62,818 nucleotides of DNA from Burkholderiales bacterium (lineage in GTDB: Bacteria; Pseudomonadota; Gammaproteobacteria; Burkholderiales; Burkholderiaceae_C), in the NCBI GenBank assembly GCA_025350505.1, contig JANXXS010000207.1:1-62818 (forward strand). The letters are read 5' to 3'. Below the pieces are notes generated by a model, which was not told the DNA's origin, ran no database searches, and saw nothing but the letters and a program-made list of their open reading frames with translations. Below, piece by piece: positions 1-62,818 of the stretch; position 1 is the stretch's first letter; the number at the start of each line of letters is the position of its first letter. A program made the translations under genes and the position numbers.

Positions 1-1692
1 GATCGACAGGATGTTGTTCGTCAGCCAGTACAGCACCAGGCCGGCCGGGAAGACGAAGAACATCACCGAGAAGACGAGCGGCATGATCCACATCATGCGT
101 GCCTGCACCGGGTCCGGCGGCGTCGGGTTGAGCCAGGTCTGGAGCAGGCTCGTGCCGGTCATGAGCAGCGGCAGGATGAAGTAGGGGTCCTTGGCAGAGA
201 GGTCGGTGATCCAGCCGATCCAGGGCGCGTTGCGCATCTCGACGCTCGACAGCAGCACCCAGTACAGCGAGATGAAGAACGGCATCTGCGCCACGATCGG
301 CAGGCAACCGCCAAGCGGGTTGACCTTTTCCTCGCGGTAGATGCGCATCATCTCCTGCTGCATCTGCTGCGGCTTGTCCTTCAGCCGCTCGCGCATCTCC
401 ATGATCTTCGGGTTGATGGCTTTCATCTTGGCCATCGAGCCGTAGGCCTTGGCATTGAGCCAGTAGAAGGCGATCTTCAGCAGCACGACGAGGCCGACGA
501 TCGACCAGCCCCAGTTGCCGATGACCTTGTGCAGCTGCGTCAGGAGCCAGAACAAGGGTTCGGCGAGGATCTTGAAGATGCCGTAGTCCTTGACCAGCTC
601 GAGGCCCGGCGCCAGTGCCGTGAGCTTGTCTTCTTCCTGCGGGCCGGCGAACAGCTTCGTATCGACGACCTTCGTCGCTCCCGGAGCGATGCTGCCGACC
701 GGCACCAGCATGCCGACCGAGTAGGTATTCGCGTCGACCTTGCCGGAGAAGAACTCCCAGGGCGATGCCGGTGCGACCGACTTGTCGACCAACCAAGCCG
801 TGGCGAAATAGTGCTGGACCATGGCGACCCAACCGCTCGCCGCCGACTCACGCAGGACCTTGTCGTTGCTCTCGCGTTTGTCGATCGCTTTGAACTCGAT
901 CTTGTCGAAGTGCTTGGTGTCGGTGTAGATGGCCGGCCCGGTGAAGGTCGAATAGAAGCCGGAACCGCCGGGTGGCACGTAGGCGCCGCGCAGCAATTGG
1001 AGGTAGAGCGTCGGGCTGATCGCCGTGCCCGAACCGTTGACGATCTCGTTGCGTACCGCGATCACATAGTCGCCGCGCCGGAAGGTGTAGGTCTTGACCA
1101 GCTTGACGCCACCGCTTTCCGGCGATTCGAATCGGACGCTCAACTCGTTCGCCCCGTCTTTCATGACCCGGTCGCCCGGAACCAGGGTCATCAGCGTGTG
1201 GTGCTCCGGGAGGGCGCCCGGTCCGGCCGGAGAAGGCCACAACCCGGTCTGCGCGACGTAGTAGTGCTCTGCCGACGCGTCGAACAGCACCACGTTATGG
1301 CTCTCCGGCTTGGCTCCGCCGCTGCCGAAAAGATCGAGGAACGGCGCATAGAGCGGCCTCTCGGCGTGGTCTTGCTGGTGCAGCAGCACAAGGCCGACAA
1401 GGTCGGCGCCTTTCGTGTCGAAGGTTGCCGAGACCAGGTCGGTCTTGACTTCCACCTTCTCGCCCGGCGCGGGCGCGGCCGATGTCGCGGGCGAGGCCGC
1501 CACCGCCGCCGCGGTCGCCGGTGCCGCGCCCGTCGGCACGGCCGGGAGCGGCTGGGCGCCCGGCTGCGTCGCCGTGGGCCGCGGCGGCGCGAAGAACGAT
1601 GGCTGACCGGTGTGCTTGTTCCAGGCGCCCCAGATCAGGAACAGCGAGGCGGAGAACACCACCCAGAGAATGGTGCGGCGGATGTCGGTCAT
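1..1692 (-). CDS. yidC: Membrane protein insertase YidC (3' part cut by window edge)
   Basis: Minus-strand reading from ATG at 1692 gives MTDIRRTILWVVFSASLFLIWGAWNKHTGQPSFFAPPRP..., a typical YidC N-terminus; frame open to the window edge; synteny with yidD-rnpA-rpmH-dnaA. Confidence 0.96.
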   Translation of the reverse strand, partial: MTDIRRTILWVVFSASLFLIWGAWNKHTGQPSFFAPPRPTATQPGAQPLPAVPTGAAPATAAAVAASPATSAAPAPGEKVEVKTDLVSATFDTKGADLVGLVLLHQQDHAERPLYAPFLDLFGSGGAKPESHNVVLFDASAEHYYVAQTGLWPSPAGPGALPEHHTLMTLVPGDRVMKDGANELSVRFESPESGGVKLVKTYTFRRGDYVIAVRNEIVNGSGTAISPTLYLQLLRGAYVPPGGSGFYSTFTGPAIYTDTKHFDKIEFKAIDKRESNDKVLRESAASGWVAMVQHYFATAWLVDKSVAPASPWEFFSGKVDANTYSVGMLVPVGSIAPGATKVVDTKLFAGPQEEDKLTALAPGLELVKDYGIFKILAEPLFWLLTQLHKVIGNWGWSIVGLVVLLKIAFYWLNAKAYGSMAKMKAINPKIMEMRERLKDKPQQMQQEMMRIYREEKVNPLGGCLPIVAQMPFFISLYWVLLSSVEMRNAPWIGWITDLSAKDPYFILPLLMTGTSLLQTWLNPTPPDPVQARMMWIMPLVFSVMFFVFPAGLVLYWLTNNILSI

Positions 1693-2039
1693 GGGGAAGC
1701 AGCGTCGGAAGCGCCGGGTGAAGATGGGGAAGAGCGCACCCGCGAGCGTTCGATCAGGGCACGAAAGAGTCGTGGCGGCATCGCCGGAACGGGGTCATGT
1801 CCACCGGCGCACCAGGGATGGCAACGGGCAATACGCCCGATCGCGAGAACAGTACCCGCCGCAGCGCCATGGCGCTCGAGCGCACCGATGGCATAGACCG
1901 AGCAGGTGGGCTCGAAGCGGCAGACGTTGCCGAGCCAGGGACTGAGCAGCAGCCGGTACCCGCGCACGAAGGCAATCAGCGCGCGACGCGGCCAGGTTCG
2001 GCAAGAGCCGGAGGCAGGGGATTGCGCCAGCCGTGTCAT
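1689..2039 (-). CDS. yidD: Membrane protein insertion efficiency factor YidD
   Basis: RALIAFVRGYRLLLSPWLGNVCRFEPTCSVYAIGALERHG...HPWCAGGHDPVP is diagnostic of YidD; start at internal Met (MTRLAQSP...), 4-nt overlap with yidC. Confidence 0.95.
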   Translation of the reverse strand: MTRLAQSPASGSCRTWPRRALIAFVRGYRLLLSPWLGNVCRFEPTCSVYAIGALERHGAAAGTVLAIGRIARCHPWCAGGHDPVPAMPPRLFRALIERSRVRSSPSSPGASDAASP

Positions 2040-2524
2040 GCCGGAGCCGACCTTGCAGCGGCGAGGAACAGCGCTTCGAGCTCGTCGCGGGCCATCGAGG
2101 TAAGCGCCGTCGACGCGGCGCTCTTGAATCGGGACCGGTCGAAGGGCGCACGCAGGCGAACAATCCACAGACCGTGGCCCAGCGATGCGGCATGGCGACC
2201 GCCGGCGGCATAGATCTGTCGTTTCAGCAAAGACCGTGTCACGGCGCGCCTTGCGTGCCTTTTGGGGACCACGGCCCCGAGCCGCCGGAGCGGTTGGTGC
2301 GGCAAGTCATCCACAGGTCCTTCACCGCTACGGTCACCGATTGTTGATAACTCGCGCGGCGCAGGCCTGGCCGAGTCCGCGCCGGGAACTGCGGCAAGGG
2401 CCGGGAGATGATGGACAGCGAAATGCACCGTGCTGGCGCGGCTGCGCGACCCGAGCACGCGCTCGAAATCGGACGACTCGACGAGACGCGCCATCGCCTG
2501 GGCCGCGGGCTGGCGCCGGGGCAT
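2036..2524 (-). CDS. rnpA: Ribonuclease P protein component
   Basis: ORF between rpmH and yidD; ...[21 protein letters not shown]...[25 protein letters not shown] matches the RnpA core. Confidence 0.93.
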
Positions 2525-2545
2525 GCGGCCGCGCGCGGCGGCGCC

Positions 2546-2680
2546 TCAGACAGCCAGACGCTTGCGACCCTTGGCGCGCCGGGCGTTGATGACCGCGCGA
2601 CCGCCGCGCGACTTCATGCGGACGAGAAAACCGTGCGTGCGGGCGCGGCGGGTCTTGGAGGCTTGGTAAGTGCGTTTCAT
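2546..2680 (-). CDS. rpmH: 50S ribosomal protein L34
   Basis: Reverse-strand translation [44 protein letters not shown] (44 aa), canonical L34. Confidence 0.98.
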
Positions 2681-2881
2681 GGTGGTTTCCAGAGCCGGGA
2701 GCAAGCGCTCCGAGGCGAACCCGCGATTACATCAAGAACGAGCCGTCCCGTCAACGTCGATCCCATTGGGGTCGGCGCGAGTACGGGATCCGGCGCCGTT
2801 AAGGTTTTTACTGTGGATAAGTGGCTCCTGCGCGGCCCCGCGGAGCTACAATCTTCGGCTTTCCAAGGTACTTCTCCACAT
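2681..2881. other. Putative oriC / dnaA regulatory region (rpmH-dnaA intergenic)
   Basis: Perfect DnaA box TGTGGATAA (reverse of TTATCCACA) at 2812-2820 and near-box TTCTCCACA at 2872-2880; flanking TCATCCACA (2307-2315) and TGTTGATAA (2342-2350); divergent rpmH/dnaA. Confidence 0.5.
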
Positions 2882-4279
2882 ATGCGAGCCGACCTCTGGC
2901 AACGCGGTTGCGAACGCCTCGCCGCCGAGTTGCCCGATCAGCAATTCAACACCTGGATCCGGCCGTTGCCCGATGCCGAGGTGGCCGACCTCGGCGACGC
3001 CGGTGCGACGGTGACGATCCGCGTGCCCAACCGCTTCAAGCTCGACTGGATTCGCACTCAGTACGCCGGCCGCATCGAAAACGCGCTCACCGAGATTGCC
3101 GGCAAGCCGGTGCGGCTCGACATCACGCTCGCAGCACGCGACGCGCCTAGCAAGCCACCGATGCCGTCGTCGCTGGGTCCGCGCGAGGAGGTCTCGGCGC
3201 CTGCGCACCGCAACGGTCATTCGACGGTGACGCAGCTGCCATCGGCAACGCTGCCTTCACGCAGCCGCCTCAACCCGGCGCTCAGCTTCGACACGCTGGT
3301 GCCCGGCCGCGCCAATCAGATGGCACGCACCGCAGCGCTGCACGTCGCCGGCGCGCCGGGGCAGATGTACAACCCGCTCTTCATCTACGGCGGCGTCGGC
3401 CTCGGCAAGACGCACCTGATCCACGCCGTCGGCAATGCGCTGCTGGCCGACCGGCCCGACGCGCGCATCCTCTATCTGCATGCCGAGCAGTTCATCACCG
3501 ACGTGGTGAAGAACTACCAGCGCAAGACCTTCGACGAGCTGAAAGCCAAGTACCACTCGCTTGACCTGCTGCTCATCGACGACGTGCAGTTCTTCGCCGG
3601 CAAGGAACGCACGCAGGAGGAGTTCTTCAACGCCTTCGAGGCGCTGCTCGCCAAGCGGGCGCACATCATCATGACCAGCGACACCTACCCCAAGGGCCTG
3701 GTCGACATCGACGAACGCCTGACCTCGCGCTTCGACGCCGGTCTCACCGTCGCGATCGAGCCGCCGGAGCTCGAGATGCGCGTCGCCATCCTAATGAAGA
3801 AGGCCGACCAGGAAGCGACGCCGATGCCGGAAGACGTCGCCTTCTTCGTCGCCAAGAACGTGCGCGCCAACGTGCGCGAGCTCGAAGGCGCGCTGCGCAA
3901 GATCCTGGCGTACTCGCGCTTCAGCCACAAGGACATCAACATCCAGCTCGCGCGCGAGGCCCTGAAAGACTTGCTCTCGATCCAGAACCGCCAAGTCGGA
4001 GTCGAGAACATCCAGAAGACGGTGGCCGACTTCTACAAGATCAAGGTCGCCGACATGTACTCGAAAAAGCGGCCGGCCTCGATCGCCCGGCCACGCCAGA
4101 TCGCGATGTACATCGCCAAGGAAATGACGCAGAAGAGCCTGCCCGAGATCGGCGAGTTGTTCGGCGGCCGCGACCACACGACCGTGCTGCATGCGGTGCG
4201 CAAGATCTCGGCCGAGCGGCAGAAAAATACCGAGCTCAATCAACAACTGCACGTGCTCGAGCAGACGCTGAAGGGCTGA
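2882..4279 (+). CDS. dnaA: Chromosomal replication initiator protein DnaA
   Basis: [29 protein letters not shown]...[22 protein letters not shown]...[26 protein letters not shown]...[15 protein letters not shown]. Start is internal to the longer ORF call. Confidence 0.99.
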
Positions 4280-4524
4280 TGTGCGATCCCAGGGCGAAAT
4301 GACGGCGACTGTCAAGCGACAACCGTGGGGACAACTTCCGGCACAACTGGACCCTGTCCACAGGCCAAGCCGTTCCGGCGAAGTTGTTCGCTTTGCGCGG
4401 CGTGCCCGAACAGACTTCATCGACAGGCTTCGCGACGCCCTAACTCCTTGAAAGAAAGGGCGAAAATGCGATTGCCCACAGAACAGGCGCTTGCCTACTA
4501 CAACGACCAGCTTGAGAGGTTGAC

Positions 4525-9568
<5,044 letters not shown>

Positions 9569-9572
<4 letters not shown>

Positions 9573-10057
9573 GACCTCGACTCCTCGTGCGTCGCGTCGC
9601 CGTCTTGAGGTGGGCGGCAGGTCCCGGCGGCGCAAGCGTTCATGCCGGCCAGGGCGCGTCGCCCGCGTCGTTCGCGCAGTGCGACGATGAACGGCGCCAG
9701 CGCCCGCGAGATCGGCTTGCGGTGCCGCGCGAACAGGCGATAGCCGGCGTCGAACAGAGGCCGCAATGGCGCCGCCGCAGATGGCTGGAGCACCCAGGCC
9801 AGACCAGTTGCGGCATAGGCCAGGCGCAGCACCGCCATGCCGCGAACGATCGAACCGTCGGGCCGCAGCGCGTGGATGACCGCGTCGAGCTCGGGCAGCG
9901 TCAGGCCGAACCGCGCCGCATCGAAGTCGGGCGCCGACATGTCGACGAGTACCAGCCGGCTGGCGGCGTCACGGGCGCGCAGATGGTCCATCTCCAGGGC
10001 GCAGACAGGGCATGACGCGTCGTAGAAGATCGTCAGTGGGTAGTCGGCGCGCATCAC
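9569..10057 (-). CDS. DCC family (DUF393) thiol-disulfide oxidoreductase-like protein
   Basis: PLTIFYDASCPVCALEMDHLRARD (DxxCxxCxxE-type DCC motif); overlaps the downstream SDR start by 4 nt. Confidence 0.88.
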
Positions 10058-10102
10058 AGGCCCTTCGTTTGTTTCGGCAGTGAGAGAAAGTCAGGCGTTC
10101 TA

Positions 10103-10678
10103 TCAAGGCCCCAATATCTCGGCGGCCGTCATGTCGTCGCCGCGCCGCGGAGCGTTGCCCTTGCCGAGCAGCTTCTTGATCCGTGCGCCGAGCTTCAGGA
10201 CCTGGCTCAAGGTCTCGGTGTCGAGCTTGAGCATCTCTTCGCCCCAGGCGGTGAGCGTCTCCAGCAGCTCCAGCGTTTCTTCCATCCGGCGTTTGACCTC
10301 GACCGGTTCCTGGCGCATCGCACCGTCGGCCAGCAGTCCACGAAGTACAGCGATCGTCGGAGCGATCTCGCGCTTTTGACGCTCCCTGGCGATAGTGCGC
10401 ATTAACTCCCAGACATGGGTCGAGGTTTCGTAGTGGTCGCGCCGGTCGCCGCTCAGGTGCACCAGGCGGACCAGGCTCCAGCCCTGCAGCTCGCGCAGGC
10501 TGTTGCTGACGTTGGAGCGGGCGACCTCCAGCGTCTCGACGATCTCGTCGGCATGCATCGGTCGCCCGGTGATGTAGAGCAGGGCATGGATCTGCGCTAC
10601 GGTGCGATTGACGCCCCAGCGGGCACCCATCTCGCCCCAGTGCAGGACGAAGCGAGAAACTGAAGCAGTGAGGGCCAT
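10103..10678 (-). CDS. GbsR/MarR family transcriptional regulator
   Basis: MALTASVSRFVLHWGEMGARWGVNRTVAQIHALLYITGRPMHADEIVETLEVARSNVSNSLRELQGWSLVRLVHLSGDRRDHYET... Confidence 0.92.
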   Translation of the reverse strand: MALTASVSRFVLHWGEMGARWGVNRTVAQIHALLYITGRPMHADEIVETLEVARSNVSNSLRELQGWSLVRLVHLSGDRRDHYETSTHVWELMRTIARERQKREIAPTIAVLRGLLADGAMRQEPVEVKRRMEETLELLETLTAWGEEMLKLDTETLSQVLKLGARIKKLLGKGNAPRRGDDMTAAEILGP

Positions 10679-10702
10679 GGCCGCAGTCTTCCATCGCCAG
10701 TT

Positions 10703-10722
10703 ATTTCTGTCTAGACAGAAAT
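10703..10722. promoter_or_regulatory. Perfect 20-bp palindrome, probable operator of the GbsR-type regulator
   Basis: ATTTCTGTCTAGACAGAAAT, identical to its reverse complement, 24 nt upstream of the regulator ATG. Confidence 0.75.
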
Positions 10723-10821
10723 TGATGAACGGCATCTTCGGCTTCAGCGGTATGGCAACTGCGTGAATCGGACATCGAGCCCAGACCCGGGCGCAGGGCC
10801 TCGCCGCCGAACCTTGCCCGA

Positions 10822-11400
10822 TCAGCGCTTCGACCCGCGGTCGACGTTCGGCGTATCGAACAGGTCCTCGACGCCGTCGAGCCGGGCATCCTCGATCGTC
10901 AACAGGCGGCGCTTGGTCGTCGTCTCGCCCGGCGCCGAGAAGCCGCCCAGCTGGCCGCCGGCGGCGACGATGCGGTGACATGGAACGACGATGGGAAAGG
11001 GATTGCGACCCAGCGACTGGCCGACGTCTCGCGCCGACGCCGTTGCGCTGACGCGCTCGGCGAGTGCCGCATAGGTGACGACGCGCCCCGGCGGGATCGT
11101 TCGCGCGGCGTTGTAGACACGGGCGTCGAAGGCGTCGAGCGTCGTGTCGTCGATCGGGATGGCGCTCAGATCGATCCGCTCGCCCTGCAGCAGCGCCGTG
11201 ATCGCACCGACGGCTTGTTTCATCGTGCCCGGCGGTGGCGCTTCGACGACACCCGGCCGACGACTGACGATGCGCGCGCGTAGCCTCGTGCCCGACGTGT
11301 CGGGCAGCCAGACGCCGGTCAGGCCGACCGCGTTCCAGGCGATCGCGCAGTCGCCGATCGCGGTCGCAAAGATCGTGAAGGCGGGTGACACGAAGGCCAT
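10822..11400 (-). CDS. ogt: Methylated-DNA--[protein]-cysteine S-methyltransferase
   Basis: ARVYNAARTIPPGRVVTYAALAERVSATASARDVGQSLGRNPFPIVVPCHRIVAAGGQLGGFSAPGETTTKRRLLTIE (PCHR active site). Confidence 0.93.
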   Translation of the reverse strand: MAFVSPAFTIFATAIGDCAIAWNAVGLTGVWLPDTSGTRLRARIVSRRPGVVEAPPPGTMKQAVGAITALLQGERIDLSAIPIDDTTLDAFDARVYNAARTIPPGRVVTYAALAERVSATASARDVGQSLGRNPFPIVVPCHRIVAAGGQLGGFSAPGETTTKRRLLTIEDARLDGVEDLFDTPNVDRGSKR

Positions 11401-11498
11401 CCTAGCGTCGAAATGCGGCCGGCATACCGTCGAAACGAGCGGCGGCGAAGCGTCAGGATTTCGCGGCCGATGCCTCGGCGCAAGCCCGCACTTGCGCC

Positions 11499-12017
11499 TT
11501 GGCGACGGCATCGCGGGACAATCACGCCGTGCCCAGAGACCTCTTTCACCACGGCCGGCGACTCAGTTGCGGCATCGTTATTTTTGCGCCGACGCGCGAG
11601 CTTCTGCTCTGCCACGTCACCGGCCAGCGCCACTGGGATCTGCCCAAGGGCGGCATCAACGACGGCGAGACGCCGCGTCAGGCGGCGGTGCGCGAAACCG
11701 CCGAAGAAGCCGGCCTCGTCTTCGCCGCCGAGTCGCTGCTCGACCTGGGCCGATTCGCCTATACGGCGAAAAAGGACCTCCATCTGTTCGCCACCCTGTC
11801 GGAGCATGTCGATCCAAAACGCCTCTGCTGCGCAAGCACCTTCGTCGAGCGCGGCTCGAGCCGGCGCCTGCCCGAGATGGACGGCTTCGGCTGGTTCGCG
11901 CTCGACCGCGTCGCCGAGCTCTGCACGCCGCGCATGGCGACGGTGCTGTCGACGTCGATCGATCTCCGCGCCGTGATGGACGGCTTCCTCTCGCCGCCCG
12001 ACCGCCTCGCCGCCTGA
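11499..12017 (+). CDS. NUDIX hydrolase
   Basis: GIVIFAPTRELLLCHVTGQRHWDLPKGGINDGETPRQAAVRETAEEAGL (Nudix box). Confidence 0.93.
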   Translation: MATASRDNHAVPRDLFHHGRRLSCGIVIFAPTRELLLCHVTGQRHWDLPKGGINDGETPRQAAVRETAEEAGLVFAAESLLDLGRFAYTAKKDLHLFATLSEHVDPKRLCCASTFVERGSSRRLPEMDGFGWFALDRVAELCTPRMATVLSTSIDLRAVMDGFLSPPDRLAA

Positions 12018-12037
12018 CGGAGCGCGCAGCGCGCGCG

Positions 12038-12658
12038 CTATCGCGTCACGAGCTTGACGCCGAAGCCGATCATGAAGACGCCGGCGAGCCGCCGCAGCGC
12101 ACGCGTCACCTTCGGGTTGGCGCGCAGCCGTTCAGCCAGCGTGTGCGTGAGCAGCGTGATGATCAGGCCGTAGAGAAGGGTCAGCGCCGCGATCGTCGCC
12201 GCCATCACGGCGAAGGTGAGCAGGCCGGCGTGCCGTGCCGGGTCGACGAAGAGCGGAAAGAAGGCCATGTAGAACACGATCGCCTTCGGGTTGAGGAGGG
12301 TAATCGCGAAGGCCTGTCGGAAGTACTGGCCGGCGCGGATGTGCAGCACCGGCTTGTCGCCCGGCTTGGCCAGGATCATGCGTAGGCCCAGCCAGGCCAG
12401 GTAGCCGGCGCCCAGCCATTGCACGCCGCGAAACGCCGGTGGATATGCCGCCAGCAACGCGGCGACGCCGGCCACCGCCAGCCACATAAGAACCTGGTCG
12501 CCGCCGATGACGCCGAGCGTCGCGGCCAGGCCGCCGCGCATGCCGCCCTTGCCGGTGGACGTGATGAGGGCGAGGTTGCCCGGTCCCGGGATCATCAGGA
12601 AGACGATCACGGCGACGACGAAGGACGCGTAGTCAGCGATGCCGAAGAGCATGGGCAA
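12038..12658 (-). CDS. LysE family translocator
   Basis: MPGPGNLALITSTGKGGMRGGLAATLGVIGGDQVLMWLAVAGVAAL... with multiple TM segments typical of LysE/RhtB. Confidence 0.9.
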   Translation of the reverse strand: MPMLFGIADYASFVVAVIVFLMIPGPGNLALITSTGKGGMRGGLAATLGVIGGDQVLMWLAVAGVAALLAAYPPAFRGVQWLGAGYLAWLGLRMILAKPGDKPVLHIRAGQYFRQAFAITLLNPKAIVFYMAFFPLFVDPARHAGLLTFAVMAATIAALTLLYGLIITLLTHTLAERLRANPKVTRALRRLAGVFMIGFGVKLVTR

Positions 12659-12706
12659 GGAGTGTCGCGCAGGTCGGCGCGGCTGTCTCTCGGGGACAAT
12701 CGCGAG

Positions 12707-13909
12707 GTGACGCCGCTCGACGATTTTCTCTCCGCCGTCGACCGGGCCATCGAGGTCGGCGGTTTTTCGTCGCTCGTTCTGTCGAAGCGGCTCGCCGTCG
12801 CCGGCGACCTCGAAAGCGTCCGCATCCGCCGCATCGAGCTACGCGGTGCACCGGTCCTGTCGTTCGTCTACCGCCACGCAACCCGCGACGAGACACGCAA
12901 CCTCGACCACGCCGCCGGCCTTGCCGCCATCGCCGCCCTGCTGGATCGGGCCGGCACGCCGTCGTTCGCGCATGCGACGCTGCACGAGGGCACCGAAGAG
13001 CTGCAGCTTCGGGTCAGCCGCAAGGGCAAGCAGGCGCTCGTCCGCGCGGCTCGCGCGGCCGCCGATGGCGACTCCGGAGCGCTGGCGCACGACCGCACGA
13101 AGGCACGCGCCCTCTCGCTGACCTTGCCCTTTCTCGTCGATCTCGGCATCACCGACGACCGGCACCGTCTGATCCCGTCGATGGCGCGCAAGTGGAAGCA
13201 GATCGACAAGTTCCTCGAGGTGCTCGATCACGCGCTCGACAGCGTCGGCGTGACCGGCGAGCTGGCGCTGCGCGTCGTCGACTTCGGCTGCGGCAAGGGC
13301 TACCTCACCTTTGCCGTGCACGAGCATCTGCGTCGGCGCTTCGGCGTGGCGCCGCAGGTCACCGGCGTCGAGTTGCGCGCCGACCTGGTCGACCTGTGCA
13401 ACCGCGCCGCCGAACGCTCGCAATGCGAAGGGCTTCGCTTCATCCAGGGCGATCTGCGCAGCTTCGACCCCGAGGCGGTCGACGTCATGATCGCCTTGCA
13501 TGCCTGCGACACGGCGACCGACCATGCGCTCGACCTCGGCATGCGCGCCGGCGCGCGCATCCTGGTCGCGTCGCCGTGCTGCCACAAGGAGCTGCGCCCG
13601 CAAATGACGAGCCCGCGACCGCTCGCGCCGCTGTTCCGGCACGGCGTCCATCTCGGCCAGGAGGCCGAGATGGTGACCGACAGCTTGCGAGCCTTGTTCC
13701 TGGAAGCGTCCGGCTACGAAGCCAAGATCTTCGAGTTCGTCTCCCTCGAGCACACCAGCAAGAACAAGATGATCCTGGCGACGCGGCGCGAAGGCGGCCG
13801 CGTCGCCGCGGCTGAGCGCGCCCGGTCCGAGGCCGACGCCATCAAGTCGTTCTACGGCATCCGCGAGCAGTGCCTCGAGCGGCTGCTGCGCGAGCGCGTC
13901 GCGCCCTAG
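12707..13909 (+). CDS. Class I SAM-dependent methyltransferase (PF13679-like)
   Basis: GTG start; LRVVDFGCGKGYLTFAVHEHLRRRFGVAPQVTGVELRADLVDLCNRAAER...MIALHACDTATDHALDLGMRAGARILVASPCCHKELRPQM. Confidence 0.88.
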   Translation: MTPLDDFLSAVDRAIEVGGFSSLVLSKRLAVAGDLESVRIRRIELRGAPVLSFVYRHATRDETRNLDHAAGLAAIAALLDRAGTPSFAHATLHEGTEELQLRVSRKGKQALVRAARAAADGDSGALAHDRTKARALSLTLPFLVDLGITDDRHRLIPSMARKWKQIDKFLEVLDHALDSVGVTGELALRVVDFGCGKGYLTFAVHEHLRRRFGVAPQVTGVELRADLVDLCNRAAERSQCEGLRFIQGDLRSFDPEAVDVMIALHACDTATDHALDLGMRAGARILVASPCCHKELRPQMTSPRPLAPLFRHGVHLGQEAEMVTDSLRALFLEASGYEAKIFEFVSLEHTSKNKMILATRREGGRVAAAERARSEADAIKSFYGIREQCLERLLRERVAP

Positions 13910-15136
13910 CTAGCCGCAGGGAATGATCTTGAATTCGACGCGCCTGTCGAGCGCGTCGACGGCGTTGTCGGTGCTGCTGCCGACGATGTTCTGGCGAAAA
14001 CCCATGCCGACGGTCTTGGTCCGCGCCCCGAGCGCCGCCGCCTCGCCCGAGAGGCGCTGCCGGATGACATTGGCGCGCTGCAGCGAGAGCGCATCGTTCG
14101 ACTGCTCCGAGCCGGTCTTGCTGGTGTGGCCGACGACGCTCATGCAGACCTTGGCGGCGGTGCCTTCCTTGGCGATCTGGCGCAGCCACATCGCGTAGGG
14201 GCCGCTTACCTTGCTGTCGGACCAGAAGTCGGTCGTGCCCGGGTTGAACAGGAACTTGACGCCAAGTTCGTTGTAGGCGATGCCGAGGGCGACGACGCGG
14301 CCGAAGGCCTGCTCGGCCTCGCCCATGCGGCCGAGCTTGAAGGTCGTGAGGTAGATGCCGTTCAGCACGCGCAGCTGCTCGCCGGTCGGCGTCGCCAGGG
14401 CGCTCCGGTACTGGCCGAGCGCCTCGACGTAGCGCTCCTGGTTGTACAGCGTGGTCGCTTCGTTGATGAGGGTGGCCGAGGCGATGCGCTCGAGGTAGAA
14501 GGCGTCGCCGCGCTGGCCCGGCGGCGTCACCGAGGTGCGCGCATAGCCTTCGATGACCTTGTCCTTGACCAGCACCGGGCTGTCCCGGTAGTAGGCGAGC
14601 GGCGTGTGGTCGAGGCCTTCGTCCTTGGCGACGGCGGAGGCCTGCGCGACGACGTTGCCGCTCTTCAGCTCGGTGAGGGCGAGGTTGATCTGCAGGGCGC
14701 GTTTCCGGTTCGAAGCGCCGCTGTCGATGCGCGTCATGGTGCCCGTGAGCAGGTACTGGGCACGCGCCAGGTTCGCCGACTGGAAGGGCAGGACCTCGAA
14801 CTGGTCGAACCGGGTCGTCAGCCGCTCGGTAACGCGGGTCTCGAGCAGCACGGTGGCCGCGGTCTGCTGGCCGGTCGCGGCGTCGAGCATCGGGTCGAGG
14901 ACGACGCCGCGCTTGTTGAGCCTGGACTCGACCTTGGCAAGGAAGGCCGGCAGCTTTTGCGTCTGCCCGGCCAGGCCGTCGGTCGCATGCGCCACCGCCT
15001 GATCGAACGGCAGCTCCTCGTTGAGATTGGTCGCCTGGGGTGCCGCGCAACCGGCCATGACGGCCATCAGGCTAGCGGCGGCCCCGCTCCACGCCGCGAT
15101 TCGCAAGGAGTTCGAGATCGAGACTTTCATCTGCAT
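13910..15136 (-). CDS. OmpA-domain lipoprotein (module 1)
   Basis: MKVSISNSLRIAAWSGAAASLMAVMAGCAAP (lipobox AGC); C-terminal OmpA-like CMSVVGHTSKTGSEQSNDALSLQRANVIRQRL...GMGFRQNIVGSSTDNAVDALDRRVEFKIIPCG. Start at 15136 or 15130; 15130 gives a 4-nt ATGA overlap with the kinase. Confidence 0.85.
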   Translation of the reverse strand: MQMKVSISNSLRIAAWSGAAASLMAVMAGCAAPQATNLNEELPFDQAVAHATDGLAGQTQKLPAFLAKVESRLNKRGVVLDPMLDAATGQQTAATVLLETRVTERLTTRFDQFEVLPFQSANLARAQYLLTGTMTRIDSGASNRKRALQINLALTELKSGNVVAQASAVAKDEGLDHTPLAYYRDSPVLVKDKVIEGYARTSVTPPGQRGDAFYLERIASATLINEATTLYNQERYVEALGQYRSALATPTGEQLRVLNGIYLTTFKLGRMGEAEQAFGRVVALGIAYNELGVKFLFNPGTTDFWSDSKVSGPYAMWLRQIAKEGTAAKVCMSVVGHTSKTGSEQSNDALSLQRANVIRQRLSGEAAALGARTKTVGMGFRQNIVGSSTDNAVDALDRRVEFKIIPCG

Positions 15137-16929
15137 TCCCTCTTCAGATACGCCGCCTCTTCGCTCGTCAAAGGCTCGAGCGAGGCCTTTTGCAGAATAT
15201 CACTGCACCGGTAACCGCCTCCGGGGTAGCGCGGTGCGGCAGGCTTGGTCTCGGCCGGCGGCTCGATGCGCGCGGGCTCTCTTCGCGCCTTTGCCGGCTC
15301 GACGACCACCGGCTTGGTCTCGCGAATCGGCGGCTCGACCACCGGCCGCGGCGGCTCGCGCCTCGGCTCGACGATGGCCGGCTTGACTTCGACGAACGGT
15401 GTCGACGCGGCGGCGCTCGCCGGTGCCGGGACGTCGATCCGCGTCGGCGGCGCGATCGGAATCGCGGCCGCGCTCGCGGAGGCGGTGGTCGGTGCCGGCG
15501 CCGACGCGACGACCGGCGCGGACGCGACCGGCAGGGCCGGGGGTGGCAGCACCGGGACGACGGCCGCAGAGGCTGCCGGTACCGCCGGTGTGGCACCGCC
15601 GTCGCCGCGCGGCTGCACCCAGAAGTACGCGCCAATGCCGAGGCCCGCTGCGACGAGCACCAGCGCCAAGCCGAGCATCGCGCCCTGACGCTTGCCTGCG
15701 ACCGCCGCCATCGGTGCGGCCGGGACGGGCTCGGGCAACGCTTGCCAGTCCGCTTCGTCGGGGTGCGGCGAAATCTGTGTCTGCAGCTCCGTTGGCGGCA
15801 TGGCCACATCGGCGCCTGCCTGCGTGGCGGGCATCAGCGGTTCGGGCGAACGGGCGAGCAGTTGCGTCGCCAGCACCGGCGTCAGCGTTCCGGGCACGGT
15901 CGAGTAGCCGCGCTCTTCGGTGGTGGCGAAGGCCTCGTGGCTCAGCGTGCCATAGCCGCTCGACGGCGGCGCCGGCGCGACGGCGGGCAAGTCGGCGTCC
16001 AGCAGAGCGCGGAACTGTGCCTCGCTCTGCGGCCGGTCCTGCGGCTTGACGGCGAGCGCCGCGTCGATCGCGCGCAGAAAGGCGTCGCCATAGCGTCCGG
16101 CCACGGTCCGGGAGAGCGGCTCGAGCCGGTCGTCCATGAGCCGCTCGACCGACGACATCGGCGTCTTGCCGGTGATCGCGTAGTAGACGACGCAGGCCAA
16201 CGCATAGATGTCGGTCCAGGCGCCCTGCGACATCGACGCGACGTCGCCGTATTGCTCGATGGGCGCATACCCCGGCTTCAGCACCACCGTCAGGGCATGC
16301 GTCATGTCGCCGATGACGCGCCGTGCGGCGCCGAAGTCGAGCAGCAGCGGGCCGGCCGAGGTGAGCAGGATGTTGTCGGGCGCGATGTCGCGGTGAAAGC
16401 ATTGCGCGGCATGCATCACTGTCAGCGCGTCGAGCAGCGGATTCAGCCAGGCGCGCAACTCGGCTTCGCTCGGCACGTGGCCGAGCTCGGCCAGCGCCGC
16501 CTTCAGGGTCGGCCCCTCGTAGAAGGGCATGGCCATATAAGCGGTGCCGTTCTCTTCCCAGAACCGGTAGACCTTGACCAGCGAGGGGTGGTCGAATCTG
16601 GCAAGCAGACGCGCCTCGTTGACGAAGCTCTTCAACCCGGCCTTGAAGGTATCGAGATGACGCTCGGACTTGACGACGATGGCCGACGAGCCGGCCACCC
16701 GCGAGGCCATCGAGGCCGGCATGTATTCCTTGATCGCCACCTTGCGCTGCAGCGAATGGTCCCAGGCGAGGTAGACGATGCCGAAACCGCCTTCGCCGAT
16801 CAGCCCGTTGATCTCGTAGTCGCGCAGGAAGGTGCCGATCGGCAACGTGTGGCCGAGCGGCGCCGATGCCGACCGCTGCGAGCGCGGTCGGATGATGGTT
16901 CGCTCTTCGTCGTCGTCAGGCGCGCTCAT
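15127..16929 (-). CDS. Membrane Ser/Thr protein kinase (active-site intact, module 1)
   Basis: GEGGFGIVYLAWDHSLQRKVAIKEYMPAS...HAAQCFHRDIAPDNILLTSAGPLLLDFGAAR...TDIYALACVVYYAITG; TM segment AMLGLALVLVAAGLGIGAYFWV; Pro/Ala-rich linker; C-terminal YRCSDILQKASLEPLTSEEAAYLKRECR. Confidence 0.93.
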   Translation of the reverse strand: MSAPDDDEERTIIRPRSQRSASAPLGHTLPIGTFLRDYEINGLIGEGGFGIVYLAWDHSLQRKVAIKEYMPASMASRVAGSSAIVVKSERHLDTFKAGLKSFVNEARLLARFDHPSLVKVYRFWEENGTAYMAMPFYEGPTLKAALAELGHVPSEAELRAWLNPLLDALTVMHAAQCFHRDIAPDNILLTSAGPLLLDFGAARRVIGDMTHALTVVLKPGYAPIEQYGDVASMSQGAWTDIYALACVVYYAITGKTPMSSVERLMDDRLEPLSRTVAGRYGDAFLRAIDAALAVKPQDRPQSEAQFRALLDADLPAVAPAPPSSGYGTLSHEAFATTEERGYSTVPGTLTPVLATQLLARSPEPLMPATQAGADVAMPPTELQTQISPHPDEADWQALPEPVPAAPMAAVAGKRQGAMLGLALVLVAAGLGIGAYFWVQPRGDGGATPAVPAASAAVVPVLPPPALPVASAPVVASAPAPTTASASAAAIPIAPPTRIDVPAPASAAASTPFVEVKPAIVEPRREPPRPVVEPPIRETKPVVVEPAKARREPARIEPPAETKPAAPRYPGGGYRCSDILQKASLEPLTSEEAAYLKRECR

Positions 16930-16982
16930 TCCGTGACCCTAGACCGTTCGGCGCTTTCCGCCAAGCGGGATCGGCCGGGTCA

Positions 16983-18194
16983 TCAGCGGGGGCAAGGCAC
17001 GATCTTGAACTCGACCCGCCGGTCGAGCACGTCGAAGCCGTTGTCGGTGCCGCTGCCGACGATGTTCTGGCGAAATCCCATGCCTTCGACCTGGGTCCGG
17101 GTCGCCAGCACCGGCTGCTCGTTAGTGAGCCGCTGCCGGATCGTCGATGCGCGTTTGAGCGAGAGTGCGTCGTTGACGGAGGCCGGTCCGCTCTTGCTGG
17201 TGTGGCCGACGACCTTCATGCAGCTACCGGCGGAGGCCACGCCGCGCGCGATCTGGCGCAGCCACATCTGGTAGGCGCCGCTGATCTTCGGATCGGACCA
17301 GAACTCGACGCTGCCCGGGTTGAAGAGGAACTTGACGCCGAGCTCGTTGTAGGCGATGCCGAGCGAGACGATGCGGCCGAACGACTGCTCGGCCTCGGCG
17401 GTATGGCCCAGCTTCATGTTGGTGAGGTAGAGGCCGCTTTCCGCGCGCAGCTGCTGCCCCTGCGGCGTCGCCAGCGCGGTCTGGTACTGGCCGAGCGCGT
17501 CCTGGTAGCGCTCGGCGTTGTAGAGGGTCGTCGCCTCCGTGATCACGGTGCCGACGCCGATCCGCTCCATGTAGTACGGGTCGGCACGCTGACCGGGCGG
17601 TGTCGATGTCGTCCGCGCATAGCCTTCGACGACCTTGTCCTTGATCAGGACCGGGCTGTCCTTGTAGTAGCGCGACGGCGTGGCGTCGAGGTTTTCCTCG
17701 CGCGCGAGTGCCGATGCCTGGGCGACGACCAGGCCGCTGCGAATGTCGGTGAGGGCCAGGCTGAGGCGCACCGTCGGCTTGGCCTCGGTGGTGACGCGCG
17801 TCATCGTCCCGGTCAGCAGGTATTGCGCCTTCGACAGGTTGGCGGCCTGGAAGGGCAGAAACTGGAACTGCGGAAACCTGGCGGCCATGCGCTGCGTGAC
17901 CCGCCGCTCGAACAGCAGTGTCGTTTCGGTCTGCTGGCCGGTGATCATGTCGAGCATCGGGTCGAGCACGATGCCGCGCCGCGGCGCATTCGCGTCGGGT
18001 GTGCTCAGCGTCGATTCGATCCGGGCCAGGAAGGACGGCAGCTTTCCGGTCTGCGCGACCAGGTTGTCGGTGGCGTCGGCGGCCGCCTTTTCAAAAGACT
18101 GCGGCTCCGACGAGGAGCAGGCGGCGAGCAGCGCTATCAACGCCACGCCGAGCAAGGCGGCGAGGCGGCCGCGGACGAGGGCGGAGGCCTTCAT
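16983..18194 (-). CDS. OmpA-domain lipoprotein (module 2, paralog of 13910-15136)
   Basis: MKASALVRGRLAALLGVALIALLAACSSSEP lipobox; CMKVVGHTSKSGPASVNDALSLKRASTIRQRL...GMGFRQNIVGSGTDNGFDVLDRRVEFKIVPC. Confidence 0.87.
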   Translation of the reverse strand: MKASALVRGRLAALLGVALIALLAACSSSEPQSFEKAAADATDNLVAQTGKLPSFLARIESTLSTPDANAPRRGIVLDPMLDMITGQQTETTLLFERRVTQRMAARFPQFQFLPFQAANLSKAQYLLTGTMTRVTTEAKPTVRLSLALTDIRSGLVVAQASALAREENLDATPSRYYKDSPVLIKDKVVEGYARTTSTPPGQRADPYYMERIGVGTVITEATTLYNAERYQDALGQYQTALATPQGQQLRAESGLYLTNMKLGHTAEAEQSFGRIVSLGIAYNELGVKFLFNPGSVEFWSDPKISGAYQMWLRQIARGVASAGSCMKVVGHTSKSGPASVNDALSLKRASTIRQRLTNEQPVLATRTQVEGMGFRQNIVGSGTDNGFDVLDRRVEFKIVPCPR

Positions 18195-19936
18195 TTGCAC
18201 TCCCTTTTGAAAAAGTTGGTTTCGGCCGCGGTGATGCGTTCGAGCGAGGCCTTCTGCAGGATCTCGGTGCAGCGCGCCAGGCGTTCGGCGGCGTTCGCCG
18301 GCGGCGAAAGATCTTCCGGCGCGGGTACCGCCACCGGCGCGGCGCCCGCCGGGCCGGCACGCGCAACCGGCGGCGTGGCGATGGGCGTCGACGCCATCGT
18401 CGCAGGCACCGGCGGCGAAGCGACGGTGGCGCCGGGTCCGGCCGGCGCCTGGCGCGAGGCCAGGGTCGAGGGCGCCGACGCCGGCCGCGGGCTCGGTGCG
18501 GTGCGGCTGTCGGTGGCGACCGGTGTCGTCGGCACGGTCGCAGCGATCGTTTCCGGCGTGGCGGCCGCCGAGGCCGAAGGCGCGGGTGCGGTGCTGACCG
18601 CCGTCGTGGCGACCGGGTGGCCGGTCTGGCGGGCGTAGAACTGCAGCGCCAGCGCGGCGATGCCGATCAGCGCCCCGGTGCCGGCAACGAGGCCGTACAG
18701 CGCCCGCTTGCCGAAGAGGCGGCGCACCGCGTCCCGGCGCAGCCACGACGGCGAGCCGGCGGCCGAGCGCGGCGGCACGCTGTCGCCGCCCGTGTGCGCC
18801 GGCGCCTTGACGCGCTCGCCGGGCGTCGTTCGCAGCACCGCCGCGGCGGTCGTCGCCGGCCGGGCACCCGGCTTTGCGGCGCTGTCGCCCGCCGGCATCA
18901 GGGGCCGATCAGGAACGGTGATCTCGCGCTCGCCCGGGCGGTTGCCGACAAAGGGCTCGTGCATCAGATCGCGTGGCGGCGCCAGTTCGAGCGGCTCGGT
19001 CGCGTCGATGTCGCCCATCAGCGATCTGAACTGGAGGTGGTCGCGCGGCCGGCGCTCCGGCTCGACCGCCAAGGCCGCGTCGATGGCGGCCAGGAAGCTC
19101 TCGCTGTACAGGCCCGCGGCGATCGTCGAGAGCGGCTGGACGTGGTCTTCGGCGAGACGGTCCGCGGCCGGCGCCGGCGGGCTGCCTGTGATCGCGGCGT
19201 AGACGACGGCGGCCAGTGCATACAGGTCGGTCCATGCGCCACGTGTCGTTTCGGCGGCGCTGCCGTACTGCTCGATCGCCGCGAAGCCCGGCTTGAGGGC
19301 GGCGGCGGGCGTGTGGTCGAGCGCGGCGATCGTGTGCTCGGCGGCGCCGAAGCCGAACAACACCGGGCCGATCGGCGTCAGCACGATGCCGTCGGGGCCG
19401 ATGTTCTGGTGCCAGAGATGGCCTTCATGCAGCAACGTGACGGCGTTGAGGATCGGCTTCAGCCAGGCGCGAAGCTCGGCCTCGCTGGGCACATGGCCGA
19501 GCTCGGCAAGCGCGGCCTTGAGCGTCGGTCCTTCATAGAACGGCATGACCATGTAGGCGGTGCCGTTCTCTTCCCAGAACCGGTAGACCTTGACCAGCGA
19601 GGGGTGGTCGAAGCGGGCGAGCAGACGCGCCTCGTTGACGAAGCTCTTCAGGCCGGCCCTGAAGACGTCGTGCTGGCGTTCCGAACGGACCACGACCGGC
19701 AGCGCGCCCTCGGCCCGCCCCGCCATCGAGGCCGGCATGTATTCCTTGATCGCCACCTTGCGCTGCAGCGAATGGTCCCAGGCGAGGTAGACGATGCCGA
19801 AACCGCCTTCGCCGATCAGTCCGGTGATCTCGTAGTCGCGCAGGTAGGTGCCGGCCGGCAAGGCGTGCCCGTACGGACGCCGAGCACCGAGTGGCTCTCC
19901 TGGATCGTCGATCGCGTGTGCCGGGTTCATCACCAT
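18191..19936 (-). CDS. Membrane pseudokinase (Ser/Thr kinase-like, catalytic residues lost; module 2)
   Basis: GEGGFGIVYLAWDHSLQRKVAIKEYMPAS conserved, but HRDIAPDN -> HQNIGPDG and DFG -> GFG; TM ALYGLVAGTGALIGIAALALQFY; C-terminal ARCTEILQKASLERITAAETNFFKRECK. ATGA overlap with the OmpA gene. Confidence 0.88.
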   Translation of the reverse strand: MVMNPAHAIDDPGEPLGARRPYGHALPAGTYLRDYEITGLIGEGGFGIVYLAWDHSLQRKVAIKEYMPASMAGRAEGALPVVVRSERQHDVFRAGLKSFVNEARLLARFDHPSLVKVYRFWEENGTAYMVMPFYEGPTLKAALAELGHVPSEAELRAWLKPILNAVTLLHEGHLWHQNIGPDGIVLTPIGPVLFGFGAAEHTIAALDHTPAAALKPGFAAIEQYGSAAETTRGAWTDLYALAAVVYAAITGSPPAPAADRLAEDHVQPLSTIAAGLYSESFLAAIDAALAVEPERRPRDHLQFRSLMGDIDATEPLELAPPRDLMHEPFVGNRPGEREITVPDRPLMPAGDSAAKPGARPATTAAAVLRTTPGERVKAPAHTGGDSVPPRSAAGSPSWLRRDAVRRLFGKRALYGLVAGTGALIGIAALALQFYARQTGHPVATTAVSTAPAPSASAAATPETIAATVPTTPVATDSRTAPSPRPASAPSTLASRQAPAGPGATVASPPVPATMASTPIATPPVARAGPAGAAPVAVPAPEDLSPPANAAERLARCTEILQKASLERITAAETNFFKRECK

Positions 19937-20092
19937 GCGCGTGCGCTGGCTCCTGCCAGTGGGTTGGCGCCGTGCCGGCCCGGCTGGCGCGAGCGCCGAT
20001 GCCGCCGTGCCGAGCGAGCCCGTGATTGTCACGCCTCGGGCCCCCGCCGGCGCCGGGCGCGGCGCCAGACGCAACGAACTAAGTCACGCGAT

Positions 20093-20605
20093 TCAGCCGG
20101 GCGGCGGCGCGGTCGCACGGCGCTGGTAGAAGCCGACCCCTTCCATGGACAGCACGACCTCGCCGTTCTGGTTGATGACCTCGGACTTCATGCGCACCAG
20201 GCCGACCATCGGCCGACTGGCGAGCGGGCGCGACTCGAGAACGGTGCTGCGCATCCTCAGCACATCGCCGGGGAAGACCGGCGTTGGCCAGACCAGATGG
20301 TCGATGCCGGGCGATCCGAGGCTGGCCGCGTGCAGCAGATAGGCGTCGCACATCATGCGCATCGCCATCGCACAGGTGTGCCAGCCGCTCGCGGCGAGCC
20401 GGCCGAACAGCGCACCGGCAGCGGCGGTGTCGTCGAGATGAAAGGGCTGCGGATCGAACTGGCGCGCGAAATCGAGCACCGCCTCGCGTGTCACTTCGTA
20501 GTGACCGAACTCGCGCGTGTCGCCGACGACGAAGTCCTCCCAGTGGAGCCGGGCGGAGGCGGCGGGCGGATCGATGTCGTTCAGGGTAGAGGGTGCGGCG
20601 GCCAT
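20093..20605 (-). CDS. MaoC family dehydratase
   Basis: HWEDFVVGDTREFGHYEVTREAVLDFARQFDPQPFHLDDTAA...GLAASGWHTCA-like hot-dog motif...PVFPGDVLRMRSTVLESRPLASRPMVGLVRMKSEVINQNGEVVLSMEG. Confidence 0.9.
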   Translation of the reverse strand: MAAAPSTLNDIDPPAASARLHWEDFVVGDTREFGHYEVTREAVLDFARQFDPQPFHLDDTAAAGALFGRLAASGWHTCAMAMRMMCDAYLLHAASLGSPGIDHLVWPTPVFPGDVLRMRSTVLESRPLASRPMVGLVRMKSEVINQNGEVVLSMEGVGFYQRRATAPPPG

Positions 20606-20691
20606 GCCCTCAGGATAGCGGCCCGCCGACCGTCACGGTCGGCGCCCGACGCGGCCGCCAGGGCCGGCCGCGTCGATTCCGCGCGAGCGCC

Positions 20692-20973
20692 TCAGGTGCC
20701 GAAGAAGTGGCGGAACACGTCGGGCTCGTTGACCTCGCGGATGGCGAGGCCGTCGACCGGCTCGCGGAACGGTTGCGAGGGCACGCTGCTGTCGAGACCG
20801 GCCGGGCGGGTGCTGTCCCACGGCCGCGTCGTCGCCGCGACGATGCGCTGCGCCAGCGATCCGGCCAGCGATGGCAGCTCTTCCCACTCGATCGCTCCGG
20901 CCGGCGCCGCGGGCCGATAGGCGCGCGACTGGTAGGCAGGCGAGAAATGCATGGTGGAAGGGGCGTGGCGCAT
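20692..20973 (-). CDS. Small hypothetical protein (93 aa)
   Basis: Plausible ORF in otherwise empty space; no recognised domain. Confidence 0.4.
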   Translation of the reverse strand: MRHAPSTMHFSPAYQSRAYRPAAPAGAIEWEELPSLAGSLAQRIVAATTRPWDSTRPAGLDSSVPSQPFREPVDGLAIREVNEPDVFRHFFGT

Positions 20974-21168
20974 GGTGATCGCTCCGTTTTCGGACTGGTC
21001 GTCACCTTATCGGCCGCGCCGCGCCGGCGGTGCGCGAAACAGCGGCCAGGTTCCGGTGCAGATCGGCGCGCGGTCGCCTTGCCACGGCCGGCGCGTGATC
21101 TTGTACCGGCGCGCTCTGCGCATGCGCACTCGCCGTGCGCCGAGGTCGACAAGCGGCTTTCAAACGAA

Positions 21169-21195
21169 AGCCCGGTCAGGCGACCCGACCGGGCT
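21169..21195 (-). terminator. Rho-independent-like hairpin downstream of pentaMXKDX gene
   Basis: AGCCCGGTC-aggcgacc-... loop ...-GACCGGGCT 9-bp stem; on the minus strand followed by TTTCGTTT. Confidence 0.6.
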
Positions 21196-21222
21196 GCAGG
21201 ACGGCTTTGTCTCGTCGCCGGC

Positions 21223-21501
21223 CTACTTCTTCATCGGCTCGTCCTTCTTCATCATCGCGTCCTTCTTCATCATCTCGTCGCACATGGCGTCTTTCTTCAT
21301 CATGGCGTCGTCCTTCTTCATGCCGTCCTTCTTGGCCATCGCCATGTGGTCCTTGCAATCCTGCATGGACATTTCCTTTTTCATCATGCCGTCCTGGGCC
21401 ATCGGCGCCGAGGCGCTTTTTTCCGTGTGACTGGCGGCGGCCGCGTTGCCGGCGACCAGGGTCATGCAGGAACACATCAAGAGGGCGACGAGTGATTTCA
21501 T
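21223..21501 (-). CDS. Pentapeptide MXKDX repeat protein
   Basis: Signal peptide MKSLVALLMCSCMTLVAGNAAAA then AMAKKDGMKKDDAMMKKDAMCDEMMKKDAMMKKDEPMKK; repeated MxKKD units. Confidence 0.88.
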   Translation of the reverse strand: MKSLVALLMCSCMTLVAGNAAAASHTEKSASAPMAQDGMMKKEMSMQDCKDHMAMAKKDGMKKDDAMMKKDAMCDEMMKKDAMMKKDEPMKK

Positions 21502-21585
21502 GGGCAGCTCCGGGTGGGATGTAGAGGGGATGCGCGAATCGCGGCCGAAGGGCCACGTCAGCTTGTCGCCGCCCGGCGAGGATCC

Positions 21586-22587
21586 TTACAACGCGCCCTT
21601 CGAAGCCACGGCCTGGCGCAGATCGGCCAGCCAGGCCGCATAGGCGGCCTCCTTGTCCTCGGGCTCCATGCGCAAGAGCGCCGAGGGATGCAGCGCGATG
21701 AGCACGCGTCGCCCATCGGCGCGCTTCAGCCACTGACCGCGCGAGCGCGTGACCGCGACGGCGAAGCCCATCAGCTGGCGCGCCGCCGTCGCGCCGAGCG
21801 CGACCAATGCTTCGGGATCGACCAGCGCGATCTCCGTTTCCAGCCAGTGCAGGCAGGCGGCCGCCTCTTCCTGCGCCGGCGTCTTGTGGATGCGCCGCTT
21901 GCCGCGCAGCTCGAACTTGAAATGCTTGACGGCGTTGCCGATGTAGACAGTGCGGCGATCGATGCCGAGCTCGGCCAGGGCGCGGCTGAACAGCTGGCCG
22001 GCAGGACCGACGAAAGGACGGCCTTGCAGGTCTTCCTGGTCGCCGGGTTGCTCGCCGACGAACATCAGCCGGGCATGGCGCGGGCCCTCGCCCGGCACGG
22101 CCTGGGTCGCGTGCTCGCCGATCGGGCACTCGCGGCAGCGCTCGAGGGCGACGCGCAGCGCGAGCAGCGAGCGCGGCGCCTCGCCGCCGTCGGCCGACTT
22201 GACCATGTCGTCGTGTACTTCCCTGGCCATCTCCCGCGCCCGCACCCAATCGGCATCGCCCGGATCGTGGCGCAGGCCGGGCTCGGTCTGCAGGCGCCAG
22301 AGCAGTCGATAGAGCAGATCGAAGCGGCCAGCGTCGCGATGCAGGACCACCTGCTCGCACAAGGGCATGAAAGCCGCGGGCACGTGCAGGGCGCGCGCGA
22401 ACGGCGGCGTGGCCGAAGGCGGCGGCCCGGCGCCGGCGTCCAGCGCCTCGGCGGCCTCGCCCCCCGTGCGCCAGCGGACCCGCCCGGGCTCGACCTGCTC
22501 CGCCCAGAGCGCGCGGCAGGCGCGCCGAAAGCCCTCGAGGTCGGCGCCGCCGGCCAGCGTCACGGTCCGAGGCACGCCCGCTTCCAC
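21586..22587 (-). CDS. UdgX-type uracil-DNA binding/glycosylase with shortened N-terminal DUF4130-like region
   Basis: RLMFVGEQPGDQEDLQGRPFVGPAGQLFSRALAELGIDR...VKHFKFELRGKRRIHKTP (KRRIH signature)...HPSALLRM; N-part resembles DUF4130 (ALHVPAAFMPLCEQVVLHRDAGRFDLLYRLLWRLQTEPGLRHDPGDADWVRAREMAREVHDDM). Confidence 0.88.
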   Translation of the reverse strand: MEAGVPRTVTLAGGADLEGFRRACRALWAEQVEPGRVRWRTGGEAAEALDAGAGPPPSATPPFARALHVPAAFMPLCEQVVLHRDAGRFDLLYRLLWRLQTEPGLRHDPGDADWVRAREMAREVHDDMVKSADGGEAPRSLLALRVALERCRECPIGEHATQAVPGEGPRHARLMFVGEQPGDQEDLQGRPFVGPAGQLFSRALAELGIDRRTVYIGNAVKHFKFELRGKRRIHKTPAQEEAAACLHWLETEIALVDPEALVALGATAARQLMGFAVAVTRSRGQWLKRADGRRVLIALHPSALLRMEPEDKEAAYAAWLADLRQAVASKGAL

Positions 22588-22591
22588 GGTC

Positions 22592-23785
22592 TCAGGCGGG
22601 CACGTTGAAGACCTGCCGCAGGTAGGCGAGAAAGGTCTCGTCGTCGCAGAGCAGCTTGCCCGGGCTGTCTGAGAGCTTGGCCACCGGCTGGCGGTTGGCG
22701 TGGGTCAGCTTCATGACAATGTGCAGCGTCCTCAGGCCCATGTCGTTGGTGATGTTGGTGCCGATGCCGAAGCCGAGCATGGTCCGGTCGGCGAAGTGGC
22801 GGTAGAGGGCGAACGACTTCTCGAAGTCGAGTCCGTCGGAGAAGACGAGGCGCTTGGTTTTCGGATCGATGCGCAGCTTCTCGTAGTGGGCGAGCGCCTT
22901 CTCGCCCCAGACGAAAGGGTCGCCCGAGTCGTGGCGCAGCCCGTCGAAGAGCTTGGCGAAGTAGAGGTCGAAGTCGGCGAGAAAGGCATCCATGCCGACC
23001 ACGTCGGTCAGCGCAATGCCGAGGTCGCCGCGGTATTCCTGGACCCAGCTTTCCAGGGCTGCGCGCTGGAAGTCGCGGAGGCGGACGCCGAGCGTCTGGA
23101 AGGTCTGCAGGTACTCGTGCGCCATGGTGCCGATCGGCACCAGGCCGAGGTCGCGCGCGTAAAGCACGTCGGAGGCGCCTTTGAAGAACTGCGGTACCTC
23201 GCGTTTCAAGGTCGTCAGCACCTCGCGGTGCCACTCGCCCGAAAAGCGCCGGCGCACGCCGAAATCGAAGAACTCGAACGGGTTGAGGCGCTTGGGCTCC
23301 TTCTCGAACTCGCGCAGCCGCTCGATCTTGGCGCTGAGACGGCGCCGCCCTTCGGCCCAGGCTTCGCGCCGGTCGAAGCGTCGAAAGTAGAGCTCGTTGA
23401 CGATCGCCAGCACGAAGATCTCGAAGGCCATGACGTGCACCTGCGGGCCGTTGGCGACGATCTCGAGTCCCTTGCCGTCGGCGGCGGCGCGGGCGACGAT
23501 GAAGTCGCGCTGGAAGCGGAAGATGCGAAGGAAGTCGACGAAGTCGGAGCGGATGAAGCGCAGGCTCGCCAGGTGCGCGAGCTCGCTGCCGCGAAACGAG
23601 AGCGCACACAGCGCATCGAGCTCGCGATCGATCTCGGGCAGCAACTCGGCGAGCGGATAGGCCGGCGTGTTGCGGCAGACGAAGGTGTACTCGGCCTGCG
23701 TCTGCGGATGCCGATGCAGCATCGCCTGCCACATCGTGAACTTGTACAGGTCGGTGTCGAGCAGGCTGGTGATGACGGGCTGCAT
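22592..23785 (-). CDS. pncB: Nicotinate phosphoribosyltransferase
   Basis: [39 protein letters not shown]...[12 protein letters not shown]...; full-length PncB. Confidence 0.96.
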
Positions 23786-23867
23786 CGGCGCTTTCGTCGC
23801 TGTCGGTGTCGGACGATAGCAAGAGCGCGATGGCCCGGCGCGGCCCGCGGCCGAGCGCGGCCCGCGG

Positions 23868-24182
23868 TCAGTCGATCAGCAGCTGCACGCGCTCGTCTTC
23901 GAGCCGCGCCGGGTAGGTGGCCAGCGACACCGTCGCCGGCGCGCCGGTGGCGTCGCCGGTGCGCACGTCGAAGCGGCCCTGGTGGTGCGGGCACTCGATC
24001 TCGTGGCCTTCGAGAAAGCCGTCGCAGAGCAGCGCGTCGCCGTGGGTGCAGTGGTTGGCAGTCGCGAACACCGCACCGTCGACCAGGTAGATCGCGATCT
24101 GCTTGCCGCCCGCGACGACACCGATCGCGTCGGTCGCGGCGAAGTCGTCGAGGATCGCGACGTCTTGCCAGTGTTCGCTCAT
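23868..24182 (-). CDS. Rieske [2Fe-2S] ferredoxin (non-heme iron oxygenase component)
   Basis: [32 protein letters not shown], Rieske CxH/CxxH motif. Confidence 0.93.
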
Positions 24183-24195
24183 CGCCGGGCTCCGC

Positions 24196-24681
24196 TCAGA
24201 TCGGGTAGATGATCGAGTTCGGAATCATTTCGCTGTCGTAGACGACGACGCGGCTCTCGAACTTCAGCCCCCGCGGCGTGCGCACGACCGTGTCGAGATA
24301 GCGGCCGACGTTGAACACCGTGCTCAGCGCGTTCAGCTTGGTGCGAAACACCGCGTAGTTCGCCTCGCTCGTGATGCGGTCGCCGCTCACGCCGCGCACC
24401 AGCGGCGCGCCGACGACGTGGCGCTGATAGTACGGATCGTGGAACAGCGTCTCGCGGATGCCGTAGACGCGGTCCCTCAGCATGCCCTTGCTCTCGAACG
24501 ACAGCGTGGCGAGCGGAAAGCCGCGCTCGTGGTTCTCGCGCGGCACCAGCCGGTAGCTGCATTCGTCGACGAAGAACTCGGGCCAGAGATTCCAGTCGCC
24601 CGAGTCGACGGCGTAGGCGTACTCGGCATAGAGCTGGACCAGCGCGTGGTACTCGGCGAAGTCGATCGCTGGCGTTTCCAC
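24196..24681 (-). CDS. Aromatic-ring-hydroxylating dioxygenase beta subunit
   Basis: [79 protein letters not shown]. Confidence 0.92.
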
Positions 24682-24682
24682 G

Positions 24683-25948
24683 CTAGGCCTCCATGACCTT
24701 GCGCCAGTACTCGTACATGCCGCGGATCAGCGTCTCGGTGACCATGTGGTCGGCGTCGGCGACGTCGCGCCCGCCCAGCTCGGCGAGGGTGCGATGGAAG
24801 GGCTTCTGCTCGAAGCCCTGCTGCGACAGCTCGATCACCTCGCCGTCGTCGGCCGAGACGAAGCCGGCCGGGCCGAACAGGTTGGCCTGGCGCAGGCGTC
24901 GCTGCACCATCTCGGCGCTGTCGTCGGCAAAGGCGAAGTGGGTCCACACGAAATCGAAGGCGCCGTGACCGTCGGGCTGGATGTGCCGGGTCGAGACCGA
25001 ATTGACCTGCTGCTGGAAGATGACGCTCGGAAAGATCGTCGTCATCACCGCCGTCGGGCCGCCCCACCAGGGCTCGGCGACGATGTCGAGAAAGCGCGGA
25101 TCCTCGAGCTTCATGTCGGCCTTGAAGCTGGACACCGACGTGACCTGATCGGCCTTGCCCATCTGGCCGCGCGTCGAGATCATCGCCGCGTGGCGGTGCT
25201 GTGCGTCCATCAGCAACTTCGACTTGTTGTCGGCGCGCCAGAGGCCGAAGGTGACGAACCAGGTGTGCAGCAGTCCCGGGTGATACGGGTCCTTGATGTT
25301 TTCCTGCATCAGCTTCCAGTTGCCCGGAATGCGCTGCCGGTTGTAGCCGAGGATCTTCAGCGCCCGGCCGTCGAAGGTGCGGTCGAAGTAGCCGAGGATG
25401 ACCGGGCCGAGAAAGTCCTCGAGCGGCTCGACGTCGTGGTCGAACGAGGCGAACACGACGCCGCCCCGCGCCGCGACCTTGAGCTTGGTGAGCCCGTTCT
25501 CATCGGGCTTGAAGTCGGCCGGCATGCCGCCCTGCACTTTGCCATCCTGCTTGACGCCGCGCCGGAAGGGCACGCCTTGCAGGTCGCCCTTGAGCGAATA
25601 GTTCCACTGGTGGTACGGGCAGGTGAAGTCCTTGCGGTTGCCGTGCCGCTCGCGGCAAAAGCTCATGCCGCGGTGCGCGCAGACGTTCTCGACGACGTTG
25701 ATTGCGCCACCCTGATCGCGCACCAGGATCACTGAGCGCTCGCCGACGGCGGTGCGCTTGAAGTCGCCCGGATTCGGGATCTCCGCCTCGAGGCCGACGT
25801 AGCACCAGTGGTTCTTGTAGAAGAAGCGCTCGAGTTCGCGCCGGTGCAGCTCGTCGCTGGTGTAGCTGGCGAAGGGGATGCGGCTGGTGCCGTCGTTTTC
25901 CCACGTCGGTTGGCCGGTGAAGGCAGGGGTGGGAACGAGTCGGTCCAT
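24683..25948 (-). CDS. Rieske 2Fe-2S aromatic-ring-hydroxylating dioxygenase alpha subunit
   Basis: [35 protein letters not shown] (Rieske) and [14 protein letters not shown] (mononuclear Fe site). Confidence 0.94.
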
Positions 25949-25958
25949 CGGCGCTTCC

Positions 25959-26789
25959 TCAGTCGATCAGCCCGCCGCCGTCGTGAAAGGGGTGCGGCCC
26001 CTCGAATGTGCCCGAAAACCCCAGGTGACTGGTGACCTGGCCGGTTTCGGACCATGCGTGGACGAGAAAGCCCGGCGGCTCCATCTCGAACGCGGATGCA
26101 CCGTCGCTCGCCAGGTCGAACGCCACCGCGTGCGCGGTCGACGGCGCCGTCATGGCGATGGTGCCGGCGAAGCGCGCCTGGATGCTGCGATGCAAATGGC
26201 CGCAGACGATGCGCTCGACCTGCGGATGCCGCGCGATCACCGCCGCGAGCTCGCGGCCACCTTGCTGCAGGCCGATCTCGTCCATGTGGCCGATGAAGGT
26301 GGCGAACGGCGGGTGGTGCATGGCGACGATGGTCGGCGTCTGGCGGTCTGCGGCGAGCGCGTCGTCGAGCCAGGCGAGGTGTGCCTCGCCGAGCTCGCCG
26401 TGCGGCGCCCGCGTCACCGAGGTGTCGATCGCGACCAGGCGCAGCCCGCCGAGGTCGATCGCGTACTGCAGGAATGGCTCGCCCGTTTGCCGCATCCAGT
26501 CGTGCTCGGGGAAGGCGCGGCGCACCTCGGCGCGGTCGTCGTGGTTGCCGGGAAGCAGGTAGACCGGACACCGCAGCGGCGCGAGCAGCGAACGCAGGTG
26601 CACGTATTCGGCCGCGCGTCCGAAATCGGTGAGGTCGCCGGTGACGACGACGGCCACCGGCGCTTGCGGCAAGGCAAGCACCGACGCGACCGCCTGGGCG
26701 AGGAAGGCGGCGGTGTCGACGCGTCGATAGGCGAGCTGGCCCGGCAGCCGGATGTGCGTGTCGCTCAACTGGACGAGAAGTTTGGGCAT
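25959..26789 (-). CDS. Metallophosphoesterase / CpdA-like phosphodiesterase
   Basis: MPKLLVQLSDTHIRLPGQLAYRRVDTAAFL...VVVTGDLTDFGR...LPGNHDDRAEVRRAF...VAMHHPPF...VCGHLHRS. Confidence 0.92.
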   Translation of the reverse strand: MPKLLVQLSDTHIRLPGQLAYRRVDTAAFLAQAVASVLALPQAPVAVVVTGDLTDFGRAAEYVHLRSLLAPLRCPVYLLPGNHDDRAEVRRAFPEHDWMRQTGEPFLQYAIDLGGLRLVAIDTSVTRAPHGELGEAHLAWLDDALAADRQTPTIVAMHHPPFATFIGHMDEIGLQQGGRELAAVIARHPQVERIVCGHLHRSIQARFAGTIAMTAPSTAHAVAFDLASDGASAFEMEPPGFLVHAWSETGQVTSHLGFSGTFEGPHPFHDGGGLID

Positions 26790-26793
26790 CGAG

Positions 26794-27849
26794 TCAGGGC
26801 TCCGAGGCAGGCAAGAGGTGCTGCGGCGCAATGCGCAGACGCACCGGGTCGCCAGCTTGCCACGGCGCGTCGCGCGCCGCATCGACGGTCAGCACGCCCT
26901 GGTCGGGCGTTGCGACCTGCAACTGGAGCCGCTCGCCGAGGAAGATGCGGCGCACGACGCGCGCGCCCGCGTCGGTGCCTGCCGCAAGCTCGATGTCTTC
27001 GGGCCGGACCAGCAGGGCCCGTTCGCTGCCGAGCGGACCGGGGCAGGCCAGCACTTCGCCGCCGATGCGAAGCACGCCGTCGCGCAGGTCGGCGTCGCTG
27101 CGCGCCAGCCGGTTGACGCGGCCGAGGAACTCGGCGACGAAGGCGTGCTTCGGGTCGCGGTAGAGCGATTCGGCGTCTCCCGTTTGCACGATGACGCCGG
27201 CGCGCATCACCGCCAGACGGTCGGCAATTGCCATCGCCTCCTGCTGGTCGTGCGTGACATGGACGGCGGTGATGCTGAGGCGACGCAGTAGCTCGGCCAG
27301 CTCGTCGCGCAGCGCCACCTTGAGCTTGGCGTCGAGGGCGGTGAGCGGCTCGTCGAGGAGCAGCACGCGCGGGTGCAGGGCGACGGCGCGGGCCAGCGCG
27401 ACGCGCTGCTTCTGGCCGCCGGAAAGCTCGGCCGGCCGGCGCGCTTCCAGTCCCTGGAGACGCACCAGGTCGACCAGCTCGCCGACGCGGCGGCGCCGCT
27501 CGGCCTCGGCGACGCCGCGGATGCGCAGGCCATAACCGATGTTGGCCTCGACCGACATCTGCGGGAACAGCGCGTAGTGCTGGAACACCATGCCGACGCC
27601 GCGTGTCTCGATCGGCTTTCGGGTCACGTCCTCGGTGTTGAAGCGGATCGTGCCGCCGGCATCGGGGTCGGCGAGGCCGGCGATCAGGCGCAGCAGCGTC
27701 GTCTTGCCGCATCCCGAGGGGCCGATCAGGGCCAGCACTTCGCCGGGCTCGACGACCAGCGAGGTCGGCTGCAAGGCGCGCACGCCGCCGGCGTAGGTCT
27801 TGGCGCAGTCGCGCACCTCGACGCGGGTGCGTTCTCCGGCTGCCGTCAT
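26794..27849 (-). CDS. ABC transporter ATP-binding protein (PotA/2-AEP-like importer)
   Basis: LALIGPSGCGKTTLLRLIAGLADPDAGG...MVFQHYALFPQMSVEANIGYGL...LSGGQKQRVALARAVALHPRVLLLDEPLTALDAKLK. Confidence 0.93.
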   Translation of the reverse strand: MTAAGERTRVEVRDCAKTYAGGVRALQPTSLVVEPGEVLALIGPSGCGKTTLLRLIAGLADPDAGGTIRFNTEDVTRKPIETRGVGMVFQHYALFPQMSVEANIGYGLRIRGVAEAERRRRVGELVDLVRLQGLEARRPAELSGGQKQRVALARAVALHPRVLLLDEPLTALDAKLKVALRDELAELLRRLSITAVHVTHDQQEAMAIADRLAVMRAGVIVQTGDAESLYRDPKHAFVAEFLGRVNRLARSDADLRDGVLRIGGEVLACPGPLGSERALLVRPEDIELAAGTDAGARVVRRIFLGERLQLQVATPDQGVLTVDAARDAPWQAGDPVRLRIAPQHLLPASEP

Positions 27850-28673
27850 GCGGCGGCTCCACGAACTGCCGGACGCGTCGATTCGCGCGGCCCGAGCCAC
27901 GCCGCGACCGCCTGCATCGCCCACAACGCCGGCAGCACGACGATGAAGAAGACGAGCGTGTAGGCCGAGCCGACCTCGAGCCGCATCGAGGCGTAGCTGT
28001 CGGCCAGGCCCACGGGCAGGGTTCGCGTCAGCGGCGTGTGCAGCATCCAGGTCAGGTTGAACTCGCCGATCGAGAGCGTGAAGACCATGAGGCTGCCGGC
28101 AACGATGGCCGGCGCGACCGCCGGCACGAGCACGCCGAGAAAGCGCTGCGCGAAGCTCGCGCCCAGCGAGCGTGCCGCTTCCTCGAGCGAGACGAGCTCT
28201 TCGCGTTCGAACGCCGCGGCGACGGTGCGCACCATGAAGGGCAAGGTGAAGACGAGGTGGCCGACGAAGATGAAGGCGAAGCTGGAGCGAAACGCGCGCC
28301 ATTCGCCATAGGCGAGGATCAGCGCCAGCGCCGTGGCGAGGCCCGGCACGGCCACCGGCAAGGTCAGCAGCTCCTCGAAGGCGCGCGCCGCGCGCGACCG
28401 GCTGCGCGCCAGCGCGTAGGCGCAGGGGACGCCGATCAGCAGCGTCGCTGCGACGCAGCCGAGGGCCAGTGCGATCGAGTGCCACGCCGTCGCGCCGTAG
28501 AGCGACCACACCTGCACCAGCCAGCGCGTCGTCAGGCCGCCGGCCAGACCGCTCGAGTAGTTGTCGACCAGGCCGGCCGTGACCGAGACCAGCATCGGCA
28601 GGACCGTGAAGACGGCGACGCCGAGCGTGACCGCGAAGAGGACAGGCGCCGGGCGGCTTGGGCGATCTGCCAC
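27846..28673 (-). CDS. ABC transporter permease
   Basis: GTG start VADRPSRPAP...; EEAARSLGASFAQRFLGVLVPAVAPAIVAGSL (EAA loop), multiple TMs. Confidence 0.88.
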   Translation of the reverse strand: MADRPSRPAPVLFAVTLGVAVFTVLPMLVSVTAGLVDNYSSGLAGGLTTRWLVQVWSLYGATAWHSIALALGCVAATLLIGVPCAYALARSRSRAARAFEELLTLPVAVPGLATALALILAYGEWRAFRSSFAFIFVGHLVFTLPFMVRTVAAAFEREELVSLEEAARSLGASFAQRFLGVLVPAVAPAIVAGSLMVFTLSIGEFNLTWMLHTPLTRTLPVGLADSYASMRLEVGSAYTLVFFIVVLPALWAMQAVAAWLGPRESTRPAVRGAAA

Positions 28674-28675
28674 CG

Positions 28676-29479
28676 TCAAGCTCCGCCGGCGGCGAGCTGC
28701 GGCCCGAAGCGCCGCGCCACGAACAGCACGAGCCAGGTGATCAAGCCGAGCGCGATCGAAAGCGACGCGGCGAGCGCGAAGTTGGCGTAGTTGGTGAACT
28801 CGTTGTAGATCGTGATCGGCAGCACCTCGAAGCGGCTCGACAGCGTGAACGCGGTGCCGAACGCACCCATCGCCGTGGCGAACAGGATCGCGCCGCAGGC
28901 GAGCGCGGTCGGCGTCAGCGCCGGCAGCCAAACGTCGCGGGCGATCCAGCGGCGCGTCGCGCCGAGCGAGCGGGCGGCGTCTTCGAGCTCGTCGCCCATC
29001 GATTCGGCGGCGGCGGTGAAGGCGACGATGGCGCGCGGCAGGGAGAAGTAGACGTAGCCGAGGAAGAGGCCGGCGAGGCCATACGCTAAGGTAAAGCGCG
29101 TGCCGGTGAGCGCTTCGCTCCAGGCCGCGATCGCGCCTTGCCGGCCGCCGAGCAGGATGACAAAGAAGCCGATGATGACGCCCGGAAAGGCGAGCGGCAG
29201 CGTCAGGGTAGCGAGCAGCAGGCGCCGGCCGCGAAAGCGGCGCCTGCCGAGATAGAGGCCGACGGCGGCGGCTAGGACCAGCGACACTACGGTGACGAGC
29301 GCCGACAGAAGCGTCGTCTGCACCAGGCTGGCCAGATAGCGCGGCTCGGTCAGCACCGCGAAGTAGGTCGCCGCCCCCTTGCTCGCCGGCAACGCCACCA
29401 GCCAAGTCATCGGCAACAGCCAGAACGCGGCGAACACCGCGGCCGCGGGCGCGGCGCAGATCGCCGCGACGCCTTTCAC
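28676..29479 (-). CDS. ABC transporter permease
   Basis: GTG start VKGVAAICAAPAAAVFAAFWLLPMTW...; LEDAARSLGATRRWIARDVWLPALTPTALACGA (EAA loop); 4-nt overlap with the substrate-binding gene. Confidence 0.87.
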   Translation of the reverse strand: MKGVAAICAAPAAAVFAAFWLLPMTWLVALPASKGAATYFAVLTEPRYLASLVQTTLLSALVTVVSLVLAAAVGLYLGRRRFRGRRLLLATLTLPLAFPGVIIGFFVILLGGRQGAIAAWSEALTGTRFTLAYGLAGLFLGYVYFSLPRAIVAFTAAAESMGDELEDAARSLGATRRWIARDVWLPALTPTALACGAILFATAMGAFGTAFTLSSRFEVLPITIYNEFTNYANFALAASLSIALGLITWLVLFVARRFGPQLAAGGA

Positions 29480-30483
29480 TGCGCTTCGCGCAGATACCGC
29501 TCCGAGAAAGCCTTCTGCACCTCGGCCATCTTCGCGTAGTCGAGCGTCTTCGCCCGCGCGTAGTCGGCGGCGGGAAGGAAGCGCGCCTGCGCCTCCTTCG
29601 ACATGCCGGCGGCACGCACCGGGCGCAGGAAGGCGTTGGCCCAGATCGCCTGGCCTTCGTTCGACATCATGAAGTCGAGCGCCTTCTTGCCGTTGTCGGC
29701 GTTCGGTGCCTTGGCGACCAGGCTCATCACGTAGGGCACGACGGCGGTGCCCTCGGCCGGGATGACGAACTCGACGTTGGCCTTGTCCTTGTACTTGGCG
29801 CGGTAGGCGTTGAAGTCGTAGTCGAGCAGGATCGCGATCTCGCCCGAGAGCACGCGGGCGTACGAGGTCTGCTTGGGCACGATCGGCTCGTTCTTCTTCA
29901 GCGCCTTGAAGTACTCGATCGCCGGCGTGAAGTTGTCGAGCGTGCCGCCGCGCGCGTTGTTGATCGCCACCGCGCCGACGTAGCCGACAAAAGCCGAGGC
30001 CGGGTCGAGGTAGCCGATCAAGCCTTTGTATTCGGGCTTGAGCAGGTCGGCCCAGGAGCGCGGGATCGGCTTGCCCTTCAAGGCGTCGACGTTGACCATG
30101 AAGCCGAGCGTTCCCGAGTGGACGGTGAACCAGTAGCCTTCGGGGTCCTTCAGGCCGTCGGGGATCTCGTTCCAGAACGCCGGCTTGTAGGCGGCGACGA
30201 CGCCGTCTTTCCTGGCCTGGATGCCGAAGGTGATGCCGAGGTAGGTGACGTCGGCGACCGGGCTCGCCTTTTCGGCGACCAGCTGGGCCAGCGACTGGCC
30301 GGAGTTCTTGTTGTCGGGTGGGATCGTGACGCCGGTCTTCTGCTTGATCGCCTGCAGCTGCGCGCCCCAGTCGGCCCACTCGGTCGGGCAGTTGTAGCAA
30401 ATGGCGCCCTGCGCGAAAGCGCTGGCGGCGGCGAACAAAGTCACCGCGGCAACGGCGCGGGCGAGCAGGACAGAACGCTTCAT
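29476..30483 (-). CDS. ABC transporter extracellular substrate-binding protein
   Basis: Signal peptide MKRSVLLARAVAAVTLFAAASAFAQG then periplasmic binding fold; first gene of SBP-permease-permease-ATPase-phosphoesterase operon. Confidence 0.92.
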   Translation of the reverse strand: MKRSVLLARAVAAVTLFAAASAFAQGAICYNCPTEWADWGAQLQAIKQKTGVTIPPDNKNSGQSLAQLVAEKASPVADVTYLGITFGIQARKDGVVAAYKPAFWNEIPDGLKDPEGYWFTVHSGTLGFMVNVDALKGKPIPRSWADLLKPEYKGLIGYLDPASAFVGYVGAVAINNARGGTLDNFTPAIEYFKALKKNEPIVPKQTSYARVLSGEIAILLDYDFNAYRAKYKDKANVEFVIPAEGTAVVPYVMSLVAKAPNADNGKKALDFMMSNEGQAIWANAFLRPVRAAGMSKEAQARFLPAADYARAKTLDYAKMAEVQKAFSERYLREAQ

Positions 30484-30543
30484 CGGATCCTCGCAATGAG
30501 CAAAGCGACGAGTATTCTGTCCGCCTCATGACCGGGCTGTGAC

Positions 30544-30572
30544 AGGGCGAACGCGGATGGCGCGTTCGCCCT
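30544..30572 (-). terminator. Hairpin downstream of VOC gene
   Basis: AGGGCGAACGC-ggatggc-GCGTTCGCCCT, 11-bp perfect stem 11 nt past the VOC stop; no clear T-run. Confidence 0.45.
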
Positions 30573-30582
30573 GCGCCGCGGT

Positions 30583-31344
30583 TCAGCCGCCGGCGGGCGT
30601 CGGCTTGAGCAGTGCCAGCATCGCGCCCTGCGGGTCCGCGAACATCGAGAAGCGGCCGACGTTGGGAATGTCCGACGGCGGCACGACGATGTGCGCGCCC
30701 AGGCCCTTTGCCTTGGCCGTGGCGGCGTCGCAGTCGTCGACCTTGACGTACTGCATCCACATCGCCGGTGTCGATGCGTCCATCGCCTTGCACAGGCCGC
30801 CGCGACGTTGCTCTCCTTGCTTGAGGATGTTGTAGGTGCCCTGCGGCATCGGCATCGCGTCGTGCGTGAAGCCGAAGGTCTTCTCGTAGAAGGCGAGCGC
30901 TGCCTTCTCGTCCTGCGTCGTCAGCTCGTTCCAGAGGAACGCGCCGGCGGTTGCCTGGTCGACGTCGGCCGGGTCGTCCTGGGCACCTTTCCAGAGCGAG
31001 AAGACGGCGCCGGTCGGATCGGCGAGGGTCGCGGCACGGCCCGCGGCGCCGTAGTCCATCGGCGCCATCAGGCTCTTCGCGCCGGCGGCCAGCGCCGCCT
31101 TGTACGACGCGTCGACGTCGGCCACCGACAGGTAAGAGAGCCACATGTTCGGCGCGCCGGCGGGCGCCTTCGAGTAGCCGCCGATGCCGGCGCCGGCATT
31201 GAGGATGACGTGGTACGGATCGTCGCCGCCCATAGGCATCGCTTCGGTATGCCAGCCGAGCATCGGCTCGTAGAAGCTGCGTGCCTTGGCGATGTCGTTG
31301 GAGACATGCTCGAACCAGACGAATTTTCCGGGAAGGTGTGCCAT
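30583..31344 (-). CDS. VOC family protein (two glyoxalase-like domains)
   Basis: MAHLPGKFVWFEHVSNDIAKARSFYEPMLGWHTEAMPMGGDDPYHVI... and second repeat AGAFLWNELTTQDEKAALAFYEKTFGF. Confidence 0.92.
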   Translation of the reverse strand: MAHLPGKFVWFEHVSNDIAKARSFYEPMLGWHTEAMPMGGDDPYHVILNAGAGIGGYSKAPAGAPNMWLSYLSVADVDASYKAALAAGAKSLMAPMDYGAAGRAATLADPTGAVFSLWKGAQDDPADVDQATAGAFLWNELTTQDEKAALAFYEKTFGFTHDAMPMPQGTYNILKQGEQRRGGLCKAMDASTPAMWMQYVKVDDCDAATAKAKGLGAHIVVPPSDIPNVGRFSMFADPQGAMLALLKPTPAGG

Positions 31345-31368
31345 GAGGGCTCCTGGGTGGGTGAACGT

Positions 31369-32454
31369 TCAGGCGAAGCGCCCGGTCGGTTCGGTGGCGG
31401 AAAAGCTGGGGCGTTGCCGCATCGCTTCGAGCGCGCGCCGCAGGTGGGGGGTGGCGGCCAGCAGCTGCGGGCCTTCGGGCATGCGCGCCAGATAGGCGAG
31501 CACGGGCATGACGAACAGGTCGGCCATCGAGATCGAATCGCCGGCGAGCCAGCTCGACTTCGCATAGCCGGCGTCGAGGATGGCGAGCGTCTTCGGCATC
31601 TCGGCGAGTGCCGCGTCGATCATCGCGCGATCGGGCTGGCCGCCTTCGCCCCGGGGGAAGAAGTACTGGCGGATGCAGCGCGCGACGACGGCGTCGTAGA
31701 CATAGGCGTTGAAGGCGCTCGTCCACTGCTCGCAGCGGGCGCGTTCGGCGATCGAGCCGGGCAGCAGCGCGGGCCCGTCGAAGGACTCGTCGACGTAGCG
31801 GATGATCGCGCTCGTCTCGTAGACGGCGAAGTCGCCGTCGGTCAACGCGGGCAGTCGTCCGAAGGGGTTGACGGCGAGGATGTCGGCGCCATGCGGCCCG
31901 CACTCGAAGAAGGTGTAGGGCACGCCCTTTTCGGCCAGCGCGAGTCGCGCTGTGCGCGTGTAGCTGCTCGGCGGCAGGCCGAACAGCGTCACCGTGGCGG
32001 CGCTGCCGCGCGGATCGAGCAGGCCGCTCAGCTTGTTGAGCGGCCCGTTCCAGCCGCGCGCATGAGCGTCGCGTGCGGCGGCCGCCGCGAAGCCCGAGTG
32101 GCGCATCTCGAGCCAGGTCTCGCCGTCGCGCTCGCTCAGCGTCACCTCGACGAGCGTGGCGGCGCCGCTGCCCATCGGACCTTCCTCCCATTGCCAGGTG
32201 TAGGCAATGCGATCCGGACGGCTCAGCTCGCGGTAGACGCCGCCGACCTTGAACGAGGTGCCGTCGCGCGACTGCATGACCATGCGCCAGGCACCGCCGG
32301 GCCGGGCGTCGACCTCGAGCTCGCTGACGCGCGCGCCGCGCGGGCACTGCCAGACGCGCAACGCCGCCTCGGTGACGAAGGCGTCGTAGACGCGGTCACG
32401 CGGCGCGCGGATGAGGCGCGTCATCGTCAGCTCGAAGGGGGCGCCCTCGTTCAC
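31369..32454 (-). CDS. SRPBCC/AHSA1 domain - glutathione S-transferase fusion
   Basis: N-part FELTMTRLIRAPRDRVYDAFVTEAALRVWQCPRG...GWNGPLNKLSGLL (AHSA1), then VTLFGLPPSSYTRTARLALAEKGVPYTFFECGPHGADILAVNPFGRLPALTDGDFAVYETSAIIRYVDE (GST), one open frame. Confidence 0.88.
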   Translation of the reverse strand: MNEGAPFELTMTRLIRAPRDRVYDAFVTEAALRVWQCPRGARVSELEVDARPGGAWRMVMQSRDGTSFKVGGVYRELSRPDRIAYTWQWEEGPMGSGAATLVEVTLSERDGETWLEMRHSGFAAAAARDAHARGWNGPLNKLSGLLDPRGSAATVTLFGLPPSSYTRTARLALAEKGVPYTFFECGPHGADILAVNPFGRLPALTDGDFAVYETSAIIRYVDESFDGPALLPGSIAERARCEQWTSAFNAYVYDAVVARCIRQYFFPRGEGGQPDRAMIDAALAEMPKTLAILDAGYAKSSWLAGDSISMADLFVMPVLAYLARMPEGPQLLAATPHLRRALEAMRQRPSFSATEPTGRFA

Positions 32455-32849
32455 TTGCGCCCCCTCGCCTTGCGCGCAAGCGACGCCGGCCGTGCGCGCT
32501 TGCGCGCCGTGGGCTTGGGCCGCGGCGCGTCGGGTGCGGGCCGCTGCTCGACGAGCTCGACCAGACGGTCGAGGCTCGCTTCCCAGAAGTGCCGGTATTG
32601 CTCGACCCAGTCGTGCGCCGCCGCTAACCCCTCGCCGCGCAGTCGGCAGACGCGGCGCTGCGCATCGACCTCGCGGGAAATCAGGCCGGCGTTCTCGAGC
32701 ACGCGCAGATGGCGCGAGATCGCCGGGCCCGACACGCGAAACGGCTTGCCGAGCTCGCCGACATGGGTTTCTCCCTGCGCCAGGCGAGCCAGGATGGCGC
32801 GCCGGGTCGGATCGGCGAGGGCGGCGAAGGCGGCGCTGAGATGGTCCAT
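32451..32849 (-). CDS. ArsR family transcriptional regulator
   Basis: MDHLSAAFAALADPTRRAILARLAQGETHVGELGKPFRVSGPAISRHLRVLENAGLISREVDAQRRVCRL; 4-nt overlap with SRPBCC-GST. Confidence 0.92.
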   Translation of the reverse strand: MDHLSAAFAALADPTRRAILARLAQGETHVGELGKPFRVSGPAISRHLRVLENAGLISREVDAQRRVCRLRGEGLAAAHDWVEQYRHFWEASLDRLVELVEQRPAPDAPRPKPTARKRARPASLARKARGRK

Positions 32850-32958
32850 GGCGTAATTTAACGCTTTGGTTAAATGAATGTCAAGCGCGGACGGAAGGCC
32901 CGCATGGCGGCGCGCGCACTGGCACGGGACAATCGCTGGACGACGACTCTGACACCGT

Positions 32959-34575
32959 GTGATGACGCCTCGAAGACTGCTCGCCCTCGGCCTTGCCCTG
33001 CTCGCTTCGTGCAGCGCGCCTCCTTCGTCGCCCGGGCCGGCGACCGGCGACCGGCGCGGTATCGACGCCATCGACACGCTGGTCGTCATCTATGCCGAGA
33101 ACCGCGCCTTCGATACCTTCTACGGCCTGTTCCCCGGCGCCAACGGCATCCCTGGCCGCAACCCGAGCGCGGTCGGCAGCGGGCTGGCGCAACGCGACTT
33201 CGACGGCAGCGTGCTGGCGGTGCTGCCGCCGGTGTGGGGCGGCCTCACGGCGCCCGGCCAGGCGCCGGTCGTGACGCAGGCGCAGACCGTCGGCCTGCCG
33301 AACAAGCCGTTCCAGATCGACGGTCCCGACGCCTTCGACGGGCGCGGCATCGGCGTGCCGATCTCGGTGACGACGCGCGACCTCGTGCATCGCTTCTACA
33401 ACAACATGATGCAGATCGACGGCGGCCGAAACGACCGCTTCGCCGCCTACTCCGACGCCGGCGCGCTGGCGATGGGCTACTACGACGGCACCGACATGGC
33501 GCTCTGGAAGGTGGCACGCCAGTACACGCTCGCTGACAACTTCTTCATGGGTGCGTTCGGCGGCTCATTTCTCAACCACCAGTACCTGGTGTGCGGCTGC
33601 GCGCCCGAATATCCGGATGCCGATCGCTCGCCGGCGATGGGTCTGATCTCGGAAGTCGATGTCGACGCCGAGGGCCGCCTGCGCCTGACGCCGGCGGCCG
33701 ACGCGACCGGCAGCGCGCTCGCCGGCCCGCCACGCTACAAGCGCGACGGCACGCTCACGCCCAAGGACCCGAGCGGCATGTTTCACGCCGTCAACACGAT
33801 GCAGCCCGCCTATCAGCCGAGCACGCTGCTGCCGGCGCCGAACGGCGACGCGCGCTACGGCGATCCGGCGCAGCCGGGCACGCTGCCGCCGCAGACACTG
33901 ACCACCATCGCCGACCGCCTCGATGGCAAGGGCGTGTCGTGGGCCTGGTACAGCGGCGCTTGGCAGCTCGCCTCGGCAGCGACGCCGGAAACGCGCCCGG
34001 CCATCTTCAGGGGCACAGTGCAGTTCCAGACGCACCATCAGCCCTTCAACTACTACGCGAGCTTCGACCCGGTCCGGCACGGTGCCTATCGCGCCGCCCA
34101 TCTGCGCGATTTCGATCATGCATTCCTCGCCGATGCGGCGGCCGGCCGACTGCCTGCGGTCACCTTCTACAAGCCGCAAGGCAACCTGAACCAGCACGCC
34201 GGTTATGCCAACGTCGCCGACGGCGACGCGCACATCGCCGAGCTGATCGGCAAACTGCAGAAGAGTCCGCAGTGGCCGCACATGCTGATCGTCGTCACCT
34301 ACGACGAGAACGGCGGCTTCTGGGATCACGCGCCGGTGCCGGTCGGCGACCGCTGGGGTCCGGGCACGCGCGTGCCGGCGATCATCGTCTCGCCGCTGGC
34401 GAAGAAGGGCTATGTCGACAAGACGCCCTACGACACGGCGTCGATCCTGCGCTTCGTGACTCGGCGCTGGAAGCTGGAGCCGCTGCCCGGCGTCGAGCTG
34501 CGCGACCGCGAGCTGGTCCGGCACGGCTCGCCGCCGATGGGCGACCTGCGCAACGCGATCGAGACGGCGCGATGA
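32959..34575 (+). CDS. Acid phosphatase / phospholipase C-like phosphoesterase family lipoprotein (AcpA-like)
   Basis: Lipobox LALLASCS; IDTLVVIYAENRAFDTFYGLFPGANGI...; VVTYDENGGFWDHAPVP...GPGTRVPAIIVSPLAKKGYVD. Confidence 0.88.
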   Translation: MMTPRRLLALGLALLASCSAPPSSPGPATGDRRGIDAIDTLVVIYAENRAFDTFYGLFPGANGIPGRNPSAVGSGLAQRDFDGSVLAVLPPVWGGLTAPGQAPVVTQAQTVGLPNKPFQIDGPDAFDGRGIGVPISVTTRDLVHRFYNNMMQIDGGRNDRFAAYSDAGALAMGYYDGTDMALWKVARQYTLADNFFMGAFGGSFLNHQYLVCGCAPEYPDADRSPAMGLISEVDVDAEGRLRLTPAADATGSALAGPPRYKRDGTLTPKDPSGMFHAVNTMQPAYQPSTLLPAPNGDARYGDPAQPGTLPPQTLTTIADRLDGKGVSWAWYSGAWQLASAATPETRPAIFRGTVQFQTHHQPFNYYASFDPVRHGAYRAAHLRDFDHAFLADAAAGRLPAVTFYKPQGNLNQHAGYANVADGDAHIAELIGKLQKSPQWPHMLIVVTYDENGGFWDHAPVPVGDRWGPGTRVPAIIVSPLAKKGYVDKTPYDTASILRFVTRRWKLEPLPGVELRDRELVRHGSPPMGDLRNAIETAR

Positions 34576-36650
34576 ACGCGCCGGCCAACGAGCCGCCGCT
34601 GGCGCCGCGCGAGCCGAAGGACGTCAGCGTTCACGGCGACCGCCGCATCGACGACTGGTTCTGGCTGCGCGACCGCGACGACCCGCGCACGCTCGACTAC
34701 CTGAAGGCCGAGAACGCCTGGGCCGAGGTCTGGTTCGCGCCGCACGCGGCGCTGAAGGAGACGCTTTACCAGGAGATGTTCTCGCGCATCCAGCAGGACG
34801 ACGATTCCGTCCCCTATCGCAAGGACGGCTGGTGGTACTCGAGCCGCACCGTGACCGGCGACCAGTACCCGCGCCACCTTCGGCGCCGCGCCGTCGGCCA
34901 TGACCGCGCCTGGGATCCGGCGGGCCAGGACGAGACCCTGCTCGACCTCAACGAGATGGCGCGGGGCAAGCCCTTTCTTCGCCTCGGCGAGGCGGAGGTG
35001 AGCCTCGACGCGACCCGGCTTGCCTACACCGTCGATTTCAGCGGCGGCCGCGACTACGTGCTGCATCTCAAGGACCTCGCGACGGGCAGCCTCGACGACT
35101 GGTCGATGGCCGAGGTCGACTCGGTCGCCTGGGGCAACGACAGCCGCACGCTCTACTACGTGACCATGGACGAGGCGAAGCGGGCGAATCGCCTGTGGCG
35201 CCATGTCGTCGGCAGCGACGGCGCCAACGCGCTGCTCTACCAAGAGGACGACGAGCTCTTCAGCATCGCCGTCGGCAAGACCCGCGACGAGCGCTTCGTC
35301 GTCGTCCACATCTCCAGCATGGACTCGTCGGAGATCCGCCTGATCGACGCCGAAGCCGGCGGCGATGCCACGCCGATGCTGCGCACGGTGTTCGCGCGGC
35401 GCGACGACATCGAGGTCGACCTCGACCATCGCGACGGGCGTTTCTTCGTCCGCATCAACGATACCGGCCGCAACTTTCGCCTCGTCACGGTCGACGCGGA
35501 CAACGCCGACCTCGCCAGCGCGGTCGAGATCATCGCCGCGCGCGACGACGTGATGCTCGACGACTTCGACCTGTTCCAGCGCCACTTGATCGTCACCGAG
35601 CGCGTCGCCGGCAGCCTCGAGCTGCGCGTGATCGATCTGCTCGAGGGAGGCCAGCACCGCATCGCCTTCGACGAGGTCGCTTGCAACGTGCACACGGGCG
35701 CCAACGCCGAGTTCGAGACGACGTTGCTCCGCTTCGTCTACACCTCGATGACGATGCCGGCCTCGACCTACGACTACGACCTGCTCACGCGCGAGCGCGT
35801 GCTGAAGAAGCGTCAGCCGGTGCCCGGCTACGACCCGTCGCTGTATGCGAGCGACCGGCTGATGGCGGAGGCTGCCGACGGCACCGAGGTGCCGGTCTCG
35901 CTGGTCTGGCGCCGCGACAGAAAGATGCCCGGCTCGCAACCGCTCCTGCTCTACGGCTACGGCAGCTACGGCATTCCGCTCGATCCGGGGTTCTCGCAGA
36001 CGCGCGTGTCGCTGCTCGACCGCGGCGTGATCTTCGCCATCGCCCACATCCGCGGCGGCGGCGACCTCGGCCGCACCTGGTACGAGGCCGGCAAGATGGC
36101 AAAGAAGGAGACGACGTTCACCGACTTCATCGCCTGCGCCGAAGCTTTGATCGCGCGCGGCATGACCTCGCCGCAGATGCTGGCGATCGAGGGAGGCAGC
36201 GCCGGCGGCCTGCTCATGGGCGCGGTCGTCAACCGGCGGCCCGAGCTGTTCAAGGCGGTCGTCGCCGAAGTGCCTTTCGTCGACGTCGTCAACACCATGC
36301 TCGACGAGACGCTGCCGCTTACCGCCGGCGAGTTCATCGAGTGGGGCAACCCGAAGATCGCCGCGCAGTACGCCTGGCTGCGCGCCTACAGCCCCTACGA
36401 CAACCTGAAGCCGGGCGCCTATCCGGCGATGCTGGTGCGCACCGGCCTCAACGACACGCAGGTCGCCTATTGGGAGCCGGCCAAGTACGTGGCCAGGCTG
36501 CGCACGCTGAAGACCGACGCTAATCCGCTGCTTTTCAAGATCAACCTCGAGGTCGGCCACGGCGGCGCCTCGGGCCGCTTCGATTCGCTGCGCGAGATCG
36601 CCGAGGACGACGCCTTCCTGCTCGCGCAGTGGGGTCTGGCGGGACCCTGA
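34572..36650 (+). CDS. ptrB: S9 family peptidase, oligopeptidase B (protease II)
   Basis: HGDRRIDDWFWLRDRDDPRTLDYLKAENAW...; GGGDLGRTWYEAGKMAKKETTFTDFIACAEALIARG...IEGGSAGGLLMGAVVNRRPELFKAVVAEVPFVDVVNTML. ATGA overlap with upstream gene. Confidence 0.93.
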   Translation: MNAPANEPPLAPREPKDVSVHGDRRIDDWFWLRDRDDPRTLDYLKAENAWAEVWFAPHAALKETLYQEMFSRIQQDDDSVPYRKDGWWYSSRTVTGDQYPRHLRRRAVGHDRAWDPAGQDETLLDLNEMARGKPFLRLGEAEVSLDATRLAYTVDFSGGRDYVLHLKDLATGSLDDWSMAEVDSVAWGNDSRTLYYVTMDEAKRANRLWRHVVGSDGANALLYQEDDELFSIAVGKTRDERFVVVHISSMDSSEIRLIDAEAGGDATPMLRTVFARRDDIEVDLDHRDGRFFVRINDTGRNFRLVTVDADNADLASAVEIIAARDDVMLDDFDLFQRHLIVTERVAGSLELRVIDLLEGGQHRIAFDEVACNVHTGANAEFETTLLRFVYTSMTMPASTYDYDLLTRERVLKKRQPVPGYDPSLYASDRLMAEAADGTEVPVSLVWRRDRKMPGSQPLLLYGYGSYGIPLDPGFSQTRVSLLDRGVIFAIAHIRGGGDLGRTWYEAGKMAKKETTFTDFIACAEALIARGMTSPQMLAIEGGSAGGLLMGAVVNRRPELFKAVVAEVPFVDVVNTMLDETLPLTAGEFIEWGNPKIAAQYAWLRAYSPYDNLKPGAYPAMLVRTGLNDTQVAYWEPAKYVARLRTLKTDANPLLFKINLEVGHGGASGRFDSLREIAEDDAFLLAQWGLAGP

Positions 36651-36711
36651 GATTCTTCGTTTCGCTCAGAACGACGGCAGTTGTCATCCTGAGCGCGAGC
36701 GATGGATCTCA
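36648..36711. repeat. Imperfect inverted repeat (~64 nt), REP/MITE-like
   Basis: TGAGATTCTTCGTTTCGCTCAGAACGACGGCAGTTGTCATCCTGAGCGCGAGCGATGGATCTCA; arms TGAGATTCTTCG..CGCTCAGAACGAC and its approximate reverse complement. The first TGA is the ptrB stop codon. Confidence 0.7.
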
Positions 36712-36728
36712 GGCGTCGCAGGGCGTGT

Positions 36729-37181
36729 TCATGATTTGTCGTCTCCTGGGAGCAGTTTGGCCGCGGCCGCCTGCAGGGCGAGCCGGTAGCCGATGGTGCC
36801 CAGCCCGACGATCACGCCTTCGGCGACGTCGGACAGAAAGGAACGGTGGCGGAAGGCCTCGCGCTTGTGCACGTTACTGATGTGCACCTCGATGAACGGG
36901 ATCGCGACGCCTGTGAGCGCGTCGCGAAGGGCGACGCTGGTGTGCGTCAGCGCGCCGGGGTTGATGACGACGAAGCGCACGCCTTCGTCGCGCGCCGCAT
37001 GGATGCGGTCGACGAGCGCGCCTTCGTGGTTGCTCTGGAAGGCAGTCACCTCGAGGCCGAGCCCGGCCCCTTCGGCGCGGCACATCGCTTCCACGTCGGC
37101 CATCGTCGTCGCGCCGTAGATGGCAGGCTCGCGCGTGCCGAGCAGGTTGAGGTTGGGGCCGTTGAGCAGCAGGACTTTCAT
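36729..37181 (-). CDS. aroQ: Type II 3-dehydroquinate dehydratase
   Basis: [38 protein letters not shown]...[16 protein letters not shown]...[18 protein letters not shown]...[20 protein letters not shown]. Confidence 0.97.
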
Positions 37182-39118
37182 TTTTTCGTCGACTCCGCGT
37201 TCTGTTCCTGGGCCGCCATCCGCGCCGGTGCGTTGACGGCGCCATAGCCATCGTAGGCCTTGCGCTGCACGACCTCGAAGAAGAAGCGGTCGGCAAAGGC
37301 GTAGGCGTGCAAGAACTCGCCGGTCGGCGACCGGTCGTAGAGGATGTCGAGCGATTGCATCCTGCGCACGGCGGCTTCGCCGAGATCGAGGCGGGCGAGC
37401 AGGTCGTCGTAGTAGTTGGCCGAGATCGGCACGAAGCGCACGCCGTTGCCGCGCAGTCGCTCCATGGTGGCGAAGATGTCGCGCGTGCCGAGGGCGATGT
37501 GCTGCACGCCGCCGCCGGCACGGCCGGTCGCGCTGACCTGCCGCGCGGTGCGCGTGCGTTGGCTGAGCGAGACGTTGAGGACGAGGCGGACGCTTCGCGT
37601 GGCGTTGGCAACGCCGCTCGAGCGGATCAGGCCGAACGGGTCGGCGAGCTCGAGGCTTTCGCCGCGTTGCAATCCGAGCACCGCCTTGGCAAACAGGATC
37701 CAGGTGTCGAACTGATCCTGCGCCAGGCCGAGCGCGATGTGGTCGATGCCGACGAGGCCGGCGTCCGGCGCGGGCGTGCTGCCGGGCGTGGCGACGAAAT
37801 CGGCATCGAGCATCGCGCCACCGGCCGAGGGCACGAAGTGAACGATCGTGCCGCCCGGCGCGACGATCGCCGGCAGCTGCAACTCGTGCGCGCCGCGCGG
37901 GCTTTCGTGCCGCGCCGAGAGCAGCGCGGCAGCGCGGCTCGCCGCCTGCAGCGGTTCTGCGGTGGCGAGACCGATCGCGCATACCGACGGCCCTTGCGCA
38001 TCGAAGCGGGCGCGCGCCGGCGACGCCGGCTCGGCGTTGACGGCGAGCTGGATATCGCCCTGCCGGTACCGCGTGACCGTCTTGGTTCGATGCCTGCCCG
38101 CGCGGGCGAAGCCGAGCTGCCCGAGCAGGGTGCCGAGAGCTTCGGCGTTGTCGTCGTCGACGCCGAACTCGAGGAACGAGAAGCCTTCGAGCGCCGGCCC
38201 GCGCGGCGGGTCGAACAGCTCGATCCGCTGCAGCGTGTGCGCCGCGGCGTCGCGTGACGGGCTTGCGACGGCGGTGTCGCGTTCGCGTTCGCGTTCGAGC
38301 CGGGCGCGAACCTGGCTCTCGAGAAGGAGTAGCGAGCGCATCGCGTCGAGGGCGGTGCGCCGGTTCGGCGTCTCGCGGAACTGGTCGTTGAAGATCTCCA
38401 GCGAGAGCGGGCCGGCGTAGCCCGCCAGCAGCACCTGGAGGAAGAAGTTCTCGAGGTCGAACTGGCCCTGGCCGGGAAAGTTGCGGTGATGCCGCGCCCA
38501 CTGCAGCACGTCCATCGCCAGCAGCGGCGCGTCGGCCATCTGCAGGAAGAAGATGCGCTCGCCGCGGATGGCGGCGATGCCGGCAGGATTGTCCCGCAGC
38601 GAGAGCGTGTGAAAGCTGTCGAGGATGAGGCCGAGGTGCGGATGATCGGCCTGCTCGACGATCTTCCAGGCCTGGCCGTAGAGGCGAACGCAGCGGCCCC
38701 AGGCCAGCGCCTCGTAGCCGATGCGGAGGTTTCGCCTGGCCGCACGCTCGGCCAGGGCGTGCAGCTGCGCCGCCGAGCGCGCCGCGTCGTCGAGCGCCAG
38801 CGGCGAGGTGTTCGAGCAGACCAGCATGAGCGGCGCGCCAAGCGCTTCCATCAGATCGAACTTGCGCTCGGCGCGGTCGAGGCTCTTCTGAAAGGCGTCG
38901 TCGGGCATGCCTTCGAAGTCGCGGAAGGGCTGGAACAGGTCGATGCCGAGGCCCAGGTCTTCAGTCATCGCGCGCAGCTCGCTGGCGCTGCCGTTGAAGG
39001 CGATGAAGTCGTTCTCGAACAGCTCGATGGCGTCGAAGCGGGCGACGGCGATCGCTTCGAGCTTCTGGCGCAGGGTGCCGCTCATCGATACGGTGGCGAT
39101 CGACCGGCGCATCGCCAT
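37178..39118 (-). CDS. quiC: 3-dehydroshikimate dehydratase / bifunctional sugar phosphate isomerase-HPPD-like protein (QuiC-type)
   Basis: N-terminal TIM-barrel [39 protein letters not shown]..., C-terminal HPPD-like [43 protein letters not shown]. Confidence 0.92.
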
Positions 39119-39122
39119 CGAC

Positions 39123-39956
39123 TCAATAGTGGAGCCGCGCGACCGAACGCAACTCTTCCGCCGTCGCCGTGCCGAAGCCGAAGAACTCGAGGTAGGCCGG
39201 GATCATCTCGAACAGCATGTCGGAGCCGACCTGCACCTCCAGGCCGCGCGCCAGCGCCGCGCGTAGCAACGGCGTGTGCTCGTTCTTCATCACGACCTCG
39301 CCGACCAGCGCCCCTGCGTCGATGCGCTCGACGGCGAAGGGCAAGTCGTCGCCCTCCTTCATGCCGAGCGGCGTGGCGTTGACGACGATGTCGTGGCCCG
39401 CCGGATCCTGGGAGCGGGTGCCGACCGCAAGCTCCGGATAGTGCTCCAGCAGGCGGTTGCGCAGGCCGTCGGCCGATGCGGTGTGGGCGTCGAAGAGGCT
39501 GATCGCCGCGGCCCCAGCCGCCGCGAGCGAGGCTGCGATCGCCGAGCCGACGCCGCCGCAACCGGGGACGAAGACGCGGCTGCCGGCGATGCGCCGGCCC
39601 TTGCGCTCGACACCGCGGACGAAGCCGGCGCCGTCGAACTGGTCGCCGAGCCAGCTGCTGTCGGGCCGCTTCAGCAAGGCGTTGCAGGCGCCGGCGATGC
39701 GCGCCGTCGGCGTCGCCTGGTCGACGAGCGCGAGCGTCGTTACCTTGTGCGGCATGGTCACGAGCGCGCCGCGCAGGTTGGTCAGCGTCGTCAGCGCCGC
39801 GAGGGTTGCCGGATAGTCCTCGCTCTTCACGCCCATCGGCACAACGACGGCGTCGACGCCACGTCGCTCGAACCAAGGGTTGTAGATCATGGGTGCCTTG
39901 AACGCCTCGGTCGGGTAGCCGAGATGGGCGATCAGGGTCGTCTTGCCGGTGATCAT
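39123..39956 (-). CDS. aroE: Shikimate dehydrogenase family protein
   Basis: GALVTMPHKVTTLALVDQATPTARIAGACNALLKRPDSSWLGDQFDGAGFVRGV...GCGGVGSAIAASLAAAGAAAISLFD. Confidence 0.92.
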   Translation of the reverse strand: MITGKTTLIAHLGYPTEAFKAPMIYNPWFERRGVDAVVVPMGVKSEDYPATLAALTTLTNLRGALVTMPHKVTTLALVDQATPTARIAGACNALLKRPDSSWLGDQFDGAGFVRGVERKGRRIAGSRVFVPGCGGVGSAIAASLAAAGAAAISLFDAHTASADGLRNRLLEHYPELAVGTRSQDPAGHDIVVNATPLGMKEGDDLPFAVERIDAGALVGEVVMKNEHTPLLRAALARGLEVQVGSDMLFEMIPAYLEFFGFGTATAEELRSVARLHY

Positions 39957-40182
39957 GGCGCAGCTGTTCTACCACTTCGCGAACAAGGAGGCGCTCTGCA
40001 TCGCCGTTCTCGAAGCGGCCTGTCGGCGAATCCGCGCGATCGAAGCCGGCCTGCACCTCGACGACCTCGCGCCGGAAGACACGCTGCGCAAGCTGGTCGC
40101 ATTCACCTTCGAGTGCCAGCACGACAACGAGCCGATCATCCGCCTGGTCGTGAACGAGAACACGGCCCGTGATGCCGTCGTG
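39955..40182 (+). pseudogene. TetR family regulator remnant (truncated at both ends)
   Basis: QLFYHFANKEALCIAVLEAACRRIRAIEAGLHLDDLAPEDTLRKLVAFTFECQHDNEPIIRLVVNENT resembles the end of a TetR HTH plus start of the ligand domain; HTH start and C-terminus absent. Confidence 0.72.
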
Positions 40183-40187
40183 GTGCT

Positions 40188-41489
40188 TCAGGCCCTGGCG
40201 GCACCGCGCCGGTGCGGATGCTCGGCGAAGAAGCGCAGCATCTCGCGCGACGCGTCGGGACCGTCGCCCTCGGTGAAGCTGCCGGCGGCATCGCCGCCCG
40301 ACCAGGCGTGGCCGGCGCCGTGTACGACCCAGTGCTCGGCCCGGCTCGGCGCCGGTTCCCGGGCCGCGGCGGTCTGGTAGACGGTGCGCGTGAAGGCGCG
40401 CCCCGCGCCGTCGCCGACGCGCCCCGATTCGCGCATCGCGACGGCCGGCGCGGCGCCGAGCGCGGCATCCACCGCGTGACTGCCGTTCAATGCGTTGACG
40501 GTGCTGTCGGCATCGCCGTGGAAGACGATCACCGGCGCGCCGTGGGCGGCGTCGGCGCCTGGCTCGACAACGCCGATCTCGGCCGCCGCGGTGCCGGGCC
40601 AGGCGACCAGCGGTGTTCGCAACGGCGGCTGCCCGGCGGCGCCGGGCCAGCCAGGCAGCGCACCTACGGTGCCGGACTTCATCGCTGAAAACGCCGAGAC
40701 CACGTCGTGTGCCGCGCCTGGGGGCAGGCCGGAATGGATGCCTGCCGCGGCGAACAGGTCGGCATATTCGCGCGCCAGGATGGCGGCCATCGCGCCGCCC
40801 GCCGACAAGCCGGCGACCCATACGCGATCGGCGTCGACGGGGCGCGTTTCCATGACGTGCCGCGTCATTCCGGCGAGAAGGGCGGGCTCGCCCTGGCCAC
40901 GCCGCTGGTCGCCGGGCATGAACCAGTTCCAGCACTTGTGCGCGTTCGAGCGTGGCGCCTGCGCCGGATAGAGAACGAACATGCCGCGCTCCTGGGCGAA
41001 GGCGTTCATGCGCGTGCCGGCGGCGAAGTCGTCCGGGTCCTGAGTGCAGCCGTGCAGCATGACGATGAGCGGCAACGCCCGGCCGTTGAAGCCGTCGGGC
41101 TCGAACAGCTTGAAGCTGCGCGTGCCGGCCTCTCCCGTGAAGCTGCTTTCGACGAATCGACCGACGCCGGGGGGCGTCGTCCTTGCCGGCGCTTCGGGTT
41201 CGGCAGGCGCTTCGGTCTCCGTCGCGAGGCGCGACGTCCGGGCCGTGGCTGGCAGTGCAACTTCGCGGATCAGGCCGTCGAGTACGTCGGCCGATGCCGC
41301 CGACGTCTGTCCCGGCGAGCTCGACGGCGCCGTCGCGGCCCCGCCGTGCAAGGCGCGTTGGATCGCCCGGGTCGCTTCGACCAGATCACCGCGGCGCGTC
41401 AGGCCGGTGGCGGAGAGGATCTTCTGCAGGTAGGAATTCAAGGGCGTCTCGCAACGAAGCAAGGGCCGAGCGTAACCGCTCGCGGCCAC
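40188..41489 (-). CDS. PHB depolymerase family esterase
   Basis: RSFKLFEPDGFNGRALPLIVMLHGCTQDPDDFAAGTRMNAFAQERGMFVLYPAQ...VWVAGLSAGGAMAAILA (GxSxG)...HAWSGG. Confidence 0.92.
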   Translation of the reverse strand: MAASGYARPLLRCETPLNSYLQKILSATGLTRRGDLVEATRAIQRALHGGAATAPSSSPGQTSAASADVLDGLIREVALPATARTSRLATETEAPAEPEAPARTTPPGVGRFVESSFTGEAGTRSFKLFEPDGFNGRALPLIVMLHGCTQDPDDFAAGTRMNAFAQERGMFVLYPAQAPRSNAHKCWNWFMPGDQRRGQGEPALLAGMTRHVMETRPVDADRVWVAGLSAGGAMAAILAREYADLFAAAGIHSGLPPGAAHDVVSAFSAMKSGTVGALPGWPGAAGQPPLRTPLVAWPGTAAAEIGVVEPGADAAHGAPVIVFHGDADSTVNALNGSHAVDAALGAAPAVAMRESGRVGDGAGRAFTRTVYQTAAAREPAPSRAEHWVVHGAGHAWSGGDAAGSFTEGDGPDASREMLRFFAEHPHRRGAARA

Positions 41490-41697
41490 CTTTGCTGCGG
41501 TGCACCATTTATTTCGGTCGCGGCCCCGGCAGTCGTCGCGCGCTGCCTCGACACGACGAACGATCGGCCGACGTCGCGCGCCCCTGCCGCACGCGCTTCA
41601 TCGAGCGCCGCATCGGCGCGCTTCATCCCCCCAACGCGCGATATGCACGATACGCATGCGCAAGACCTCGCGCAAACAATCCGCCCCGCTTCGGGCA

Positions 41698-41960
41698 TGT
41701 CGCCCCGGCGCACGCGACTCGATTCGCGTATTACCACCCAGGAGGATCCCCATCCCCGCACCGTTGTTCCCAAGCGCAAGATCGCGGTCACCGAAATGCA
41801 CATGGCCCTGGCTTCGAGCGCGTCGTTCGACGACCTCGTCGCCGCTCTCAAAGTCACCTTGACCGTGCCCGAACTGCCCGGCTTCAAGGGTTGCCGGCCG
41901 TGCCTCTCCGGGCTCGACCGATTCATCATCGAAGACATCGCCGCGCGGGGCATTCACTAG
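41698..41960 (+). CDS. Small Cys-containing peptide, candidate RiPP-type precursor next to DUF692 fragment
   Basis: C-part MHMALASSASFDDLVAALKVTLTVPELPGFKGCRPCLSGLDRFIIEDIAARGIH*; SD-like GGAGG at 41741; true start uncertain (41698 or 41796). Confidence 0.45.
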
Positions 41961-41973
41961 GCAGGCGTTGGCG

Positions 41974-42094
41974 ATGCAACCTCTACCGAGGTCGGGCGTG
42001 GGCCTGGCGTACCAGGCCCCGCTCGCGCCGCTGATCGCAGCGGCCGGAAAGGATCTCGGCTACGTCGAGATCGTTCCCGACATTCTCTGGACCG
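41974..42094 (+). pseudogene. Truncated DUF692 (MNIO-type) N-terminus
   Basis: MQPLPRSGVGLAYQAPLAPLIAAAGKDLGYVEIVPDILWTD then loss of similarity and stop at 42171; a DUF692 protein should be about 250-290 aa. Confidence 0.55.
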
Positions 42095-42285
42095 ATGCGC
42101 CTGCTCGGTGCGCTCGCCGCCAGCCAGCGGCCGCGCGCGGTGCCGGCGAGGCCGTGCGTCCTGCTCGGTAGCAAGAGCGGCGACGCGCCCGCGCACTGGA
42201 CCCTGGTCGACGCAGTGTCTCGCTAGCGTCGCTACGATCGTGCCCAGGCCGAAGCGACCTTCGGCAGCACGAAAGGCACTCCGAC

Positions 42286-42564
42286 ATGAAAGCGACCTGG
42301 AACGGCGCCACCCTGGCCGAGAGCGACGACACCGTCGTCGTCGAAGGCAACCACTATTTTCCCGATGCGAGCCTGAAGCGCGAGTACGTGACTTTCAGCA
42401 ACCACCGCTCGATGTGCCCCTGGAAGGGCGAGGCCCATTACTACAGCCTGATGGTCGACGGCGACCTCAATCCGAACGCGGTCTGGTACTACCCCGAGCC
42501 GAAGGAAGCGGCCAAGGAGATCAAGGGCCGCGTCGCGTTCTGGAAAGGCGTCAAGGTCGCGTGA
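42286..42564 (+). CDS. DUF427 domain-containing protein
   Basis: MKATWNGATLAESDDTVVVEGNHYFPDASLKREYVTFSNHRSMCPWKGEAHYYSLMVDG. Confidence 0.93.
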   Translation: MKATWNGATLAESDDTVVVEGNHYFPDASLKREYVTFSNHRSMCPWKGEAHYYSLMVDGDLNPNAVWYYPEPKEAAKEIKGRVAFWKGVKVA

Positions 42565-43704
42565 CTACTTGCCGGCCTTGAAGTTGGTGAAGATCCGCGT
42601 CTGCACGCGCCTAATCGCCTGCGGCACGGCATCGGGCGGCGTCAGGCGCGCCTTGTCGGCGACCGACAGGAAGATCGTCGGATTCGAGGCCACGTCTTTC
42701 TTCACGAATTTCAGCGACGCCGCATTCGGGTTGGCGTAGAAGACCTTGTTCGTCAGCGACGCCGCGACATCGGGGCGCAGGATGTAGTTGATGAAGAGGT
42801 GCGCGTTGGCGACGTTCTTGGCGTCCTTCGGGATCGCCATCGTGTCGAAGAACAGCGTCGCGCCGCCCTTGGGGATCTGCGCTTCGATTGCCGCCGGCTG
42901 CGTCGGGTTGGCCTCGAGGGCGCGGCTGCGCGCGATGTTGATGTCGCCGGAATAGCCCATCACGGCGCAGAGCGCGCCGCCGGCCAGGTCGTTGATGTAG
43001 CCCGACGACGAAAAGCGCGTCACGTAGGGACGCACCGACTGCAGCATCTTCGCCGCCACGTCGTAGTCGGCGGGGTTCGTGCTGTAGGGTGGTTTGCCGA
43101 CATAGAGCATCGCCACCGGCAGCACTTCCGACGCCGAGTCGAGGAAGTTGACGCCGCAGCCCTTGAGCTTGCTCGCGTACTTCGGGTCGAAGATCAGGCT
43201 CCAGGCGTTGTCGGGCATCGGCAGCGCGTTCGGCAAGGCAGCGAGCGCCGCCTTCACCTTGGGCACGTTGATGCCGACCGTGACGTAGCCCCAGAGCCAG
43301 TCGACCAGATACTGGTTGCCGGGGTCGACGTTGCCGAGCTGCTTGAGCAGCGTCGGGTCGAGGTTGACCCAGTTCGTGAGCTTGGTGCGGTCGAGCTTTT
43401 GCAGCAGGCCGCCTTCGATCTGCATCTTCGCGAAGTGCGAGCTCGGCACGACGACGTCGTAGCCGGTCTGGCCGGCGACCAGCTTGGCGTGCAGCACCTC
43501 GTTGGTGTCGTAGTTGTCGTAGTTGACCTTGATGCCGGTCTCTTTCTCGAAGTTCTTGATCGTGTCGTCGGCGATGTAGTCCGACCAGTTGTAGACGTTG
43601 AGCACCTTCGGATCGGCGGCGAGCGCCATGCCGGCGGTGCCGAGCAGGCCGAGGCAGACGAGGGCGAGCGCGCGGCACAGGCAGATCGAAAGGCGAGCAG
43701 GCAT
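42565..43704 (-). CDS. Polyamine ABC transporter substrate-binding protein (PotF/PotD-like)
   Basis: LNVYNWSDYIADDTIKNFEKETGIKVNYDNYDTNEVLHAKLVAGQTGYDVVVPSSHFAKMQIEGGLLQKLDRTKLTN. Confidence 0.94.
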   Translation of the reverse strand: MPARLSICLCRALALVCLGLLGTAGMALAADPKVLNVYNWSDYIADDTIKNFEKETGIKVNYDNYDTNEVLHAKLVAGQTGYDVVVPSSHFAKMQIEGGLLQKLDRTKLTNWVNLDPTLLKQLGNVDPGNQYLVDWLWGYVTVGINVPKVKAALAALPNALPMPDNAWSLIFDPKYASKLKGCGVNFLDSASEVLPVAMLYVGKPPYSTNPADYDVAAKMLQSVRPYVTRFSSSGYINDLAGGALCAVMGYSGDINIARSRALEANPTQPAAIEAQIPKGGATLFFDTMAIPKDAKNVANAHLFINYILRPDVAASLTNKVFYANPNAASLKFVKKDVASNPTIFLSVADKARLTPPDAVPQAIRRVQTRIFTNFKAGK

Positions 43705-43808
43705 GGCGTGAAGTTCCTTCGGCGAAGACGGCGATCCGAATCCTAACTTCGGCGCGGGCCCGGCTCGCCGAATCTTGGTAAGGTGCGCGGTTCGGATCCT
43801 GGTTCCTC

Positions 43809-44531
43809 ATGCTCGACGGCTCTTCCCCCGATTCCCTACGTCTCATCGGCGTTATCCATCGGCGCCGCCTGCGCGAGGTCTACCGCTCGGCCGGCTGGCC
43901 CTGCCAGGACGGTGTCGAGATCGAGCTCATCGCCGCCGGGCTGCTCGTGCGCGAGCGCGACGGGCTCGGCCATGAGACCTTGCGCGTCAGCGATGCCGGT
44001 ATCGCCGTGCTCGCCGAGACGCTGGCGAAGAATCGCGCCCGGCGCGACGCCCACGAGCTGCTGGTCGAGCGGGTCGCCCGCGAGATGACGCGCGCCGGCC
44101 GGCTCGCCTGGCGCGGCCTGGCGGTGCGCGTGCGCGTCGACGAGCAATGGCAGATCGCCATGCCGGACGTCTTCTCGGTGCGCCACACGAGCGTCGAGGC
44201 TTACCTCGAGCCGATCGTCCACGAGGTGAAGGTGCACCGCTCCGACCTGCTCGCCGACCTGCGCCGGGCGAGCAAGCGCGAGGCCTATCTGCAGCTCGGC
44301 GGCGAATGCTGGTACGCGATCAAGAGCGGCATCGCCGAGCCCGACGAGATCCCGGCCGAGTGCGGCGTGCTCGTCGCCGACGACGCGCGCATCGAGGTCG
44401 CGCGCGCCGCGCCGAAGCGGCCGGCGCGGATGAGCTTTCGGCTCTGGATGGCGCTGGCCCGGGCCACGCCGGTCGAGGGCTGGCGTTTCGACGAGGCGCA
44501 GTCAGCGCTCGGCGACCCGTCGCCCGGCTGA
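43809..44531 (+). CDS. Conserved hypothetical protein with PD-(D/E)XK nuclease-like (MmcB-type) core
   Basis: PIVHEVKVHRSDLLADLRRASKREAYLQLGGECWYAIKSGIAEPDEIPAECGVLVAD; E-x-K motif. Confidence 0.65.
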   Translation: MLDGSSPDSLRLIGVIHRRRLREVYRSAGWPCQDGVEIELIAAGLLVRERDGLGHETLRVSDAGIAVLAETLAKNRARRDAHELLVERVAREMTRAGRLAWRGLAVRVRVDEQWQIAMPDVFSVRHTSVEAYLEPIVHEVKVHRSDLLADLRRASKREAYLQLGGECWYAIKSGIAEPDEIPAECGVLVADDARIEVARAAPKRPARMSFRLWMALARATPVEGWRFDEAQSALGDPSPG

Positions 44532-44538
44532 CGACGCC

Positions 44539-45513
44539 TTGGACGCACTCGCCACCACCGATTCGATCGACGCCGCTGTCGCCCGCGAGGACCGTCGCGC
44601 GCGTCACGCGCTCTGGGTCGCATTGGCGCTGATCGTGCTCTGGGGCGCCAACTTCACGGTGCAGAAGGCCGTATTCCAGGCGCTCTCGCCCGGCGGCTTC
44701 CTGTTCGTTCGCTACCTGATCATGCCGGTCGCCGCGGCGACATTGCTTTGCCTGCGCTTCGGCCGGCACTGGCCGCGCGTCTCGCGCGCCGACGCACTTG
44801 CCCTGCTTCGCCTCGGCCTGATCGGCCACCTGCTGCACGTCGGCCTGGTCACCTACGGCATCTACTGGTCGACCGCCTTCTCGAGCTCGTTGATCCTCGC
44901 CTGCGGGCCGATCTTCACGCTCCTGATCCTGCACTGGCATGGCCTCGAACAGCTGACGCGCGGGCAGATTGCCGGCGTCGCGGTGGCCTGCCTCGGCGTG
45001 CTCGCCTTCATGTCCGACAAGCTGTTCGGTGGCCACTGGCGAGCGGGAGGCGGCGACCTGGTGCTGCTCGTCGCCGCGTCCCTCTTCTCGTACTACACGG
45101 TCGCCTCCAAGCCGCTCATCGAAAGGCTGGGTGGTGTGACGGTGATGACCTATGCCGTGCTCTTCGGCAGCGGCCCGGTCGTCCTGCTCAGCCTGCCCGC
45201 CGGACTGGCCGTGGCCTGGAGCGACGTGGCCTGGTCGACCTGGGCCGGCACCTTCTACTCCGTCATCATCTCGGCCTTTCTCGGCTGGCTGGCCTGGGGC
45301 TGGATCAACGCCGTGCGCGGTGTCGCCCGCACGGCACCGCTGATGTACCTGATGCCACCGGTCGCCGGTCTGGTCGCCTGGGCGGTGACCGGCGAGCGCT
45401 ACACCGCCGTCAAGATCGCCGGCGCCGCGCTCACGCTCGGCGGCGTGGCGCTCGCCCAGTTCGGCTCGTCGCCGCGCGACCCGGTGCGCGAGTCGCCGGC
45501 GCCGGTCGATTGA
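44539..45513 (+). CDS. EamA/DMT family transporter
   Basis: TTG start; ALWVALALIVLWGANFTVQKAVFQALSPGGFLFVRYLIMPVAAATLL..., ten TM-like segments, duplicated EamA. Confidence 0.9.
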   Translation: MDALATTDSIDAAVAREDRRARHALWVALALIVLWGANFTVQKAVFQALSPGGFLFVRYLIMPVAAATLLCLRFGRHWPRVSRADALALLRLGLIGHLLHVGLVTYGIYWSTAFSSSLILACGPIFTLLILHWHGLEQLTRGQIAGVAVACLGVLAFMSDKLFGGHWRAGGGDLVLLVAASLFSYYTVASKPLIERLGGVTVMTYAVLFGSGPVVLLSLPAGLAVAWSDVAWSTWAGTFYSVIISAFLGWLAWGWINAVRGVARTAPLMYLMPPVAGLVAWAVTGERYTAVKIAGAALTLGGVALAQFGSSPRDPVRESPAPVD

Positions 45514-45547
45514 TTGCGCGATGATCGCGAACTGCTTCGGAGCAGCG

Positions 45548-47224
45548 ATGACAAAGCCCTCCTCATTCAACCTCGCGATCGTTTTCGCCCTCGGCCTCGC
45601 CGCCTGCTCGAAAGGCGGCGACGCACCAGCCGAAGTCGCGAGGCCGCTGGTCGCGGCCTCGCCCGGCGCGGCCGCGGCGCCGACCGCGCAGCCGGTGGTC
45701 GCCGACCACGCCGACACCGGCATTGCCTGGAAGCAGGCGGCGAGCGACGCTGACGTCGACGCCGCCTTCGCCACCGCACGCGCCGAGACCAAGCCGGTCT
45801 TCGTCTATTGGGGCGCCAAGTGGTGCCCGCCCTGCAACCAGGTCAAGGCGACGCTCTTCAACCGGCAGGACTTCATCGAGCGCTCGCGCGCCTTCGTTCC
45901 CGTCTACATCGACGGCGACAATCCCGGCGCTCAAAGACTCGGCACCCGCTTTCGCGTCAGCGGCTATCCGACCATGCTGCTGTTCAAGCCGACCGGTGAA
46001 GAAGTGACGCGCCTGCCCGGCGAAGTCGACCCTGCCCGCTACACCGAAGTGCTCAACCTCGGCATGAACGCGGCCCGTCCGGTCAAGGCGGTGCTCGCCG
46101 ACGCGCTCGCCGGCGGCGCCGACCTGAAGGCCAACGATTGGCGCCTGCTCGCCTTCTATTCGTGGGACACGGACCAGCAGCAGTTGATCGCCAAGCCCCA
46201 GGTCGCGACGACGCTGGCCCGGATCGCCGCCGCCTGCCCCGCCGATCAGGCCGACACGGCGATGCGCCTGCGTCTGAAGGCGCTCGCGGCGCGCGATGCG
46301 AAGATGCTCGCCAAGGTCGATGCGGCCGTGCGTCCAGCCGTCATGGCCCTGCTCGGCGATGCGTTGGCGTCGCGGGAGCTGGCCGACCTGCTGGTCAATG
46401 CGGCGGCCGAGATCGTCCGTCCGCTCGCTGCGAAAGGGTCGCCCGAGCGCGCGAAACTGCTGGTCGCTTTCGACGCCGCCCTGCAGCGGCTCGAGGCCGA
46501 TGCCACGCTCTCGCGCGCCGACCGCATGCAGGCGCTGATCGCGCGCGTCGACCTCGTCCGCATCGACATCGCCGACGACGACGCGACGCCCGCCGCCAAG
46601 GCTGCGCCGCTGCCGCACCTCCCCGACGCCCTGATCGCCGACGTGCGCGAGCAGACCGCGCGCGCCGACCGCGAGATCACCGACGGCTACGAGCGCCAGG
46701 CGGTGATCACCGCCGCGGCCTACCTGCTCGAACGGTCCGGCCTCTCGAGCGAGTCGGACACATTGCTCAAGGCCAATCTGGCGAAGAGCCATTCGCCGTA
46801 CTACCTGATGTCCGAGCTGGCGAACAATGCGAAGAAGCGCGGCGACAAGGCCGAGGCCCTGCACTGGTACCGCGAAGCGTTCGAGAAGAGCGAGGGTCCG
46901 GCGACCCGGCTGCAATGGGGCTCGGGCTACGTCAATGCGCTGGTCGAGCTCTCGCCCGCCGACGAGGCGGCGATCGAAGCGACGACGCTGCAAATCTGGC
47001 ACGAGGCGGCGACCCAGCCCGATGCCTTCGAGCAGCGCAGCGGGCGTTCCTTGCAGCGCGTCGGCAACAAGCTGCAAGCCTGGAGCAAGGGGGGCGCGCA
47101 CGCTGCGACGATGACGCGCTTGCGCGGCGAGCTCGTCACGCTGTGCGCGAAAAACGGACGTCCCGATGTGGAGCGTGCGACTTGCGACAAGCTGCTCACG
47201 CCGGCGCCCAAGGCGAGCGCCTGA
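45548..47224 (+). CDS. Thioredoxin-domain lipoprotein
   Basis: Lipobox GLAACSKG; KPVFVYWGAKWCPPCNQVKATLFNRQDFIERSRAFVPVYIDGD (WCPPC); long helical C-terminal part. Confidence 0.88.
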   Translation: MTKPSSFNLAIVFALGLAACSKGGDAPAEVARPLVAASPGAAAAPTAQPVVADHADTGIAWKQAASDADVDAAFATARAETKPVFVYWGAKWCPPCNQVKATLFNRQDFIERSRAFVPVYIDGDNPGAQRLGTRFRVSGYPTMLLFKPTGEEVTRLPGEVDPARYTEVLNLGMNAARPVKAVLADALAGGADLKANDWRLLAFYSWDTDQQQLIAKPQVATTLARIAAACPADQADTAMRLRLKALAARDAKMLAKVDAAVRPAVMALLGDALASRELADLLVNAAAEIVRPLAAKGSPERAKLLVAFDAALQRLEADATLSRADRMQALIARVDLVRIDIADDDATPAAKAAPLPHLPDALIADVREQTARADREITDGYERQAVITAAAYLLERSGLSSESDTLLKANLAKSHSPYYLMSELANNAKKRGDKAEALHWYREAFEKSEGPATRLQWGSGYVNALVELSPADEAAIEATTLQIWHEAATQPDAFEQRSGRSLQRVGNKLQAWSKGGAHAATMTRLRGELVTLCAKNGRPDVERATCDKLLTPAPKASA

Positions 47225-47276
47225 AGCCGACTTCGCCCGTGCCCGCCGCATCGATCGCGACAGGCCCGGATCGCGC

Positions 47277-48863
47277 ATGACGGCGCTGCTCTCGGTCGAG
47301 CATCTCGAGGTCCGCTTCGGCGGCGTGCCGGTCGTCGACGACGTGTCGTTCGAGATCGCCGCCGGCGAGAAATTCGCGCTCGTCGGCGAGTCCGGATCGG
47401 GCAAGTCGATCAGCGCGCTGTCGGTGCTCGGCCTGGTCGACGGTGCTACGACGACCGGGGCAATCCGCTTCGCCGGCGCCGATCTACTGCGGGCCAGCGA
47501 GCCCGAACTGCGGGCCGTGCGCGGCGCCGAGATCGCGATGATCTTCCAGGAGCCGATGACGGCGCTCAATCCGCTGCACACGGTCGGCGCGCAGATCGTC
47601 GAGGTGCTCTCGCTGCACTTCGGGCTCGGTGTGCGCGAGGCGCGCGAACGGGCCATCGAGCTGCTCGACAAGACCGGCATTCCCGAGCCGGCACGACGTG
47701 TCGATGCTTATCCGCACCAGCTCTCCGGCGGGCAACGGCAGCGGGCGATGATCGCGATGGCGCTCGCCGGCCGGCCCAGGCTGCTCATCGCCGACGAGCC
47801 CACCACCGCGCTCGACGTGACGATCCAGGCGCAGATCCTGGCCCTGCTCGACGCGCTGCAGGCCGAGATGGGCATGGCGCTGCTCTTCATCACCCACGAC
47901 CTCAACCTCGTGCGCCGCTTCACACACCGGGTCGGCGTCATGGAGCGCGGCCGGCTGGTCGAGTGCGGCGCGACCGCGCAGGTCTTTGCCGAGCCGCAAC
48001 ACGCCTACACGAAGAGGCTGCTCGCCAGCCGGCCGAAGCGCCTGGTGCAGCCGATTGCCGCGGACGCGCCCCAGCTCGTCGAAGCGACAGGCATTCGCGT
48101 CAGCTTCGACATCCCGCTCGGCTGGTTTCGCACGCGGGTCTTCGACGCCGTGCGCAGCGCGACGCTCTCGCTCAGGCGCGGCGAGACGCTCGGCATCGTC
48201 GGCGAATCGGGGTCGGGCAAGACGACGCTCGGCATGGCCCTGCTCGCGCTGCAGCCCATCGCCGAGGGCCACTTGACGCTCGACGGCCGGCCGCTCGACA
48301 CCACCGACGCCAGCGCGCGCAAGGCGCTGCGTCGTCGCATGCAGGTCGTGTTCCAGGATCCGTTCGGCTCGCTCAGCCCGCGCATGACGGTCGGCCGCAT
48401 CGTCGCCGAAGGGCTGGAGCTGCACCGTCCCGATCTCGACCGCGCCGGCCGCGAGGCGCTGGTGGCGCAGATGCTCGACGAGGTCGGCCTCGGCCCGGCC
48501 AGCGGCATGAGCGACGTGCAGGGCCGCTATCCGCACGAGTTCTCGGGCGGCCAGCGGCAGCGCATCGCGATCGCCCGTGCCGTCGTGCTGCGTCCGGAGA
48601 TCCTGGTCCTCGACGAGCCGACCTCGGCCCTCGACGTCTCGGTGCAGCAGCAGGTGCTGGACCTGCTCGCCGGGCTGCAGCGACGCTACGGCATGAGCTA
48701 TCTCTTCATCAGCCACGACCTCGCTGTCGTGCGCGCGATGTCGCATCGGGTCATGGTGATGAAGGACGGCGCCGTCGTCGAGGAGGGCGAGGCCGAGGCG
48801 CTCTTCGATGCGCCGCGCGAGCCCTACACACGGGCCTTGCTGGCGGCCGCGCACCTGGCCTGA
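47277..48863 (+). CDS. Dual-domain oligopeptide/microcin C-type ABC transporter ATP-binding protein (YejF-like)
   Basis: Two Walker A ([24 protein letters not shown]) and two signatures ([30 protein letters not shown]). Confidence 0.93.
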
Positions 48864-48890
48864 CGCCGGCTCGCCGCCGATGCAGGAGCG

Positions 48891-49256
48891 CTAACGCGGC
48901 GGCCGGATCCGCGCCCCGGCCTTCACTTGGTAGCGGGCTTTCTTTTCCGCATCGACGAAGCTCAACACGTCGCCCTGCCAGGCGTACTCGGCGCTGAACT
49001 CGTCGATCTCCATCCGGCCGTGCATCGCGGTCACGTCGACCTGCGCCGGCCGAAGGTGCAGCCGGTAGACCAGGTCGGCCACACGCACCTCGGCGCGCGA
49101 GGCGGAATGGACCTCGAGCTCGGCGGGTCCGCAGTTAGGTGGCGCCGAGGCCGAGGTCGCGACGCACAGGGTCGCCTGGTAGCGGCCCGGCGCCGGCGCC
49201 GCGGCGAGCGCCGGCGCGGCCACGAGCGCCAGCAGGCAACCGGCGAGGCGCCGCAT
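48891..49256 (-). CDS. Hypothetical secreted protein
   Basis: MRRLAGCLLALVAAPALAAAPAPGRYQATLCVATSASAPPNCGPAELEVH..., signal peptide, directly downstream of gst. Confidence 0.65.
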   Translation of the reverse strand: MRRLAGCLLALVAAPALAAAPAPGRYQATLCVATSASAPPNCGPAELEVHSASRAEVRVADLVYRLHLRPAQVDVTAMHGRMEIDEFSAEYAWQGDVLSFVDAEKKARYQVKAGARIRPPR

Positions 49257-49258
49257 CG

Positions 49259-49873
49259 TCACGCCGCCTTGAGCAGACCTTCGGCCTCGAGCGCGTCGTG
49301 CACCGCCGGACGGGCCTCCATGCGCGCCATGAATGCGGCGAGGTTCTTCAATCCGGAAATGTCGAGCCCGACGTACTGGGTCCAGCGCGTCACCGTGAAC
49401 AGGTAGGCGTCGGGCACCGTGAAGGCATCGCCCATCAGGTAGTGCCTGCCCTCGAGCTGGGCGTCGACGTACTTCAGGCGGTCGAGCGCCTTGGCACGCA
49501 TCAGCACCTTGGCCTCTTCCGGCATGGCCGGGTTGAACATGCCGCCGATGCCCTTGTGCAGCTCGCTGGTGATGAAGTTCAGCCACTCCTGCAGGCGATA
49601 ACGCGCCATCGTGCCGGCGGCCGGTGCCAGGTTTTTCGCCGGCACCTGGTCGGCGACGTACTGGACGATGGCCGGGCCTTCGCTCAGGCGCTCGCCGTTG
49701 TCGAGCTCGAGCAGCGGCACGTAGCCCTTGGGGTTGATGGTGTAGTAGTCGGTGCCGTCTTGCAGCTTGTGCGTCTTGGTGCTGGCCAGGACCGGCTCGA
49801 AGGCCAGGCCAGCCTCGAGCAGGACGATGTGCGGGGACAGCGAGCAGGCGCCGGGGCTGTAGTAGAGCTTCAT
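49259..49873 (-). CDS. Glutathione S-transferase
   Basis: MKLYYSPGACSLSPHIVLLEAGLAFEPVLASTKTHKLQDGTDYYTINPKGYVPLLELDNGERLSEGPAIVQYVADQ. Confidence 0.95.
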   Translation of the reverse strand: MKLYYSPGACSLSPHIVLLEAGLAFEPVLASTKTHKLQDGTDYYTINPKGYVPLLELDNGERLSEGPAIVQYVADQVPAKNLAPAAGTMARYRLQEWLNFITSELHKGIGGMFNPAMPEEAKVLMRAKALDRLKYVDAQLEGRHYLMGDAFTVPDAYLFTVTRWTQYVGLDISGLKNLAAFMARMEARPAVHDALEAEGLLKAA

Positions 49874-50003
49874 GGTGTGGGAGTCGTGAGCGTCGGGGCA
49901 GGTATTACACCTCGGCCGCGCCAGGCGCGCATTCGAGGGCCTTCAACGCTGTGTGCAGTCGTGCAGGGCTTGCACGGCGCGCCACGGTCGCTACATTGAT
50001 CGC

Positions 50004-50891
50004 ATGAACACCTCAGCATCCCTGCCATTTCGCTCGCGCGGCGTCGAGCGCGTCGTTCTCGGCCAGCCGACCTCCGACGGCGACGGCGTCAAGCTCACTC
50101 GCGTGCTGACGCAGCCGCTGCAGCAGCGCCTCGACCCGTTCCTCATGCTCGACGCCTTCGGCAGCGACGCCGCGGCCGACTACATCGGCGGCTTTCCCGA
50201 CCATCCTCATCGCGGCTTCGAGACGGTGACGATCATGCTCGAGGGCCGCATGCGGCACCGCGACAGCGTCGGCAACGTCGGCCTGCTCGAGCCGGGCAGC
50301 GTGCAGTGGATGACGGCCGGGCGCGGCATCATTCATTCGGAGATGCCGGAGCAGGAGGCGGGCCGGATGGCCGGCTTCCAGCTCTGGGTCAACCTCGCGG
50401 CCGGCGACAAGATGCAGCCGCCGGCGTACCGTGACATCGCGCCGGCCGGTGTGCCGGCGCGGTCGACCGATGGCGGCGTTCGCATCCGCGTCATTGCCGG
50501 TGCGAGCGGCGATGTCGCCGGCGCGCTGACGCGGCCGACCACCGAGCCGATCGTTCTCGACATCGAGATCCCGCCCGGCAAGAGCTTCGATGCCGAGCTG
50601 CCGGCCGGGCACAACGCCTTTGCGTACGTGTTCGCCGGTGCCGTCGATATCGGCGATGCGAAGCCTGCGCGGGTCGAGGCCGAGCGCATGGCCGTGCTCG
50701 GCAACGAGGCGGATTCGAGCGGCGTGCGCTTCACGGCGCCTGCCGACCTGGGCGAGCCGGCGCGCGTGCTGCTCGTCGCCGGCCGGCCGTTGCGCGAGCC
50801 GATCGCCCAATACGGGCCGTTCGTGATGAACACGACGGCCGAGTTGCAGCGGGCCGTCAGCGACTTCCAGCGCGGCATTCTCACCAGCTGA
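50004..50891 (+). CDS. Pirin family protein
   Basis: LDPFLMLDAFGSDAAADYIGGFPDHPHRGFETVTIMLEGRMRHRDSVGNVGLLEPGSVQWMTAGRGIIHSEMPE. Confidence 0.96.
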   Translation: MNTSASLPFRSRGVERVVLGQPTSDGDGVKLTRVLTQPLQQRLDPFLMLDAFGSDAAADYIGGFPDHPHRGFETVTIMLEGRMRHRDSVGNVGLLEPGSVQWMTAGRGIIHSEMPEQEAGRMAGFQLWVNLAAGDKMQPPAYRDIAPAGVPARSTDGGVRIRVIAGASGDVAGALTRPTTEPIVLDIEIPPGKSFDAELPAGHNAFAYVFAGAVDIGDAKPARVEAERMAVLGNEADSSGVRFTAPADLGEPARVLLVAGRPLREPIAQYGPFVMNTTAELQRAVSDFQRGILTS

Positions 50892-50951
50892 CGCGGGTCT
50901 TCGCGGCGATGGTATTGTCGCCGCCAATTTGCATCCCGGAAGCGACCCGCC

Positions 50952-51320
50952 ATGCCCCGCACCGTTCTCGAAGAAGCCCGCCTGCATCCGGCCATCCGTG
51001 AGCGCGTCGCGACGCTCAATGCCGACATCGTCTACAACGTGCAGGCGGCGGCGAGCTCCAATCCGGTGCTCGTCGTCGGCATGGCCGGCAACCCGTACGT
51101 GCGTCGTGCTCGCAAGGCCTTGACCGGGGCCGGGGTCGCGCATCACTACCTCGAGTTCGGCAGCTATTTCAAGGGCTGGCGAAAGCGCAATGCGCTGAAG
51201 ATGTGGACCGGCTGGCCGACCTTTCCGATGGTCTTCGTGAAGGGCACGCTGGTTGGCGGCGGGCAGGAGATCGAAGCGTTGGTCGCCAATGGCGAGCTGA
51301 AGCGGACGCTCGGCGAGTAA
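50952..51320 (+). CDS. Glutaredoxin-like protein lacking the active-site Cys
   Basis: NPVLVVGMAGNPYVRRARKALTGAGVAHHYLEFGSYFKGWRKRNALKMWTGWPTFPMVFVKGTLVGGGQEIEALVANGEL; no Cys in the protein. Confidence 0.82.
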   Translation: MPRTVLEEARLHPAIRERVATLNADIVYNVQAAASSNPVLVVGMAGNPYVRRARKALTGAGVAHHYLEFGSYFKGWRKRNALKMWTGWPTFPMVFVKGTLVGGGQEIEALVANGELKRTLGE

Positions 51321-51330
51321 GTTCTGGCGA

Positions 51331-52833
51331 ATGAGCTTGCGCGTCGTCCGGATCGCAGCTGCGGCCTTGTCGGTCGCGGCGTGCCTGTTGGCGTCGCCTG
51401 CGCATGCGGGCGATGCGGCGGCACTCGCCGACTGTCATATCGCGGGCATTCGCAACGGCGTGCTCTGCGGCAGCCTGCGCCGGCCGCTCGATCCCGAGCA
51501 CACCGAGCGAGGCACCCTCGAGATCAAGTACGTCGTCGTGCCGGCGATGGCGCGTCGCAAGCTCGCCGATCCGGTGTTCTTTCTGGCCGGCGGCCCGGGC
51601 CAGAGCGCGGTCGCGTTGGCCGGGCAGGTGATGTCGCTGTTCTCGCGCTTGAACAATCGGCGCGACGTCGTGTTCGTCGACCAGCGCGGAACCGGCGGCT
51701 CGGCGCCGCTGGCCTGCCAGGATCCGGAAGACGAATCGCTCGCCGATCAGGCCCAGCCCGAGCGACAGCTACGGCTCATCGCGCAGTGCAAGGCGGCGCT
51801 GCTCAAACAGCCCTATCTCAAGGCCGAGAGCGACCTGGGCTTCTTCACGACGACGATTGCGGTGCAGGACCTCGACGCGGTGCGGCGCCAGCTCGGTTCG
51901 GAGCGCATCGACCTGGTCGGCGGCTCGTACGGCACGCGGGTCGCGCTCGAGGTGCTGCGCCAGTTCCCGCAGAGCGTGCGGCGCACCGTCATCGATGGCG
52001 TGGCGCCTGCCGACATGGCCTTGCCGGCGAGTTTTTCGACGGATAACCAGGCCGCGTTTGACCGGCTCGCCGAGTCCTGCGCCGCCGACCCGGCATGCGC
52101 GAAAGCGCATCCCGACCTGCACGCGCGCTTCGCGGCCTTGCTGCAGAGCCTGCCGCGCCAGGTCAAAGCGCAGCACGCACTGACCGGACGCGAAGAGGAG
52201 TTCACGCTGACGCGCGAGCTGGGGCTTGGCGCCGTGCGCGGTGCGCTCTATTCGCCGCCGCTCGCCGCAGCCTTGCCCGAGGCGATCGATGCTGCGAGCC
52301 GCGGCGACTACGCCGGCCTGATCGGCCTCGGCGCGACCCAGGTCGCACGCAAGTCGACGCGGCTGGCGACCGGCATGCATCTGTCGGTGGTCTGTGCCGA
52401 AGACATGCCGCGACTCGCGGCCAGCGCCGACAAGCCCGGTGCCGAGTTCGGCACCACCTTCGCCGGCATGTACGAAAAGCTCTGCGCCGTCTGGCCGCGC
52501 GGCGCAGTGCCGGCGGCGTTCTACACGCTGCCCCGGAGCGACTCGCCGGTGCTCGTGCTGAGCGGCGGCATCGACCCGGTGACGCCGCCACGGCACGGCG
52601 CCCGCGTCGCCGAGGCGCTCGGGCCGATGGCCCGACACATCGTCGTCGCCAACGCCGGGCACGGCGTGATGGCGATCGGCTGCATGCGTGATGTCGTGTT
52701 CCGCTTCATCGACGCCGCCAGCGATGCCGACGCGCTGGCCGTCGACACCGGCTGCGCGGCGCGCGTGCCGCGTCCGCCGGCGTTCGTCTCGCCGCGTTTC
52801 GCGAACGCCGCGGCTTCGGGGGCGGCGCGATGA
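51331..52833 (+). CDS. Secreted alpha/beta hydrolase (TAP/proline iminopeptidase-like)
   Basis: Signal peptide; VFFLAGGPGQSAVALAG...VVFVDQRGTGGSAPLAC...DLVGGSYGTRVALEVLRQFP...VLVLSGGIDPVTPPRHGARVAEALG. Confidence 0.9.
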   Translation: MSLRVVRIAAAALSVAACLLASPAHAGDAAALADCHIAGIRNGVLCGSLRRPLDPEHTERGTLEIKYVVVPAMARRKLADPVFFLAGGPGQSAVALAGQVMSLFSRLNNRRDVVFVDQRGTGGSAPLACQDPEDESLADQAQPERQLRLIAQCKAALLKQPYLKAESDLGFFTTTIAVQDLDAVRRQLGSERIDLVGGSYGTRVALEVLRQFPQSVRRTVIDGVAPADMALPASFSTDNQAAFDRLAESCAADPACAKAHPDLHARFAALLQSLPRQVKAQHALTGREEEFTLTRELGLGAVRGALYSPPLAAALPEAIDAASRGDYAGLIGLGATQVARKSTRLATGMHLSVVCAEDMPRLAASADKPGAEFGTTFAGMYEKLCAVWPRGAVPAAFYTLPRSDSPVLVLSGGIDPVTPPRHGARVAEALGPMARHIVVANAGHGVMAIGCMRDVVFRFIDAASDADALAVDTGCAARVPRPPAFVSPRFANAAASGAAR

Positions 52834-53642
52834 TCGAGGTCAGCGGCGTCGCCCGCTCCTTCGTCGTCGCGGGCGCGGGCCGGCGTGGCTTCGCGGCCAT
52901 CGCCGGGCTTGGCCGAAAGGGCGAGGCGTCACGCGTCGTGCATGCGGTGCGCGACGTGAGCTTCAGCGCGCCCGCGGGCCAGATCACCGGCCTGCTCGGG
53001 CCCAACGGCGCGGGCAAGACGACGACCTTGCGCATGCTCGCCGGCCTCATCACGCCGGAAGCGGGGCGGCTCTCGGTCGACGGCATCGACGTCGTGGCGC
53101 GGCCGCGCGAGGTGCTGGCACGCATGGGAGTGCTCTCCGATTCGCGCGGCCTCTACCCACGCCTCACGGCGCGCGAGAACATCGTCTACTACGGCGCCTT
53201 GCACGGCATGGAGCGCGAGGCCGCCGACGCGCGCGCCCAGGACCTGGCGCGCATGTTCGACATGACGGCCCTGCTCGACCGCCGCACCGACGGCTTCAGC
53301 CAGGGTGAGCGCATGAAGACGGCATTGGCGCGGGCGCTCGTGCACGACCCGGCCAACATCGTCCTCGACGAGCCGACCAACGGGCTCGACGTGCTCGCCA
53401 CGCGCGCCCTGCGCGACAGCCTTCGCTGGTTGCGCACGCCGGCCGGCGGCGCGAAGTGCATCGTCTTTTCGACGCACATCATGCAGGAGGTCGAACGCCT
53501 CTGCGACAGTGTCGTCGTCGTCGCCGACGGTCGTACCGTGGCCAGCGGCACCGTGCCCGAGCTGCTCGAGCGTACCGGCGAGGCCGACTTCGAGGAGGCC
53601 TTCGTCAAGCTCGCCTTCGACACCGCAAAGGTTGCCGCATGA
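52830..53642 (+). CDS. natA: ABC transporter ATP-binding protein (NatA-like)
   Basis: ITGLLGPNGAGKTTTLRMLAGLITPEAGRLSVDGIDV...FSQGERMKTALARALVHDPANIVLDEPTNGLDVLATRALR. Confidence 0.9.
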   Translation: MIEVSGVARSFVVAGAGRRGFAAIAGLGRKGEASRVVHAVRDVSFSAPAGQITGLLGPNGAGKTTTLRMLAGLITPEAGRLSVDGIDVVARPREVLARMGVLSDSRGLYPRLTARENIVYYGALHGMEREAADARAQDLARMFDMTALLDRRTDGFSQGERMKTALARALVHDPANIVLDEPTNGLDVLATRALRDSLRWLRTPAGGAKCIVFSTHIMQEVERLCDSVVVVADGRTVASGTVPELLERTGEADFEEAFVKLAFDTAKVAA

Positions 53643-54814
53643 GGGAAAGTTTCGCTGCGGTGCTGACCGTGCTGCGCAAGGAGCTGACCGATGCGCTGCG
53701 CGATCGGCGCACCTTGGTGACGGTGCTCGTCTCGTCGGTGATGCTCGGCCCGCTCGTCCTGGTGGCGATTTCGGCCCTGGTCGCCTCGCTCGAATCACGC
53801 GCCGAGCAGCGCGAGGTCTACGTCGCCGGGCTCGCCGCCGCGCCGACGCTGCGCAATTTTCTCGAGCGGCAGACCTACACGGTGAAGGAGCCGCCCGCCG
53901 ACTACGAGGCGCAGCTGCGCAAGTCGAGCTTCAGCGACCCGGTCGTCGTCGTACCGGCCGACTTCGAGGCGGCGCTCGCGCGCGCCGACGCACCGGTCGT
54001 CGAGATCGTTTCCGACAGCGCCAACCAGCGTTCCGAAGCGTCGGCCGCACGCATCGGCCGACTGCTAGGCGGCTTCGGCCGCGAGCGCGCCGTACTCAAT
54101 CTGGCGCTGCGCGGCGTCGCCGTGCAACTGCTCGAGCCGATCCAGGTAGAGGAGCGCGACCTGGCGAGCACGCAGACGCGGGCGACGCGAATCACCGGCA
54201 TGCTCCCCTACTTCGTGATGATGGCCGTGCTCTACGGCGCGCTGACGGCGGCGCTCGACACGACGGCGGGCGAACGCGAGCGCGGCTCGCTGGAGCCGCT
54301 CTTGATGAACCCGACCGGTCGCTGGGCGCTCGTCGTCGGCAAGTGGGGCGCGGTCGCCTGCGTGAGCATGCTCATCGCCGTGCTCAGCTCGTTCAGCTTC
54401 CTGCCCGGCCAATGGGTGTTGCGAAGTGACACGCTGGCCGCGATGTTCCAGTACGGCTTGCGCGAGGCGCTGCTCTTCCTGGTCGTCCTGCTGCCGTTCG
54501 CGGCGGCTCTCTCGGCCTTGCTCATGGCGGTGGCGATACGATGCAAGACCTTCAAGGAGGCGCAGGCCAGCGCAACCGTGGTCGTCCTTCTGACGTCGCT
54601 TCTCCCGCTTGTCAATGTCTTCAATCTCGGCGGCGAGGCGCCGTGGCACCTCTGGGTGCCGGCGCTGGCGCAGAACACCTTGATGACGCGCGTCCTGAAG
54701 GGCGAGGACTTCGGTCTGGCGCAGGTTCTCATCCCGCTCTTCGTCTGCATCGTCCTCGCCGGCGCCGGCCTCTGGTTCGTCGCCCGGATGCTGCGCCAGG
54801 CGGCGCTGAAATGA
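53639..54814 (+). CDS. natB: ABC-2 type permease (NatB-like)
   Basis: [71 protein letters not shown]...; ATGA overlap with natA. Confidence 0.89.
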
Positions 54815-55314
54815 GCGACGTGGTGCCTTCGGCCGAGGCATCGCTGCCGGGCGACATCGAGTGGCGCTGGCGCCGCTTCGACGAGCTGCATGTGCGCGAG
54901 CTGCAGAACATCTATGCCGCACGCCAACTCGCCTTTGCCATCGAGCAGCAGTGCCTCTATCTCGACGTCGACGGCTGCGACGAGCGGTCGTTCCATCTCG
55001 CAGCGTGGTCCCAGTTGCAACGCGAGCCGCTGGCTTATGCGCGCGTGATCGACCCGGGCGTCAAGTACGCGGAGGCGTCGATCGGCCGCGTCGTCACGGT
55101 GGGCCAGGGCCGCGGCTACGGTCTCGGGCGCGAGGTGATGGTCCGCGCGATCGCCCGTGCGGCCGAGGTCTGGCCCGGCATGGCCATCCGCATTTCGGCG
55201 CAGACCCGGCTCGAGCGCTTCTACGCCAGCCTCGATTTCGTCGCCACGGGCCCGCCCTATCTGGAAGACGGAATCGATCACACCGACATGTTGCTCAGCC
55301 CCAAGCGGGTTTGA
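54811..55314 (+). CDS. GNAT family N-acetyltransferase (ElaA-like)
   Basis: [49 protein letters not shown]...[22 protein letters not shown]. Confidence 0.92.
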
Positions 55315-55358
55315 AGGCGGGGAAAAAAATACAATCGGCCCTTCCCGAACGGGCCGCC

Positions 55359-57326
55359 ATGCAGTTTCCCAAACAATTCGAAGTCGTCGTGATCGGCGGC
55401 GGGCACGCCGGCACCGAGGCGGCGCTCGCGTCGGCGCGGATGGGCGCGATGACGCTGCTGCTGACGCACTCGCTCGAGACCCTGGGCCAGATGAGCTGCA
55501 ATCCGTCGATCGGCGGCATCGGCAAAGGACATCTGGTCAAGGAAATCGATGCGCTCGGCGGAGCGATGGCCGGGGCCGCCGACGAAGCCGGCATCCATTT
55601 CCGCATCCTCAACGGTTCGAAAGGTCCTGCGGTCCGCGCGACGCGGGCGCAGGCCGATCGGGTTCTCTATCGGGGGGCGATCCGCCGGCGCATCGAGAAT
55701 CAGCCGAACCTCTGGCTGTTCCAGGCCGCGTGCGACGATCTGCTCGTGTCAGGTGAACGTGTCACGGGCGTTGTGACGCAAGTGGGTATTCGCTTTTCGT
55801 GCGCTGCCGTCGTCTTGACGGCCGGAACCTTCCTCGACGGACGGATCCACGTCGGCCTGCAGAGCCACGCCGGCGGCCGTGCCGGCGACCCTCCTTCGGT
55901 GACGCTCTCGGCACGGCTGAAAGAGCTGAAGCTGCCGCAGGGTCGGTTGAAGACCGGCACGCCACCGCGCCTGGACGGCCGGACGATCGACTACAGCAAG
56001 CTTCTGGAGCAACCGGGCGACGGCGTCGGCCAGGACGTCGAAGCCGTCCACGATGTTCCCGTCTTCAGCTTTCTCGGCGACCCGGCGCAACACCCGCGCC
56101 AGGTCTCCTGCTGGATTACGCAGACCAACGCGCGGACACACGACATCATTCGCGCCGGTTTCGCCGAAAGCCCGATGTTCACCGGCAAGATCGACGGCGT
56201 CGGTCCGCGTTACTGCCCGAGCATCGAAGACAAGGTCAATCGCTTCGCCGGCAAGGATTCGCACCAGATCTTTCTTGAGCCAGAGGGCTTGTCGACGCAC
56301 GAGGTCTATCCGAACGGGATTTCCACCTCCCTGCCGTTCCAGGTCCAGCTCGACGCCGTGCACTCCATCGTCGGCCTGGAGAACGCGTACATCATGCGGC
56401 CGGGCTATGCGATCGAGTACGACTACTTCGATCCGCGCGCCTTGAAGCCCAGCTTCGAGACGCGTTCGATCGGCGGACTCTTCTTCGCCGGCCAGATCAA
56501 CGGCACCACCGGCTACGAGGAGGCAGCGGCGCAAGGACTGCACGCCGGCATCAACGCTGCGCTGGCGGTGCGCGGCGCGCCGGCCTGGGTGGCGTCGCGC
56601 GATCAGGCCTACCTGGGCGTGCTCGTCGACGACCTCGTCAGCAAGGGCGTGACCGAGCCCTATCGCATGTTCACCAGTCGTGCCGAGTACCGACTGCACT
56701 TGCGCGAGGACAACGCGGACGTGCGACTGACCGGGATCGGGCACCGACTTGGCGTCGTGTCCGATCACCGCTGGGCGGCGTTCCAGCGCAAGCGGGAGCG
56801 TGTTTCACGTGAAACCGAGCGCCTGGCAAGCGTGCGCATCGGCCCTTCACCCGCCGGAGACGATCGCCCCGAGCTGACCCGCGACTACTCCTTGCTCGAT
56901 CTCTTGCGGCGTCCCGGCGTCCGCTTCGACGACGTATCCGCGTGGCGCGGCGAAGACGGTGATGCCGTTTCACGTGAAACGCTGCGCGCCGAACTGGGAC
57001 GGGCGCTGGCCGATCAGGTCATCGCCAGCATCGAGATATCGGCGCGCTATGCCGGCTACATGGACAAGCAATTGCAGCAGATCGAGCGTAGCGAAAGCGC
57101 CGGCGACGTCGAGCTGCCGGAGTCGCTCGACTACGCGGCCGTTCGGGCTCTTTCATTCGAGGCGCGCCAGGTTCTGTCGCGACATCGACCCGCGACCATC
57201 GGTCGGGCTGCCCGCCTCCCGGGCGTGACCCCGGCGGCTATTTCGCTGTTGCTCGTCCACCTGAAGCGGATGCGCCGCGACGACGCCGCTGCCAACGACG
57301 GCGGCACGCTCCGCGCCAGCGCTTGA
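55359..57326 (+). CDS. mnmG: tRNA uridine-5-carboxymethylaminomethyl(34) synthesis enzyme MnmG (GidA)
   Basis: [70 protein letters not shown]. Confidence 0.99.
56801..56815. promoter_or_regulatory. parS site (1)
   Basis: TGTTTCACGTGAAAC inside mnmG; contains perfect palindrome GTTTCACGTGAAAC. Confidence 0.92.
56967..56980. promoter_or_regulatory. parS site (2)
   Basis: GTTTCACGTGAAAC inside mnmG. Confidence 0.9.
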
Positions 57327-58060
57327 CTGCCACCAGCGCGATCCGCGACGACCGGCCCGCGCTCGGCGCCGCGCTCGCGGCGGCCGCGGAGCAACTGCGG
57401 ATTCCGCTGTCGGAGCAGCAGTCGTCCCGCCTGCTCGACTTCGTCGACCTGCTGGCGCGCTGGAATCGAACCTACAACCTCACCGCCGTCCGTGACCCCT
57501 CGGCGATGCTGACGCAGCATGTCGTCGATTGCCTGGCGGTCGTGCCACCCCTGCGCCGCGAGCATCGAAGTGGCCGCGTCCTCGACGTCGGCAGCGGCGG
57601 CGGCTTGCCGGGCGTCGTCTGGGCCGTCATGGAGCCCGGCATGGATGTCACCTGCGTCGACAGCGTCGGCAAGAAGGCGGCGTTCCTCCAGCAAGCCGCG
57701 GCGGCCTTGGGTCTTCGCAACCTGCGCGCCGAGCACGCCCGGGTCGAGACGCTCGCTGTCGGTCGCTTCGATCTCATCGCTTCGCGCGCATTCGCGGCGC
57801 TTGCGGACTTCGCCGCCTTGACGTCGCCTTTGCTGTCCAACGCAGGCGTCTGGCTGGCGATGAAGGGAAAGCTGCCCACGGCTGAAATGGCCGCTCTCGG
57901 TCCAGCTGCGGACGTGTTTCACGTGGAACAACTCCAGGTTCCTGGCTTGGCTGCGGAGCGTTGCCTGGTGTGGATGCGGAAAAGAGAAGCAGCTACCACC
58001 ATTGATCACAACGAGAGTGTGCGCACGCAATCCGAGTCCACTAGGAGCATAGGTCGATGA
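57323..58060 (+). CDS. rsmG: 16S rRNA (guanine(527)-N(7))-methyltransferase RsmG (GidB)
   Basis: [42 protein letters not shown]...[46 protein letters not shown]. Confidence 0.97.
57915..57930. promoter_or_regulatory. parS site (3)
   Basis: TGTTTCACGTGGAACA inside rsmG, one substitution from a perfect 16-bp palindrome. Confidence 0.9.
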
Positions 58061-58839
58061 GCCGGATCTTCTGCGTGGCCAACCAGAAGGGCGGTGTCGG
58101 CAAGACGACGACGACGGTCAATCTTGCAGCTGGGCTGGCGCAGATCGGGCGGCGCGTTCTCGTCGTCGACCTCGATCCGCAAGGCAACGCGACCATGGGG
58201 TCGGGCGTCGACAAGCGCTCGCTCGATCCGAGCGTGTACGACGTCCTTCTGGAAAGCGCATCGATCGCCGAAGCGCGACGGCCGAGCCCGAAGGGCGGGT
58301 ACGACATCGTCGGTGCGAACCGGGAACTGGCCGGTGCCGAAGTGGAGCTGGTCGGCGTCGATCGCCGCGACAAGCGCCTGCGAGGCGCGTTGGTCAGCGT
58401 CGACTACGACTACGACGTCGTCCTCATCGACTGCCCGCCGAGCCTCAGCCTGCTTACGCTGAACGGACTGGCCTGCGCCCACGGCGTCGTCGTGCCGATG
58501 CAGTGCGAGTACTTCGCGCTTGAGGGACTGAGCGACCTGGTCAATACCATCAAGCAGGTGCACGCCAATATCAACCCGGAGCTCGAGGTGATCGGCATCC
58601 TGCGCGTCATGTTCGACGCGCGCATCACCTTGCAGACGCAAGTCAGCGAGCAGTTGAAAGCGCATTTCGGCGACCGCGTCTTCGACACCGTGATCCCACG
58701 CAACGTGCGTCTCGCCGAGGCACCGAGCTACGGCATGCCGGGGCTGGTGTTCGACCCGGCTTCCAAGGGCGCGCAGGCCTTTCTCGAGTTCGCCCGCGAG
58801 ATGGCGGCACGCATCGACGGCCGCCACTGCGCCGCATGA
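58057..58839 (+). CDS. parA: Chromosome partitioning ATPase ParA
   Basis: [52 protein letters not shown]. Confidence 0.98.
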   Translation: MSRIFCVANQKGGVGKTTTTVNLAAGLAQIGRRVLVVDLDPQGNATMGSGVDKRSLDPSVYDVLLESASIAEARRPSPKGGYDIVGANRELAGAEVELVGVDRRDKRLRGALVSVDYDYDVVLIDCPPSLSLLTLNGLACAHGVVVPMQCEYFALEGLSDLVNTIKQVHANINPELEVIGILRVMFDARITLQTQVSEQLKAHFGDRVFDTVIPRNVRLAEAPSYGMPGLVFDPASKGAQAFLEFAREMAARIDGRHCAA

Positions 58840-59618
58840 CACCGGACTTTGACACCACGCTGCTCTCGCGCATCGAGGACGCCGGGATCAACGCCAGCGC
58901 GCCGCGCGAGCAGCTCTGGATCGACGGCTGGCTGGTCCGCTTTTCACCGGGAAAGGCCAAGCGGGCGCGCTGCATCCAGGCGGTCGCTGCCGGGCGGATG
59001 TCGGTCGAAGCCAAGCTCGAGCGCTGTCTGGCGCTATATGCGAGGGTCGGCCTTCGGCCCTACGTCCGGCTCACGCCGCTCTCGCAACCCGAGGGCCTGG
59101 ATGCGACGCTGGCGGCGCTTGGCATGGAGCGCATCGACGACACGCGCGTCATGGTCGCGACGCTCGAGGCAGGCGCCGCCGCGATCGCCGATGCACGCGA
59201 TGTGGCGGGGATGCGCCTCGAGCAGTGCGACAGCGATTCGTTCGCCGAATGGGTCGGCGCGCAGCGCGGCTCGTCAGCAGCGGAACGAAAGGCCCACGCC
59301 GAACGCCTGCGCGCCTCGCCGGTCGACTACCGCGCGTCGCTGTTGATCGATTCGTCCGGCCGGCCGGTCGCCGGCGGCCAGGTCGCGATTGAAGCCGACC
59401 TGGTCGGGCTCTACGACGTCTTCACGGCCGAATCGGCACGCGGCCGAGGCTTGGCGCGAACGCTCTGCGCGCAGATGCTGAAAAGCGCCCCCTCGGAAGG
59501 TGTGCGAACGGCCTATCTGCAGGTCGAAGTGGGCAACACGGCGGCGCGACGCGTCTATGAAGGGCTTGGCTTCGCCGACGCCTACGCCTACCACTATCGA
59601 TCGCCGCCCGTCGAGTGA
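58836..59618 (+). CDS. GNAT family N-acetyltransferase
   Basis: C-terminal GLYDVFTAESARGRGLARTLCAQMLKSAPSEGVRTAYLQVEVGNTAARRVYEGLGFADAYAYHYR; ATGA overlap with parA. Confidence 0.93.
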   Translation: MTPDFDTTLLSRIEDAGINASAPREQLWIDGWLVRFSPGKAKRARCIQAVAAGRMSVEAKLERCLALYARVGLRPYVRLTPLSQPEGLDATLAALGMERIDDTRVMVATLEAGAAAIADARDVAGMRLEQCDSDSFAEWVGAQRGSSAAERKAHAERLRASPVDYRASLLIDSSGRPVAGGQVAIEADLVGLYDVFTAESARGRGLARTLCAQMLKSAPSEGVRTAYLQVEVGNTAARRVYEGLGFADAYAYHYRSPPVE

Positions 59619-59640
59619 ACTCGCGAGCCGACAGCCTGGG

Positions 59641-60582
59641 TCAGAGGCCAGTGCCCTCGTCGATGCCCAGATGCACGTTCATGCATTGCACGGCGGCACC
59701 GCTCGCACCCTTGCCGAGGTTGTCGAGACGGGCCATGAGCACGACCTGCGTGTCGTTGCCATAGACGAACAGCTCGACGCGGTTGCTGTCGTTGCAGGCC
59801 TGCACGTCGAAGTAGCCATCGTCCAGAGTCGCTTGGTCGCGCAGCGGCATGACCCGAACGAAAGCCTCGCCCTGGTAGCGCTCGGCCAGCGCCGCGTGCA
59901 GGTGCTCCGCGGTCGTGCCGCGCCGCGCTTCCGCAAGGTGCAAGGGCACCGTCACGGACAGGCCCTTCAGGAAGTTGGCGACGACCGGCATGAACACCGG
60001 GCGCGTCTCGAGCCGGCTGTGCGCCGTCATCTCCGGCAGGTGCTTGTGCATCAGGCCGAGCGCGTAAGGCCGCGGCGAGAGCAGCCGCGCATCGCCGCCT
60101 GCCTCGTACTGCGCGATCATCTTCTTGCCGCCGCCCGAGTAGCCCGTGATCGAGCTTGCCGACAGCGCCGACGATTGCGGGATAAGGCCGGCATCGACGA
60201 GCGGGCGCACGAGCAGGATGAATCCGGTGGCGTGGCAACCGGGGTTGGCGATGCGCTTGCTGGCGCGCAGCTTGGCGCGCTGGTCGGGCGCGAGCTCGGG
60301 CAGGCCGTAGACCCAATCGCTCGCGGTGCGGTGCGCGGTGCTCGCGTCGATCAGGCAGGTCTTCGGATTGCTGACCAGTGCCGCTGCCTCGCGCGCCGCG
60401 GCGTCGGGCAGGCAGAGAAAGGCGACGCCGGCGGCGTTGAGCAGGCGGGCACGCTCGGCGGAATCCTTGCGCAGCTCGGGCGCGGCGCGCAACACCTCGA
60501 CGTCGCTGCGCTTGGCGAGGTATTCATGAATGCGAAGGCCGGTCGTGCCTTCCTGTCCGTCGACGAAAACGCGGGTGCTCAT
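59641..60582 (-). CDS. argC: N-acetyl-gamma-glutamyl-phosphate reductase (type 2)
   Basis: [66 protein letters not shown]...[25 protein letters not shown]. Confidence 0.95.
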
Positions 60583-60687
60583 GGCGATGAAGTCTTTCGC
60601 AAGCAACGAAGCATACCGCCGCAGGCCGAGCCTTGCGCGGCTGGTCGGCGCGACGGTCGGCTGCTCTTGATCAAGGACAATCGCACG

Positions 60688-61614
60688 ATGGCGACGAAGA
60701 AACCCAAAGGCCTCGGCCTCGGCCTCGAAGCCCTGCTCGGGCCGACCGCGCCCAGCGCACCCGCCGGCGGTGCGACGGGTAGCGACGGCGAGCCGCACAC
60801 TCTCCTTCTCGACCAGCTGCAAACCGGCCGCTACCAACCGCGCACGCGCATCGACGAGGCGGGCCTGCAGGAGCTCGCCGAAAGCATCCGTGCGCAAGGC
60901 GTGATGCAGCCGGTGCTGGTGCGGCCGCTTCGCGCCAACGGTACTGGCACTGCGCGCTTCGAGATCATCGCCGGCGAGCGCCGCGTTCGCGCCGCCAGGC
61001 TGGCCGGGCTCGACCGTGTTCCGGTGCTGGTACGTGACGTGGCCGATGAGGCTGCGGCGGCGATGGCGCTGATCGAGAACATGCAGCGCGAGGACCTCAA
61101 CCCGTTGGAGGAGGCGCGCGGCCTGCAACGGCTGACCGAGGAGTTCGGCCTTACCCATGAAGCGGCGGCGCGTGCCGTTGGGCGCTCGCGCAGCGCCACG
61201 ACCAACCTGATGCGCCTGCTGCAGCTGAGCGAGCCGGTGCAGCAGCTGCTGATGTCCGGCGAGATCGAGATGGGGCATGCGCGCGCCCTGCTGCCCCTTG
61301 GTGGCGCAGAGCAGATCCAGGTCGCCCACGAGATCGTCGCCAAGGGACTGAGCGTTCGCGCCGCCGAACAGCTGGCAACACGCCGCATGGCCGGCAGCGG
61401 TCGGCAGGCACCGCTGTTGCGCACGAAACGTCAGAAGTCGAATGACATTCTTCGTCTCGAGCGCGAACTCTCCGACACTTTTGCCGCCACGGTCGAGATT
61501 CGCATGCGGCGCGCCGGCTCCGCCAAGGGCGATCGGGGCGAAATCGCGATCACCTTCGCGTCGCTCGACGAGCTCGACGGCCTGCTCGGCAAGCTAGGCC
61601 ATGAAGGGGCATGA
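60688..61614 (+). CDS. parB: Chromosome partitioning protein ParB
   Basis: [12 protein letters not shown]...[40 protein letters not shown]...[25 protein letters not shown]...[22 protein letters not shown]. Confidence 0.98.
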
Positions 61615-61702
61615 TCACGGACGTCGGCCCTGGGATTGCGTTGCGTAACTTCGCACGCCGCGCGGCCTCGTCCGACACGAGTCGGTCAACCTGGAGCAAT
61701 TT

Positions 61703-61718
61703 CGGCACGTTGCTTGCT
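61703..61718 (+). promoter_or_regulatory. Sigma-54 (RpoN) promoter upstream of prkA
   Basis: CGGCACGttgcTTGCT; GG-N10-GC spacing, one mismatch to TGGCACGN4TTGCW. Confidence 0.72.
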
Positions 61719-61830
61719 ACCAGGACATCGAGATGTGTGTGAGCAACGCCGCAAAGGCCTCGCATTTCGGGGCTTTGTCTGTGGCACGATGAACGAAGCT
61801 TGATCTGACACCAGCTGGTGCAAGGAAAGC

Positions 61831-61860
61831 TCTGATGGCGCCCCGCCGGGCTCCATCAGA
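61831..61860 (+). other. Strong hairpin in the prkA 5' leader
   Basis: TCTGATGGcGCCCcgccGGGCtCCATCAGA; 12 paired positions with a single c/t mismatch, 63 nt upstream of the ATG. Confidence 0.7.
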
Positions 61861-61923
61861 ACTTCCCCGGAAGCGCGAAGCCCACAAGCCTTCGCTGCTT
61901 CTTCGTCGCACAGGAGATCAGCA

Positions 61924-62818
61924 TGGATGTCATCAGCAACTTTGCCGCGCGCTTCGAGCGCAGTCGCGAAGAAGAGCTGTCGATCGAGGACTACCTCACC
62001 GAATGCAAGCGCAACCCGCTTGCCTACGCCACTGCGGCGGAGCGCATGCTCAAGGCGATCGGCGAGCCGACGATGGTCGACACCCGCAACGACGTGCGCC
62101 TCTCGCGCCTGTTCGCCAACAAGGTCATCAAGATCTATCCCGCCTTCGCCGAGTTCTACGGCATGGAGGATGCGATCGAGCAGGTCGTGAGCTACTTCCG
62201 CCACGCCGCGCAAGGGCTGGAAGAGAAGAAGCAGATCCTCTACCTGCTCGGCCCGGTCGGCGGTGGCAAGAGCTCGATCGCCGAGCGCTTGAAACTGCTG
62301 ATGGAGCACGTGCCCTTCTACGCGATCAAGGGATCGCCCGTGAACGAATCGCCGCTCGGCCTGTTCGACCCGACCGAAGACGGGCCGCTGCTCGAAAAGG
62401 AATACGGCATCCCGGCGCGCTACCTGACGCGCATCCTCAGTCCCTGGGCCGTCAAGCGCCTCGACGAATACGGCGGCGACATCCGCAAGTTCAAGATCGT
62501 CAAGCGCCATCCCAGCGTCCTCAAGCAGGTCGGCGTCTCCAAGACGGAGCCGGGCGACGAGAACAACCAGGACATCTCGGCCCTGGTCGGCAAGGTCGAC
62601 ATCCGCAAGCTCGAGACCTTTGCTCAGGACGACCCCGACGCGTACAGCTTCTCGGGCGGCCTGTGCCTGGCCAACCAAGGCCTGCTCGAGTTCGTCGAGA
62701 TGTTCAAGGCGCCGATCAAGGTGCTGCACCCCCTGCTGACGGCCACGCAGGAAAGCAACTACAAGGGCACCGAAGGCTTCGGTGCAATCCCCTTCGACGG
62801 CATCGTGCTCGCGCACAG
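61924..62818 (+). CDS. prkA: PrkA family serine protein kinase (3' end cut by window edge)
   Basis: MDVISNFAARFERSREEELSIEDYLTECKRNPLAYATAAERMLKAIGEP...YLLGPVGGGKSSIAERLKLLMEHVPFYAIKGSPVNESPLGLFDP; frame open to end. Confidence 0.96.

Follow-up and report, generated by a model that had tools for sequence, protein, structure and literature searches.

In the YfiB-YfiR-YfiN system an outer-membrane OmpA-like lipoprotein controls an inner-membrane diguanylate cyclase via a soluble periplasmic go-between, and in the LpoA/LpoB-PBP1 pairs an outer-membrane lipoprotein reaches an inner-membrane cell-wall synthase. In Acidovorax citrulli the outer-membrane protein TssW, whose gene lies beside ppkA, binds the periplasmic part of the kinase PpkA and sets the position of the type VI secretion system (T6SS) (PMC12607579).

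The locus studied here lies in a stretch of 62,818 nucleotides from a Burkholderiales bacterium, hereafter the window, and consists of four genes on the minus strand in the order pseudokinase K1, lipoprotein L1, kinase K2 and lipoprotein L2 (L is used below for the lipoproteins and their homologues). Their features are as follows:

18191..19936, minus strand: K1, pseudokinase; degenerate kinase domain (Pkinase 1.4e-20 in Pfam; HQN/G/GFG at the catalytic positions; kinase-domain dN/dS 0.28), one membrane span by eye, Pro/Ala linker, two-Cys tail.
18194..18274, minus strand: C-terminal two-Cys tail of K1, RCTEILQKASLERITAAETNFFKRECK; tail HMM 3.5e-11; dN/dS 0.09.
16983..18194, minus strand: L1, lipoprotein; lipobox, LpoB/FlgO-like and TPR-like region, OmpA domain (OmpA 3.3e-9 in Pfam; family profile 6.3e-99).
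15127..16929, minus strand: K2, Ser/Thr kinase; catalytic motifs HRD/N/DFG intact (Pkinase 6.6e-31 in Pfam; kinase-domain dN/dS 0.16), one membrane span by eye, linker, two-Cys tail.
15130..15210, minus strand: C-terminal two-Cys tail of K2, RCSDILQKASLEPLTSEEAAYLKRECR; tail HMM 1.5e-13; helical hairpin in AlphaFold2, pLDDT 76.
13910..15130, minus strand: L2, lipoprotein with an architecture like that of L1 (OmpA 8.5e-8 and a weak LpoB match, 0.0039, in Pfam).

The positions and the gene order given in a preliminary description of this DNA were confirmed, as were the ATGA overlaps between K1 and L1 (18191-18194) and between K2 and L2 (15127-15130) and the gap of 53 nt between L1 and K2. The same description spoke of a duplicated module, which holds in that there are two K-L pairs; in a quickly built tree (no formal test), L1 and L2 belong to two distinct, non-sister clades, and a recent tandem duplication of the module was therefore rejected. 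It had also considered that the unit might already be a named system: our literature searches did not find a paper describing the K-L unit itself, while the functionally similar TssW-PpkA pair has been described (PMC12607579).

Within the family, 62 of 400 genomes were found to contain homologues of L, which are thinly spread outside it. A scan of named genomes yielded 448 relatives, and 79 loci of these were read. After removal of identical copies there were 151 distinct L proteins, 14 of them cut by contig ends, leaving 137 with readable upstream DNA. In 114 of these 137, counting four loci in which the tail was called by eye or weakly scored, L comes after a gene whose product ends in a short two-Cys tail, with a Pro/Ala linker before the tail and a membrane span or signal sequence before the linker. 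Among 144 K-L pairs the two genes share an ATGA overlap in 120 and another overlap in 21 more, and we infer that such overlapping genes are translationally coupled. The proposal that each kinase is coupled to its own lipoprotein, which was to fall if the homologues were not neighbours in other genomes, is borne out by these counts, and the kinase-lipoprotein pairing is strongly supported. Moreover, four other genomes share the order K1-L1-K2-L2 with the window, and coupling of K with L is seen repeatedly in the family, so that the arrangement is more than chance.

The other 23 distinct L proteins have no tail-bearing partner. In at least 5 of these 23 a WD40-caspase protein, apparently exported, comes directly after L; in a clade of nine, L is preceded by a protein of about 740 aa with CxxCH motifs, which gave no Pfam match in the one case tested (L208), and a PpkA-like kinase often lies further upstream. 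As side observations, the window's own genome contains a third L homologue (L039, 264-2006, on contig C40 of G000), its partner cut off by the short contig, and three contigs titled as Rokuibacteriota carry Burkholderiales-like L copies of about 60-66% identity, which may reflect a binning error or a transfer.

The two kinases end in a closely similar tail of 27 residues with two Cys, placed after one apparent membrane span and a Pro/Ala-rich linker. For the tail, AlphaFold2 predicts a helical hairpin whose two Cys lie near its two ends and would presumably form a disulphide. When 40 whole genomes were searched with the tail profile, 18 of the 20 L-positive genomes matched, with the tails beside L, and none of the 20 L-negative genomes, a set taken from the top of the list and not at random, gave a match below E = 0.04; one weak partial match (E = 0.003) was seen in G144, near but not at L. 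The tails of K1 and K2 show dN/dS values of 0.09 and 0.14, against 0.49 and 0.66 for the respective linkers (simple Nei-Gojobori averages, as for all the dN/dS values reported here). Separately, at five loci, some of them in genomes without T6SS, kinases of this type have another C-terminal motif, with four cysteines, which is possibly a further docking tail.

As for the catalytic domains, K2 retains the VAIK Lys, the HRD Asp, the catalytic Asn and the DFG Asp expected of an active Ser/Thr kinase, whereas in K1 the HRD Asp, the catalytic Asn and the DFG Asp are all gone. The view that the operon encodes one active and one inactive receptor is thus supported by the motifs of the two proteins. 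The HRD and DFG Asp are missing from the K1 orthologues in all five genomes sharing the gene order, and the kinase domain has a dN/dS of 0.28 in K1 versus 0.16 in K2; to judge from its sequence, K1 is dead yet under purifying selection. Catalytic residues are lost also in the kinases of L132/L141, L196, L056 and L060, and in L196, which belongs to a congener, a lone pseudokinase-L pair is found, by eye, apparently at the same chromosomal site. A conserved pseudokinase pair offers a natural test of scaffolding versus catalysis.

The part of the partner that precedes the tail is not always a kinase. Among the 114 partners, 80 are of the main kinase type and 9 are other kinases; the rest comprise TIR (7), AAA (5), short secreted (4), DUF4384 (3), caspase (2), two-span (2) and M23 (1) proteins and one unclassified case. 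Pfam searches on representative partners returned TIR_2, AAA_22, Peptidase_M23, DUF4384 (below cut-off) and Peptidase_C14; that the tail is fused also to caspase domains is held less surely. At L051 the kinase is only 31% identical to K2, the tail matches at 23 of 27 residues and L at 74%, and in the L tree the DUF4384, M23 and second kinase types nest inside the main kinase clade. The output domain has been replaced while tail and L were kept, which argues that the unit held by evolution is tail plus L; by this comparison of loci, they and not the kinase are the conserved entity. A tail-bearing partner was also noted on a plasmid of the alphaproteobacterium Indioceanicola (L309, 4971-5852), with an N-terminal domain matching neither Pfam nor a known family. 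Three points had been overlooked in the preliminary description: that the tail is conserved, that the cytoplasmic domain is swapped, and that K2 is related to the PpkA kinases of T6SS. The interpretation given there is overall partly supported, with envelope sensing, whether inside-out or outside-in, as its conjectural part.

We consider it probable that K and L form a two-part link across the envelope, in which docking of the tail on L ties an exchangeable output to the outer membrane. A possible but rather doubtful alternative is that the pair is no more than a regulator that places or switches on the T6SS, with K2 as PpkA and L as TssW or its functional equivalent. The catalytic domain of K2 belongs to the PpkA-like family of T6SS kinases: a kinase 66% identical to the K2 domain adjoins tagF and tssM, another, 48% identical, is also annotated within a T6SS cluster, and close relatives of this domain that are not part of a K-L pair are located in T6SS clusters, several of them ending in DUF4384. 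The pair itself is embedded in T6SS clusters in four genomes, all from one L subclade, and the genes around the embedded pairs include FHA, PP2C, TssM, VgrG, ClpV and TssB/C, although not each gene was checked in each genome; a T6SS FHA gene lies at 4678-6609 of L307. A HAMP kinase, in two cases with sCache, stands beside the pair within T6SS clusters at L053 (3209-5233), L220 (640-2541) and L191 (7964-9811), according to Pfam. L and T6SS also co-occur, since TssB is present in 43 of 62 L-positive versus 94 of 338 L-negative genomes (odds ratio 5.9, Fisher 1e-9, shared ancestry uncorrected), and the size-stratified odds ratio is 12.8 in the subset with known sizes.

However, TssB is absent from 19 of the 62 L-positive genomes, among them all five L-positive genomes sampled from one genus, and the pair therefore does not require the T6SS. 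A plain T6SS regulator is also hard to square with partners such as TIR and AAA, and against it speak the inspected T6SS kinases outside the embedded pairs, which end in DUF4384 or otherwise and are without L, and the TssW paper, which mentions no OmpA (PMC12607579), the likeness of TssW to L being one of description only. No T6SS gene was found in the window with a limited marker set, and by these markers K2 is not encoded in a T6SS cluster. L was also considered as a general T6SS-cluster gene and rejected, because the profile of its N-terminal part had no match in the other T6SS loci fetched, even if four T6SS clusters do hold the pair. T6SS control is likely an output for the kinase-type pairs and not the definition of the system.

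L1 and L2 bear a signal sequence and a lipobox, and in the AlphaFold2 model of L2 (pLDDT 88.4, pTM 0.84) Foldseek recognised an OmpA-like fold in the C-terminal part; with OmpA fold and lipobox, L is an OmpA-like lipoprotein, which probably sits in the outer membrane. The N-terminal part of L2 weakly resembles LpoB, FlgO and TPR, with LpoB (18.9 bits vs 22.3) and FlgO (13.8 vs 22.6) below the Pfam gathering cut-offs. The Asp of the canonical OmpA motif GHTD is replaced by Ser in 148 of 149 L proteins, and the Arg of the diaminopimelate site is kept in 149 of 149. Since ZorB II binds peptidoglycan and its H141 and S143 have been reported as functional (PMC11890865), the change from Asp to Ser need not abolish peptidoglycan binding, which on these residues is uncertain for the OmpA domain of L. 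It seems unlikely to us that the pair is a device for envelope homeostasis, in which L would regulate how peptidoglycan is made or cut, with the kinase reporting on it: the LpoB- and FlgO-like N-terminal part and the M23 peptidase found as a partner would fit this, but the matches lie under the cut-offs, the M23 case is single and the canonical Asp is replaced.

It is quite improbable that the pair is an anti-phage or cell-suicide system triggered at the envelope and equipped with exchangeable effectors. One could be led to this reading by the TIR, caspase and kinase domains, which are common among defence effectors, by the patchy distribution in 62 of 400 genomes and by Zorya, where an OmpA-like domain in the envelope part is combined with exchangeable effectors (PMC11890865). 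Against it, PADLOC matched no system and gave similarities of a generic kind, to kinases, TIR or caspases, so that the candidate was rejected on this search; the window flanks look like housekeeping genes, and the partners with caspase, M23 or DUF4384 domains look periplasmic.

Returning to the docking of the tail on L, the strict genetic pairing, the overlaps, the conservation of tail and L and the replacement of the output domain suggest a reusable connector across the envelope. The catalytic domain of K would lie on the cytoplasmic side, and the flexible linker and the two-Cys helical tail would reach into the periplasm, where L would be the docking partner of the tail, and the state or position of L would control the output domain of K. 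For K2 the output would likely be a phosphorylation controlling the T6SS or an envelope response, and K1, as a conserved dead kinase, could serve as scaffold, decoy or brake via the same kind of docking. More tentatively, with the case for it a little short of even, this may be a general and unnamed Gram-negative docking system, in which a disulphide-linked C-terminal hairpin of about 27 residues would address unrelated outputs (kinase, pseudokinase, TIR, AAA, M23, DUF4384 and caspase) to one family of outer-membrane lipoproteins. Should tail and L bind each other, the linking of unrelated outputs to the outer membrane would be explained by a portable module of very small size, which would also offer a way to study how envelope signals reach PpkA-like kinases.

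Compared with the known systems, the K-L pair would share with YfiB-YfiR-YfiN an outer-membrane OmpA-like lipoprotein controlling an inner-membrane enzyme, but the latter system has a diguanylate cyclase output and a soluble go-between. With LpoA/LpoB-PBP1 it would have in common an outer-membrane lipoprotein reaching an inner-membrane enzyme, and L has a weak similarity to LpoB; there, however, the partner is a synthase and not a tail-bearing kinase. Zorya (ZorAB and effectors) is alike in coupling an OmpA-like periplasmic domain to exchangeable outputs (PMC11890865), whereas the K-L pair has no ZorA/ZorB motor, carries the OmpA domain on a lipoprotein and has the output fused to the tail; among the four genes of the window there is no ZorA, and the OmpA part alone matches ZorB, weakly. 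TssW-PpkA-Fha, the closest case described so far and compared by description only, presents an inner-membrane kinase with a cytoplasmic kinase domain and a periplasmic end, encoded beside an outer-membrane partner that binds this end, much as proposed for the K-L pair, but its genes lie in a T6SS cluster and it acts on the T6SS (PMC12607579), while the K-L pair is usually unlinked to T6SS and has a two-Cys tail and an OmpA-domain lipoprotein. By this analogy, K2-L2 may work like the TssW-PpkA pair.
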